A stretch of DNA of 64,000 bases from Macrotrachela quadricornifera. Lineage: Eukaryota; Rotifera; Eurotatoria; Philodinida; Philodinidae. Positions 1 through 64,000 of the stretch are shown one piece after another. The notes below the pieces were generated by a model, which worked only from the letters and a program-made list of their open reading frames with translations, did not search any database and had not been told where the DNA came from. A program made the position numbers and the translations under genes. The DNA lies in NCBI GenBank assembly GCA_022393335.1, contig JAJEKB010020648.1, positions 828,508 through 892,507 of the forward strand. Reading direction: 5' to 3'. Position 1 is the first letter of the stretch. Each line of letters opens with the position of its first letter.

Positions 1-262
1 TCACTATGAGATGCCCTTGCAGACAACGATTTCGTTAGGTTCTTTGAGTCAGAAGGATTTTCAAGAATACATGTGGTGTGTTAAAATCTCCATCTTATAA
101 CGATTTATTGTAAAAAGGACAGGATATACTCAGCGGCTTAATTTTCAAGTTAGACCAAATTCTATAGACAAATTGGTCATGTAATAAACCGTAATCTACA
201 CTGTTTAATTATAGAAACACAAGTAACCAATATTATTTCTCGTAAAACTCTCTTTACTAAAT

Positions 263-874
263 CTAAGATATTTCTCTGTATAAGTAATTTTGTTTTTGAT
301 AGCTTACTTTTAAGAATACTGTTGCTGTAAGACTATCGACCGACAATCTTGATCGCTCTTTTCGAGCGACATATGATGACATAGAAAATGCCGACTCTGA
401 TGGAACACTTGTTGCTGGTGTACATATTAACTGTTTGGCTATTTTTGCAAGTCGAGGAAGTGTCGCTTCATACAATTTCCAAAACTTCAAGCATGTCGAT
501 GCTGATGGTTCATGATGACTATTATATTTTGCAATTAACCATCGGTAATTGTACAATTCTTCAATAATACCTGCACGTTGTGATACAGTTGGCTTTTGTA
601 CACTATCATCATCAATACTGTTGAGAAATATTTCCATTGCTGTGGGTTTTGGTTTTTTAATTGATTTTGATATTGATGATGTACTCATAGAAGAGGTTGT
701 TGTGGCAACTGTGTTAGATAATGTAGATGTAGATTGTGATGTTACTGATATTAATGAAAAATTATCGTAATTTAAATCATCATTATTTGATATATTTTTT
801 ATTTCGTGTTCTATAGCTCGTTTATCAGCATCTGATAATGCTAAAAATCCAGTTGGGTCGAAATAGCTGTGAAG
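263..874 (-). CDS. hAT transposase last exon: hATC dimerisation domain
   Basis: The exon starts in frame at acceptor TTTTAG with LHSYFDPTGFLALSDADKR, the usual block before the hATC domain. The C-terminus carries the hATC signature CTPATSVPSESAFSMSS followed by RSRLSVDSLTATVFLKVSY and a stop. Family members usually have PSER at the Glu/Arg position; here it is PSES, which may be a weakening substitution. The exon encodes 203 residues. Confidence 0.75.
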   Translation of the reverse strand, partial: LHSYFDPTGFLALSDADKRAIEHEIKNISNNDDLNYDNFSLISVTSQSTSTLSNTVATTTSSMSTSSISKSIKKPKPTAMEIFLNSIDDDSVQKPTVSQRAGIIEELYNYRWLIAKYNSHHEPSASTCLKFWKLYEATLPRLAKIAKQLICTPATSVPSESAFSMSSYVARKERSRLSVDSLTATVFLKVSYQKQNYLYREIS

Positions 875-875
875 C

Positions 876-1722
876 TAAAATAGAAGATAAATAATTTAGA
901 AATGTCGGTAATTTTTCCAATCACGAGTTATTTTTCAATGTATCAACAAAAGATTTTTAAATTGTATCGTTTATATCTTTCTATTAAGGAATAATGAAAA
1001 ATGAGGAAATTCATCTTCGCATTGAATATATTTCCGTCTGCATCAATTTAGTTCTAATAGTGATTCAATCGCATAAAATCTAGAAATTTATAAATGATTT
1101 TAGGTGATTTTGTTCAATACCGAGTTGTAAAAGACCCGCTTTAGTCGTGTATTCTAGCTAAATTGCCCTTTGAATGTAAGACTATAACTTATTCTTTGTA
1201 AATAGCACGAAATTAAAAATACAGATTTTTGCTACTATTGATTATTTAATCGAGGATGAGAGTATTTGTCACACCTACGCTTATATTATAATGATATGTA
1301 GAAAAGTAGTCTAACATGAATATGTGCAACCGTTTGTTAGGTTAATAATCAATAAAAATACTTTTTCATATCTCGAATGTATTGCAAAGTGTTTAAAAAC
1401 ATTTTTCAAATATGTCATCTTGAGATGAAAAATGCCTTCATTTATTAAAAAACATTCGAATTGTTTCAAAGAAAATTTTTTAAAATCTCTCTTTGAGGTG
1501 ATCTTCTTAAATAGCAATCATAAAGCTAGTGGATTTAAGATACTCATATTTCATTGATGGCCGTAAGATTAGCTCAGATATATTTAAACTCGTAGAACTC
1601 GTAATTATTCGAAACTACAGAGATAACATTTTGACGATTTTTTTATAACTTGTGCTAGTAAATATTACAATTTCTAATGAAACTTTATATCAACAGCAAC
1701 AATTAGATTTATATACTACTCA
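876..1722 (-). other. Putative 847-bp intron of the hAT gene, nothing recognised inside
   Basis: This A+T-rich sequence lies between a strong GTGAGT donor and a TTTTAG acceptor, both on the minus strand. The only open frames are short and show no family motifs. Confidence 0.45.
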
Positions 1723-1723
1723 C

Positions 1724-2701
1724 TTTCAAAAGGTTCAGCTGGTGTTGATCTTCTTCAAAGTACTTTACCATTTTCATTACCAATAGTTTTTTTAAACGTT
1801 TTACAATGAAATTATCATTTTTGTCCTTCATTAAAAAGTTCTTCAATTTAAATATCATGAAAAATGCTGTTCCAATTGTAGGATAGTTTTTTCCAGACAT
1901 TGTTATCGTGGCATTATAAAAACCTTTAAGAACATGATGCAATTGATCTAAATAATACCATTCAGTACTTGTAATCTCAAGTTTGGTCAATTTTTGTATT
2001 TGAAAAGTTTTGATTTTCAAGTTATATTTCTCTTCAAATAATTTTTCAATAATTGGACGTAGTTGTATTAAAGCATGAATCATTAAAAAAGAAGAGTTCC
2101 ATCTTGAGCATACATCTTTTATTAAATCACGCTTCTTTTTCATCAATTCACGTTGTTGTTTAATATACAGAGTCAAAATAGATGATTTTTTTATTAAAGA
2201 TATTAATTTTCGACATTTAATCACCAGTAATAAAGTTGTATGTTGTTCCTTTGTCAGTGTTGGATCATCAAGATCCACTTGAATATCTTGCTCCCAATTG
2301 TCGGTAAAAACATCATATCCAATTAAATCTGATGTATCATCATCTTCACCAGTAATATTTCCAATAATAATAATATCTTCTACTGCCTCATTCGTCTCCT
2401 CTTCTTTCTCGTCTGCCTCGTTGTCTTCTTCATCGTCGTCACCCTGATCTTCTTCTTCCTCTTCTTCCTTATCATACTCATCATCATCACTTGATAATGT
2501 CATATTAGCATCATCATTATTTTCTTCGTATTCACCTGCACTTGTTATTTCATGATTGTCCTCTCTTAATTGAGGAAAAGATTCATTTTGATTTGTAACT
2601 TGACTTCCCTGTATTGCTTCACCAGGTTTATTGATCACACCAGAATTATCAAAACTAATATTTAACGAATTGAGACCTATAAAATCAAAAATATCAAGCA
2701 T
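1724..2701 (-). CDS. hAT transposase exon: acidic insertion and central domain
   Basis: This is an open frame of about 326 codons before donor GTGAGT at 1723. Its first third is a low-complexity Asp/Glu run (roughly residues 70-130), common in the spacer that interrupts the RNase H fold of hAT transposases. Then come LISLIKKSSILTLYI and the conserved DVCSRWNSSFLMIHALIQLR block, followed by the helical stretch up to EEDQHQLNLLK. The absence of stops over about 1 kb in otherwise A+T-rich DNA argues for selection or recent activity. Confidence 0.65.
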
Positions 2702-3693
2702 ATTTATTTAATCACCTTGCTCAAGATTATTGTGTTGTAAACGCTTGACCAAGATTAGAAACATGTTTCCCACGTTTTAGGTGACTTGTTTTAGGAAGGG
2801 TGAGTGAAAAATACTAAGTCATAGTAAAGACAATTGATACTCCACTAAATAACAATTAGAATTGACAGTTTTATCAAATACATTTGTGACAGAAATTAGA
2901 AAGATAAACTATTAGCAACTACTTTGAAAAAAGGTGATATTCTGTTTAAATATCTGAAATATTATTCCAGTTACTTGTTTTGTTTCTTGTGTCGGTTATC
3001 GAAAAGAAAGCAAATACTTTTCTGAAAATACCTGTACACAGTATGGTATCGGCACTATCATGATATGCATAATATCGACTTGTCTGATTAGCAAGCTTAA
3101 GGATTTGTCCGATTTAATGCAGAAGCATCTGATATGCAGATGTTTCTTATGGAAGAAAATAGCTTCATTTCAGCAACCCGTTTGGAACATTTTCTCTAAT
3201 TCTTAGATTTTTAGTTTGGTATTAGCCATATGATATTTCCTACGATCAATGGAAATTAAAATGAACTATTTTACTGAGTTTCCATCATAGGGAAGTTGAG
3301 ACAGTAAAGATCATGTTACTTTGGCAATTGTTATTTTCATAATCATTTTTCACAATGATAAAAAGAGAAGTATTTGTTTCGATTTTTTAGGATTAGCTGC
3401 TAAGCAATGATTATTGTTATCAGCTTTTTCTTGATGACGTTGAGCTAGTCGTTTTTCGCATTATTCTCCCTGACTTGTTTACAGAACGTATAATTAAAGT
3501 CGAAGCTAAAGTTTTGTGATAATGTCATTAAAAATCTCATGCTGGGAAGTAAAATATTGAATTGCATTGTTTGCGAGGTACAGTTTCTGTGAAATTGATG
3601 GGAGTTACTCACATTTCTTCTGGAAAAACAATCAGAATTCAGGGAGATATTATATAGTTAGAATGAAGTTGAAGATGAAAATAAATATTGGAC

Positions 3694-4444
3694 TAGGGGT
3701 GTTACTTTATCTTTATTTTATAAATAAAGATAAAGATTTGCTTTATCTTTATTTTATAAAGAATAAAGATAATCTTTATTTTAAAAAATAAAGATAAAGA
3801 AATAAAGAAAACTTTATTTTTTATAAAGAAAACTTTATTTTTTATAAAATAAAGATAAAGCAAATCTTTATATTTATAAAATAAAGATAAAGATAATCTT
3901 TATTTGTAAAAATAAAGTTAAAATAAAGAATAAAGATATTTTTTTATGTAACAGGCACATATGCAAATAACTTGTATAAGAGCAGAATATGTTAATTAGT
4001 GTCCCTTCTTATCACCATCCTTACTTCCACGTCATATCATCAAAAAATAAGGATCAATCATGAAACGATATATGCGAAAACTGTTGTTGTATGTTTTATT
4101 TAATTATATAATATGATAATTTTTCGTAAGCTACTTCAACAAAACAAAAAAAAGTAAGTTTTAATACGAAAAAAATTTCTTTATTCTTTATTTTATCTTT
4201 ATTTTTGAAAATAAAGAAAAACTTTATTTTTATTTTATAAAGATAAAGAAAAAAATCTTTATCTTTATTTTATAAAGTAAAGATTTTCTTTATCTTTATT
4301 TTATAAATATAAAGATTTTCTTTATCTTTATTATATAAATATAAAGATTCACTTTATCTTTATTTTATAAAGAATAAAGATTTTTTAATTTCTTTATCTT
4401 TATTCTTTATTTATAAAGAAAATAAAAATAAAGTAACACCCCTA
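3694..4444. mobile_element. hAT-type MITE with perfect 8-bp target duplication
   Basis: The element begins TAGGGGTGTTACTTTATC and ends with the inverse, ...AAAGTAACACCCCTA. It is flanked on both sides by TATTGGAC (3686-3693 and 4445-4452), a perfect 8-bp target-site duplication. Both arms are built from AAAGATAAAG/CTTTATCTTTATTT iterations that can fold back, around a unique core at about 3945-4170. It carries no gene. TAGGG-type ends and 8-bp duplications are hAT hallmarks. It sits inside the unresolved gap of the hAT transposase gene. Confidence 0.9.
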
Positions 4445-5120
4445 TATTGGACTGTAAGTGAACAGAAACATAATTCCTATCTACAATAACGAACTAGTAT
4501 TTATAGTTTTTCTAATTTCTATTATATATAAATTAATCTTTCTTTTCGATTTTATTTATATACTTCATTGAAAGATTGTAAGATGAATTGCGATGTGAAA
4601 TATGAATCCTTATTTTCATTTCTGCTCATCGTGTATCTGGAAAAGATTTCTCCACTATCATACTAGCATGCAAACAGAGTAGTACAAATCTGAAGTAAAA
4701 GGTCCATCTTTATACTGAAAAAGAAGTTTCAACGTGTCTTTCTCATTTCAAACAAAAAAATTACTGATTTTTCTTCGAATTTATAAAAAGAATGTTCTAA
4801 TAATGTTTTGCTTCTAATAACACCATTACTTGTTCTCGAAATTTGGATTTAGTTACTCTGTCGATTAATATTGATTGTCGTATTTTCACATCAGATGTTC
4901 ATGAATCAAATTATTTTTATTAGACGCGTCATTTTTTGACATATGACAAGAGGAACTGTTTCTTTAGATAGACTTCCTATTTCTCAAGATGAAATACATT
5001 ACAATTATAAAGGCTATGGGCACTTCCTTAAAGAAATTATAAGGTTTATTATCACATATGAAAAAAAAATAAAGAACGTAGATGATTATCTGTGACAACA
5101 CCTTTTCCTTAAATTTTTTA

Positions 5121-5629
5121 TCAAATTTTCAATCTGATTATATAATTTGTTTTTGTTTTACTTTGATCTGTTACATTAGTTTGTTTTTTTGATTGTTTTG
5201 GCCAAAGACAAAGACCTTTAGTAAGAACCAGGTGCAATCTATGAGCGATGCACCACATACGTTCACAATTAATATTTAATGAATCAATGGCAGCTGATAT
5301 ATTTTTTGCACCATCACAAATAATACGATTAACTTTATGTAAAATATGTAATTTACGTAATTTCAATGTAATAATACGTGTTATTTGTGCTGTTGTATGA
5401 CGTTGATTAAAAGAAGAAAAAGTAAGAATTTTTGATTTTTGATTAAGATCATCAGTACAATAATGTCCTGTTAATACGAGAAAAGTAGTATTGGTTCTAT
5501 TGGACCAAAAATCCGTTGTGATAGACATGGTTTCAACAGTTTTCAGCTGTTCAATTAATTTTGAATGATGTTGATGTTTTAATCGTTTAACACGAGGAGC
5601 TACTGTATTACGGTGAATGGGTTGATAGC
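5121..5629 (-). CDS. hAT transposase exon: N-terminal half of catalytic domain
   Basis: The frame opens at acceptor TTTTAG (5630) and reads GYQPIHRNTV, then a basic segment, then SITTDFWSNRTN. The Asp in TTDFW is the expected first catalytic acid of hAT transposases. It continues with the conserved ICDGAKNISAAI and CIAHRLHLVLTKGL blocks. The 135-residue ORF starting at Met 5528 is the internal part of this exon. After about 5200 the sequence becomes Lys/Thr-rich, and the true donor may lie near 5150 (CAAA/GTAAAA). The continuation should be the acidic insertion at 2701. Confidence 0.7.
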
Positions 5630-8217
5630 CTAAAATGTGAAATAGCCATTATTAAAAAAAAATCATTCCTTCAATGAAGCATTATTTACCTAAATAGATT
5701 TGTTATTTATCCAATACACTTTTAAGTTCTCTCAATGACTAACATTTCTGCTTACTCACACATGTTGTATTATTACTCATTACAGACCTTCTATTGTCAT
5801 GATAATCTGAATATTCTGAACAAGATACATATAATCAATAAAATTGGCTATTAGGATCAACTACATTCGTCTGATGGAGGCTGTGATCTAGAGAGTGCTT
5901 CAGGTCAGATGGATTATATCACCATGTCAGATGGGCCTACACATATCCATTACAACAGGTTTTCTTTTGAAGCCGATACAAAATAACATAAAATTTCTAG
6001 AAGCTTTGTGTATTCATGGTGCAATACACAAAGAGTAAGTGCATCTCAGGAATGCGATATTGATAGCTGTAGTTCACTGCAATACAGATGCAGATTTCTA
6101 AAGGATTTTACGAAAAATATCATAGCAACGCTGAGGTGGCTTTAGAAACTATCTGCGACGCAACAGCAGATTCTTTATCAAGATAGATTAGTATATACTG
6201 GCTGATTTCAATAGAAAAATTGTCTACCTATATTTTCGTCTATGAGTCTGCAACGGGAATTTTTTCTAAGTAGAAAATATATTCATTAAAAATCCAGTGA
6301 AGTAGCATGGTTAATAGAAAGTAACAACTGGTTTTTTATCATATATTATAGAGAAATCTTACAAATTATAATATAATATCAAAACGTTACTTTTTGTCAG
6401 TTATTGATCTAGTTTATTTGGTTTCTTAAGTTAATTCTTTTGTCACTCTTTTTTTTCTTGTTATTATTTTATACAAAGCGCCAGCTAATTCTTGTTGTTC
6501 ACCGATTTTATACTTGCATTATCCAAAAATTAATTGCTCATAAAGCTCTCCACAATTAGATTATTAAATTCATTCAGAATAATATTAACCAACAATGGAT
6601 ATTAACAAAATCTCGCTGAGTTCCATTTGACTTCTATATATATATCAGTAAATTGCAACTTTTTTATACAATTGCGTTTTTAACTTTTTTTTTATTATAA
6701 CTTTGACTCCTCTTGTTCAATCTTAAATTTTGTTCTTTTCTTCTCTTTCTATCCCTCTGATAAAGCAATTCTGAAATTTTCAGATGTGCAGCACGTAACT
6801 TCTCGGAGATAGACATGTTAAAAGCCGAGGAGCCTCACTTTTTTGTGAAGCATCATAATAAGAACAGGTTTTCTAAAGAAGGCAAAAGATAATAAGAAAA
6901 TATTAATAGCACGTTTTGTTCAGCATTTAGTAAGCTATTTAATTCTATTATTCACTGAGGCAGTTCCTTTTTTTTCTGATCCTTTATTATTAAAGTACTT
7001 CCACACATGAATTGTATGATGAGATTGAAATCAGTGCAGAATGGATAAGTAAAGAACTTTCTAACAAACTGAATGTTCCATTAAAAAGAGTATTCAATTT
7101 GCTCTAAAATACACGTTCAAATTCTGTGATGGTTTTCCTTTCGATAATGTAAAAAAAGGGAAAGTAAATTTTTCACTCATATTGTACGGTGAGATTTTCT
7201 AGCTTGAGAAACGTGTGTTTCTCGAAGGATTCGTCCAGTTTTTGCGAAACTTATACACAAGGTAGACTACGAAAAGTTGTACAACTAGAAAAAATTTCAT
7301 CGTTTAACGAAGTTTTGTTTAAAAAAAATTTACATTTTATGAGAAAATGTAGGACGAGATTGGTTTTTAAAATTTTTCGGTTATTTCACAGCAGTGCCTA
7401 GAATTATACATTATTCCGTTCTTAGAAGCAGACTTAGCAAATCTGGATATTTCTTTACCTATTACAAGACCACTTACTAAAGCTACGGTACAGAGATTTA
7501 CTACACCTTTCTTTTCTTTGTTTAACCAAATAAGAATGCATGCCTCGCTGTCTGGTCGTAATGGTTTAAAAACAAATCTGGTCTCTGACGTCTAATTAGA
7601 TAAAAGAAGGCGGGAGCTATAGATTAACGTACAGTATGTATACCTTTGAATTGGCTTCAAGTTCATTTTTTTCGAAAGTACTCCCTGACGAAAAGACAAA
7701 GTCTATACTGAAATATCTTCGTCATTAAGTGGCTATGTGTTTCGGAAATTTTAACCAAATACTCAGAAAACGATGAAGAACAAAATATACGAATCAAATT
7801 TTCTCTAGGTCAACCATCCTTTTTTCATCAATTGTACAAAAAGGTTGCAATTCATTCATATATATACATAAATTAATAATTTGGTAGATAGTTTATCTTA
7901 TTATCTTTTTTTAGATATATTATTTTCTTTACTTCAAATGAAGACAATTTTATGCATACATTAGAGTATTGTCTCAATATCGATATTTAAAATAATACAC
8001 GAGTTATGAAAGGCAAATCAAAAAAATATGACAAACCGTTAGATCAAACTGGGGAAAACATAGTTTTTCATCGATAAAAAACATACATCAGAAGTTAGTC
8101 TACTTGGATCAGAAATATCGAGAATTATATGACGATCCTCATAAAAATTGATTTCAATTTTTAAACTAACTAGATCTTTTTCGCACAGCAAACATGCAGG
8201 AAAAATTTTTGTATTAC
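5630..8217 (-). other. Putative 2.6-kb intron or insertion in the hAT gene, nothing recognised inside
   Basis: It is bounded by a phase-compatible donor and acceptor on the minus strand. Only short frames are present and I saw no transposon ends or repeats that I could pair. Its length is far above that of the other introns in this window. Confidence 0.4.
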
Positions 8218-8452
8218 CTGATGCTAGTTCTTTTAGTAGTTTAGATAAACCGGATTTATTAAATGCATTAAATGGCAGATTATCTTGTATAATTGCTTCA
8301 ATACATAGTTTATGAAGTTGTTCTTTACGTTCTTGCTTTATATTCGATAGATTTTGTTTTTGTTGTTCCTTATCTAAAATTAATTCTGTTTTTTCATGTA
8401 CACTAATTAAATGATGACGAATAGTTGAAGTGGACCAATTATTTTTATATCC
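8218..8452 (-). CDS. hAT transposase exon: end of BED finger and N-terminal helices
   Basis: After acceptor TTTAG (8453) the frame reads GYKNNWSTSTIRHHLISVH, the second half of a BED zinc finger with its two histidines. A Lys/Gln-rich coiled stretch follows, then a segment ending LSKLLKELAS typical of the region before the catalytic domain in hAT transposases. The frame is open through donor GTAATA at 8217. The first half of the finger, with its Cys pair, should lie further right beyond 8455, but I could not recognise it. It is separated from the next exon by 2.6 kb. Confidence 0.6.
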
Positions 8453-8459
8453 CTAAACT

Positions 8460-10425
8460 ACTATATCGCTAAGCTTTAAGTAAAATTGATGTATATTTTT
8501 ATTTTTGTTTTTATTTTTTTTTATTTCTATTTTCTATTATTCTTTTATCTTTAGTGATTAGTTCTGATGCAAACAAGATATGAGTCATCGTTGGACTTCG
8601 CATTCCATTGTTGGCATTAAGGCGCACTTCTATTTTTTGCAACATTTAATTTTTATAAATTTTTCAAATACTCTAGCTTAGACCATTTGCAGCATCGAAA
8701 ACAAATTATAATCCGAGAAAAGAATTAGTTTTTACATACAAATTTAAAGCGATGAAAGTATTTTGAATCATACCGACATAAAAATAACACGATGTATGCT
8801 CCTTTCCTATTTTCTAGTACTATTTCGATTTTGATTGGTGAATACAAAATCTCATCACACACAACATTTTCTTATTTTAAATGTATAAGAGAAATTCTCA
8901 ACGCCAACATTTCATGAGATGTGAAGAAAACAATTCATTCATATTTAAAAATCGTATAGATACAGTCCATATGACTGAAATTAATTAGCATTCAAAAAAC
9001 AAAGATTCTCTGGATTAATTATAAGTTTCCAGCACGTGTATAAAACTATTCTAAATTCTATGAATGTTACTATTATAAGTAATATCATTTCTTTCTAATT
9101 TATTATTAGATAAATAATAAAACAAATATAATATGTCGAATAGATATTTTCAGCGATAAAAAGTATTACGAAAGACATTCATATGAGAAAACTACCTGTC
9201 GATGATACTTTCAAAAGTAGATCATTAATAAATAAGAAACTATTTCATATTTTGACAATTAGTGGTGATATAATAATTAGATCGTCAATAATACGAGAAT
9301 ACTAAACTTATTCAAAATTTGAGTTCTCACCAATATTATTAAGGATACGAGAATTAAATGACTATAATATACTAATATAAAGAAAACAATCGATAATCCA
9401 ATAAACTATAGATCAGTTAAATATATACCCAGTTAACTTACACTGATGCGTACCTAGTTGAGGTCAGTTATCTATTACATTAACTTTTTCATATATTTGT
9501 GAGGAGATTAGGAGTAAAAATCTAATAGAAAAAAAATCGAAGAAAAGATTTGAAATATATATAGATCGACTCGAACTTTTGTGGTGTTTTCAGACATAAC
9601 AATTGCTTGGAGTGAAAGAGAGATTATCGTGTTCCAGAACCGTCAAATATCAGTCAAAAAAAGATACAAATTGAGTGTTAAGCATAGCAATGGAGGCAAA
9701 ATACTCTATCCGATGTGAAATTTGAAGGTGAGAATAATATCATCAGAAAGAACAGGATGAGTAATCTATTTGGTAAAAGTTTCCTACTGATACATTTGCA
9801 TAAATGATAAATTCTTTAGACAAAAAAACAACTTTTAGAGCAATATGATCCGATCGAGACAGTATTGAGCATTTATCGATAGACAAATGTTAGAATATCT
9901 TGGACATTATTATAGATTTTGATAAACAAAAAAAAAGTTTTGCGTCTAATAAGCCTAATATTTTCGAAGATATGAACGACTATTATAGATATTCAGGTCA
10001 AAAACTGGTTTTTAAAGCTCTTAGAAGATGTCCCAGATGGTCCTTATTTTCCGACTAATTTAAAAAGCAATATGATATTTAAAATCAACCAGCTGAATTC
10101 TATGATACCATAAAGATACCAATTAAAAAATTGAAAAAAGGTTTTTTTGATACAAGAAAGGTAACCTAGGTATGAAAAAACTGAGTTTTCGAGATGTATG
10201 AAATAAATTTGTGAAAAGAAATCAAGGGTTAATGCGGATTCTCAGAATGATAAAATTGTGTAAAAAATTTTTCAGGTGTCAAATCTGTAAATTGGCATAC
10301 CTTTTTCGGTCAAAATTTGAGTTTTTATTAATATACTAAAGATCCTAGAACCACATAATCATAATACAGTGATACAAAAAAACGATCGATGATGTAATAA
10401 GTCACAGATCAGCTAAATACATATC
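8460..10425. other. Gene-free stretch
   Basis: No coding frame, RNA gene or clear terminal repeat was recognised. It is A+T-rich. A short segment near 9421-9480 (CCAGTTAACT and GTACCTAGTTGAGGTC) resembles degraded copies of the palindromic repeats found at 10428 and 11250. Confidence 0.4.
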
Positions 10426-10427
10426 CA

Positions 10428-10490
10428 GTTAATTGGGATACCCAGTGACACTGGGACCTAGTCACCAGTCATTAACTGTCATTGGTGCAT
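10428..10490. repeat. Palindromic repeat ending in TGGTGCATCCCTA
   Basis: CCAGTTAATTGGGATACCC, CAGTGACACTG and a terminal GGTGCATCCCTA recur at 11250-11350. The end TGCATCCCTA is the inverse of the TAGGGATGCA start of the small hAT-type MITE at 48559. This is therefore probably a right end of a related element; no left end was found. Confidence 0.5.
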
Positions 10491-11039
10491 CCCTAATTCG
10501 AGCAGTGACAACCAGCAATAAGTAAAAATATATTACTGTACAGTTTTTTCTGTACGAATTCAGTCTTACGACAAGAACATACCATATGCCGCGACCTCAC
10601 ATGCCAGAAACCTTTATAATTGCACACTTGCGAATCACTTAGAGACAAATCAAAAACTATTGTCGAACTTACCCCGAGCAAACATACTTCGACTTTCCTT
10701 TTCTCAATTAAAACTTGACAGTGCGTAACTTTCCCTAAAAATATTAGACTAACAGTGAAGTGTTACTCCTACTTCGAAAGACAATCAGGCTACCCCTAAT
10801 AGACCGCACTGGAAGACTTAACCCAGTTAGACATTCCTTGGGAAGAAAGGATGTTCCTACGCGTAAAACTCGCACATTTTAACATCTTGAAAAAAAACTC
10901 TTTTAAAAAAACCTTTTTCACAACCTTCACATGTGCAAATCTGTTTTTACTCTTAAAACAATTTCTTTAACGTGCTAAAATGAGCGGTTTTATTCGCAAA
11001 AACGTCACTTCTTTCGTTACATATGCGTCTACGAAAAGT

Positions 11040-11245
11040 ATCTCTAATATATAGCACACGAGGACCTAGAGTACCTTTAGTATACAGTATACGAGGACCT
11101 GAAGACACCCTCAATATATAGGACATGAGGACCTAAGGGTACTCCTGCTATATAGCAGTTGAGGACCTAGGAGTATCCCTGCTATATAGCAGTTGAGGAC
11201 TTAAGAGTATCCCTATTATATAGTAGTTGAGGACCTAAGGGTACC
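11040..11245. repeat. 34-bp tandem repeat, about six copies
   Basis: The motif GAGGACCTA recurs with a 33-34 bp period (AGGAC at 11061, 11094, 11128, 11162, 11196 and 11230). TATATAGCAGTT precedes it in the later units. The first units are more degenerate. No coding capacity. Confidence 0.8.
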
Positions 11246-11351
11246 ACCCAGTTAACTGGGGTATCCAGTGTCACTGGGTACCCAGTGACACTGGGTACCC
11301 CAGTTAACTGGGACCCAGTTACCAGTTATTAACTGTCACTGGTGCATCCCT
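11246..11351. repeat. Nested palindrome of CCCAGTTAACTGGG and CCAGTGTCACTGG units
   Basis: Two copies of CAGTTAACTGGG enclose CAGTGTCACTGGGTACCCAG, giving an almost perfect palindrome centred near 11279. It ends GGTGCATCCCTA, like the repeat at 10428-10490. Confidence 0.75.
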
Positions 11352-11870
11352 ACTCCAGTCGTAGAATACAAAACCCTTACTCATCTATCTCTGAGTTAAT
11401 CTACCCTCGGTCGTGTATTACAGAACCCTTGCTCATTCTAAATTGAGATAACGTACAATAATCAACGTTCAGGTTAGAAAATCATAAACGTTTTTTAAAT
11501 AAACGTAGATTAGAAAACGATTCGAAAATTATCGTCGAACAATCTTCCCTTTGACGTCGAATAATAAACCCTCTCTTCAAAAGGTATAGAATGATCTACC
11601 CTTTTTTGGCAATCGTCGCACAATCTATCCTTATGTGTAGAGTAATAAATCCTTAAACTTGTGCTGTAGAATGATCTACCCTTATGCGTATGATATTATA
11701 CTATTCTAAGAAGAAACGTATGATGATATACCCTAGAGAGTAGAATAATAAATGGTACTGACGAAAACGTAGAATAACAAACCCGTGAATATCTGTCAGA
11801 AACCCTTTTCATTTTAATATACCCCGATTTTCCAAAACCTTCTGATTCATAAACCTTTGATAAGTTTATG
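11352..11870. repeat. Degenerate minisatellite with GTAGAATGATCTACCC motifs
   Basis: Words such as GTAGAATGATCTACCC, GTAGAGTAATAAATCC and GTAGAATAATAAAT recur at irregular spacing. Read on the minus strand they give GGGTTTATTATTCTAC, close to the GGGTTGATTATTCTAC core of the 51-bp repeat at 21723-22180. The two arrays are therefore likely diverged relatives in opposite orientation. Confidence 0.5.
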
Positions 11871-11989
11871 ATGCCAAGATGAACCGTTCTAGAAGTTTAT
11901 TATACATTAATATACGGTCAACGATTGTTTACAATGCCCTTTTTTTTACAGTGTACTAATAAGTTATTCATTTTCATTAATTGATAATC

Positions 11990-13040
11990 ATTTTATAAAA
12001 AAACGAAGCTCAGACGTGTGCTCCCATCTCTTGGATATCTTTGGTAAAGTTTTAAACAGAAGTATCAATAATCGATTGGTACACAATTTATTAAAACTAA
12101 TTCCCGATGTGGATTCTCCACCATCAATTACGATTCTGTAAGTTTTATGGAAGAATATATCTTTTTTTTATGTTACTATCAGAGGAAATAGTGAATTACA
12201 GACACACAAGCAAGCAAGCAGACAGTTTATGTCTGTTAAACTTTTCTCTACGAGAAACAGAAAAAATTTCTTCATTGCAGTCTTTCTTAATGTAAAAGAA
12301 TGAAAAGAAACGTTCTTTACCTTAGAGGTAAAAAGAAAAAAAATCATTTGTTCTTTTTATACCAGAAGGATAAAAAAGCTCCTTTTTTTCTCGGAAAATT
12401 TCCACGTTTTGGGAAAACTGTTTTTTCTCGGGAAAATGTTTATTTTTTCGGAGAAAGTCTTCCATTTCTCGGAAAAACAGAAAGATAAAGGTTTGCCAAT
12501 TTTAATTGTTCTTGATCAAACTTTATAAACAAAATGTTTTTTTTGTAATGAAGGTGTCGTTCGAGCGAAGAACCGTATATTTCCATAAGTTTTAAAAAAT
12601 AACGACAGATCCAACCTCTTTGAGCCCGATTACCATTCGCTCAACCCTTAGCAAAACCTGCTTCATAGAAACTACTTTGGAAAAAGATTTCCAAAAACGA
12701 ATCCCTGATTCGAGTTTCTCGTCTCCGATCTTTTTAGTCAAGTTTCATAGAACAATATAATAATTATTGATTAATTAATCATGAATAATTATAAACTAAA
12801 AATAACCCTAGATGTAAGCTCCCAACCGTCAATTACTCTTCGATTAAATTCTATAGAAAGTAATCTCTTTTGGTTCCGCTTCGTTCTTGAGCTAATCAGT
12901 GAGGTGCAGACAAACAAACCAGAAAGTGATTATATAATTTATGTTTGCCTTACTCTTTTCTACGAGACAGAAAATATTTTAAGTTATTTGACAACAGTTC
13001 CTGCGAATTTATATAAAACTAGAAGAGGTACCCGATGAAA
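11990..13040. repeat. Two diverged copies of a segment flanking a TTCTCGGGAAAA-like array
   Basis: The segments at about 12090-12270 and 12800-12990 share an ordered set of words: GATGT...TCAATTAC, CAGACA(A/C)ACAA and CTTTTCT(C)TACGAGA(A)ACAGAAAA. Between them, 12370-12480 repeats TTTCTCGG(G)AAAA. Short open frames here carry no recognisable domain and I do not call them genes. Confidence 0.45.
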
Positions 13041-13067
13041 AGGGAATATGGTTAAAGTTTTGCATCT

Positions 13068-13335
13068 TCTACCTGACTTTTCCAGCCGTGTATGACTCCC
13101 CTTCTATAGGACTTTTCCCGCCGTGCATAACACGTCTTCTCTGGGGCTTTTCTATCACGCTTGAAACCTCTTGGATAGGACTTTTACCAGCTTCCATCAT
13201 TTATCTTCAACAGGATAGTTCTAGCCGTGCGTGACACCTCCCCCATAGGACTTTTACCATCAGATCTGGAACCTATACTACAGACCTTTTTCCGATGTAC
13301 ATTAGGAATCTTCAACAGAACTCTTCCCACAGGGC
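13068..13335. repeat. About 35-bp tandem repeat, roughly seven degenerate copies
   Basis: GGACTTTTNCCNGCCGTGCATGACAC-like units recur with a 34-36 bp period (starts near 13075, 13112, 13147, 13181, 13217, 13251 and 13286). Divergence is high. Confidence 0.65.
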
Positions 13336-13677
13336 TCTAGCTGAGATCCTCACCTAGCTCCACCCTGCACACGATCACCCTCGAATTTGCGCGAAACGGC
13401 GTCATTTGATAAGAAAGTGAGTACACTAGAAAAAAAAGGTGTTCTACTAAACCTAAAAAGGATTTCCACCAAACTTAAAAAGGTTTTTCACCTGGGCACA
13501 CTCTAAGAACCTTTTTTGGTTTTGTAGAAAACGAGGTTTAGTACCAAACTATTTCCCGATAACTCATTTAAGGGTTCTGTAGCTAGAAGGTTTCGTACTA
13601 AACCGTTATCATTAGTACAAACAAAAGGTTCAGTAATCCATAGCTGCTACTAATCCTTTTCCCGAAACTGCCCATAT

Positions 13678-13852
13678 TGATCGATGCGGTTCGTCATCCG
13701 GTTACAATGATAAGTGTAAAAACATTAACCGTCACTGGATTAAAATATATCCGTATACAGTTGTGAGACTTTACACAGATATATTTTAATCCAGGGACGG
13801 TTAATGTTTCTACACCTATCATTATAACCGGATGACGAACCGCATCGATCAA
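13678..13852. repeat. Palindrome with about 75-bp arms
   Basis: The left arm from TGATCGATGCGGTTCGTCAT (13678) to about 13752 is mirrored by the right arm (13776-13852) ending GACGAACCGCATCGATCA. There are a few mismatches, and the loop is about 25 bp. Confidence 0.9.
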
Positions 13853-13975
13853 TCCGCATAACATACTTTACCTGCAATTGTATTTGCCACAGATTTCCAT
13901 CTTTGTACCAAACTAAAACGAAAAAAAAAGAATGAAATTATTTACAAAAAAAATAGACTTACTTTTGATTGTAAA

Positions 13976-14954
13976 TAGGGGTAGCACTTTCTCTTTCTTT
14001 CGGAAAGGAAAGAAAAATAGAAAACTTTACTTTCCCCAAAGAAAGGAAAGAAAAATAGAAAACTTTACTTTCCCCAAAGAAAGGAAAGAAAAATAGAAAA
14101 CTTTACTTTCCCCAAAGAAAGGAAAGTTGAGAGTCAAATTAACTTTCCTTTCCTAAAAAAGGAAAGGAAAGTTGAAAAACTTCCTTATTTATTTTTCGCG
14201 TTGTAAATGAGAGTCCTACATTTATTCTCTTCGTTCATAGAGAGAAAAGTTAAGAAAGTTGAAATAAGGTAAAAGAAAGTCGAAAAAAAGTGAAAGAAAG
14301 TAAAAAGAAAGGCATATTTGAAATCAGCTCAAAAAACTGAGACGATCCTATATACTTTTGAAAATATTTGGGCACTTTTATTTTCGTTCAGAAACTCGGC
14401 TGGGGTCCCCGTCAGGGTTAGGTCAAAAAATAAAATTCGACAAAACATTGTTTTCACCATAAAGAATGATTTTTGGACGTGTATAATGTTGAGAAAACTC
14501 AAAAAAGTAATTGATCAAAAAATAAAATGTTGATTTGTCGAATTATATTTTTTGGCTTAACCCTGAAGGGGACCCCAGCCGAGTTTTTGAACGAAAATAA
14601 AAGTGCCCAAAATATTTTCAAAAGTATATGGGGTCGTCTCAGTTTTTTGAGCTGATTTCAAATATGCCTTTCTTTTCTCTTATTTTTACTTTTTCAGACT
14701 ATCTTTCACTTTCTTTTTAATTTCTTTCACTTTTTTTCGACTTCCTTAACTTCTCTCTCTATGAACGAGGAGAATAAATGTAGCATTCTTGTTTACAACG
14801 CGAAAAATAAATAAGAAAATTTTCAACTTTCCTTTCCTTTCTTTTAGGAAAGGAGAGTCGACTGACTTCCAACTTTCCTTTTTTTAGGGAAAGTAAAGTT
14901 CTTTACTTTACTTTCCTTTCCGAAAGTAAAAAGAAAGAGAAAGTGCCACCCCTA
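13976..14954. mobile_element. hAT-type foldback MITE (TAGGGGTAGC...GCCACCCCTA)
   Basis: The ends TAGGGGTAGCACTTTCTC and GAGAAAGTGCCACCCCTA belong to the same TAGGGGTG family as the elements at 3694 and 63164. The outer arms are GAAAGGAAAG-rich. An inner pair of arms at about 14310-14441 and 14533-14673 shares GTTTCTGAACG/CGAAAATAAAAGTGCCC and GGGGTCCCC words. The 8 bp flanking each end (ATTGTAAA, GTGAGAAT) do not match, so no target duplication survives. No gene. Confidence 0.8.
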
Positions 14955-14985
14955 GTGAGAATGAAAACTTATTACATAACGATAT

Positions 14986-15309
14986 GAGGGTGAGGATTAA
15001 CTCAAAAGCGGATCACAGTGCTGCATGTGGGTGAAAACGAAGGGAGAAGCACCACGCTGTAGGTGAGGATGTGAATTGGGAGGAAACACATCACATGAGA
15101 TCATGAGGGTGAAAATTGGCTCGGGAACGGATCATAGTGCTTGATGTGGGTGCAAATGACGACAGAAGCAGCACTCTGCAGGTGAGGGTGCCGATTAGAA
15201 GGAAACACATCACATGAGATTATGAGGGTGCGGTTTAGTTGGGGCACTGACGTCAGTATAGCATGTGGGGGACGGTAAGGATCAGTTGGAAAATATATTT
15301 CAGTGCAGC
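14986..15309. repeat. 119-bp tandem repeat rich in GAGGGTG and GTGGGTG
   Basis: Units start at GAGGGTG 14986, 15105 and 15224, exactly 119 bp apart. Shared landmarks are GCATGTGGGTG, AGGTGAGG(G/A)TG and GGAAACACATCACATGAGAT. The third unit is partial and is interrupted by the MITE at 15318; it resumes after 15717. The G-rich words resemble degenerate telomeric DNA. Confidence 0.85.
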
Positions 15310-15317
15310 ATGTGGGT

Positions 15318-15716
15318 CAGGGATGGGCGAGTCAGTTTGTCGAGTCATTTAAAGAATCCTGTAAAACTTTTTACAGCTAAACTGTTTCGTCTCACCTGTG
15401 GTAGTATTGGATCTGCACTAGTCTGGGCTATAAAATGGTGTATAGCAGTGAACTATATTAACTTCGTAAGCTTCACCATATCATTTTCAATCTAGGTGAC
15501 TCGAAAAAATGACTCGAGTCTGACTCGAGCTTCGAGTCACCGTGTTTTAGGGATATAACTAAGCCTATAAAGCTAATATAATCTACTGCTATGCATCATT
15601 TTGTAGTCCTGATTCGTGCGGATTGAACATTACCAAAAATGAGCCGAAATAATTTAGCTGTAAAAAGTTTTACAGGATTCTTTAAATGACTCGACAAACT
15701 GACTCGCCCATCCCTG
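15318..15716. mobile_element. hAT-type MITE with 8-bp target duplication ATGTGGGT
   Basis: Long terminal inverted repeats start CAGGGATGGGCGAGTCAGTT and end AACTGACTCGCCCATCCCTG, about 65 bp each. The element is flanked by perfect copies of ATGTGGGT (15310-15317 and 15717-15724). It inserted into the third unit of the 119-bp repeat. The open frame across its left part is not a gene. Confidence 0.92.
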
Positions 15717-15724
15717 ATGTGGGT

Positions 15725-16354
15725 GGCAGTTATCAAGGGAATACATTGTCTTGATATCTGAACGTTTCATACGGGAGGAATTCGCAAAATAGTCTGTCCG
15801 GTTACTTATGGACACCCCTGTATAAGTGTTCTCACTACGCGACCCTTTGTTTCTTCACTCATGTTTATGCGCATTACTTTCATTTTTTTACCTTTTTTTT
15901 CCTTCTTCTGTCGAAGTAATAGGAAAGGGGGACAATCAAATAACTATCTTGACGATGTGGGTGCAGATATGAAACTCACATCCACACCCTCTCCTTTATC
16001 TGCAAATCGACTTTCATCATGTATTACCTAGTAGATGAGAATATGAGTTTCGGTAGGTGTTTGTCAGAGTCAGTTTGGATGTTCGGAAGAAAAATAAAGA
16101 AGATTCTGAGTTTTAGTGTTGGGTGTGGGTCTTCTCCTTCCTCACCCACACCCTCAATCATCGAGCTTGTTCTTCTAGTTTCAAACCGTTCTCTCTTCGT
16201 TTGAAGGTTGTTAATGCTATCGATACAAGCTTTTTCTTGTGAAGGAATTTCACTACAATCCATAAAAAATCAAACTATTGTTTTGATCAAGATTTTTTGG
16301 TTTGCATTCTCTTTTTCATACCCATTTTTTTCAAAATTGTGCATTATAGAAAAT
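15725..16354. other. Gene-free spacer with telomere-like G/C tracts
   Basis: It contains TCACATCCACACCCTC (about 15975) and TTGGGTGTGGGTC...CCTCACCCACACCC (16118-16152), G-rich and C-rich tracts in opposite orientation. No gene apart from the leader of the downstream gene. Confidence 0.4.
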
Positions 16355-18599
16355 ATGGACGAATTACACGATCCTGGTGATTCAATGAAACCTTTTGCCC
16401 AAAAGGCGCTAGAACAACAAAAAACTGCGTTCGAAGAGAGCATGATTATTATTGTGATCCATGATGACGAGCAGCAAATTGAACTTTTCAAGAAAATAGC
16501 AGCGAAAAGCGAAGATTCTGCTCGAAGAAGATTCATATTTAATAACTTTGATACATATTATGATTTTTTGCTCGCCAAAGTCTCTCCAAATCTACCCATC
16601 CAAATAGTTATTTTTGTTGGAGGTCAACTAGTGGGTGATGTTGTATCAAATTCTCATGCCTGTGAACAAGTTCAATTAATTGTCATCATGAATAAACCTC
16701 CATTCTCTGATGAAGAACGAGAATCAATGAAAATGTATTCTAAGGTAAACTCGAGAGGCGAACAGACTCTTAGTACTGTTGCATTCACGAATTATAGACT
16801 CCGCGTATATTATAATTTTCTGAGTCTAGGTAAAATATATGGCAGATCATGCTACCAGTAAGTTAAAATCTGATTTGGATGAACAATCAATTGATGAGGA
16901 AACAGAGCAAACAACATGCGACGGATCTCTGACGTTTGATTTATTAACTGATGAACGATCCAATAGAGATGCACCACTATCTATGGACTGCGATCAACGT
17001 TCATTTCAACAGCTCGATCCAAAACTCATCTTTCGTTTTCAGATCATCATGGCCCTTCGCTTTTCTCCACCATTATCATCCGACGACAAAAAGGCGTTTG
17101 TTCAATTACTCGAAAAGGACTCTGACATAAGTTCAGTAAACATCGATCGATTCAAAAATACTTATTTATCAAGTCGAGCAATATCGTTCTATACTAGAGA
17201 TGCGTTTATTTTTAGTAGACTGAACAGAGCACTGCGCACAGCGAACATTGATAATCTCTTATCCTTTCAAATCATCTTCAAAGATATTTGCGATGGATTG
17301 GATCAAATAATGGCAGCAACAACAAACAATCAAACACTGACTGTATATCGAGGTCAAATTTTGAATTCCTTAGAACTGGCGTATCTATTTTTAATGTACC
17401 TTAAGAAATCTATCATCATGAGCACTAGTTTCCTTTCAACTTCGAAGAGTAAGAAATTTGCTCTTGCTTTTCTTTCGGCTACAGGTTTCACACCCTTTGA
17501 TCTTGAACATTCACCAGTTCTTTTTCAAATTACCGTAGGAAATCGAGATCGATCATTTTGTTTTCCATTTGCTGATGTGTCTGCACTAAGTCATCATCCC
17601 GCAGAAGAAGAAGTCTTATTTGCACCAGGACAAATATTCAATATTGATAATTTTGATGTTATTTGGGAAAATGATGTAAATGTATATTTATTCGAAATGA
17701 GTTTGAATGAGAAGTCCGATAAGATTCATTTGGAATTCAAATCCTTATTCAATGTGAGGAATCCATGGATTATCATTGGAACCTTTCTTACTGACGCAAA
17801 GCGATTCGACGAAGCAAAACAACTGTACAGGCGATTACTTTTCGAAAATGAGGATCAAGACGCGAAATATGAATGTTATCACGGCTTGTGTACTATAGCT
17901 CTGGCGCAAGAAGATCAAAGAGAAACGCAAAATCTTTATCGACAAATGAATGAAATGAGATTTGGAGTTGTACCACCTGATATAGATTCACAATGCCAAT
18001 CAATGACTAGAGAAGAGGCTGAGCAAACCGCTGCAAACTTCGACTATATGAAAAAGATGCGTTCGTTAGTATCGCTGAATCGACCGCTCAACGAGATTTT
18101 ATCTTTTACAGAAAGTGAGGAATTCCGTACTGGCATGAAACATATGCAAGATTCGTTGTATCCACAAGCGAAAGTATTTATTAAATATGGCGTATATAAT
18201 CAAGCAATTACAATTTTAGAAACCATGTTGAGATATCCAAATACTCTCTCAAATAACTCATTGGATCAATCACAAAAAGGTAGATGTTATATGCAGCTTG
18301 GCCATTGTTATCGTCAATTAAAGCTATATGATAAAGCTTCGGAAAATTATTATCTGACATTGAAACAAAGTACTCAATTGTCACTCGACGAACAAGTTGA
18401 AACATTGCTTGGTCTTGGTAATACACTAGAAAATATGAACAATCACAGTGATGCTTTAGACCGATACATTGAAGTAGCTGAGATTTATCAAAACAATTCA
18501 GTGGTTGGAGATACTGCACAAAGATGTCAGCTGGAAGAAACGATCCATCGAGTATTACTGCATCTTATCCCAGTAGATGATACTTGTAGAATTAGTTGA
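16355..18599 (+). CDS. Arginine-type mono-ADP-ribosyltransferase with TPR repeats (two exons)
   Basis: Predicted to transfer ADP-ribose from NAD+ to arginine on target proteins; no signal peptide, so probably cytosolic. Exon 1 (16355-16744) and exon 2 (16830-18599) join across an 85-bp phase-0 GT-AG intron, giving 719 residues. Start ATG 16355 is chosen because upstream frame is hydrophobic and A+T-rich; AAAATATGG is a fair context. Residues 1-160 form an alpha/beta domain (IIIVIHDDEQQ, IQIVIFVGGQLV) found before the ART domain in related rotifer proteins. The ART core shows the R-S-E triad: TVYRGQ, MSTSFLSTS and EEEVLFAPG. From about residue 440, TPR-like helices follow (FDEAKQLYRRLL, YNQAITILETML, YDKASENYYLTL, SDALDRYIEVAEIY). 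It appears intact. The target is unknown. Confidence 0.85.
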
Positions 18600-18770
18600 T
18601 TTTGATTTTCGGCAATATAATAGCTTTAGAGTTGTTATATAATGAGTAAATCCATGAAGATTGTACCATTTTATGGAAAACTTTTTCTTTACCATATTTT
18701 TCGTGCTCACTCACCTAGTACAGGGTGAGTTTTAAGTATCTTTACGATAAGAAAATCAAAAATATCCTCC

Positions 18771-19635
18771 TTTATATGCACTATAAGAACTGATTTTTTT
18801 ATGGGTGATAGAGGAATGTTCAAAGTTTTTATTTATATCAAAATCATCAATACAGACTGTCTTAAACTATCATATCCTTCCTCAATTCCTCTATTTTTCC
18901 TTTTCTACATCTAAAAAAGATGATCACATATTTCACAAAAATTTTTTGGGCTTCAAAGTTATATATAAGCAAGGTACACATAATAAAACCTTTGTTGAAG
19001 AGATCAGAGGGATGTACACACATAAAAGTGATAGAACACATTATTTCAAATACTAGAATTGATGGCCATCAGCATCAATACAACGTTTAAGTCTTTCAGA
19101 TACTGATTCACAAACCTTCTTGCAAAGATCAGAATCTATTGTTTGAAAGGCTAAAATAATTCACTGCCTAAGATCTTGTAGACTTTTAGGTTTGTTTTTG
19201 TATGCAATATCCTTGAGATATCCCATAAAAAGAAGTGCATAGGTGAGAGATTAGGCGATCTAGTGGGCCACTCGATGGGATCACGATGACCGATCCATCT
19301 ACCTGGAAAGTTTTGTTCGAGCCACTCTCAAACATTACCTGCATAATGAGCAGAAGCACTGTCTTGCATAAAAACAGGTATCTTGTAAAGGGGAGGAAAA
19401 GTCAACTATGAAGTTCAGAACAGCAGAAACAAATGAAAAATATGCATTAAAAGATGAACGCAATTCTCAATGAGTCTGTAGAAACTACTCCCGACCGTTG
19501 CAAAATACCACATTTTGCTCGCGAGATAGAAAAAGGGTACTTCAACATTACGTTTCCTAATGATTTTGATGTGAATAAAAACTTTGAACATTCCTCTATC
19601 GCCCATAAAAAATCAGCCCTTATAGTGCATATAAG
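18771..19635 (-). mobile_element. Deleted mariner-type element with long inverted ends
   Basis: Inverted arms of about 77 bp at 18771-18847 and 19559-19635 share GGAATGTTCAAAGTTTTTAT. They enclose the tail of a mariner-type transposase. Only about 0.2-0.35 kb of coding sequence remains on each side, so most of the gene is deleted. Confidence 0.7.
19055..19405 (-). pseudogene. mariner-type transposase, C-terminal fragment with frameshift
   Basis: Minus strand reads VFMQDSASAHYAGNV, a stop, WLEQNFPGRWIGHRD and then PIEWPTRSPNLSPMHFFLW. These are the DSAxAH and WPxRSPDLxPxDFFLWG blocks around the second and third catalytic acids of mariner transposases. The Asp of SPDL is Asn and the Asp of LDFF is His, so the catalytic site is lost. 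A frameshift after FFLW leads into YLKDIAYKNKPKSLQDLRQ, another stop, and a tail ending DADGHQF. Dead gene. Confidence 0.8.
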
Positions 19636-19904
19636 GGTGAATCCATGGGAATTCTACCACTTTTCTGGAAAGAGTTTTTTTTTCAATTTGTTTTCGACGA
19701 AACGATCAAAGAGGTCTGAAAAACGTGTTCCATCGAAAAAAAAGATTATCTTTTGAATAAATAATTGAGTGCCAGGCCAATTTCTCGGTACATGCAAATG
19801 TTCTGGGAGGTGTTGCTGATTTCACATGCACAGAAGTGGTTCAAGAGTGAAAATAAGGTTTCTTATGGCATTTTTTGTGCTCAAGTTGAGGGTGAGTCAA
19901 GTAT

Positions 19905-19950
19905 AACCAAGACGCGTTTCGACCTTTCTCAAGGGTCTCATCAGTTGGTT
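19905..19950 (-). ncRNA. Hammerhead ribozyme motif 1 (Penelope-like element)
   Basis: Minus strand carries CUGAUGAG, stem II GACC/GGUC with loop, GAAA, a palindromic ACGCGU stem III and the cleavage-site UC. Stem I is a perfect six-pair helix AACCAA/UUGGUU. All conserved core residues are present. It lies 3' of the reverse transcriptase remnant at 20448-21117, where a Penelope pLTR would be. Confidence 0.85.
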
Positions 19951-20447
19951 TCGACTTTTTGAATTACTACATCATCTTGAGTTGACTATTTTTTATATCT
20001 TTCAATCTCACTTCTGACTTGAATCGTGAACCTGAATTGAGAAGTTGGTGAATCTTTCGACGTATTGTAAGTTATGGAAACCTCTGTTCGATAAGTATTC
20101 GTATGTCAATATTTGTGTTGTTGCTGATGATACATGGCGTGTTCTGGTTTGCGGATTACAGTCCAGTGTCCTATTAATAGTGAGCATCATGATCGATCTA
20201 TCTCTTTGTGTTTTCTTGGATCTTTTCAGATTCGACTGATTGCGTAATATGTGATCGATGGTACAGTTCATGTTTTTGGACTTTATTAAGATCAATCTTG
20301 TTGAGGTCTCCTTCTTTCAAAATATTAGTAATCAATGTGGAGCAGTGCCGTATCAACAAGGTATTGTTTGTTATTTTATTTGAACGAAAGCAGAAACAAA
20401 AGGAAAAATAAAACAAGGACTGAGGGTCATTCAGGTTCTCTTCATTT

Positions 20448-21117
20448 TCAAAAGTCATTCTTAGCTGGATGTTTGGTTACCATTTCTGTGATTCCATTTG
20501 GATTATCACAAGTTCCAACGATTAATCTAGTATTATTGATTGGTGTTTCTCTGAATGTTCTTTCCCATATACGATGGATCTCTTTTTGACCACTTCTCGT
20601 TCGCTGTTCGTATTGAAAGTGTATAAAAAGATTTCGTTCATTTTCTCCTTCCTTTTCAGCGATTGCCTGTGTGACTTTGTTGTCAGCTCCTTCATTCTCT
20701 GTGTCCATGGTTTTTGAGGCGATGTCAGTACATTTTGGTTTTCGTATAGTACATTGTTTTTCGAGGGTTTGATATCGTACCGTAAGGAATTGTTTGTCGT
20801 TTTCAAACATATCGGCAACTAGTGAAGTTGAGATGTCTGTGTAATGTCGAAAGAACTCTTTCAGCCTAGTATAGATGTATCGCGGTGGATAGCTACGAGA
20901 AAAGGAACAAGTATAGTCTATGATAATATCTAGAACTCACCCATTATAAAGTAACATGAATATAATAGAACGTCTCTCATGATTAAAAGCATTCAATGTC
21001 GATGAATATCGAATTGCACGAGTAAGAGCAGTTTCGATAATATTTTGAAAAACATGACGTGGATGATCGGATTGAAATGGCATAATGTATGGTTCGGCTG
21101 CCTCTTTATGATACACT
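20448..21117 (-). pseudogene. Athena-type Penelope-like retroelement, 3' fragment
   Basis: This is the tail of a reverse transcriptase ORF nearly collinear with the copy at 25925-26620. An exon starts in the VYHKEAAEPYI block near 21117 and runs to LLYNG. A short GT-AG intron follows (about 20888-20937), and then an exon ends with FRETPINNTRLIVGTCDNPN and MVTKHPAKNDF before the stop. The last 121 codons are open. The 5' break at about 21117 is abrupt, as expected for 5' truncation during reverse transcription. No GIY-YIG domain follows, in line with Athena. Confidence 0.75.
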
Positions 21118-21189
21118 GAAAAAAAAATCCGGATAATAATCTACCATTGTCCTTTAAAAAGTTGTCACTAAACTCTTGAAAGGTTTATT

Positions 21190-22200
21190 CTGATATGATA
21201 AACGTTTTTAGGATTTATTAGTCGAAGGGTTCATAAGCATATGGGTTTGTTAAAATCCAAAGGGTTTATATCGGCTATAGAGGAACTTCTCATTTGATAA
21301 TTTTACAATAAAAGTATGTTCTTCAACGGATGACAGTAGATTATGATTCGCTTTTAGAATGAGGGTATTCTATTGCTCACTTTTAGGTTTATTATTCTAC
21401 TTCTTTGTCGTAAGGGTATATCAGCATGTCTTTCTAAGAGCACTATACAACCCTTCTGAAAAACAGCTCATTACTCTATGTCGAAGGGTAGATTATACCA
21501 TCGGATGTTCCAAAAGGTTTCTTATTCCACGCATTGATATTGATTCATCTACCTTTAAATACAAAAGGTTTAGTGATGCACTTGAAGAACTATGTTCCAT
21601 ACATTTTTATCAACGGTAGTATATTGATATACAAACAACTGTTGACTTCTTTATCTTTCCGCGAGCAAAGATATTTCGTTCATCCTTTAACGGTTGATCT
21701 AATTTCCTTCTTTGTAATTAAAGGATTTTTCTTACACCTCTTCCTTGGAAAGGTTTTCTTACTCTGCATACAAGGGTTGATTCTTCTACCCTGTCGTTGA
21801 AAAGGTTTATTTTTGTACGTACAAGGGTTGATTATTCTACCTTGTCGTTGGGAAAGGTATATTGTTGTACGTACAAGGGTTGATTATTCTTCCCTGTCGT
21901 TGGAAAAGTTTCTTGTTGTACGTACTAGGGTTGATTCTTCTACCCTGTCGTTGAAAAGGCTTATTTTTGTACGTACAAGGGTTGATTATTCTACCTTGTC
22001 GTTGGGAAAGGTATATTGTCGTACGCACAAGGGTTAATTATTCTTCCATGCCGTTGAAAAGGTTTATTTTTCTACGTACAAGGGTTGATTATTCTTCCTT
22101 ATTGTTGGAAAAGGTATATTGTCGTGAGTACAAGGGTTGATTATTCTACCCTATCGTTGAAAAGGTTCATTATTGTACGTTCAAGGATTTATGATTTCAC
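21190..22200. repeat. 51-52-bp minisatellite with GTACGTACAAGGGTTGATTATTCTAC core
   Basis: GGGTTGATTATTCTAC (or TTCTTC) recurs at 21774, 21825, 21877, 21928, 21979, 22031, 22082 and 22134, a strict 51-52-bp period. GTACGTACAAGGG and CCTGTCGTTGAAAAGG are shared words. The flanks (21190-21720 and 22180-22380) carry increasingly degenerate units. Open frames across it result from a unit length close to a multiple of three and are not genes. Confidence 0.9.
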
Positions 22201-22381
22201 AATGCTATTTAAAAGAATTTCTTTTTCTACCTCTAGAGTTGATTTTTCTACCCTTTTATTTTAAAGGAATCTATCACTTCATGTGCAGAGGGCGATTCGT
22301 GCATCGCTTCATTCACAAGAATTTATTATTCCTTTTAATTCAAGGAAAACTGTTTATCGATTTGAGTAACAAATGTGACTG

Positions 22382-22950
22382 ACTAACAATTGCGGGTGAG
22401 GGTGAGGGTGAGTATACCAAAGAGAAAATAATTCGAAGCCATCATACGACATGTTTCGTTTTTTTTTGTACAAGGTGTTCTGTCTGAAATGGAATCGTTC
22501 GATGTATACGATTGATAAGAAGTGTTACTCATGTTAAGTTTTCATTCACTCAGTGGGTCGTTTGATAACGTACTTCATGGAAAATAAAACAGACCAACTT
22601 GTAAATCAATCTGTTAAGTCCCAACTTTTACTTTTCAGTAACCGATCTTTTAATGTCGAAATTAATGTGCTTTTAATTAATAATAAGAATATAATTTTTG
22701 CTTTGCCGACGCGTTTCGTGTTATTTATTTATAAAAAACACTCTTCAGGGCTATGCAAATTTATAAAAAACTGTAAAGCACGAAAAAGAAAAAGGAAATA
22801 TAACAAACTATACTAAGTTCAACTAAACTACTGAACGAAATAGAAATAACAGCTCGATTAAATAATAACTATGGGAGCAATCCTAAAAAAGGAAGTAATA
22901 TTGATATCATGTTGTTGGGCAATCGTATTGTTAATGTGTATTAATTTATA
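22382..22950. other. Spacer with a (GTGAGG)n tract
   Basis: GCGGGTGAGGGTGAGGGTGAG at 22391-22411 is a short telomere-like G-rich array at the edge of the minisatellite. The rest is A+T-rich with no recognised gene, and forms the 3' flank of the Athena element. Confidence 0.5.
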
Positions 22951-22951
22951 T

Positions 22952-24739
22952 TTAACGAGTATGTACTAGACGGAGTTGAAGATTATTTGCATTACGAGTA
23001 CCAAGTACGGGAACTATATTATTAATTGGAGATTGTCCAAAATATTTATTCCAGATTTCATGGAATTTCTTTGGAAATGATCTCATATTTGAACAGTACG
23101 TAAAGTGTACAAACATTGTTTTCTTGTAATTAATTGGTACTTTTTCTTTTGCATCACTTGAGATAACTTTTTGTCGTAATGCATTATAATTATTCATAGT
23201 TAAAGGTTGATCGATGTTTAATTGTCGTAAAGTATGGTCGAATTGTTGATTAAGAAATCGAATTGGATATTTATTTACTAGTAGTGCCATTCTTAATTTT
23301 TCACGTTCATCTAGATATGATTGAAAAGTAGAGCAATATCTAATTGTACGAAGTAACATTGTAAAAACAATATTCTTCTTCATATGCATAGGATGAACAC
23401 TGTGAAAAGGCAAGTAATAAGGTTCATAAGATGGTTTGTGATAAACTTTTGTAACGACTTGTCCATCTTGATTTTCTATATGTAAATCTAAGAAATTAGT
23501 ATGAGAACCTATTTTAGCTGATAATTGAATATTTTCATCAAATGTATTCCATCGATCAACTTGTTTTTGTAGATGAACTAAGGGCCAGTTAATCATAATA
23601 AATATATCATCAATATAACGGAAATATAAACCGAAACTATTATTCACTTGTTTTACTATGTCTTGTTCGAAGAAGAACATGTAACAATTAGCCATAGTAA
23701 GAGTTAGAGGAGAACCCATAGCTCCTCCTCGAATTTGATGATAATATAGGCCATCATATTTAAAATAATTGTTTTTCATAACAAATCTGGCTAAGCGAAT
23801 GATAACTTCAGTCTTCAATCCTTGAACTTGTTTAAGATTAAGATGATCTAACATTTTCTTCAAGAATAAGACGCCTTCGACTTGAGGAATCATCGTATAA
23901 AGATCAGCAATATCAATTGTACATAATACTGTTTCTTGTTTTAAATTACGAGTTGACCATTGTAAGACTTTTTTGAATAATTCAAAGCCAGACATAACAG
24001 TCGTTGTTGAAGCCATTTGATTAAATAATGGTCGAAGAAGATTGTCAAGAAACTTGGAGATCTTTAATGTGGGATGTTTTAATCCTGAGACGATTGGTCG
24101 AAGTGGAGTACCGATCTTGTGTGTTTTTGGGAGATAATACAAATGGGCTAATTGTACTTTATCTTTTTTAATAATACATAATTCTTCATAATGTTTTTGT
24201 GTAATCCAATTCGCTAATCGTAGGTCCAATAAATACTTATTTGTACGAGTAATTAAATCGGGTAATGGGTCATTTGTACCAAGACATTGATAAGCATTGG
24301 TCTTGTTCATATATTCTGTAGATTTCTTTTGATAATCTTCAAGTTTACCCATATGGAATACTTTGGCTTTGTCCGTTTTTCGTAAAACTGTATTTGTTAC
24401 ACGAAATTTATGTTTTAAACGTTTAACGAGACGGCCATAATTCTTTTTTCTTCTTCTTATTGAAGGATGATGAGTAACTTGAGATGAAATTCGATGATAA
24501 TTTTGAAGCATCAAATCTAATTCATCAAGAAATTGTTCAAGTGGACGACCAGGACTAACTCTTTTTTCATATAATCGATGTTCAATTTTTCGACGAATTG
24601 TAGCCAATTCTGTAGTACGTCTACTTGAAGCTGTTGTTGGATCATTATAAATAAATCGAGGACCTAATTGAAGTAATTCATATTCATCTTCTGTTAATTT
24701 TATTTGTGTTGATGCTTCATTTATCATAGTTGGACCCAT
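22952..24739 (-). CDS. Athena-type Penelope-like reverse transcriptase, intact ORF2
   Basis: 595-residue reverse transcriptase without stops or visible introns. The N-terminal region (residues 1-200) carries VTNTVLRKTDKAKVFHMG and the LYYLPKTHKIGTPLRPIVSG entry motif of Penelope-like elements. Next come motif A TIDIADLYTMIP, motif B GGAMGSPLTLTMANCYM, the catalytic FRYIDDIFIMIN box, and NFLDLHIE. The C-terminus ends VPVLGTRNANNLQL plus seven residues, with no GIY-YIG endonuclease, as in the telomere-associated Athena group. ATG 24739 lies two bases after the stop of ORF1, so reinitiation or a fused translation strategy is possible. It acts by target-primed synthesis at exposed 3' ends in the known model. 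Confidence 0.9.
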   Translation of the reverse strand: MGPTMINEASTQIKLTEDEYELLQLGPRFIYNDPTTASSRRTTELATIRRKIEHRLYEKRVSPGRPLEQFLDELDLMLQNYHRISSQVTHHPSIRRRKKNYGRLVKRLKHKFRVTNTVLRKTDKAKVFHMGKLEDYQKKSTEYMNKTNAYQCLGTNDPLPDLITRTNKYLLDLRLANWITQKHYEELCIIKKDKVQLAHLYYLPKTHKIGTPLRPIVSGLKHPTLKISKFLDNLLRPLFNQMASTTTVMSGFELFKKVLQWSTRNLKQETVLCTIDIADLYTMIPQVEGVLFLKKMLDHLNLKQVQGLKTEVIIRLARFVMKNNYFKYDGLYYHQIRGGAMGSPLTLTMANCYMFFFEQDIVKQVNNSFGLYFRYIDDIFIMINWPLVHLQKQVDRWNTFDENIQLSAKIGSHTNFLDLHIENQDGQVVTKVYHKPSYEPYYLPFHSVHPMHMKKNIVFTMLLRTIRYCSTFQSYLDEREKLRMALLVNKYPIRFLNQQFDHTLRQLNIDQPLTMNNYNALRQKVISSDAKEKVPINYKKTMFVHFTYCSNMRSFPKKFHEIWNKYFGQSPINNIVPVLGTRNANNLQLRLVHTR

Positions 24740-24741
24740 AT

Positions 24742-25272
24742 TTATATATCCATTGGATGAGAATCTTGAGCCGGGACGATTGTTTCTATTGGATTGTCGA
24801 TTTCGCCCTCGGCTCTTTGTATCTCTAAAAAATAACCAGCTTTTTCAGTTTGTAAATCTATTCGTTTAATCCGTAATTGATGATAATGTTGAAATGCTTT
24901 GTAACTTTTTTCTTCTTCTTCATCAATATTTGAATTAATGTTTGAATCATCTCCTTCATCTGTCGTAAGATCTAGATTCTGAGTTACTCGAGGTTGATTT
25001 AGTTCAATAAGATGATCAATATCATTTTTAATAGAATTAAATTGACGAGCAACTGTTTTAACATAATAATTCATTTCTATCTTATGATTATCAGCTGTTA
25101 TTTGACGCATATCATTATAAACTGATTGTAATTCATCTGGTTTAAATGATGATCGGTCAATATTAAATGAAAATTCATGTTTAGTAATAAAACTAGGAAG
25201 TAAATTAGGGGTGTGGGTGGGGGTGAGTTCGAGCAGACTACGACGCGTTTCGACCTTGCTTAAGGGTCTCAT
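24742..25272 (-). CDS. Athena ORF1, acidic coiled-coil-like protein starting inside a hammerhead
   Basis: 176 residues directly upstream of ORF2. The first ATG (25272-25270) is the AUG within the CUGAUGA box of hammerhead motif 2, so the N-terminus MRPLSKVETRR is encoded by the ribozyme core, followed by a Thr/Pro stretch encoded by a C-rich telomere-like tract. The rest is charged and helical, with a long Asp/Glu run near residue 115. No conserved enzyme motif is seen. The frame stays open upstream to a stop near 25308 without an earlier ATG, so the start may instead be internal or reached by splicing. Probably an RNA- or protein-binding accessory ORF; that is inference. Confidence 0.65.
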   Translation of the reverse strand: MRPLSKVETRRSLLELTPTHTPNLLPSFITKHEFSFNIDRSSFKPDELQSVYNDMRQITADNHKIEMNYYVKTVARQFNSIKNDIDHLIELNQPRVTQNLDLTTDEGDDSNINSNIDEEEEKSYKAFQHYHQLRIKRIDLQTEKAGYFLEIQRAEGEIDNPIETIVPAQDSHPMDI

Positions 25273-25280
25273 CAGGTAGT
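25237..25280 (-). ncRNA. Hammerhead ribozyme motif 2
   Basis: Stem I ACUAC/GUAGU, then CUGAUGAG, stem II GACC/GGUC closed by a CUUAAGCAA loop, GAAA, palindromic CGCG stem III and UC cleavage site. The stem I sequence differs from motif 1 but pairing is kept, which is covariation. It overlaps the start of ORF1. Confidence 0.85.
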
Positions 25281-25420
25281 TTCGATTGTGATTTAGATGA
25301 TGAATGACTATTCAATGATCCAAAGATCACAATTAAGTCAGTTTTAATCTAAATCTTAACCTAATCATCATTCCAATGGAAATAGATAGGTATCGTTAAT
25401 AAGGGAGTGAGTTCGAGCAG

Positions 25421-25464
25421 ACTATGACGCGTTTCGACCTTGCTTAAGGGTCTCATCAGGTAGT
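25421..25464 (-). ncRNA. Hammerhead ribozyme motif 3
   Basis: Same core and stem II as motif 2, 184 bp further right, making a tandem pair. Stem I has one mismatch next to the cleavage site (AUAGU against ACUAC). The tandem spacing fits the repeated pLTR of Penelope-like elements. Confidence 0.8.
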
Positions 25465-25924
25465 TTCGATGACATTTTTGATTTTGAACAACTATTGGAT
25501 GATTCGAAGAGCATTGTAGGGATCTTAAGGTTTTTTTTTGCTTTGTTTCCATTTTGGGCGGGATATGTCAGCTCGATTACTAAGCTTTGTAGTGTTTGGC
25601 GAATTCGATTTTTCCGTGTTATTCGGAACAATGGTATTCTGATTTGTATGTGTCCGATAGGTTTGTTTAGTTTCTCTATATTCGAAAGTGTGCAATAAAT
25701 ATGTTCAGGATTCGGATTTTGGATGGGCTTCGATTTTTTTTGCTTTAGGCTGTGTATTTTATGAGTGGTTTTATTCAACTGATGGGTTTGCTATATTGAT
25801 TTCGATTCCATTCAGTGTTGCTGAAAAGGTGAAATTTTTTGTTATCGTGTTATTTTATGTGTGTAATCAGAAGTTTCAATTTTACTGTGAGACAATCACT
25901 AACAAGAAAACATGAAAAGCTTAT
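25465..25924 (-). other. Probable Athena pLTR or untranslated region
   Basis: Non-coding sequence between the tandem hammerheads and the end of the second Athena reverse transcriptase. Parts of it (for example ATTGGATGATTCGAAGAGC) echo the flank of motif 2 (TCAATGATCCAAAGATC) and of motif 4 (AATCATTCAAAGATC). Confidence 0.5.
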
Positions 25925-28900
25925 TCAAGTTCGTTTACGAGCTTTTTCTCGTTTCAGTGATTTCAATGAAGGATGTTTGGTAATCATTTCTTGGATTCCA
26001 TTTCGACTGTTACAAGTTCCAACGATCAATCGTGTAGTTTTAATAGGTGTTTGTTTGGATGCTGCGTCCCATATATAATGAATTTGTTTTGGACAACTTT
26101 TCAGGCGTTGTTCATATAGTAAGTGCACTATAAGATTTCGTTTCCATTTCTCTTCTTCGCAAGCTAGTGGTCGTGTGACGGTATCATTAGCTCCTTCTCG
26201 ATGTATGTCATCAGTGATTGTAGTATCAATGGTCCTGTCTGGATTTCGTTTAGGAAATCGTTGATCGAACATTTGATATCGTATTGCAAGGAATTGTTTT
26301 TCACTTTGAAACCTATGGACAAGCATTGGAGCTGTTGTAGGTACATGATGTCCAAAGAACTCTTTCAGGCGAGTATAGATGTATCTCGGTGGATATCTAC
26401 ATATACAAGAGGAAGTGCAGTCGATGATTTTATAGAGAACTCACCCGTTATAAAGTAACATCAGAATAATTGAACATCGTTCATGATTAAAAGCATTCAA
26501 TGTTGATGAGTATCTGATTGCACGAGTCAGAGCATTTTCGATAATATTTTGGAATACATGACGTGGATGATCGGAATTAAATGGCACGATATATGGTTCA
26601 GCAGCTTCTTTGTGATAAACAGATGTATGAAGTATGCCACATTTATTCTCGACTAAAACATCGAGAAATGGAAGACTTTGACCGATTCGTCGAATTAATT
26701 TGATGTTTGGATGTAAATGATTTGCTTGATCTAACATTTCATTCAACGCTTCCAATGAGTCATTCGTAGTTAAGAAGATATCATCAATATATCTAGCAAT
26801 GACAAAGAAAATAGTTTTGGCACTATTTCCAAAACCAATAATAACTTGCCTGACATAGATTCCATTTGACAGTGTTTGTCGACGAAGAAGTCTGGTTTCC
26901 CATTTTCACATGAATATATTCGCTAATGTTAATCTAAATGCTGATCCCATTGCACCACCAACAATTTGTTTGTAGAATTTGTTTCCATACATAAATACAT
27001 TTTCTTCAAGTACAATCCGAGCCAATTTACGGATAGCATCCAATGGAATTTTATTGACTTTATGATAACCATAGTGAATAAGAAATTCCATGAGAATATT
27101 CAATGATTCTTCTTGTGGTAACATTGTATAGAGATCTGTTATATCAAATGTACAATACTGTGTTGTTGATTTCAGATGACCATTGGCAGCATATGTTTCG
27201 AGACGACAAATCAAATCAACACCATCCATAATGGTTGTTTCACGAACATGATAATCAAATAGTGGTCGAATCAATCGATCAAGAAATTTCGAAATTCCAG
27301 TTGTTGGTGTCTTCATCGATGAGACAATGGGTCTTAGTGGTGTTCCTTCCTGAAAGAATAAAACAAAGCAAATACAGACGACGGTTGTAGATGTAGAACT
27401 ACACTAAAAGTTTACCTTATGTAGTTTAGAAAGAAAATAGAGATAAGCTAGCTCGACCTCTTCGTGCTTTGGCAGCATTTCATTCAGTTGTCCTGTTTTG
27501 ATATGTTTCTTTGAACGAAGATCACATAGTAAATGAATCACTTTATCATATACGATTGATAATAGATTTGTTTCTAGCTCCATATAAGCACCTTTTTTTT
27601 GTCGATAAGCTTCAGCTTTTTGTTCATAATCTTTTGCATAACCAATATGAAAAATACCACTCTTATCTGTCACACGAAGAATGAGTTTTTCTTTCTTCAA
27701 TCGATATCGAATAGATTTGACTAGATTGAGTTCTTTTCGAGTACGATATGCATTTAAATACGATATGGGTGACATGTATTGTTGATGCAAACATGTTAGA
27801 AGCTGTTGAGAAAACTGTTTGATTATAACTGATGTATTTGGTATATGATATACACGAATCAGATGTGGTGTGACAACATTCATAATATTGTCATATTGCC
27901 GCTTGACTCTTTTCTCACGACGTTGCTTCGAATGCAGATAACTTTGATTTGGTCGAACGTAATTTGGACCTTAATGAAACAACAAACTATTTTGTGACGA
28001 AATAATTCGAAAGGTTTATGTCTAACTAACCATTATATGAAAGGTAGTTCAATTGATTCTGATTGAGTGAAACTTTTGTCGTAGTATCAATGATGATTTG
28101 TGGATAAACATGAATATTTTCTTGTTTTGATCGAGTACGAGGATGGCGTAGTAACTTGATACGAAGACATGATTCTGAATAACGAATATGACGTATCCAT
28201 TTCTTTGTCTGATGATACAAATACATTCTAATACATTTAATCATTTCATTTATTTCATGAATTGGTCGACCATTATTTGGTTCAAGCAACTGAAGTTCAA
28301 ATGCCGCTAATTCTTGTTGATATAAATGCTCATCATCTTGCAGTTTGCTTTCATATTGTTCAAGTTCAACGTGAAGCATTTGACGTTTCATTTCTTCAAT
28401 GATTTTATTCTGTTTACGTTTACATTGCTTTTCAATATTTTCCACTTTGATATGACAAACAATGCGTTGTTGAAACATAGTCAACTGTTTGAATATCTTC
28501 GTCTGTTCTTTTCGCGCTGCATTCAAACGATTAATTGTTACAAACTAAAATGGAACAAGAAGTGGGATAAAACCTAGACAGCAGTGAAATATTTCGTTAG
28601 TACTTGCTCGGTGGTCAGATGATGTAAACGAATAAATTCTTTCAATCTGTGATCAAGAAATTCGATTGGAACGAATGTTTCAGGACATGATAATGATGAT
28701 TGTGTTGATAGTTTTGTTGTATATTGTTCACTTTTCTTTTGTAATATTAGCACATAGTCTTCGACATATTTGTGTATTAGACAATTGTCGTTTGATTCGA
28801 CTGTTTTCCGAATAGCATCCTATGAAAAACAGACACATATCATCAACTATATTCATAGAACGAATGCTTTGTTCAACTTACTGGCCACATGTCATATCGT

Positions 28901-29060
28901 GAACCAAGATGAAAATAAGTTTGGTATAGATAATGAATTTGGTTGAGACAAAACTGCTGATCAAGTATCTGAAGTCTTTTCAAAATGAAACGTTGTTCTT
29001 TCTTTTTCTTTAGTTTGCAATTCAATTGAAGTCATAATGATTGTAGCAATAATTTCCGTG
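25925..29060 (-). pseudogene. Athena-type reverse transcriptase gene with introns and two in-frame stops
   Basis: Minus-strand exons read as one RT ORF: about 29060-28882, 28819-28580, 28544-28031, 27969-27417, 27349-26445 and 26396-25925. Phases agree at every join. Introns are 62, about 35 (doubtful), 61, 67 and 48 bp, all GT-AG. Motifs in order: RVTDKSGIFHIGY, LYFLSKLHK/EGTPLRPIVSS, TFDITDLYTMLPQEE, GGAMGSAFRLTLANIFM, ARYIDDIFLTTN and LPFLDVLVENKCG. The end is TPIKTTRLIVGTCNSRNG without an endonuclease domain. TGA stops occur in the first exon (after PRKLLLQSL) and just after ANIFM (26906-26908), so this copy is probably dead. Introns in bdelloid Penelope-like RTs are known. Confidence 0.85.
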
Positions 29061-29099
29061 GCATTTTGAGATATTTTGATCGCTTGTAAAACGTAATTT

Positions 29100-29200
29100 C
29101 TTCTTCACTGGAGTGAATACAAGGGGGAAACACCAGACTCCAATCCCTTGGAGTCTACTGGAGTCAACTGGAGTCACAGGAAGTCTCGTCAGTTTTGGTC
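29100..29200. repeat. Short CTGGAGT repeat cluster
   Basis: CTGGAGT(C/G) occurs four to five times (CACTGGAGTG, TTGGAGTCTACTGGAGTCAACTGGAGTCAC). Small and irregular. Confidence 0.5.
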
Positions 29201-29334
29201 TAGAGACAAATATACATTATATTTCTTTTATCCGTATTTATCACAATTACTCATATGAAAACTTCAAGGTCAGCATAAGGTTGTATATTTTATCAGAATA
29301 ATTCAAGAAAGTGATAGAAAAAAGAAAAAAAGAA

Positions 29335-30180
29335 TTAGTTTTCTTTATTAGTCTGCTGCACCCGAAGCGTCCGATCGTTTGAAATTTTACTGTTTTCACC
29401 AGTCAACAACCAGCAAGCCGTTTGTTTATGTATATATTTTGTATCATCATTAACTATTACTGTAAAATAAGACCGTTCATTATGAGATTCAATTGTATCA
29501 ATGACTTTTATTCCAACAAAGTCTTCATTTGTCGTATGTATTAAGTTTTGAGTGTCATCTTGTTCGTCATCGCCAGTGTTATCACCACCAGAGGAATCGT
29601 TATCACTGCTGCTATTATCTATGTTGAGATCATCTCTCGTTCCATCATCATCATCGTCAGATATTTCAAACTCTTCCTCATCCATGTTGCTTAATTGAGA
29701 TGAATAGTCATACATTTTTGAATTTGAATTTAACTCTTTAAATACATATTCATTTAATAAATCTAATCCAAGAATACGCTTTTTTTTCAGCAAATCCAAC
29801 ACTTCTAAACCATCAAGGATATCAATCGCGTTATGGTCAGCTTCAGTAATAATTTGTTCAATATCTATTTCATCAATCTCCCTTTGACTTGGTGTAAACG
29901 ATGATTGATGATCATGTCGATGTTTGTAATGAACTGGAAATACGAAATTATTAATTAATATATCATTTGACTGTTTAAATTTAATATAATTTAATAATGA
30001 TAATCTTTGAGCACGTCGTAAAAAATCATGTACTGTGAAGTTGACAATAGTTGAATAGACTCCACTTAATGCACGAGTGTTTCGAAAAATTGATTCACAA
30101 GCTTTTGAGCTAAAAGTATGTTTATGTAATACATGCACTGGTAGCTGTTTTTGTTTTACGAGTAAAATTAAATATAGTAC
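29335..30180 (-). CDS. Unrecognised protein fragment, 5'-truncated, with acidic tail
   Basis: An open frame of about 280 codons ending at 29335. The N-terminal part has HTFSSKACESIFRNTRALSG and FTVHDFLRRAQRLSLLN, then FVFPVHYKH. The pattern resembles the C-terminal part of transposon-encoded or zinc-finger proteins, but I cannot name the family. A long Asp/Ser/Glu-rich segment (about residues 170-225) precedes a folded-looking end, YFTVIVNDDTKYIHKQTA. The ORF's own first residues overlap TACAGGGTGGT, which looks like a mariner-type end, so the true N-terminus was probably cut off by an insertion near 30180. Confidence 0.5.
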   Translation of the reverse strand, partial: VLYLILLVKQKQLPVHVLHKHTFSSKACESIFRNTRALSGVYSTIVNFTVHDFLRRAQRLSLLNYIKFKQSNDILINNFVFPVHYKHRHDHQSSFTPSQREIDEIDIEQIITEADHNAIDILDGLEVLDLLKKKRILGLDLLNEYVFKELNSNSKMYDYSSQLSNMDEEEFEISDDDDDGTRDDLNIDNSSSDNDSSGGDNTGDDEQDDTQNLIHTTNEDFVGIKVIDTIESHNERSYFTVIVNDDTKYIHKQTACWLLTGENSKISNDRTLRVQQTNKEN

Positions 30181-30204
30181 AGGGTGGTAAATAATATTAT
30201 TCAA

Positions 30205-30720
30205 GGGGGGGAACGCTATGATTTCAAGTCGGACATATAATGAATTTTATACCAAATGAAAGCTCGTGAAAAACAAGATCTAGTAATACTAAATGATAAG
30301 GCTTTGAACGACTTTCGTATATCAAACTCTTAAAAACAACAGAATTTTCTATAAAGAAAATCGTTGAAAACCATTTTGCCAAGTTTTAAGGCATTCAAAA
30401 CGAACGTTTTCTCTAGAAAAAATCTAAAGAAAACTGAGATAACGATAACGAGAAGGACTATGACTCACATAATACGATGGTTCTTCTTCCTTCTGTTGTT
30501 TATTCCACGTGTTACTAGTTATTTGAAAGATTTTCTCGTTCTCGCTTTGTCTAGAAGCTATTGTGGAGGAAGATTTTAGTGGCTGTCGGCGTAACACAAC
30601 GGCTCATTTTCTCATCGGTATAGTTCATAGTAGAATTTATTTTCTTGTTACATCCAGAAAGTATTATTATTTCAAATGACTAGTGCTTATGATACCGAAC
30701 AACAAAGAATGATTGACAAG
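30205..30720. other. Gene-free stretch
   Basis: No recognised gene or repeat. It lies between a gene fragment on the left and a telomere-like hairpin on the right. Confidence 0.35.
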
Positions 30721-30726
30721 CTATCT

Positions 30727-30914
30727 TGAGGGTGAGGTGAGACCAGCAGCCATAATCCATCACCAAACTAATTTCTGCTGACATACTCATTACAAGTATG
30801 TTGAGAAAATCTTGTTGCAGTGGTGAGACCAGCAGCCATAATCCAGATTTCACTGACGATCTACGTAGCGGTAGTGAAATCTGGATTATGGCTGCTGGTC
30901 TCACCCTCACCTTT
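30727..30914. repeat. Telomere-like GGTGAGGGTGAG tract with a 31-bp-arm hairpin
   Basis: GAGGGTGAGGTGAGACCAGC at 30728 is followed by GTGAGACCAGCAGCCATAAT (30823) and its exact inverse ending 30904, which then reads CACCCTCACC. The hairpin arms (GTGAGACC...TTTCAC) are perfect over 31 bp around a 20-bp loop. A third copy of the CCAGCAGCCATAATCCA word is at 30742. Confidence 0.85.
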
Positions 30915-31695
30915 TGATGAATAGAAAATAATAAATGAATGATTATAATTTGGTGTTATTGAAAGCATTGAACCCATGACACCATATTCTAAAATATTAT
31001 TTGTTTGTGTTAATGATGTCGCCATAAAACGAGAAAATGGTGAAAGAATTAAAATATCACGTTCACCACGTTGTGTTTGATTAAAAATAACAACAGGACC
31101 ACCTTCGATACCTGCATGAATGACTTTACTTGATGAATTCCAACTTCCAGCATGTTTATTATCATCACCAGTCATTACACCTAAATATCAAAAATTTTAC
31201 ACTTTTTTAAAAATAATATATTTTCTTACCTTCAAATGTAAAATAACTTCGATTATCATGAACATCAATTTTTTCAATATTAAACGATGGAAAGATTGTG
31301 CGAACTTGATTTTTATCAAGAGGATTTGTATTTGCCAATGTTTGATCACCAGTATTCAAATGAAATGTAATTGCTGGAATATAATGCCATTGACGTATAC
31401 CAGCAACTATTTTTATATGCTTTCCATCAAGATTAAGATCATAATTTAATTGAGTTTCATTCCAACTACCTAAATATCGATCAGTACCATGATCAGTAGT
31501 TATATTAATTAATGGTAATGATTTATTATCTGATGAATACCATTTATTGTTTGTATATAAACCTGTTTGAGATGAACGAAGCCATACTTTATTATTGATA
31601 TGAATTTTGTATCCGCCTGTTTTATCTACTGATACTTCTATATCACCTAAACATCCAAATATCACTGAAAAGAATATAAAAAGATGCATTTTCAT
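30861..31695 (-). CDS. Secreted protein, unrecognised family, 3'-truncated at a telomere-like repeat
   Basis: Two exons, 31695-31230 and 31180-30861, join across a 49-bp GT-AG intron (GTAAGA...TTTAG, phase 1). The N-terminus MKMHLFIFFSVIFGCLG is a signal peptide. The mature part has repeated Gly/Trp/Asn-rich beta-like motifs (DKTGGYKIHINNKVWLRS, GIRQWHYIPAITFHLNTG, SPFSRFMATSLTQTNN, VMGSMLSITPNYNHSF). It resembles the N-terminal part of large secreted hydrolase-like eukaryotic proteins, but I do not recognise the family with certainty. Homology-like sequence stops at FYSSK (about 30914). The last 16 residues, GEGETSSHN onward, are encoded by the telomere-like hairpin. Probably a gene broken by a terminal deletion or junction. 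Confidence 0.6.
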
Positions 31696-31869
31696 CGGTT
31701 TCTTATTTCTTCTATCTAAAATTTAAAAAAAAGGTAAGCATCTTATATGTATAGTCATTTACACAGAAAGATAAAGATATCAGAGTGCGTTGTGTAACTA
31801 AAAATACCAAAGGACTTTCATTTTGTCCTACTAATCTAGAATATTTCATTATTTCTTCATATTACAGGC

Positions 31870-32690
31870 AATACTTGTCAAAATAATTCAATTTGTAAAA
31901 AAAGAGGAAAATCTATTCCTTGCAATGATAATATTTTATTTAATCAACAATTTTATGCATCTACCCAAAAGGTTTTAGTGAAGATCAATGTGAAATATTT
32001 GATGATCAAATTATTTTATCATTTTATACAAGTTCTAGATGTTTATGACTCTAAAGACTTGTTTAAATCAACAACAACATTGCAACATAATTCAATCATT
32101 ATTAATTGGTCACAACCATTTCATATTAGTGTTTTATTGAATTTTCTAATAAAAATTACTATTTAATTAATGTTCAAAATATTTATGAACAACCAACAGT
32201 AATAGATAAAAGAATAAATTCATCTGATTATTGTCCTCAGATATAAGTAAATTATTTGATAAAACATTTTTAGAATAACATTAAATCTATCGTGTTTTCA
32301 TGATGAAGAACAGTTTTGTTTATGTTATGATTTTCGTTTTCAACATGTTGCTAATTGCTTTGAATTTGATTCAACACATACTTACAACTGTTTTAAATGG
32401 AGTACATATCAAAATAATGGTCAATGTCCACAAACATTTCGATGTGTTTGTCATAAATGTTTTTTATGGTTCAATATGTCAATTTAGTTCAAGTTTATTT
32501 GATCTTTCATTAGATGGAATTATTGGTTCTTATATTCAACCAAATCTTTCTCTCATTAATCAATCTTCCATTATAAAAATAACATTAGCATTAGTTATGC
32601 TTATAGTGATTATAGGTTTTATTAACCCGTTAACTGTTATTGGCGAATATATTCGTCAAAGAAGTTTTTTTGAAAAAGCGTTAAACTATT
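31870..32690 (+). pseudogene. EGF-like / seven-transmembrane receptor fragment, frameshifted
   Basis: Frame 1 reads NTCQNNSICKKRGKSIPCND. Further on, an EGF-like stretch EEQFCLCYDFRFQHVANC...CPQTFRCVCHKCF ends at a stop; a shifted frame continues GSICQFSSSLFDLSLDGIIG, then IQPNLSLINQSSIIKITLAL and a hydrophobic segment like the first membrane helix of a GPCR. The layout of Cys-rich EGF domains followed by CQF and 7TM is common in bdelloid genomes. Several frameshifts and a stop after VIGEYIRQRSFF show it is dead. Confidence 0.6.
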
Positions 32691-32804
32691 AACCCTTTTA
32701 TTGGAGTTTCTTTGCATGCATAGTGTCTAGTGCTATGTTCTCCACTGACTGGATGATTGGTGAAGGTTCTAGAAGTTTATAGAAATGAAACAGATGACGT
32801 TCTG

Positions 32805-33963
32805 TATATATACCCCTGGAAAGTAAAAGTTACAATGTGTATTTTTCGGATTTCATCACTGAAATAGGGTGCTTTTTAAAAACTAATGGCAGATTCGGAA
32901 AGCTCGTCAAATTTTCTATCACCCTGTATATTTATCTGTTTTGCTTGTTTGCTCATTGAAAAAATAATTTGACGACAAAAAACGTACCATCAAATGACAA
33001 GAGCAAAAAATCGGCAATTGCTGCTTTTTTCGTTTTCTTGTCAGAATATTAGTTAGCTTAAGTATGACCATTTAATGATGCAACTATATCTTTTGATAGA
33101 GCATGAAATTCTCTATCCTCCTATGTACTTGTTATATCTTGTCTCATATGAATGAGATGCAAATAAATCTAAGTTATATGTAAAAACCACCTACTGACAA
33201 ACTTTACCAGTTCGTCTGTTTTGCCAACGCTGCGTTTTTTATTCCATCACTTTAAATTTATGCAGAAAATGAAGAGCTACCAAGACACAAAATGAAAATT
33301 CCACCAACTCATCCCTGTATCGCTAATTAACACGGAATAAAAACAAAGATAATGTTGAATCAAGTCAAGTTTTTTCTAACTTTCTTTGAGAGACAATCTT
33401 TATCTTACTTTGATTATTGTTTAAGTACATAAAATGAAATAAAATAAAAAAATATGCAGGATGATAGAGAATTTCACACTCTATCATACTATATCAATAG
33501 AATTGTGAAAATTCATTAGTGTGGAAATCATCTTCAAAAAATAAGAAAAAAGGTTGATTTTTTACTCTTGTCATTTGATGGTACGTTTTTTGTCGTCAAA
33601 TTATTTTTTCAATGAGCAAACAAGCAAAACAGATAAATATACTGGGTGATAGAGAATTTGACGCTCTATCAGAATATATCATTTGCTTCCTCATAAAATT
33701 ATTTTATGGTAGCGAAAAATTTCAAAAACTATTTTCGAGAACATTAGTAAAATGAAGTGTTTGGAAATGGGTATATGAAGTTCTCATGATTTTACTCACT
33801 TCTTATGGACATTGTACGAGTACAAACTATAACAAAAGGTACAGGATGATGGAGAATTTGACGAGCTTTCCGAATCTGCCATTAGTTTTTAAAAAGCACC
33901 CTATTTCAGTAATGAAATCCGAAAAATACACATTGTAACTTTTGCTTTCCAGGGGTATATATA
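32805..33963. mobile_element. Nested foldback element with two sets of inverted arms
   Basis: The outer arms (32805-32931 and 33840-33963) share TACCCCTGGAAAG, TTTCGGATTTCAT and TGCCATTAGTTTTTAAAAAG. Inner arms (about 32932-33008 and 33566-33646) share TTGCTCATTGAAAAAATAAT and GTACCATCAAATGACAAGAG. Copies of TACAGG(A/G)TGAT(A/G)GAGAATTT, mariner-like ends, occur at several junctions, suggesting inverted insertion of mariner-type MITEs into each other. No gene. Confidence 0.8.
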
Positions 33964-33964
33964 G

Positions 33965-34856
33965 ATATAGAGAGAAAGAGAGAGAGAGAACAAAGAGAGA
34001 CAGATAGTGGAGAAGAGACTGTCTCCGTGACACTAGCAACAACTATATTTATTCTTAACTTCATTCAAATGAAACTACATTCTATTGTAGGACTATGCTT
34101 TTCCGCGAAGCTTTAAACAGAAAGTAACCGAATTCTCGATGTTCGTCGATTGATTTTTGATAGCTACATATTCGATAATATGTTTATTGAGTTTTTTTGT
34201 AGCCAAACAAAACAATTTCGTGCAAAAAAGGTCTTATATCCAATAAATTGTAGAAAAGAATTTGTCTTTTACTTAATAGTCCTACATACTTTTCTTTAGA
34301 CTCATCGTGAGTAATCGGATTTGTAAAAAAAAGAAAAATAGGATAAATATTTGCATATATGATCTGAAACCAGAAACTTTATTATTTACAAAACCTGCAG
34401 GAAATGCTGTGTTTAAATAGTTTGATTTTAGATTTGTCAAAGAAAGTGATTTGAAAGAAAAGAAGATTCGACTGATCACGTCACATTCATTATGATATCC
34501 GTTAATCTACACTGAAAGAATGTCGGCATTGCAATAAAATGTATAAGATTATGATAGCTGTTCTCTTACCTCTCCTCAAATCTCCGCAATTATTTTATAA
34601 ATAAAATTCTAGTTTTCAAATTATTAGTAAATGGCCTATATATAGTATCATCGATCGAAACTATTTCACAGTAAGAAAGACTTTTCTAGCATACCGCATA
34701 ATATATGCTAGTATTGTTTTATTCAAATTCATAAAATCGATTAAGCATTAATGATCAGTTAAAATGCACGTATACTCGTAAGAGAAATATTGTTATTCTC
34801 TGTAGTACTGTAGTTAAATGTCCATGAATAAATAGAGTTTAGTTTATAAATAAACT
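33965..34856. other. Gene-free stretch
   Basis: A GAGA-rich patch at 33968-34000 is followed by unique A+T-rich sequence; nothing coding recognised. It is the 3' flank of the minus-strand PAN/FG-GAP gene. Confidence 0.35.
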
Positions 34857-36717
34857 TCAACAGTGTAAGAGAACGCCAATATTATCTGAATTAAGGTTTG
34901 CGACAACAATATCTGCTTTGCTATCACCATTCACATCGATTACTGAGACTGATTTTGGAGAAGAACCACTTCCAGTTGAGTGAGTAGTTTGATTAAGAAA
35001 GGTACCATTGCCTGCATTCAGGAAGACACCAACATTGTTCAAACCAAAGTTTGCGACAACAATATCCGCTTTGCTATCACCATTCACATCGACTACTGAG
35101 TCTGACGCTGAAGAGGAATAATTTCCAGTTGAGTAAGTAGTTTGATTAAGAAACGCGCCATTGCCTGCATTCAGGAGAACACCCACATTGCCCGAATCAC
35201 GATTTGCAACAATAATATCTGCTTTGCTATCACCATTCACATCGACTCCTGTGAATGATCGTGGAGAAGAACCACTTCCAGTTGAGTAAGTAGTCTGATT
35301 AAGAAACATGCTGCAACCTATCAAGTACAAAGTTTTTTTCGTTACAACTGTAGTATTATAGAAGTAATGTCTTATCAGCGCATTTTATTGATTCTTCAAC
35401 ATTTGATCTCAGTGACTAGTCAACGATGAACAACAGCATGTAGACTCATTTTGTATAATCTCTAGTGCTCTAGAGAGTAACTAACATAAGTTTTTCTTGT
35501 AATCCGTGTGCCTTCAAATGCACTCTTCTCTCTACTTGAAAAGAACCAAGATTACTTTGCTTTTGTTTATTTATCTACAAGCTTGTCTTGAATGATTACA
35601 CTTCTCTTCTTCTTCTTCTTTACCATTTCTCTGATGTGACAATCCTATTCACAATATTCTTCTGTCAAAACTCAGCTTATGACATGCTGCACTTTATCTA
35701 TTGCATAAAGGAGAAAAGATTGTCCTTTGCGTGCTTCACTAAGCTACACCGTAGGTACAGACTTTGAGTTAATGGCATTATATTCTGGATGAGAATGGAC
35801 GAAAGCATGCTTCATTTGAATGTTGTGGGTATGCGTGTGAAGGCATTTTCTTTCGTTATCTATTCTCACCTAGACGCACATGTACATTTGTCCTCCAAGT
35901 TTATATTACTTTAAACTCAGTGTTTTACCTGTTACTGTCGTGGTCTGTGTTGTAACAATGTTACTTCCGTTGCAAGTGTTGTTCGAATCTACAAAAGAGA
36001 AATGAAATATTAATAGCTCCTGTATTTATTCTTCAACAAAATTCTAGATCCTGGATGGAAAGAGATTAAGGTAAACAATCAAGTATCTCTATAATGCTGA
36101 TCTAACTGTCAGATCATTTGTTGTCACTTAAAGATGCAAGACAGTGTGAACTTACAATCACATTTGTTGTATGACTGACAAGTCAAACCAAGATCCGTGC
36201 GACACATATTCATGTTCTGTTGACACTCTGTACATGCTAGTGGTGATTGAGGTAAACACATACTTTCATTCCAATAAGTATGCTGTTGACATTGACACTG
36301 ACCATTAACACATCTTAAAAATCGAGTATTATCACAATAATCACACGATTGATTATAATTCTTCCAATCTGCTTCGAACGAGTGTATTGAACCAGCAATA
36401 GACGTTGATGATGATCCACGGATCATAGAACCTGTTGCAATTTGATCACCTTCAAATAATCGACATTGTTTAATACTTAAGTCAAAATTAAATGTCCGAC
36501 ACTGAAAATCGTTATGACATTTATAAGCACAGGCCATAGTGGTAGCAACAGACCAGTGGCTAAGAAACAGAGCATTCATATCGATTGGTACGAACTCGGT
36601 ACCGACATCTTCCAAATCAATGTATGATTGAGATGAAAATATATGTGAAATACAATAAGAAGTGAGAATGAAAATTAACTGATGAAACATGATAAATATT
36701 CTCTGATGAACAAACAA
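34857..36717 (-). CDS. Secreted PAN/EGF-like protein with FG-GAP repeats (three exons)
   Basis: Exons 36717-36156, 35988-35929 and 35317-34857 join in frame (phases 1 and 1) to give 360 residues. Residues 1-30 form a signal peptide (MFHQLIFILTSYCISHIF region). Residues 35-130 form a PAN/Apple-like domain with AYKCHNDFQCRTFNFD and KQCRLFEGDQIATGS. A Cys-rich EGF-like part (SCDYCDNTRFLRCVNGQCQC) and a Thr-rich linker come next. Exon 3 has three FG-GAP/VCBS units, each with a calcium-loop motif DVNGDSKADI(I/V)VAN and FLNQTTYSTG. Such beta-propeller repeats normally number six or seven; the third unit ends GVLLHC then stop, so the propeller is short. Donors are GTAAGT and GTAAAA. Probably extracellular adhesion or lectin-like. 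Confidence 0.75.
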
Positions 36718-36719
36718 GA

Positions 36720-37147
36720 AAATGAAAGAAATCTAAACAACAATATTATTATCGTAATATGTACTGAGAATCAATGAAAAGTGTTGAAACTATGAATAAA
36801 TACTAGTCAATGCTCAACATCGTGATAGTGATTAACTGCACGAGTTGTGTTCTTCAGAACAGTTTATTTTAAGAGCATCACTTATCGGTACGATGTCTTC
36901 AAGTTGAATGTAATAGAAATCGAGAAAGATAGGTGTTTTTATACAGAATGGTGTGGCTATTAATAATAAGTTTCTTCGGAAAATGAAGAAAAAAAGCTTC
37001 TATTTTCTCATTGCGAATATCTAGTTTTTGACTGGTGAAAGTCAGAAAATCATCTATAACAGAAAAAGATTCAAGTATTTTCCCTCTTTGACAAGTTGTA
37101 TGTGATGATTCGTTTGTTTTTCTCAACCAAACAACAATGAACAAACG

Positions 37148-37201
<54 letters not shown>

Positions 37202-38280
37202 TTTTTTCTTCTTACTCCCATATTACAAAGAAAAACTAGTAAATAGTGAATAGAAATGAATTATATTTCACTTCTCCTTTTATTCAAACTATTTATGATC
37301 ATTTAACATTCATCACTCCTTGTTTATCAATAGTCTTACATGAGTTCACGATGAATCCCTATGTAATATCAGTTTTAATGGAACCATCTGCTAAGAACTT
37401 TTGTCGTACTATACACCCTAGAACTAGATTAGTTTATTCTAGTAATCAAAATACTATGAATGATTTCTAAGCAAAGACTGACTTCTGTCTAAAACCTATA
37501 TAAGAAGTATTTCTGTCTATTGAGGCTAACCGAACGAGCCTCTTCTGCACTCATTTATAGTTATTCAGCAGAAGATGCAACTGGAAGAACCAAGAGATCA
37601 AAATACCATGCCTTGCAATAATACAACAAAATCTACTAAGAACAGTACTAAAACAAGATATGAGTGTGTTCAATCTAACGTTCGCTGATCCGTGGGATCT
37701 TGTATTGAATTAAGTCACCTGTTGAAAAACCGTTAGACACCCGCATTTATAGAAAAGAACGATACGCACTAAGAAGCGTCATCCTTTCATTATCATTCAG
37801 AAAGATTGCTCAGTGAAAACTTCTTCTCTATAAATGGATAGAATAAGTATTTGATGGGGAAAAAAGAAGATTCGAAAGAACTAAAAAATCTAACTTCTTC
37901 TACTCGGATTGTATATTGGTATTATTAACTAGATTGTTTATTTCACAGTGGAAAATATCCCATGATATACTGTTTGCACTATGTTAAGTAAATTTGTCAT
38001 TAAAGATATAATTAAAAAAATTCTCCGTTGTAAAGTTATTTGCATTTCAAGAATGTTTTTCTCTGCAAAGTAAATGAACATTTTCTTCTTTCAAGGCATT
38101 TCTATTCTTTATGATAATTATTATTTCTTCATATCCTTTTATGGAAGAACAACTAAATACGACGATTTCAAATGATTATTTCAAATTATCTGTGATGCTT
38201 GAATAACTAGCAGATTGATAATCTGATGTTTTCTTTGCTAATTATCAGTTCTGAGCACTGCTGGAATTATTTTTGCAGAA
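36720..38280. other. Gene-free stretch with a (CT)n microsatellite
   Basis: A nearly pure CT repeat runs from about 37152 to 37198. The rest, including the frames at 36899-37144 and 37246-37470, shows no recognisable domain. Confidence 0.5.
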
Positions 38281-38284
38281 AAGA

Positions 38285-39055
38285 ATAGTAATTTGATTGG
38301 TGGAACATCATACTCTCTATTTATTATAACCACTAATTTGATCTTTGCTGCCGACGAAATGAACTTTCCTATTTATATGTGGTTAAATGATTCTATTCAT
38401 TCATCTAGAACAATACCGGATAGTTTTTCAAGCCGAAGATCCGTTTTCGTTCATAACAATACTAACATTTATCTTGACAGAAGAAACTACACTAGTCGGG
38501 TTCTGCAGTAAACACATTTAATTATCTCAGTAGACTTTTAGTTGATAATGACTTCAATTAGTATGTGGTAGATTATCTTAATCATCGAATTCAGTTATTT
38601 CAAGCAGAACAGTTCATTGGCATGACTGTTGCAAAATCTACATCAATGAACATTACCATTACTCTTCATCGTCCAACTGGAATTGCATCAGATGGCGATG
38701 GTTACTAATACATCATTGATTGTAACAATTATCGTATGGTTCGAGGTAAATCAAATGGCTTTCGATATTTATTTGAATACACTGCTGCTGGTGAAGGATC
38801 GAAGCAATTATTCAATCACCGTCATATGGCTTTTGATAGTTATAGAAATAATTACGTTGCTGATTGGAGAAATAATCGAATTCAAAATTTCTTTACTGAA
38901 ATAATTCATGTGGTAAGTACAAAGAATATCTATAAGAAAAATAAATTTATTTGGATATTTTCTTCTATCATTAGTCAACATATTTAAATACTACTTATTG
39001 TGTTCAGGTAGAACAACAACCAATGTCACTTCAATCACCTCAACAACATTAATCC
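38285..39055 (+). pseudogene. NHL-repeat protein fragment, multiply frameshifted
   Basis: Successive frames read NLIFAADEMNFPIYMWLND, SVFVHNNTNIYLDRRNYTSR, MWYVDYLNHRIQLFQAEQFI, LHRPTGIASDGDGY followed by a stop and YIIDCNNYRMVRGKSNGFR, and MAFDSYRNNYVADWRNNRIQ. These are the strand-turn units of NHL beta-propellers (xxVDxxGNxYVADxxNNRIQ). A Thr-rich tail (GRTTTNVTSITSTT) follows, as in bdelloid NHL proteins. Several frame changes and stops make it a pseudogene. Confidence 0.75.
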
Positions 39056-39060
39056 AAGAT

Positions 39061-39890
39061 TTGTCTAATTTCTAATGAACTTGATAAGATTTGTATTGTG
39101 GTGCTGAACAAAGGAGTTTCTCAAGATAGTGTCATGTGTTTCTGTTAGTTGAATAATAAAATCAGATTATATTTTCTCTCTTTTCTTTAACGGTTAACTA
39201 CACGGACATGGACAAGATCAAGACTAGGTGAAAATATCACAAAAACATCACATGTCGTCGAAGTAGCCAATGTAATAGACATAGCAATGTGATATTTAGT
39301 ACCATACTGGATGTTTTTCAGTACTTTTGATTTGACAACTTTTATCGTTCGAAAATTGATGGCAACAGAAATATCTGAGAAACATACCCTCTGGTTTTCT
39401 TCGCCTATTCATTTTTCTCACTGCTTCTTGTTTTACTATTGCATATCAGTGTCTATTGGAAATTGTTTCTATGTATGAAACTTATTTTACCAACAGAAAA
39501 CGATATGAAATGTTTTTTTTTCTGAGTTAATTCATGTAAAAGATTTGAGGACATGAGTGTGAAGATATTCGCATAGTTAGATGCAGAATTTTGTATACTG
39601 ATCCACCTACATGCCTTTAAAATGATAGTTTTAGATAGCAGCAAGTAATTTAATCATTTCATTCTGTTATAAACTGAAAAACTGATTCTTTTTTTCTTTT
39701 CTCTCAACATTCTATTTCCTCTATTTTCAAGTTCTTCCGAGTGGTAAAACATGACAACTTTGTTTAACTTCGTTTTTATATACACCGAGTAAGAGTTTCC
39801 TATTCTCTGTGAATATCATGCACGTCTAACTTTGTAAAATTATTCATAAACTATATCGATGTGAAGCTAGCACCACGAAGGTAGCACCAT
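39061..39890. other. Gene-free stretch
   Basis: No recognised coding sequence, RNA or paired repeat. Confidence 0.35.
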
Positions 39891-39904
39891 GAAAGAAAGA
39901 TTTT

Positions 39905-40200
39905 GTGGAAACGAATCCCCGTCGACGGAAACAAGCCTATTCGATGCAGAATTTAATTCTGAATCGCATGGTGATATTTTTATTCATAAGAAAACAGTAG
40001 AAAACAAGTTTTCTTTGATCTTTATTTGTGCTCTTTATGTGTATAGGTCATCATATCTCATTCGCGACGAAATATCTCCGCTCAGTATGGATTCCCGTCC
40101 ATGAAAATGAGTCTATTCGATGCAGAATTTGATCCTGAATCGAATGGTGGTGCTTTTACTCACGAAAAAACGACTCGAAAAATTTTTCTTAGATTTTTCT
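39905..40200 (+). repeat. 176-bp-spaced direct repeat
   Basis: CTATTCGATGCAGAATTT(A/G)AT with flanking CCGTC, CTGAATCG and ATGGTG words occurs at 39938 and 40114, 176 bp apart. It borders the left end of the hAT transposon. Confidence 0.6.
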
Positions 40201-40276
40201 GTCATACATATATATATATATATATAAAGGAAAAAATCAAGATCACGGTATACTTTTTCTCAATCGTTTTCCCGTG

Positions 40277-43200
40277 CAGAGATTGGACCAGTTCAAGTAC
40301 GTTAAGTAAAAGTACAAATACTTTTTCCTTGAGCAATGTACTTGGGACTTAGTCTTAGATAAGACTCACAAACGTATTTTGTACTCAAGTATCAATACTT
40401 AGTACAAATGGATTTGAGTAACTTGTACTCTAGTACCGGTACTAAGTATCTGTGTACTAAAGTAAATTGTACTGTAGTACGGATACTGAGTACAAAATTG
40501 TATTTTATCTTATTAACAGCTTTCATATTAAAATTTAAGTTTACGTATTATAATGACATCTTCAGTAAAATAATATCAAAAGTAACACCCAGTTTTTCAT
40601 ACATTTCATTTATCAATATTAAATAGACAGAATTTGTTCTGTAGTCTGATAAATAACTATTCTGAAAGCAGGAGATAGGGGTTGAAAGACTATTTAAATT
40701 AAAAACTTATGGGTGGGCACTGTAGAACAACTTTTCCGACTGATCGATTCTCTTCATAAACTCTGCTAACAACACTCGGCAAAGTAACATTCCATCCAGG
40801 CTCAATCACACACAAAAATGACCAGTGAACGTTGGAAACAACATTTTGATTTCACATCAGTTGATAACAATCGAACGAACGGTTATTGCAAATTATGCCA
40901 ACACGATTACAAAGATAAGAATGGAGTTAATAGTAATTTCTTGAAACATCTTAAACGAAAACATTCTCGTGAATATGAACAAATGTTTTCGAATCACAAC
41001 GAATGTACATCAGAAAATATTATTCCAGAGAATGTTGATCAACAATCATCGGATTTAACTTTATCCAAATCAAAACAACATCGAATGAATGCAGCAATTA
41101 CAAAAAATTTAATAATCAAGTGTAGTTTGCCGTTAAGTTTAGTGGAAAACAATGCATTTCGTGGTTTTCTAAAAGAATGTTCGGTCAAATGGAATCCCAT
41201 ATCGGCGAAAACATCGAAGCTTGGTGCACTTCGTTCATATTCCGAACAAGTGACCAAAACCATTTATGAAACTTTGCAAGGTATTGATCATGTAACATTA
41301 ACAGTCGACGGCTGGTCAGACAGGAAGTGTCGATCATTTCTAGGTATTAAATCGCGTTTTATTAGTAAAAAAATGTGCCTGAATGTATATTTTAGGTATT
41401 ACTTCACATTTTATTAATGGCAAGATACAGCCGGAATCATATTTAATCGATTCCGTACGATTAAAATCGCCTCACACCGGTGAAAATATTCAACAAATGA
41501 CAGAATCTACTTTGGATCGTCTCAATATCAAAGAAAAAGTGTATAGAATCGTTACTGATAATGCTTCATCCATGATCAAAGCTTACAAATTTGGGTTGTC
41601 GGTTAATGATGATGGTGATGAAGATCAAATTACTTTATCATCTAATATGCACAATATTTCACATGGTGATAATGATGATGATGATGGTAGGTAGAATATC
41701 CAGATTTCAAATAGCACAAATCTAATACGAAGAAAACATATGATTGTTCAGTAGATCGACCTTAATGTGAATATATGTTTCTAATCATACTAGATATTAC
41801 ATTACATTTATTTTCATTCGTATTGTAATTGAAAAAAATAATGCATTGATAATTTTTGTTCTAGGAGATCTGGATATCAATGATTTCCATGCAATCGATG
41901 CTCAATATGATGATAACATTGATATATATGATGATCCTTCAGATGTACGTCTTGCATGCTTTGCTCATACACTCCAGCTTTGCATTCGAGACGGTCGGAA
42001 AAATGCTACTTATGTACCAAAAGTGCTTGGAAAATGCAAATCTGTTGCAAAATTTGCACATGAATCCTCCAAAGCGACCGATTTATTGGAACAATTTAAT
42101 AAACGTATTTACAAACACAATGTGACTAGATGGAATAGTGAATTTATGTTAATAAAATCGATTGTTTCAATCGGAAAAGATGATATCGAATTAATTACAA
42201 GTTCAATGGAAAATTTGATAAAATTCTCAAACAATGATTTCATTATTATAGGAGAATTAATTGATATTTTGGATCCATTTTGTGATATATCCATCAAATG
42301 TCAAGCTGAACATACTGTTACAGCAAGTTTAGTTGTTCTATCTATCACGCATTTAACTGATCATCTTCGAAATATGAAAGACAGCGTGAAATTTTGTTCG
42401 AAGCTCTTTCAACAGCTTCAAGAAAGCATTCAAATTCGTTTTTCAGGCATAATGGATCGGTTACATTTAGTTGATGTTGTCGATAATGCTCAATATGGTG
42501 ATCCATTATATTTTATTGCTGCTGTGCTAGATCCATACTTCAAGTTTTATTGGATTCGAGATTTACAATTGTCTGTTCAAGCGGAAAATTGTTTGAAGCA
42601 AAATACAATTCGATTAATTATAGACGAAATGAACAAAGATTCCAAAACAATAATCATCAATTTAGGGAAAACCAGCATTTCTTCATCATCATTATCATCA
42701 TCACCATCGTCATCTTTATCATCATCAAGTTTTACATCTGCAGCCAAACCAAAACGTCGAAAACTATTCCATAAGGATGATCTCAACAACGATACTTTAA
42801 ATGAATCAACAAGTCTTGATCCAGCTGTCGAATTAGATGCATATTTAAACGATCCTATTCGAACAGATTCTTCTGATTATTGGTTTCATTCACAGCTGAA
42901 TATTTTGAAGAAACTAGTCAAACGGATTTTCTCCGTTTAAGCATCTTCTGCACCGATTGAACGCGCCTTTTCCAGCGCTGGACTTATCTTTTCAACCAAA
43001 CGAACAAATATGAGCGACAAATTATTCCGTGAATTAGTCTATCTCCGTGTGAATCAAAACTTGTTATAAACTGTTTCATCGTGTTTTTTACTTATCAAAA
43101 TAATTCTCTTTTTTCTTGTTAACTCGTTATTATTTCAATGTTGTTAATTGTTTTCGGTGAATTTATATTTGTCAACTGATGATTTCTATCAAAATAATAG

Positions 43201-43605
43201 AAACATCAAATTCTTCCTTGAATTATTTTCTATCAATATCACGATTTGATAGTAGTAGAATATTCTGTAGAACACAAAACGAGATTGCATCACCTCATGC
43301 GTAAAACTATGATGCTTTAGATTGTTTCAAGCAACATAAAAAAGATTGTATCTTTTTTTTTCAATCTCTGAACGTATTGATGAGATAGATGTTATTTAAG
43401 GAAATGGTGATCGTTTAAAAGTCAATAATTAAACACGCGAAACGTTTTCATTGAGAAAAAAATGATTTAAAGTACATCTGTACTTAGTACGGATACTAGG
43501 TAAAAAGTAAATATACTTGTACTTCGGTGAGTGTACTATGTACTAAAGATTTCTAAGTAAAAAATACGCAAAGTACCAAGTATTATACTGAGTATCCAAT
43601 CTCTG
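40277..43605 (+). mobile_element. Full-length hAT transposon with terminal and subterminal repeats
   Basis: Terminal inverted repeats CAGAGATTGGA (40277) and TCCAATCTCTG (ending 43605). Subterminal zones of about 230 bp on the left and 130 bp on the right are packed with AGTAC/GTACT words (CTTAGTAC, GTACGGATACT), which fit transposase binding sites. The interior encodes one BED-finger hAT transposase. The flanking 8 bp (TTCCCGTG, GTTTAAAA) do not match, so no target duplication is seen. About 3.3 kb. Confidence 0.85.
40818..43069 (+). pseudogene. hAT transposase, three exons, one premature stop
   Basis: Exons 40818-41343, 41396-41686 and 41865-43069 splice through a 52-bp (GTATTA...TTTTAG) and a 178-bp (GTAGGT...TTCTAG) intron, both phase 1. 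The N-terminus has a BED finger (CKLCQHDYKD...FLKHLKRKH). The catalytic region has LTVDGWSDRKCRSFLG/ITS and RIVTDNASSMIKAYK, then CFAHTLQLCIRDG and HNVTRWNSEFMLIKSI, and a Ser-rich insert. One in-frame TAA at 42938-42940 precedes the hATC domain, which continues in the same frame: ASSAPIERAFSSAGLIFSTK and LVYLRVNQNLL. Everything else is open, so inactivation is recent or the TAA is a sequencing or read-through case. Confidence 0.85.
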
Positions 43606-43712
43606 GTTTAAAAAAACAACGTATTAATTAAAAATGCAGTTGATAATTTATCACTTCTCATATATTTAGTTTATTACATTGTCAATTTTGATAGTCATCT
43701 TCTTTTGTTATA

Positions 43713-44284
43713 GGGTGAATCCATGGAGAATCTACCACTTTGTGGAAAGAATTTTTTTTACCAATTTTTTCCCATTAGTTAGGCGTATTACAGATAGAAA
43801 ATAGGTTTGGCCGAAAAAAATCCCTAGGTTGCACATATGATAGTACAGATCCGAGGTGGTGTGTCGGAACACCTATGATCAAGCTCGATCACTATGTTTG
43901 TTTCAATATTTCGAGCTGATATTTTAGAAATAGATAGGCCGATATTGGACTAGGGAAACCTCCAAAGGATTTCTATTTTCGATGCATCCTTACTAATATA
44001 TTACCTTCTCAAGAAAAACAATTTTTACACAATTCGAAAGGAGCCGCATTTTCTCATATGAAATTCACAAAATTTTCTCACTTAAAAATATGATGTTTTA
44101 GTGAGAATACATCGAAAATAGAAATCCTTTGGAGGTTTTCCTAGTCCAGTATCGGTCTATCTATTTCTAAAATATCAGCTCGAAATATTGAAACAAACAT
44201 AGTGATCGAGCTTGATCATAGGTGTTCCGACACACCACCTCGGATCTGTACTATAATATGTGCAACCTAGGGATTTACCCATAT
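43713..44284. mobile_element. Foldback element with 167-bp arms and mariner-like ends
   Basis: Arms 43818-43984 and 44110-44277 are near-perfect inverses (AAATCCCTAGGTTGCACATA; GTGTGTCGGAACACC; CTCGATCACTATGTTTG). The outer ends AGGGTGAATCC (43713) and GGATTTACCC (44275-44284) pair imperfectly next to TA dinucleotides. The left segment GGGTGAATCCATGG plus CTACCACTT also occurs at 19636 and, more diverged, at 18641. Confidence 0.75.
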
Positions 44285-44460
44285 TGAAATGTGTTTTGTT
44301 TGAAATCATAAATGATTTAATAGAGAACAAAAGTCCGAGAAATTTATTTCAGCCGATAAAAATCAACTGTTAAAAATCTTTCCGGATTTAAGAAAAAAGC
44401 TTTCGAAAATTTCCCGATTTCCAACTATGACACCTAGTAACGGTTTAGTGGAAAATGGAT

Positions 44461-44661
44461 AGTAGGAATTTCGACAGTATTGCCGAATTTTCAGTACTGT
44501 CTAGCTCCTTTCAAGATTTTGACAATGACAAACTTCATGTGGTATTTTATTGTCTGATATTCGAACAATGAAATTTTACATGAAGTTTGTTATTGTCAAA
44601 ATCTCGAAAGAATCTAAACAGGACTGGAAATTCGACAAAATTGTCAAGATTCCTATTGTCT
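44461..44661. repeat. Palindrome with about 80-bp arms beside the Cys-rich gene
   Basis: AGTAGGAATTTCGACAGTAT through TTTTGACAATGACAAACTTC is mirrored by GAAGTTTGTTATTGTCAAAA through AAATTCGAC...GATTCCTAT. The right arm ends about 15 bp from the stop codon of the peptide gene, so it would form a hairpin in its 3' untranslated region. Confidence 0.8.
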
Positions 44662-44676
44662 ATTTCCCGTGTTACC

Positions 44677-44949
44677 CTAGCAACACCCATCAAGATAATA
44701 AGCACGACATTGCCAATATCGAGCAGCAGCAAGATAATCAGTAGTATGATCACAAGGACGATTATCAGCAGTATTACAACGACAATGACGAGCAGCAATA
44801 TCATGACAATTCACCTGACGTTTGTTGCGCACATGATTGAGAAAGTTATTCCTATTCTCATTGTCAATTGTGACCGCTTCTGCCATGAAGATTGTTGCTA
44901 CCAACATCAAGAGGGCAACCAAATGAAGAATTTTGATGATTTTTTGCAT
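44677..44949 (-). CDS. Small secreted cysteine-rich peptide precursor
   Basis: A 90-residue precursor. I chose ATG 44949 rather than the in-frame ATG at 45027 because a TATATATA box at about 45046-45053 would place transcription start near or after 45027, and because MQKIIKILHLVALLMLVATI then begins exactly at a signal peptide. A short propeptide ends at a dibasic site, HVRNKR, giving a mature peptide of about 45 residues starting QVNC. The mature part holds seven Cys in the order C-C-C-C-C-CC (HCRC, RPCDH, WQC, GCC at the C-terminus). The layout is that of secreted defence, venom-like or signalling peptides; the family is not recognised and function is unknown. Single exon. Confidence 0.65.
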   Translation of the reverse strand: MQKIIKILHLVALLMLVATIFMAEAVTIDNENRNNFLNHVRNKRQVNCHDIAARHCRCNTADNRPCDHTTDYLAAARYWQCRAYYLDGCC

Positions 44950-45043
44950 TGTTATTTGTTGCTGTTTGATGCTTGACGAAGAGATTGATAGATGAATATG
45001 AGCAAATATGGAAATGTGTTTTTGCATGGTCGTATGGCGCTAT

Positions 45044-45056
45044 TATATATACTTTT
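45044..45056 (-). promoter_or_regulatory. TATA box of the Cys-rich peptide gene
   Basis: Minus strand reads AAGTATATATAATAG, about 100 bp upstream of the chosen ATG. It is the best TATA-like element next to any gene in the window. Confidence 0.5.
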
Positions 45057-45620
45057 ATCGCCCACTAACGAGGAATTATATGAAAAAAATAATCTCTAAA
45101 AAGTTGACAAAGCTTAACTACTTTATGGTGCAGTAAGAATAAAAGGTAATAGAAGTATCAATTACATCTTGCTATTGAATCTATATTCGGAGTAAATAAT
45201 AGGTAGTGTAACGCTCTCGCTGGCATGCGCTCTATACGTATGGCTTTTGTCCTTTCGATTCTTCTTATTTGATGGATTAGTCCTTGCTTAGTGCATTTTG
45301 ATGTATTTTGGCATCATCTTTCCTTTCCTTCTATTCGATAGACGAGTATATGTCATAGCTGACATGAGAATTCAGTTGAGTTTGGAATAATAAATTTAAT
45401 TAAACATAGAGAAAGGGAAACAAAAAACAGAACAGAACAGAACAAAAAAATTTAATTTTTAACCAGACACTAAAAGCAAGTTGAATAAGCGATTGATTCG
45501 ATTCAATCGAATGGAATCGATTTCGAATGCATATCTACTGGTTCGAAATTTTTGATCTTGTGCAGAGTTGATAAAAGTTACATCATTAGAAAGAGCGTGA
45601 GGGTGAGGATGAGTCAAGCC

Positions 45621-45666
45621 ACCGTGATGGCGATTTCGACCTTGCTTAAGGATCTCATCAGACGGC
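45621..45666 (-). ncRNA. Hammerhead ribozyme motif 4, solitary
   Basis: Minus strand has CUGAUGAG, stem II GAUCC/GGUC-like with UUAAGCAA loop, GAAA, then U-CGCC-A in place of the palindromic stem III, and UC. Stem I is GCCGU/ACGGU, different from motifs 1-3 but still pairing. No reverse transcriptase lies nearby, so this is probably a solo pLTR remnant. A GTGAGGGTGAGG tract is adjacent at 45597. Confidence 0.75.
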
Positions 45667-46283
45667 GTTGGTTAGTTGTACTTAGATTCTGTCCTAATCA
45701 TTCAAAGATCACTTTGTTTTTGTGTAGTTTGTCTAAGAAGATGGAGATTGCTCGATACTCTGTTTATTTTAGTTTCTTTCGTATAGGGTTGACGTCGATG
45801 ATTCTGATTAGACAACGCAACTCAATATATTATGGAAGAAAAAAAAACTAAATAATTAGTTTTTTTAATTGTAAAAGTTTTTCTTTCTTTATTCTCATTA
45901 TCAGTTGAGAGATACTATCATTTTTTGATGGACTATAAAAGTGTATACTTACATTCCAGATCATGCAAACAAATATAACTGTGCAAGGAAAAAGAAACAA
46001 CCAGAGAAATACTTCAAATTAAATTAATACTAAGTCATGAATGCATGTATATATTCTACTCCATTGTTGTAATTTTCTTTTTTTTCCTTTTTATCACAGT
46101 TACATATTACAGTTGCAAGAGTAGTCAACATAGAATTCTCTTGTTCTGTGAATAAATGGAATAACTTCTGCTTAATGCTTTGTATTGAAGTGATTTAGAA
46201 GTTTAAAAGGTAGAAGTTAGTAACTACAGATTATGATCGATCATTCACTTCATCTGAGAACAAGAAGACACAAAAATGGTAAC

Positions 46284-46969
46284 TTACACATGGGCGTGGC
46301 CAGTCGTGTTGATACCCCAGAATCGATTTATCAATATGACTTCATCTACGCATTAGAAAAATCTGATTTTGTAATCGGTTATACCATATATACAATGCTA
46401 ATGATCTGTTATTGCTTCAGCTCTATATATTACTATGAACGGGATTTTCCAGATGTTCTTTGTTAAAGAGTGTGCTACATCGACTCTTCAAAAAAAATTT
46501 CAATTCTCTATTTGAAATGTCGTCTATAGGATGAGAGAGTACATCGAATTGAACATTTCTATCACAGAACTTCATAGTTTCAATGTGATCATGGACACAT
46601 CTTATCAATTCAAAGCCTGAAATGACCGAGTTCCAGCGCCTAATGCAATCAGGACTCTTCACGATTACATTGAAACTATGAAGTTCTGTGATAGAAATGT
46701 TCAATTCGATGTACTCTCTCATCCTATAGACGACATTTCAAATAGAGAATTGAAAAGTTTTTTGAAGAATCGATGTAGCACACTCTTTAACAAAGAACAT
46801 CTGGAAAATCCCGTTCATAGTAATATATAGAGCTGAAGCAATAACAGATCATTAGCATTGTATATATGGTATAACCGATTACAAAATCAGATTTTTCTAA
46901 TGCGTAGATGAAGTCATATTGATAAATCGATTCTGGGGTATCAACACGACTGGCCAGGCCCACATGTAA
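46284..46969. repeat. Large palindrome, 307-bp arms
   Basis: The left arm 46284-46590 and right arm 46663-46969 are near-perfect inverses with a 72-bp spacer. Examples are TTACACATGGGCGTGGCCAG against CTGGCCAGGCCCACATGTAA, and CTTCATAGTTTCAATGTGAT against GATTACATTGAAACTATGAA. No coding sequence is shared with known families; open frames on both strands are mirror shadows. Confidence 0.92.
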
Positions 46970-47200
46970 AGAAACGATGTTAAAGTAAAACGAAAAAAGT
47001 CAGGTTTATAAGAATATTGTCTTATATATATGACTTAACAACCTTATCCAACATTTGTATCGAAGTAATCGATCGTCTGAAGACATAAAAACAAACAGTG
47101 ATCGTTGTTTTTAAGATATATTGTGTTATTTTTGGTCCCAACTGATGAACATCATTCTGAAACTAAAAAAGGACAAGATAAGATTCGACTGACGTAGTTC

Positions 47201-47206
47201 TATAAA
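47201..47206 (+). promoter_or_regulatory. Possible TATA box of the modular membrane gene
   Basis: TATAAA lies 53 bp upstream of ATG 47259. The spacing would place transcription start near 47230. Weak evidence on its own in A+T-rich DNA. Confidence 0.35.
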
Positions 47207-47258
47207 CGAATTTTTGCTAGCATTCATCGAAAGGTGAAGAAGATTTATCATCTCGACA

Positions 47259-50040
47259 ATGAACACCAGAAGATTTCTTCGATGGTGTGGTGAACGAATA
47301 CGTCAATACAATCTTTTTATTCCTGATGGAGATGATTATGATGATGATGAATTAGAAGACCCAGCTACAATTGTCAAACATCAACAATATGCGACTCGAT
47401 TATATGTTCCTCTTCTGATCAGTAAGTAGAGAAAACTGTGAGCAATGAAAACAAAGAGTCTATCTAATACAGATACAAGTACTTTATTTTTGTCAGTGCC
47501 TGCTCTGCTCATGATAGAATTAAGAACAACTAATTCAAAGAATAGAAGTGACCATCTCGAAAAAAAAGGTTTTTACACTCAAAAAATGTCATTAGTCCAT
47601 TAGAAGCAATGCTATATTCTTATAATAAAATTAGGACCACTAAATTACGGCCGCAAAGTTAAGTCCAATTTCATTACTTATGGCACTAGTCATATTTTGA
47701 GATCTCAAATTTGACGAATTTTCAATTACACTTGCGAGTGTTTTATAATAAAAAAATCGTACATGTTTGGTGTAAGTTTCAGTGTAGATCTTTGTCCTTA
47801 GCTTCAACTATTGCTACTTTGAAGTGCGTGAGAAACTTGAAAAGGGAGATGTATACAGTTGGATTGATTGAAAGAAGAACATAACAATCTTTTTTTTACA
47901 GTTATTTTTTACATTCTCTTCTTGGTCGTCTTGATGAATCCGCCAAGTCTGACAGTTAATGTCTCAAACATTACGCCATCTCTCATCGATCAACTTCGCC
48001 TTCTATATGGTGAAACACTCTCCTGTCCATGCTCAAAAACTACTATGCCTTATCATGCGTTTGTTTCTCATACAATCTCATTCCATCCTGTGTGCTCGAG
48101 TATTTTTGTCAGCAAAGAATGGATTGAAGCACTCTATATATCAAATAGAAGCGCTTTCTTCGTGATGGATTTTCGAACAACAGCTGGTTCTCAAGTAAGT
48201 TAATATTTATTGTAGAATAGGAATCTTATCAAAGATGACAATCAGTAGTGTTAGACAATAATGTGACCTATTGTAGTACTGATAACACGAAAGGCATCTA
48301 TGGTGTTGAAGACAAATGACAAATGTTTCTGCATTGAGATTATTCAGTACGGACTTCTGTCTCGTTCATTCAAACTAAAATGACCTTGTACCAGGTTCTT
48401 TATCGTAAAAACGGATCAAGTTTACAAACTGATCCTATTCAATTAATTAACTAAACGATTGAGAATTTAAAACAAAGATTGGAGTTATTCTGCTATGTTT
48501 TTTTTCTAAAGGATCATCTAAAAAACACAACAGTAAAAGATGTATGATCTGATTTTTCTAGGGATGCACCGGTGACGGTGTGAAACCGGTCCATCGGTGG
48601 CACCGTCAGACCAGTCCACCGTATTTACGGTGGACCGGTGAACGCATTCGATACCTACGGTGATGACCGATGCATGCCTAGATTTTTCTTCATTGTTTCT
48701 GTTTCATTGTTAGAAATGAGGTAACAGAATTATGAAAGATGCAATTATTTTGAGTAGTGAAGCACAAGATAATGTTCCCTGTTTTAAACACATAGTTAGT
48801 GTTAGAAACTGTTACAATAATAACAAGACGCTCCTGTTTACCTAGTTGATTATTTAATTGATTTATCATGTCATCTGTGATCTTTTCTATATAGTTTGAA
48901 CTTCTTGCTGATTTTTGTTCGATTGCCAAAGAAACGGTTTTAGAAGCTCAGACAAATCTTAATGATAGCCAACTTGCCACAATTCAACTTCTCTCAGAAA
49001 ACTATCTTCGATCTCAAGTTGACGAAAACGTCAAGCTCGCTAATATTAGCATGTCTCTTCAATTCAACTCGGCTTTACAGTTCCTCCAAATATCAACTCG
49101 ATCGAACTCACTTGTTTCGGCCCTTAATACAAACACTAACATTCAATTAGAATTCTATCAGTATCCCGAAATACTAATAATACCCACCAAATACTTCGAC
49201 AGAAATACTGCTCGTAATGATCTCAGTATACTCGACTGTTATACTGTCAATTCAGTAACCCCAGCTGGATTCTACCCGTCGCCATATTGTGGAAACCTGT
49301 TTAGTCATGATGTATGGCCTGAAGACGTTGACAACGCCTTCACTTATACACCGACTGCATTTGCCATGATTGACGGTTTTTTTGGAGGATGTACACCACT
49401 AGGTGCCGTTTTGGCGAGCAAATTCGATTGTTTACACAATACTGACTGTCTTACACAATTTGCTAATTATTTTCCAAATCTCAATAAAGTATTCAGCATG
49501 CCCTCTTCTCTATTCCGAAAACAACTGACTTTTTTTATTTAGACTAACATCAACTGGAAGAGCCCTCTTCCACTACCTATTCAACAAAATGTGACTTTGA
49601 ATGATCGTCTGAATAACCTGTTGATTGAAAAATGGTTGAAAAACATTGATTATCAGAAATACTTTGATCAATGTGCACCTAAACAATGTACATACATTGA
49701 TACCAGTTATACTAGTTTGTCCTATACAGTCACTGTCTTACTTAGTCTTTATGGTGGTCTCGTCATAATATTACGTCTACTCGCTGTTTCTCTAGTGAAA
49801 CTTGCGTTCATATTCAAACGTCGTTCAGTAAATTCTGCGACTACTACCATATGTATGCTATTTTCGTTATGAAAAACATTCCATTAATCTTTTGTTTTGT
49901 AGCGCACAATGTGACATGCAGTCGACGATTGATTAGAGGGATGAAACAATTGAACTTGTTCAAATCAGTCAATAAACGATCAGCAAATGAGATTCTACAA
50001 CAACGCATCACCACACATATTTATGTGATATTGCTTGCAA
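47259..50040 (+). other. Unit 1 of the modular membrane protein
   Basis: Exons 1-4 encode residues 1-453. Exon 1 is cytoplasmic with an acidic DDYDDDELEDP insert, then YATRLYVPLLI entering the first TM helix. Exon 2 holds TM1 and the CPCS block. Exon 3 starts FELLADFCSIAKETV and contains EFYQYPEI, DCYTVNSVTPAGFYP and FFGGCTPLGAV. A 54-bp intron (49489-49542) is needed: its GTATTC donor and polypyrimidine TTTATTTAG acceptor remove what otherwise reads as a stop codon. Exon 4 carries LLIEKWLKNIDYQKYFDQCA, CTYIDTSY and TM2. Exon 5 is the cytoplasmic linker into unit 2 (HIYVILLA). Confidence 0.7.
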
Positions 50041-53000
50041 GTACGATTTTTTATTTCTAAAATCGCTCCAACTATATACATCGAAAGTTCAAATAGTTTA
50101 GTAAAAACACATATAGTTTATGAGTGAGGTATAAAAAACTCTGAAAGGATAAGTCTCCATAGCCCTTCCGTCTAGAATTACGGACATTGTACTGAAACTT
50201 TAGCCTGTGGCCTAGTATATACCAGTAGGTGGGATGAGAGTGTTTCGACCTGAGATTTTTCTCACGGAGAGGTCTATTGGTGAGGTGAGTGCTTTCTTTT
50301 TGCGATATTCAAGTCTCAAAAAAAGGAGAAAATTCTGGCATCTTTCGTGGGATTTGAGTGATTTTTGTCTTTTTATTATCTCGAGATCGAAGCACTCTTT
50401 TGAGCTGAAATTTTCAGAGCATTCATCTCACCAATATATCTTTCCATGGGAAAAATCCCAGGTCGAAATACTCTCATTCGACTTATTGCTAAATAACCAC
50501 GCCATAGGCTAAAATTTTACTAAAATGTCTGTAACTCTGGACGGAAGGGCTATGGGGACTTATCATTTTGGGGTTTTTCGTATCTCACTGGAGTCTACCT
50601 TATGCACAGGGTAAGAACTTGAAAATGATTTCATAGTTAGGGTCGTTCCCTCGTTAGACAGAGACTACCTAGGTAACAAAATTATAGTTTTGATTATTCT
50701 TGAGGCAATTATGTAAAATACGGAATGGTATTACATTTGCCTAAGTATTATGCAATTCCAAGGCTAACAAGATGTCTCTAATCAAACTGCCCTTATTTCA
50801 TATTTTGTCTTCCAGTATGAAAATATTTCTATGTTTTTTCAGAATGCATCATCAGCTACTCTTCTAATCTTCAATTACCATGTCAAGTTCTAGACTAACT
50901 CCATCAGATTCATTGAACATTGCTCTGAAATTTATGCTGCTTTTGAAAATAACGAAGTTCTTTTGATAAAGACACACAAGAGAAATGTTTGTTGATTGAT
51001 GTCAATAGAACAAAGGAAACGAGTTTTTTCCGAATGATTATTGTCGGTCCGCAGATCGCAGTGAAATGAGGAATCGAATTGAAGAGGATTGGTTCATTGA
51101 TATTTGATTACCTCATATTCATCAATAGTGGCAAAAGTAGATAAATGTGTAGACTAGTAATGAGATTGTTCGCTTCTTTTCCCTGCAAATGAAATGTTTG
51201 TGTTGGTAGAAAATGACAGAATTCATGCAATTCGCTTTCCCACATCTTCGAGAAACATTATTACAAATAGTGAGCCTTTTCTGAGAGTGATATAAAGCAC
51301 GGCTAAATCTCAAATAAAATCCTATTTCAATTATAATGTTTCCTTTTATACATTATCAGTTTATACGTCCTAATTATTACGGCTGAATTCAGACGTTTCA
51401 ATCAGTATGCTCAAATGTATATGTTGTTATCTATGTATTCATCATTTTGCTTTTAAATTTTAACAATGATACAATGATTTTCCACGGAAAGATTTGGCAA
51501 AATCAAATCTCTGCAGCAGCTTTTATGTTTTCGATAGTCAAATATAGCCGTTACGTCCTCAGGGTCACACAGTTACGTGTATGTTCTGATCTACAAATTT
51601 GGACATATAGCTTTCGTTGTACCGTAAAATCCATGTTGTTTGTATTAACATATACACATATAGAGATAAAAATGAAGTTACCGTTTTATTCTTTCATATA
51701 TATAGAAACATTGGATTGTGGCGAGATATAAAACTGACCTTTCTAATATTTCGATACCTTTTTGTTAAATCAAGTCGTATATTTGACTGGATACGGACAG
51801 TAACAATGTTCTTTTATCGTTTCTCAGGGCTATGACGAACCGAATGGACTCACAGAACCTTGTCTGTTTCCTCTAGGCTCTTTTCGACGAATAAGCTGTG
51901 CTAAATGCAAAATAAGCTTCTCGTTTTTATTAAAATTTATGAAGTATTAGATAAATAATTAATTAAGTTTAGTTAAACTTTTGTTATCCAAAGATTTTTT
52001 TTCTTAAGCTAAAACTGAACTCCCGGGAAAATCTTACGCACGGAGAAAACCCTCCAAAAATCCTAAATACCCTAGAGGAAACATTGAGAATTCTTCGTAA
52101 ACGATAAACATTTTTCAGCCAATGCACTGTTCACAGAAAAGTCAGATTCTTTCATTATGATATGGAGTTTTAGTAAAACATAATTATTTGCCAACGTTGT
52201 ATTCAATGAATAGAATTTTCAACTGAATCTTCATATCCTCCTTTTTTTTCAACCAAGTTTCACTTATCAGAAATGTCTATATAAATCATTCGGCAGCCAT
52301 TTTAGTGATACAGAAAAATCAATGAGCACGTATTTCAGTAAATATCGCAGAAAAGAATATCTTGAATAAGTGTTCCATGAGGCAATAAGATTGAACGATC
52401 TTTGAAAATTTTAGAATTAACGACGTGTTGTAAAATAGTATTTGAGAAGATACATCTAAAATAACCCTTTATTCTTTCATTATTTCGTTTCAGGTTCGAT
52501 GTTTATTCTTCTTCTATACACTGCATTAAATGTTCAAACAATGACAATATCTATACCGAATCCTAGGTTAACTACGTATAAGAATCTGCAGCAGTCATAT
52601 CCAAATACACTCAAATGTCCTTGTTCAAATGTAACAATGCCTTATTCTACTATCATCTCATTGTCTGCAACTTTTCATCAAGTGTGTCAGAGCGATTTTG
52701 TTAATGAATCATGGATAACAATGACGGCGCTACTATCCTCTGAAAGTAATAACTATCATGGTCTATACGATCCTCACTTTCGGCTATTATCTATTTTATG
52801 TCAACTAATTAACAAAACAGTTGATGATACTATTCGTCGCTTTACTCAACGTTCCTTAGTTACGGCAAATATGCTTACTGAATCTAATTTGATTGCTGAA
52901 TTGAGCACAACTCTCAATCAAACCATTAAAACGATGATAACCAGTTTCAATCTTCTCATTGATATAAGCAATCTTTTCAATCATGTCGATCAGCCTTTCA

Positions 53001-56000
53001 CTATGTCACACGATCCGTATTCTGTAGTCAATGTAAGATTTGGAATGAATCTTGAAGAGCTGCCACAGGTATGTTGCCAAGATAGTTGAAAGAGAGTGTT
53101 GAATCTCGAATAGACAACACATTTTTATTGAATCTTTATTTGAAAGCTAGAAATATAGACAGAGTAAATAGTTTAAGTCGTACTAATCAAGCAGAACACG
53201 ATTCGTCCTTCTTCTGTTTCGAGTGCACATTTCGTAATGTGATATTAAACAAGATCAGAAAGTAGTACGCGTACCGTATGTTAAAACGTGTTTATCGAAG
53301 AAAACACACATATGGTTGTCCTCATTGAATATTGATCTGGAAGTATACAGGATGATCCACAACTTTTCGGGCAGTTTTTGATCGTGAATAACTTTGATAG
53401 AAATAAGGTAGGGAACTTCGATCCTCGCCATCAGATAAAAAACATAAAGACGCATCGAATCGTATACAACAAGTGTTTTCCCCAGTTTTTTCGAAACTTC
53501 AATAGAGTTTTTTACATGTGTCGTATTCTGTAGACTGACTACAGAATTTTGCAATTTTCAGATACCTATTAGAACCACTAAGTGAAGGTTTACACGAGGA
53601 AGTAAGATCACGATCATTACCTCAAGTCATCCATCAGTTATACGTATTTTACTTCGAACTGTTAGCTGGCTTTTCCAGAATTTTCTGTGAAAAAATTCTT
53701 TTTTTCTCGTTTTTTTGATAAAAGACTTTTTTTGCGGCGGCTTGTCGAAGAATGATTGAGCAAGTCTCAAAAAGACATATTTAAAAAAGTAATTATATAC
53801 AATTCAATGTATCTTCATCTTTTTTGTCTTTTTTCCATCAGAAGCTAGTCACAATCAAACGCTACTCGTGATTTCTGCACCATCCTGTAGATTATCAATG
53901 TGAAGAACGGTGCTTTGATAAAACAAATTTTTGATTGACTCTACTAAAAACGAAGCTAATGATAAAATATCACTGTTCAGAAAAAAATTGCATTGCCGAA
54001 TCGTTTAATATTTTAAAAAGTATTGACTGGCATTGTGAGAGTAATCGAAGAAGCGAACAACTTTGAACTGAATTCAAATGATCTTACTTTGTCGGTTTCG
54101 TTCCTCGGTTTCTGAGCATTTGTAGTAACGAGAAACAGACTGGATTTTTGTTAGTGAATGTTAGATCACTTTGTCACGCAAACCTCACAGTTTATATGAC
54201 AACAACAACAGTATGCGACACCAAAAGCGCCAAAAATTTTCGCCTTCGTCGGATAAGTTAAATTCCACGTCATTTAGCCTATGAAATTTAGATCTATTAC
54301 GCTTTTTACCGCAGTCAAGTCTCATCATATCACCGCTTTTTCCTTTCATACTGAAACTGCAATGAGAACTTGAAAACTACATAAGAACAGAAAGTTTTCA
54401 TTATGAATTGAATCTTCCCAGGATCGAAGATCTCACTGCTTATAAACTACTAGTGTGTGTAGAGCGGAGAATTGATCATACAGGGTGGCGCAAAAGTTAC
54501 TCGGCAGTCTTGAATTTACGATAACTTTTGATAGAAAAGGGCTAGAGAGCTGCGGTTTTCACCATTCGAAAGAGCGTGTTTCACTGCATCTTTTCATGTG
54601 TTATTCAGCAACACATCAAAACGACGATATGTCTCACTCTTGTTATTGGTTTCATAGAATGCTTTTACTACAAATACTCGTTGTTCTGTAGTGAGCCGTT
54701 GTCCAACATTTTCAGCCATTATCAGATATAACTTAAGATGATGCACCAATTCAACGGGAAATAGAAAATACCAGATGGAAGTAGTAGCTTTATTCTCTTA
54801 ACTGGATGCAATTAAGACGATCACACGAAAAAGAATGAAAAACAGACAGTAATAAAAAATACGCTTCGTATTCTGTCTGGTGAAACATTCCTTTTCCTTT
54901 CATATCTTGCCACTATCAGTGTTTTACATTTATTCAGAAGAATGCATTGTAATAGGATGGTGGCAAAGAGAAGAAAGACAGAAAGTGCGAAGAACACAAT
55001 ACGTGCTCAAAGAGCATACAAACAACACGAGCTAGAAATTATTTGTCGATGAATAATGTATAGTCGATGAACGCTGGTGAAAGTTAGCAAGAAAACTTTG
55101 TGGAAATAAAGAGCAGTTATTTTGAAAACCATGGACGGATTATAATATCATCGATTCATTTTGCTGAATAACACATGAAAAGATGCAGTAAAACACGCTC
55201 TTTCGAATGCTGAAAACCGCAGCTCCCTAGCCCTTTTCTATCAAAAGTTATCGTAAATTCAAGACTGCCGGGTAACTTTTGCGCCACCCTGTAGTAAACA
55301 ATCAAAAAAGGGCAGGTGTGTACGGATAATAGAATTTCTCAGGTTATACCTTGATGTAAACTCTGTTTTTCAACATGAAATGTGTCGAATTCAAAGCGTA
55401 TGATGAAAAGTTCGACCATTCAATATGCAGTAAACATTATCTGACAAAAATCTCTCCTTATGACTGTTCGTTTGAAGTTTAATCGAGAAATTCATCGATT
55501 GCATTAGGTAGTAGCAATGAAGTAACACTATACTCAGAGGATTATGGTTTGTCCAGGTAGTACAAATTAATTATGAATCTGATAGTTTTGATTGCAAAAA
55601 AATAGGTCTTTCTACCACAAATTAGGTTTTAAACTGGAATACGATGCGGAACAGAACAGAACGTGAGGAAGTCGTCCTATACCCAGTGCTGATTTTGATT
55701 ATAGGAAGTTTCTCGAAATTGATGAACAAAAAACTGTCTCAAAACGTTAAATTGGTTTTTGCCAAGGATGTATCAGTGTTGGTATACTGACCATAGTGAG
55801 TCGGTGTTATTGATGCTTCTAGCAATCTTAGATGCTAACCAAGGCCAGTATATTAGCAAGCACCAAAGACGTGTTCAGTTACTGATGAACAAACTTACGC
55901 ATTTATATCACTAATCTCTGCAAACTTTAATACCCTGACATCAGTGTTCACGCATACACCGGCACTGATACATCCCTAATTTTTGCATGTCTTAAACGAA

Positions 56001-59000
56001 TACTGAAAGCTACAGACAAACTGCTTTTACCAGTGAAAAGTTCATTCAGCGCTCTAAAAACCTGTTGTTTGGGTAATTATTTTGAACAGGACCGTCTGAT
56101 AACTGAAAATGATCGTTCTTGAATTATCGCTCTTGAACGATCTGCAAATACTATAGTTTGTAGTGACTTTTGTTAGTGCTTTTCTCAAACATGTGTCGGA
56201 GTTGAGTTTAGAATTCAGGTGAAATTGGAATAATATTCATAATATCGATGGCAAATGGGAATAAAAAAATATACGAAAAATATTCATATTTGTATATTGA
56301 TCTCTCAACTCGCTTACATGTAATTCAATAATATTAATTATATAAAAAAAATTTTTTTCAAATGAATCATTTAGAGAAATTTTTGTTGATGATTCAAACC
56401 TAAATAAACGAAAGCAAATTAGTATCAACGATTATCTAAAATCGAAATTTCAAATCATTTCCGTTTTCTAATAATTTTTTTACGATTCTTAAAATCTTAT
56501 ATTTTTGTGAGATAATCATTAGTTTTCAATGGAAAGTCCTTAAAATCTGGGTAAGCTCAAAGGAGTTTTGGATGGGTTCAGCCCCATTCGGTACCGCCGT
56601 TATAATCAGACTGATAAAGACTTTGTGAACTGCAAAAAGAAGAAGAATATAGTCAAGAAAAATTAGTCATCTTCGAACACATCACACGTTTTTAATCTAC
56701 CAACCTTATGATACTATTATTATCTGGCGATGGAACGTCTCCAACTGTGAGTCTGAGTTTTGAATGGGATATATACCAGTCTGTAGAGCTCGACGAGCTG
56801 ATTCTGACGGTGCTTCATTTGCGCAAGGTAAGACTCGAAACATCATCCGTGTAGCATGGCGCTATCGAAGCTTCACTATCTCTCTAGGATATGATTGACT
56901 TTTTTAGGAGTCCATTGGATGAAGCTACTCGAGTTTTAATAGAAAACTATATCTCAAATTTTAAAAAGAGTGTTGGAAAAGGATAGTCTCAAAAGAAAGT
57001 TCACCGTCGTGTTCCAGTACGAAAGAGAAGATCTGTAGTTCTGCTCTTCGTGAAAGTTTCTGAAGTTCGATTTTTTAAAATTTGAGATATAGTTTTCTAT
57101 TACAACTCGAGTAGCTCTATCCAATGGACTCCTAAAAAAGTCAATCATATCCTAACGAGATAGTGAAGCTTCGATAGCGCCATGCTACACGGCTGATGTT
57201 TCGAGTCTTACCCTGCGCAAATGAAGCTCCGTCAGGAGAACCACAACATACCATCAGAATCAGCTCATCGAACTCTACAAACTGGCATAAATCCCATTCA
57301 AAACTGAGACTCACAATTGAAGACGTTCCCTCGTAAAACGACACTATAATAGAATATCCCACACAAATGATGATTTTTCAGTTGAGAAATGAAAGATGAA
57401 AGTTGTGTTTACAACTATAGTTTAGAATTCGTTATTTGACGTAGGTGTATTTTCGTTTAACTGGTATATCAACTAACAATAATGAATTAACGGACTGTAA
57501 TTGTGCCCTTAATCCTCAATGTCAACGAGCAAGTTTCATTTACGATTGGAAAAATGTACCATTATGTGGTAGTGTGTCTAAAGCGTCTCCTACAATGCCA
57601 GGAATGATGATAGGATGTTCAGTCATGGATTCCCTTCTACTCTCTACACTCGAGTGTTTATATTCCGAATGTTGCCTAGCAATCATATATCATTATATAA
57701 ATAAAACATATCTAGAAAGATACACTGGTATACCATGGTTCAATGCTCATTCTCTTATTGATGATCCTGGGTTAAGCAGTTATCCTCCAGATAGTCCTGT
57801 CAAAATGTTAGTTAAAGAGATGATGATTGAACAATGGAATTTATCCATTTCATTTGAATCTTATTATGAAACATGTGTACCGACTCACTGTGCATATTCT
57901 GATCGAATGCATACATACAATTTGGCTGGAATATTGATGAAGCTAATAGCAACAATCAGTGGTCTAACTGCTGTATTACGCCTCATTACACCATTATTCG
58001 TTAACTTGGTCTTTCATTTATTGAAGCCGAAAATCAAGCGACAACGGCAAGGTAATTACCAATAACATATATAAGAAAAGCAACGGTTTATCTCTTTTGT
58101 GAAACCCGAACTGAAAAGAAGTATTCAAGTGTTTATGGGTAGAAATTTGCAACCGCTATACCGCCTCCCCCACAGACCGTTACCGACATAGCAGAACTAG
58201 GCATCACAGATCGTTACAGACAAGCTTGGAATATTGAAGAGGGTGATTAAAAGGTTTGAACCATCTCAAAGCGCTAGCAATTCAGCATAATTAGGTATCA
58301 CACAGCGTTATCGACTAGCTAGAGTTCGTCATAGATTGTTTTTCATTGAATCAGTAAATATACTATACAATTTAATCATAGGAAGTCTTTTATTTGCTTT
58401 ATGGAAATTGTAACAGATGTATTGTGTTTCATATTTTAATCCTGCAGCGATTTATCCTAACAGGTTTTTAAAACCGTGAGCTTTTTCGAAATTTGATCAT
58501 TACATCTTTTTCACGAAGATTCATGTTCATCGAGGTTCGAAGAATAACAAGATTAGCTCATCTGGTATGCGAACGACAATTATGGGAACATGAGGATTGA
58601 GGAGGATTTCTGGAAATTGTTTTAGGAGGATTAAGGAAGGGTATTATTATTTGCCGAAAAAAAGACATTTTTTTACACTTGGGACGCATCAGCATAGTTA
58701 AATCTAATGAAGTAAGAAGTTCAATTGAACCTGTGAGAATTTGCATGTAGATTTCTCAGCACTTAAAAAACAGAACATAATATGCGTTGATCAAGCGGTT
58801 TGTATATTCAGATAGCTACGCTGAAGAAGATTGGAAGGAGTTCTGAAGGAGATAATATATCTACTCATTAGCGGATCTTTGTTTTGATTGAGTCGTAAAT
58901 AAACAAAATCAGGTTTATGCGATCATTCTGCGACTTTGAATCGCAAAATCTTTGAAAGATTTCAAACCTTTTGGGCAAATAATTGTATAAAACTTTGAGA

Positions 59001-62000
59001 ATTTATGAGAACTGACAACTTTTGACCCAAGAAACTATAAGAAAACGATTTTTTCCATTCACATCGTATCCATGTCTTTCAGCTAGAAAAATTTAATATA
59101 GATGACTTATTTTATAGCAAATAAACTTTTAAGCACGTTTCATTTTGAAGAAAGGTAAGGTATGACATACAACGTTAGAACTCAGATGAATTTTTACGAG
59201 AGAACATACTTAGGTGTCCAAGCCCTTTAGGTTCCATCTTTTGACGATAGACAGACCTCAGCGATGTATGACAAAGCTCAAGAGGATTCGTGCCCTCGCG
59301 CCGTTGTTCCCGAGTTACGATCGTTTTACTCTAGTTTTTCCTCACGGCAAGGTATTTCAAAAAAATTCGATTGACCCAAGTCCGACCTGAAATTTTGCCC
59401 ATAGATAGGTTTCACTGGCACTAGATTGTTCTACAAGTATCAGCTAGAACGGATGTTTCCTTCACGAGATAATCGAATTTTAAAAAATCCTGCATTTTAT
59501 CGATCATTCGAAAAAAAGGTATGATGGAAAAAGGAAGAATGGAAAAACGTCGAAGAAAATAAGGAAAAATATAGAAAGAAAAAATATCGACGGGAAAAAT
59601 GTCGAAAGGAGAATAGTTGTCATACGTGACAAACATGTCGGATAGTTAATTATTCTTCTTTTGATTGACTGATGTGACCGATTGTTTTTATTATTGATTG
59701 TTAGAGTGTATGTTTTCGTTACTTCCAATATGTTGCCTACTCCATCCAACACCATTTTGTTTCTCACTTCGCAAAAAATGAAAAAGATGCAGAATTTAGA
59801 GAATTTCATCTTTAAATTGAGTAAAGCAACAAGTAACAAAAAATAATATCACTACTTTGACCAACAATATACTATGACAGTACACACAGATCATAATGAT
59901 ATTGTCCCAAATATTAAGGAAGATCATTGGGATCCACTGAGTCTGAAGGAATAAATTCTCACTCGTCTTCAAATTCACAAATATTCAAATACCATCCTGA
60001 TATTAGGTTTTTACCAAATGTACACAACGGGATGAGCATATATTTAATCATTTCTTGTTTCTAATGAAAGATGGTCTTACGGATCAGCGAAAAACAAAAA
60101 AAAACTACAAAAAAAATTGATGCACTCTGTGCTTATAATGATAATAGTGATATTATTGGCAACGAATTTTCAGAAGGTCTATCTTTTGTTATCGCCAAAA
60201 ATATCAAATCAAAAAAAGAAATGAGAAACGATCATTTTCTGTACATGATATTCAATCAGAGTGTTTACTAAACCCCCGTCGTAATAAAAGACTCCGGGTC
60301 TTCTATTATATTTCGCAAAACATCTTCAAATTTTCAGCCTTTTCCATGGTCAAAAACACAAAATCAATAGGGAAAATTTTCTGAAAGGGATCTTCTATTT
60401 TGCAGGGGGCGGTATTATTATTCATATTTTTCGTTTATTCAATGAATTTTATAATAAATTTATGCACATTGTTTCTGATAGTGAAATTGAACTTTCGACA
60501 TTTTCCTTCGTCATTTACCGTTTCGACGTTTTTCCTTTCTTCTTTTTTCCAGCCATTCGAAAAAAACTGATCTGCCTCGAAAACTTATTATCTCGTGAAG
60601 GAAAAATTCGTTCTAGCTGATACTTGTAGAACAATCTAGTGCCAGTGAGACCTATCTATGGGCAAAATTTCAGGTCAGACTTGGGTCAATCGAATTTTTT
60701 TGAAATACCTTGCCGTGAGGAAAAACTAGAGTAAAACGATCGTAACTCGGGAACAACGGCGCGAGGGCACGAATCCTCTTGAGCTTTGTCATACCTCACT
60801 GAGGTCTGTCTATCGTCAAAAGATGGAACCTAAAGGGCTTGGACACCTAAATATGTTCTCTCGTTAGTAATACAAAATAACCAACTTAGATAGAACTGCT
60901 TTTGTAGCTGTCATTTTTGGCGATCTCAAAACTCAGTAATGTCTGGAAAGTGTATCATCATATATGACAAGCATGCTCTCTGAGAATCCTATAGAATATG
61001 ACTGAGAGTTTGACGTAAAGTAATGGAAAATCAAGCAGTATTAGACTTTTGGAAGTGAGTTTTTGTGTGTTCATCGGCCAGAATGCTGCACAAAAGTATG
61101 TGACATACGAAAAAGACACCTGCATGACACGACACGTGAATTTCGATTAGATTGTATGCAACAGCTGCTGAGTTTTGAAACAAAAGTAACAAAAAGGAGG
61201 AAAAGGAGGAGCATTCACATACCAGGCTCATCGACAAAAATGTAAACATATTTATTGAGAATTCATTTTAGACTTTTTTAATAAGTCGTTTTCGAATCTA
61301 ACGATCAGTGACGTTCTGAATAGTGAATCTGCAAACTGAGTCATGAAAGTATTATGTGCATATTAATCTATGTTTCGTGACTATACAAAAAATAATCTTA
61401 TCTTCTCCTTTCAATGTAGTTCGCCCAACGTTGATCATTCGAGTCCAAATGTTATTGCGACAGTTGTGTGCATATTTGTACAGAAAACGTCTCGATCTAA
61501 ATATGTTTCCTTTACGCACATTTGGAAGTAATGTTGATCGAACAAGAGCCAAACGTCTCGGTCAATTGAGTACTCGTCTCTACATTGTTCTTCTTATGAT
61601 CAGTTTTGTGATTGCAACTCTCTATACTATCATTCAACCTCAACGTCTGACCAAAACTTTTGAAAAACCATCATTCGATTTCTACAAGCAGCTTCTGATA
61701 GATCACAATGACTCACTTCAATGTCCTTGTTCATCCATTTCATCGATGTATAAAGATTATGTCACAATTAAACCATCGTTTCATCAGGTAATCCAAAGCG
61801 GATATTATGAAGGTTCTCAAGAATAGAGTATAACCTCAAGTTTCTTTTCCAGACTAATTTTGAAATGTCACTCTCATATAGAAGCTAGATCATTATCTAT
61901 AATTTATTTTGCTTCGTAAAATTATTATATGATCATCTATTCCCTCATTTAGAATTAAAGATAATCAATAAAGAAGAAACCGTCTCGCTCTTTCTAACAT

Positions 62001-62549
62001 TTTCCAATATTAGTCTATTGCACAAAATTTGAAAACTTTACAGATATTTCGTCCTGAAAAGTAGGAAAATGATGAACGATAATCGTGAGAATTTTGAGAT
62101 CTACTTCATGGTCTGATATAATTCTTTTTTTTCACTTGGTATCTGATAGATCTGTTTGAATTCATTTGCTGTTGATCAATGGCGAAAGAAACTCACAGCT
62201 GGTCTTGTTCCTGATCTTTCTGTCTACGATGTGAAAGACTATCGTCGTTTTCTCTCAGCTCACCTACAATTTCTGACTGGATTATGTAATCTATCAATGC
62301 AATCAGTCAACGATGCCGTTTTGCAATTCCTTTCATCAGCATTGATCACTACTCAACTTCAATCGCTAGCAGTTTTTCAAACGCAAATTGATTCGCTCGT
62401 GATAAACAGTAAATCAAATGCTCCTACAACCATTGCTCGTCTTCTTGCTTTACTTCGAACAACAAATCACGGCAATGTTATCATATCAACATATGGAACA
62501 AATTTCGAATATTTCTTTCCTTTTTGGTGTCATCAGTATGTCGGTGGCG
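47259..62549 (+). CDS. Large modular membrane protein, three tandem units, nine exons (3' end not found)
   Basis: Exons: 47259-47421, 47902-48194, 48895-49488, 49543-49852, 49903-50040, 52494-53068, 57445-58051, 61420-61787, 62150-62549. Every junction is GT-AG and phase-compatible, giving at least 1,149 codons. Each unit repeats one plan: a basic cytoplasmic segment (RRFLRWCGERIRQYNLF; RRLIRGMKQLNLF; RQLCAYLYRKRLDLNMF), a TM helix, an ectodomain opening with LSCPCS/LKCPCS/LQCPCS and SFHPVC/TFHQVC/SFHQIC, then LLIEKWL/MMIEQWNLS plus paired Cys, and a second TM helix (YGGLVIILRLLAVSLVKLAF; SGLTAVLRLITPLFVNLVF). Unit 3 is seen only to its mid-ectodomain; a donor GTAAGG follows at 62550. I associate this plan with an uncharacterised family expanded in bdelloids. 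Three separate genes is the alternative, but units 2 and 3 then lack starts. Confidence 0.65.
48559..48680. mobile_element. 122-bp hAT-type MITE with perfect target duplication GATTTTTC
   Basis: It starts TAGGGATGCACCGG and ends CCGATGCATGCCTA. GATTTTTC flanks both sides (48551-48558 and 48681-48688). The interior is GGTGGACCGGT-rich and palindromic, with base composition unlike its surroundings. It sits in intron 2 of the modular gene. Confidence 0.93.
50041..52493 (+). other. Intron 5 of the modular gene (2.45 kb) with a foldback element
   Basis: Donor GTACGA, acceptor TTTCGTTTCAG. It holds the palindrome 50125-50588: arms share TAAGTC(T/C)CCATAGCCCTTCC, GACATTTTAGTA-like and TTAGCCTATGGC words, with the centre near 50350. 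The remaining 1.9 kb has no recognised feature. Confidence 0.6.
50125..50588. repeat. Foldback palindrome (GGAAGGGCTATGG family)
   Basis: Near-complete hairpin of about 465 bp with almost no loop. Internal words (GACCTGAGATTTTTC, AGGTCTATTGGTGAG) resemble the foldbacks at 59196-60864 (GACCTGAAATTTTGCCCATAG) and 63626-64000 (TCTGAAATTTTGCCCACAGA), so the three appear related. Confidence 0.75.
53348..53887. mobile_element. Probable mariner-type MITE (CAGGATGATCCACAA / CACCATCCTG)
   Basis: The ends CAGGATGATCCACAACTTTT and the inverse ...TTTCTGCACCATCCTG pair loosely and are flanked by TA on both sides (53346-53347 and 53888-53889). No gene. Confidence 0.55.
54481..55291. mobile_element. mariner-type MITE, 811 bp, TA target duplication
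   Basis: Terminal inverted repeats of about 140 bp start CAGGGTGGCGCAAAAGTTAC and end GTAACTTTTGCGCCACCCTG, flanked by TA on both sides (54479-54480, 55292-55293). The arms also contain AAGAGCGTGTTT and TGCATCTTTTCATGTGTTAT. The internal 0.5 kb is non-coding. Confidence 0.88.
55763..55978. mobile_element. hAT-type MITE, 216 bp, near-perfect target duplication
   Basis: It starts CAAGGATGTATCAGTG and ends CACTGATACATCCCTA; the right end is the canonical TAGGGATG form and the left end carries two substitutions. The flanks GTTTTTGC (55755-55762) and ATTTTTGC (55979-55986) match at 7 of 8 bases. Confidence 0.8.
56742..57329. repeat. Palindrome with 225-255-bp arms
   Basis: GGAACGTCT...GAGTCTGAGTTTTGAATGGGAT at the left is mirrored by ATCCCATTCAAAACTGAGACTC...AGACGTTCC at the right. 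The inner ends are AACTATATCTCAAATTTT / AAAATTTGAGATATAGTT around a spacer of about 105 bp. It lies in intron 6, ending about 115 bp before exon 7. Confidence 0.88.
58052..61419 (+). other. Intron 7 of the modular gene (3.4 kb) with a long-arm foldback
   Basis: Donor GTAATT, acceptor TTTCAATGTAG; phase 1. It contains the foldback 59196-60864. The sequence at 58080-59190 and 60870-61350 shows no recognised gene. Confidence 0.55.
59196..60864. mobile_element. Foldback element with 279-bp arms
   Basis: Left arm 59196-59474 (ACGAGAGAACATACTTAGGT ... TTCACGAGATAAT) and right arm 60586-60864 are near-perfect inverses, for example GCCCTCGCGCCGTTGTTCCC against GGGAACAACGGCGCGAGGGC. The 1.1-kb centre includes further imperfect inverted stretches (AAAACGTCGAA / TTCGACGTTTT) and no clear gene. 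Confidence 0.88.
61420..62549 (+). other. Unit 3 of the modular membrane protein, partial
   Basis: Exon 8 starts with the basic linker VRPTLIIRVQMLL, then LSTRLYIVLLMISFVIATLY (TM), LQCPCSSISSMYKDYVTIKP and SFHQ. Exon 9 continues ICLNSFAVDQWRKKL, FLTGLCNLSMQSVNDAVLQF and YGTNFEYFFPFWCHQYVG up to a GTAAGG donor. No further exon with LLIEKW-like or TM2 sequence is visible before 64000, so the gene runs off the window or is broken. Confidence 0.65.
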
Positions 62550-63163
62550 GTAAGGATGCCTGTGATTCGAAGATGAGATGATATGAAAGTTTCTGTGGAG
62601 AACATCGCCCTTGAACGAGGATATTTACATCAAAATTTTAGTACGGAAAAGTATATTCTGACAAAGCGTTAACTCACATGTCAGACATTCTACCAACTAC
62701 ATACTTGACAAAAAATATTGCTTAGAATATAAAAGATCAAATATTCTTGCTTAGTATAGATGAATAAGTATTGTGTAATTAGTAGATAAAATAATACATA
62801 GGGTGTCCAGTAAGTCGGTGGCCAACGAAAAATTTGAATATTTTCATTAGGCTTCAATAAAATGCGCTGACATTTTTTAGTTTTTACTGACGAAAGAATA
62901 ATATATACTCATGCGCATAAAGCGAACATACTTTGATTTACTATATTACTAAACAGCACCAAAATTATGGGGTATTCTTGTATTTGCTTATTAAACATCA
63001 TAGCTGTTGTGTAATGAGATAACATTTATACGAAAGAGATTGACCTTCGTTATACAAGTAAAAAATAAGGTCTTTTCATATGAAGGTTATACAAGTTCAA
63101 ACCTTCTTCTGTACAAAATATTGAATGGCAGCGTCTAGAAGAAATATTTAAAAGTCTCTATAC

Positions 63164-63455
63164 TAGGGGTGAGAATTTATTGTTATTGGTGCAAGTAACA
63201 ATAACTTTTTTTTCTAAAGATATTCTTTTCTAACCTTGTCGTATATCATAATCGTACTCGTTATATCAGCTTATACTTTAAAACGAATTTCCAATTTCTA
63301 TAGTGCTGATTCACACAGTATAAGGAAGCTAGAAGGTGGGTTGAGTTTTCATGAAAAAAAGTTATTTGTTATCTACCTTTTATTTATGACAAATAACTTT
63401 GAAAAAAAGTTATTGTTATTAATAACAATGAGATAACAATAACTTCTCACCCCTA
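63164..63455. mobile_element. hAT-type MITE with perfect target duplication CTCTATAC
   Basis: It starts TAGGGGTGAGAA and ends TTCTCACCCCTA, flanked by CTCTATAC at 63156-63163 and 63456-63463. The arms are made of GTTATTGTTATT / AATAACAATAAC words. Same end sequence as the elements at 3694 and 13976, but with a different simple repeat filling each. Confidence 0.93.
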
Positions 63456-63625
63456 CTCTATACAAATAGACTGCATTACATTATGGCCTAGAAAGGTTCT
63501 TACGAGGAATGATCCCCGACTGATAAATCGGTTTGGGGTTCGGACTCTGTGCATAAGATAGACCTTGGTGTGGTATGAAAAACGCCAAAAGGACAAATGC
63601 TATCAGAACTTCTGTCCAGATTTAT

Positions 63626-64000
63626 AGACAATTCACTGGAATTTTAGTCACTATTACGATATAGACCAGAAAATCGAATGACGGTATTTGATCTGAAATT
63701 TTGCCCACAGACAGGTCTATTTGTAAATAAGATGCAATGAAAAATTCGGCTCAAAGGGATGTTTTCTTCCTGAGATATTAAAATCTCAAAAAAACAGAAA
63801 ATATTAACATTTTTCGTGGGATATCAATGACTCTTCGGGACTTTAATATTTCGGGAAGAAAACATCCTTTTGAGCCGAATTTTTCGTTGCATCCTACTTA
63901 CAAATAGACCTATCTGTGGGCAACATCTCAGGTCAAAATACTGTCATTCGATTTTCTGGTATATACCATAATAAAGACTGAAATTCCAGTAGATTGTCTA
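63626..64000. repeat. Foldback palindrome at the window edge
   Basis: TAGACAATTCACTGGAATTT (63626) pairs with AAATTCCAGTAGATTGTCTA at 63981-64000. Inner words such as GAATGACGGTATTTGA, GCCCACAGACAGGTCTATTT and GAAAAATTCGGCTCAAAGGG have mirror partners. The arms may extend beyond the window on the right, since 63540-63625 also resembles the outer arm of the 50125 element. Confidence 0.8.

What the first reader, a model, noticed from the sequence alone, without database searches (positions are those of the whole stretch)
47259..62549. A giant gene built from at least three tandem copies of a two-TM, Cys-rich module
Nine exons spread over 15.3 kb join in compatible phase at every junction. They produce three successive copies of one module (basic cytoplasmic linker, TM, CPCS/FHQVC ectodomain, IEKW/IEQW block with Cys pairs, TM). 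Units 2 and 3 begin mid-helix or with linker sequence, without their own start region, which argues for one polypeptide with six or more TM segments and alternating ectodomains. I know of no named function for this architecture. It could be a receptor, adhesion or transport scaffold.
Basis: partly seen in the sequence, partly recalled or inferred. Interest (0 to 1): 0.82.

Follow-up and report, generated by a model that had tools for sequence, protein, structure and literature searches.

The report
Triple-unit rotifer surface protein with propeller
A gene from what looks like a bdelloid rotifer codes for one long membrane protein made of three copies of the same two-pass module plus a seventh membrane pass and a seven-bladed propeller; it belongs to a large gene family with no assigned function and no named relative found outside bdelloids.

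Summary
The nine exons are GT-AG and in phase. They align end to end with one annotated Adineta vaga protein, 583 of 1162 positions identical. Three more exons beyond the window complete unit 3 and add a seventh membrane segment and an FG-GAP propeller with seven motifs: 12 exons, 20.5 kb, 1787 aa. Three ordered units, some only partly seen, recur in 13 of 13 loci read in this genome; none of 204 relatives has more. Units cluster by position in 16 of 20 proteins, so the triplication predates the main radiation. The unit has no convincing Pfam, PDB-sequence or fold match. A relative's whole model has pTM 0.75, which suggests the units pack together. dN/dS is 0.38-0.51, higher in the propeller. 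My reading: a lineage-specific, multicopy surface receptor with a covalent pseudo-trimeric membrane core and a faster-evolving head. A pore is possible but unshown. No expression data were available.

The parts
47259..47421 (+). exon 1: start codon, cytoplasmic N-terminus, first part of TM1 of unit 1
   Evidence: GT-AG, phase 0; aligns with residue 1 of P0001
47902..48194 (+). exon 2: rest of TM1 and CPCS / HPVC start of the unit 1 ectodomain
   Evidence: 69% identity to P0001 53-152
48895..49488 (+). exon 3: unit 1 ectodomain
   Evidence: 147 matches of this reading frame in the own genome, 150 of 566 candidates scored
49543..49852 (+). exon 4: end of unit 1 ectodomain (IEKW, CxPxxCxY) and TM2 with GGLxxxLR
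49903..50040 (+). exon 5: cytoplasmic linker and first part of TM1 of unit 2
52494..53068 (+). exon 6: rest of TM1 of unit 2 and first half of its ectodomain
57445..58051 (+). exon 7: second half of unit 2 ectodomain and TM2 of unit 2 (SGLxxxLR)
61420..61787 (+). exon 8: linker, TM1 and start of the ectodomain of unit 3
62150..62549 (+). exon 9: middle of unit 3 ectodomain; donor GTAAGG at 62550. Unit 3 ends, and TM7 and the FG-GAP domain follow, beyond the window (exons 10-12, extrapolated 64783-67769)

Best explanation
One polypeptide of 1787 aa. Shown from sequence: three tandem homologous units, each TM - Cys-rich ectodomain of about 330-340 aa - TM, then a seventh hydrophobic segment and a seven-motif FG-GAP (beta-propeller) domain. 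Inferred: N-terminus inside, the three ectodomains and the propeller outside. Inferred: the units pack against each other as a covalent pseudo-trimer, so three copies per chain are a structural requirement. Inferred: the propeller is the ligand- or surface-binding head of a multicopy receptor/adhesion protein known so far only from bdelloids, and the six-TM core transmits or anchors that contact.
For: Single chain: all 11 introns GT-AG, one open frame to a stop; colinearity with P0001; 13 of 13 own-genome loci with three ordered units, 11 of 13 with an FG-GAP exon after them; a unit and nearly all of the next in one 818-aa frame in L035; dN/dS 0.51, 0.40, 0.38 against three paralogs, over 1502, 1704 and 1533 of 1787 codons. 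Three: 0 of 204 proteins exceed three. Old triplication: 16 of 20 proteins have each unit in its own position group, SH-aLRT 97-99, quick search without bootstrap. Packing: pTM 0.75, pLDDT 79 for a 1186-aa three-unit relative; my estimate is that unrelated unit placement would give about 0.4. Head: Pfam FG-GAP_3 2.6e-46, seven motifs, dN/dS higher than in the units in 997, 1000 and 926 of 1000 bootstraps for three paralog comparisons; a few relatives are annotated with NHL or EGF domains instead (table).
Against: No RNA or protein evidence of expression. The packing argument rests on one AlphaFold2 model of a relative (P0088, 24-30% identical to the other rows), and I could not see its coordinates or error matrix. 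Many relatives show only one or two units (92 and 38 of 204). I read most of these as fragments, but five own-genome loci with about two visible units were not resolved. Faster evolution of the propeller may be relaxed constraint: dN/dS stays below 1 there, while two small other segments exceed 1 (TM1 of unit 2 against C4555, 1.12; TM7 region against C4374, 1.07). Units of P0083, P0085, P0088 and P0096 lie outside the main position groups, and those of P0088 and P0096 do not sort by position at all. NHL and EGF heads may be gene-model fusions.
Confidence: 0.5

Rival explanations
1. Pore-forming version: the covalent pseudo-trimer is a ligand-gated ion channel that works like trimeric two-TM channels (P2X, DEG/ENaC), with TM2 of each unit lining the pore and the propeller as sensor.
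Confidence: 0.2
2. Plain adhesion or surface-coat protein: the units are a rigid multi-anchored stalk and only the propeller contacts something; no signalling or conduction.
For: FG-GAP in 32 of 97 relatives and NHL or EGF in a few (my count of the table); Cys-rich ectodomains with most of the 23 N-glycosylation sequons (two, at 456 and 1365, lie in presumed cytoplasmic linkers).
Against: TM2 of unit 3 is more constrained than the TM7 region in all three comparisons (0.29 v 0.53, 0.17 v 1.07, 0.33 v 0.38), so it is more than a plain anchor.
Confidence: 0.25
3. Three separate tandem single-unit genes, not one polypeptide.
For: Introns of 2.5 and 3.4 kb lie at or near the two unit borders; single-unit gene models exist in databases.
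Against: Units 2 and 3 have no own start; positional clustering of units; nearly two units in one uninterrupted frame; 13 of 13 loci with the same order; single-unit models P0107 and P0116 sort with unit 1 and unit 3 of three-unit proteins, as fragments would.
Confidence: 0.04
4. The window gene is a decaying copy in a family with many pseudogenes.
For: Many family hits in the genome have in-frame stops, though some may come from reading past an exon end.
Against: Twelve exons intact to a stop codon; dN/dS 0.38-0.51 against paralogs.
Confidence: 0.05

Closest known systems
Unnamed bdelloid family, e.g. A. vaga I4U23_027312 (P0001), A. ricciae P0002, Rotaria P0083
   Same: Three units in the same order; P0002 and 31 others of 97 also carry FG-GAP domains (my count of the table)
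   Different: Only 'hypothetical', 'unnamed' or 'uncharacterized' in the names seen, apart from labels such as 'Transmembrane protein' or a head-domain name; no description in the listings and passages searched
P2X receptors and DEG/ENaC/ASIC channels (recalled knowledge)
   Same: Two TMs around a Cys-rich ectodomain; three such parts make one assembly; strands next to both TMs
   Different: Parts are fused in one chain here; no listed sequence match, no significant fold match; TM2 has GG...[RK]...P, not the channel motifs as I recall them; extra TM7 and propeller
Integrin alpha subunits and other FG-GAP/VCBS propeller proteins (recalled knowledge)
   Same: FG-GAP repeats with seven [DGN]FNxDxxxD motifs
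   Different: Here the propeller follows seven TMs at the C-terminus; integrin alpha is single-pass with an N-terminal propeller (recalled)
FG-GAP families reported as expanded in A. vaga (PMC3846280, passages seen)
   Same: Bdelloid, multicopy, FG-GAP
   Different: The passage only lists FG-GAP among expanded families; no architecture is given in the passages seen

Membership tests
Bdelloid three-unit family (P0001 type) | Three ordered TM-Cys ectodomain-TM units in one frame | tested here: met
Bdelloid three-unit family (P0001 type) | Units fall in the position groups u1, u2, u3 | tested here: met
   WIN_u1, u2, u3 each in the matching group of 16 rows (SH-aLRT 97-99)
DEG/ENaC (ASC) channels | Pfam ASC profile match | tested here: not met
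   not listed for units 1 and 2 at E up to 10 nor for 38 single-unit relatives at E up to 1; unit 3 was scanned only in pieces
DEG/ENaC (ASC) channels | ASIC/ENaC fold | tested here: inconclusive
   no such chain listed by Foldseek or VIA; absence from the list does not exclude it
P2X receptors | Pfam P2X profile match | tested here: not met
   not listed
P2X receptors | P2X fold and ATP site | tested here: inconclusive
P2X / DEG/ENaC | Trimeric pore that conducts ions | not testable with these tools
   needs electrophysiology
FG-GAP propeller proteins | FG-GAP repeats above the Pfam cut-off, about seven | tested here: met
   PF13517 156.5 bits (cut-off 26.9) and PF01839 74.2 (22.1); seven motifs
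Integrin alpha | N-terminal propeller on a single-pass chain | tested here: not met
   propeller is C-terminal after seven membrane segments by hydropathy and alignment
Rhodopsin-like 7TM receptors | 7tm_1 profile match over the TM bundle | tested here: not met
   not listed for units 1 and 2; one of 38 single-unit relatives at E 0.0057; here the TM pairs are split by ectodomains of about 330-340 aa

The most novel reading that the evidence does not exclude
A natural covalent trimer: a ligand-gated channel whose three two-TM subunits were fused into one chain before Adineta and Rotaria split, leaving the three positions free to diverge, with a propeller sensor added at the end in many members, and then multiplied to something like a hundred loci as the animals' own class of environment-sensing receptors.
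Probability: 0.17. Interest if true: 0.88.

Novelty: categorically new. Interest (0 to 1): 0.64.

Why it matters
A large protein family sits in databases without a name, a domain model or a solved relative that I could find. One exon of it has 147 matches in this genome; only 150 of 566 candidates were scored, and split hits and alleles are not separated. Its build is regular: three units in each of 15 loci read (13; C4559 and, with the table, C4511), often with a propeller. If the core is a fused trimer it would parallel, for two-TM proteins, the fused four-domain build of sodium and calcium channels (recalled), and give a set of testable surface receptors for animals known for asexuality, desiccation and foreign DNA (recalled). 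'Categorically new' refers to the protein family and its architecture, not to a proven mechanism.

Tried and rejected
Three separate tandem genes: rejected. Genes with two units: several relatives of about 780 aa (P0138-P0141) look like two-unit proteins. By their sequences P0138 resembles units 2+3 of P0088, and P0137 holds units 1+2 and the start of unit 3 (read by eye). For C4511, where the listed hits showed two units, a further unit (second half seen) was found 2.6 kb upstream. In eleven further loci (C4255 three times, C4062, C4278, C937, C4514, C4835, C4675, C898, C4170) a match to the unit 1 exon lies upstream of matches worth about two units, read by eye from the two tables. About five loci (C4980:413 kb, C3916, C3880, C4140, C1910) were not resolved, so genuine two-unit members are not excluded.

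The 'open_frame_aa' value 1345 shown for C4559 was not reproduced: the stretch holds frames of 447 and 826 aa with stops between. I do not use that column. A first look at L003/L004 as alleles gave no usable alignment, probably because only one strand was read; it was not pursued. A hydrophobic moment for TM1 was uninformative because of gappy columns. In the dN/dS comparison with C4555, exons 8 and 9 and some linker were missed by the chain, so unit 3 is only partly covered there. Plasmid search with exon 1: no match. A literature search on trimeric channels and tandem subunits was seen as a listing only and is not used.
Full report
What was checked. Read on its own this could be a lucky chain, so I compared it with relatives. 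Of 7995 scored candidates 97 proteins matched: 92 named Adineta, 3 Rotaria, 2 unnamed (my count). The best, A. vaga I4U23_027312 (P0001), aligns over the whole joined length at 583 of 1162 positions, across all eight junctions. Two further searches added 39 and 68 proteins; those with a species name are Adineta or Rotaria, but most are unnamed metagenome proteins. So 'bdelloid' is an inference for the window and for the unnamed relatives.

The gene is longer than the window. The window lies in contig C4261 of a 450-Mb assembly. The next 20 kb hold the rest of unit 3, a seventh hydrophobic segment and an FG-GAP domain. Splicing them gives 12 exons, 11 GT-AG introns and 1787 aa with a stop, close to P0002 (1767 aa). 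The last 368 aa match FG-GAP_3 (2.6e-46) and FG-GAP (6.4e-21) and hold seven [DGN]FNxDxxxD motifs, which suggests a seven-bladed propeller.

Three units. A unit profile finds three units of more than 250 profile columns in 57 of 98 proteins (97 relatives and the window), two in 28 and one in 13, never more. Over all 204 proteins of three searches, counting partial units, the tally is 92 with one, 38 with two and 74 with three, none above. This tally is biased: two searches used single units with a length cap, and many metagenome proteins are about one unit long. The direct test is genomic. I fetched 12 paralogous loci, all plus-strand hits without stops in the matched exon, and added the window gene. 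All 13 show three units in order and 11 show an FG-GAP exon within the 20 kb read. Not every unit is seen in full: in C4582 unit 2 shows only its second half, and in several loci the first exons of unit 1 were missed or cut off. These loci were not spliced. At C4559 there are also three, one unit and nearly all of the next in one 818-aa frame. At C4511 a further unit was found upstream of the two first seen.

Age of the triplication. In a tree of 72 units (20 of 39 eligible three-unit proteins including the window, plus 12 other rows; quick search, SH-aLRT only), units of 16 proteins fall in groups by position with support 97 to 99, and the window's units sit with their own positions. The Rotaria P0083 and A. 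vaga P0085 units also pair by position, with single-unit rows among them, but outside the main groups. P0088 and P0096 do not sort by position and have long branches. So the fusion is older than the main radiation, and the positions have diverged since.

Assembly. A 1186-aa three-unit relative (P0088, with 58 of the 97 proteins in the alignment) was modelled at pLDDT 79 and pTM 0.75. If the units were placed without relation to each other I estimate pTM near 0.4, so the program seems confident in how they pack. I could not see coordinates. This and the number three suggest a covalent pseudo-trimer; it is an inference.

Selection. Against three paralogs dN/dS over all aligned codons is 0.51, 0.40 and 0.38, so the joined exons look translated and constrained. 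The propeller evolves faster than the units: 0.70 against 0.44, 0.65 against 0.31, 0.45 against 0.35, with 997, 1000 and 926 of 1000 bootstraps (own NG86 code; with Biopython gives 0.74, 0.67, 0.46 for the propeller). Unit 3 is the most constrained part in two of the three comparisons (C4555, C4374), not against C5005. Two short segments exceed 1 (1.12 and 1.07). Relatives carry FG-GAP in 32 of 97 cases by my count of the table, NHL in P0036, EGF and NHL in P0076. This looks like a conserved core with a faster-changing, perhaps exchangeable head. Relaxed constraint would look similar.

Mechanism. Most likely a lineage-specific surface receptor or adhesion protein: the propeller binds, the pseudo-trimeric core holds or transmits. 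A channel is the bolder reading. The topology and number fit trimeric two-TM channels, and TM2 has a conserved GG and basic residue on an amphipathic helix (161 of 5000 shuffles, stretch chosen after seeing it), but there is no sequence or significant fold match, so it is not filed as a member.

In print. Searches for bdelloid or Adineta with FG-GAP found one paper, PMC3846280, of which I saw passages; it lists FG-GAP among expanded A. vaga families. Three wider searches (listings only) showed no title or abstract start describing this family. Most subscription papers are not held.

Noticed in passing
window 44677-45039 (-): ORF whose inner part reads like a small secreted Cys-rich pre-pro-peptide: hydrophobic leader after an internal Met, a KR site, then seven Cys.
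   Followed up: no
window 46284-46969: Inverted repeat with 310-nt arms, 97% complementary, 66 nt apart, just upstream of the gene; both arms carry mirror ORFs.
   Followed up: partly
window 50123-50589, 54479-55293, 56728-57333, 59196-60864 and 63625-64000: Further inverted repeats with 65-278-nt arms, transposon- or MITE-like by their look, inside introns 5, 6, 7 and 9; they account for part of the intron length.
   Followed up: partly
window 34860-35354 (-): Stretch similar to the FG-GAP tail of relatives (43% identity to P0007 1630-1776), apparently another FG-GAP gene in the same window.
   Followed up: no
window 38496-38906 (+): Stretch similar to the tail of P0076, a relative annotated with NHL and EGF domains (37%, E 4e-19).
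   Followed up: no
P0094 (A. vaga, 729 aa): One unit joined to an N-terminal domain that the database marks PF03496 (ADP-ribosyltransferase type, recalled name); may be a gene-model fusion.
   Followed up: no
G000 C4385, C4427, C4559: A second branch of the family has units of about 430-480 aa in one open frame each, at C4559 with two units in one frame, unlike the many-exon layout of the window gene.
   Followed up: partly
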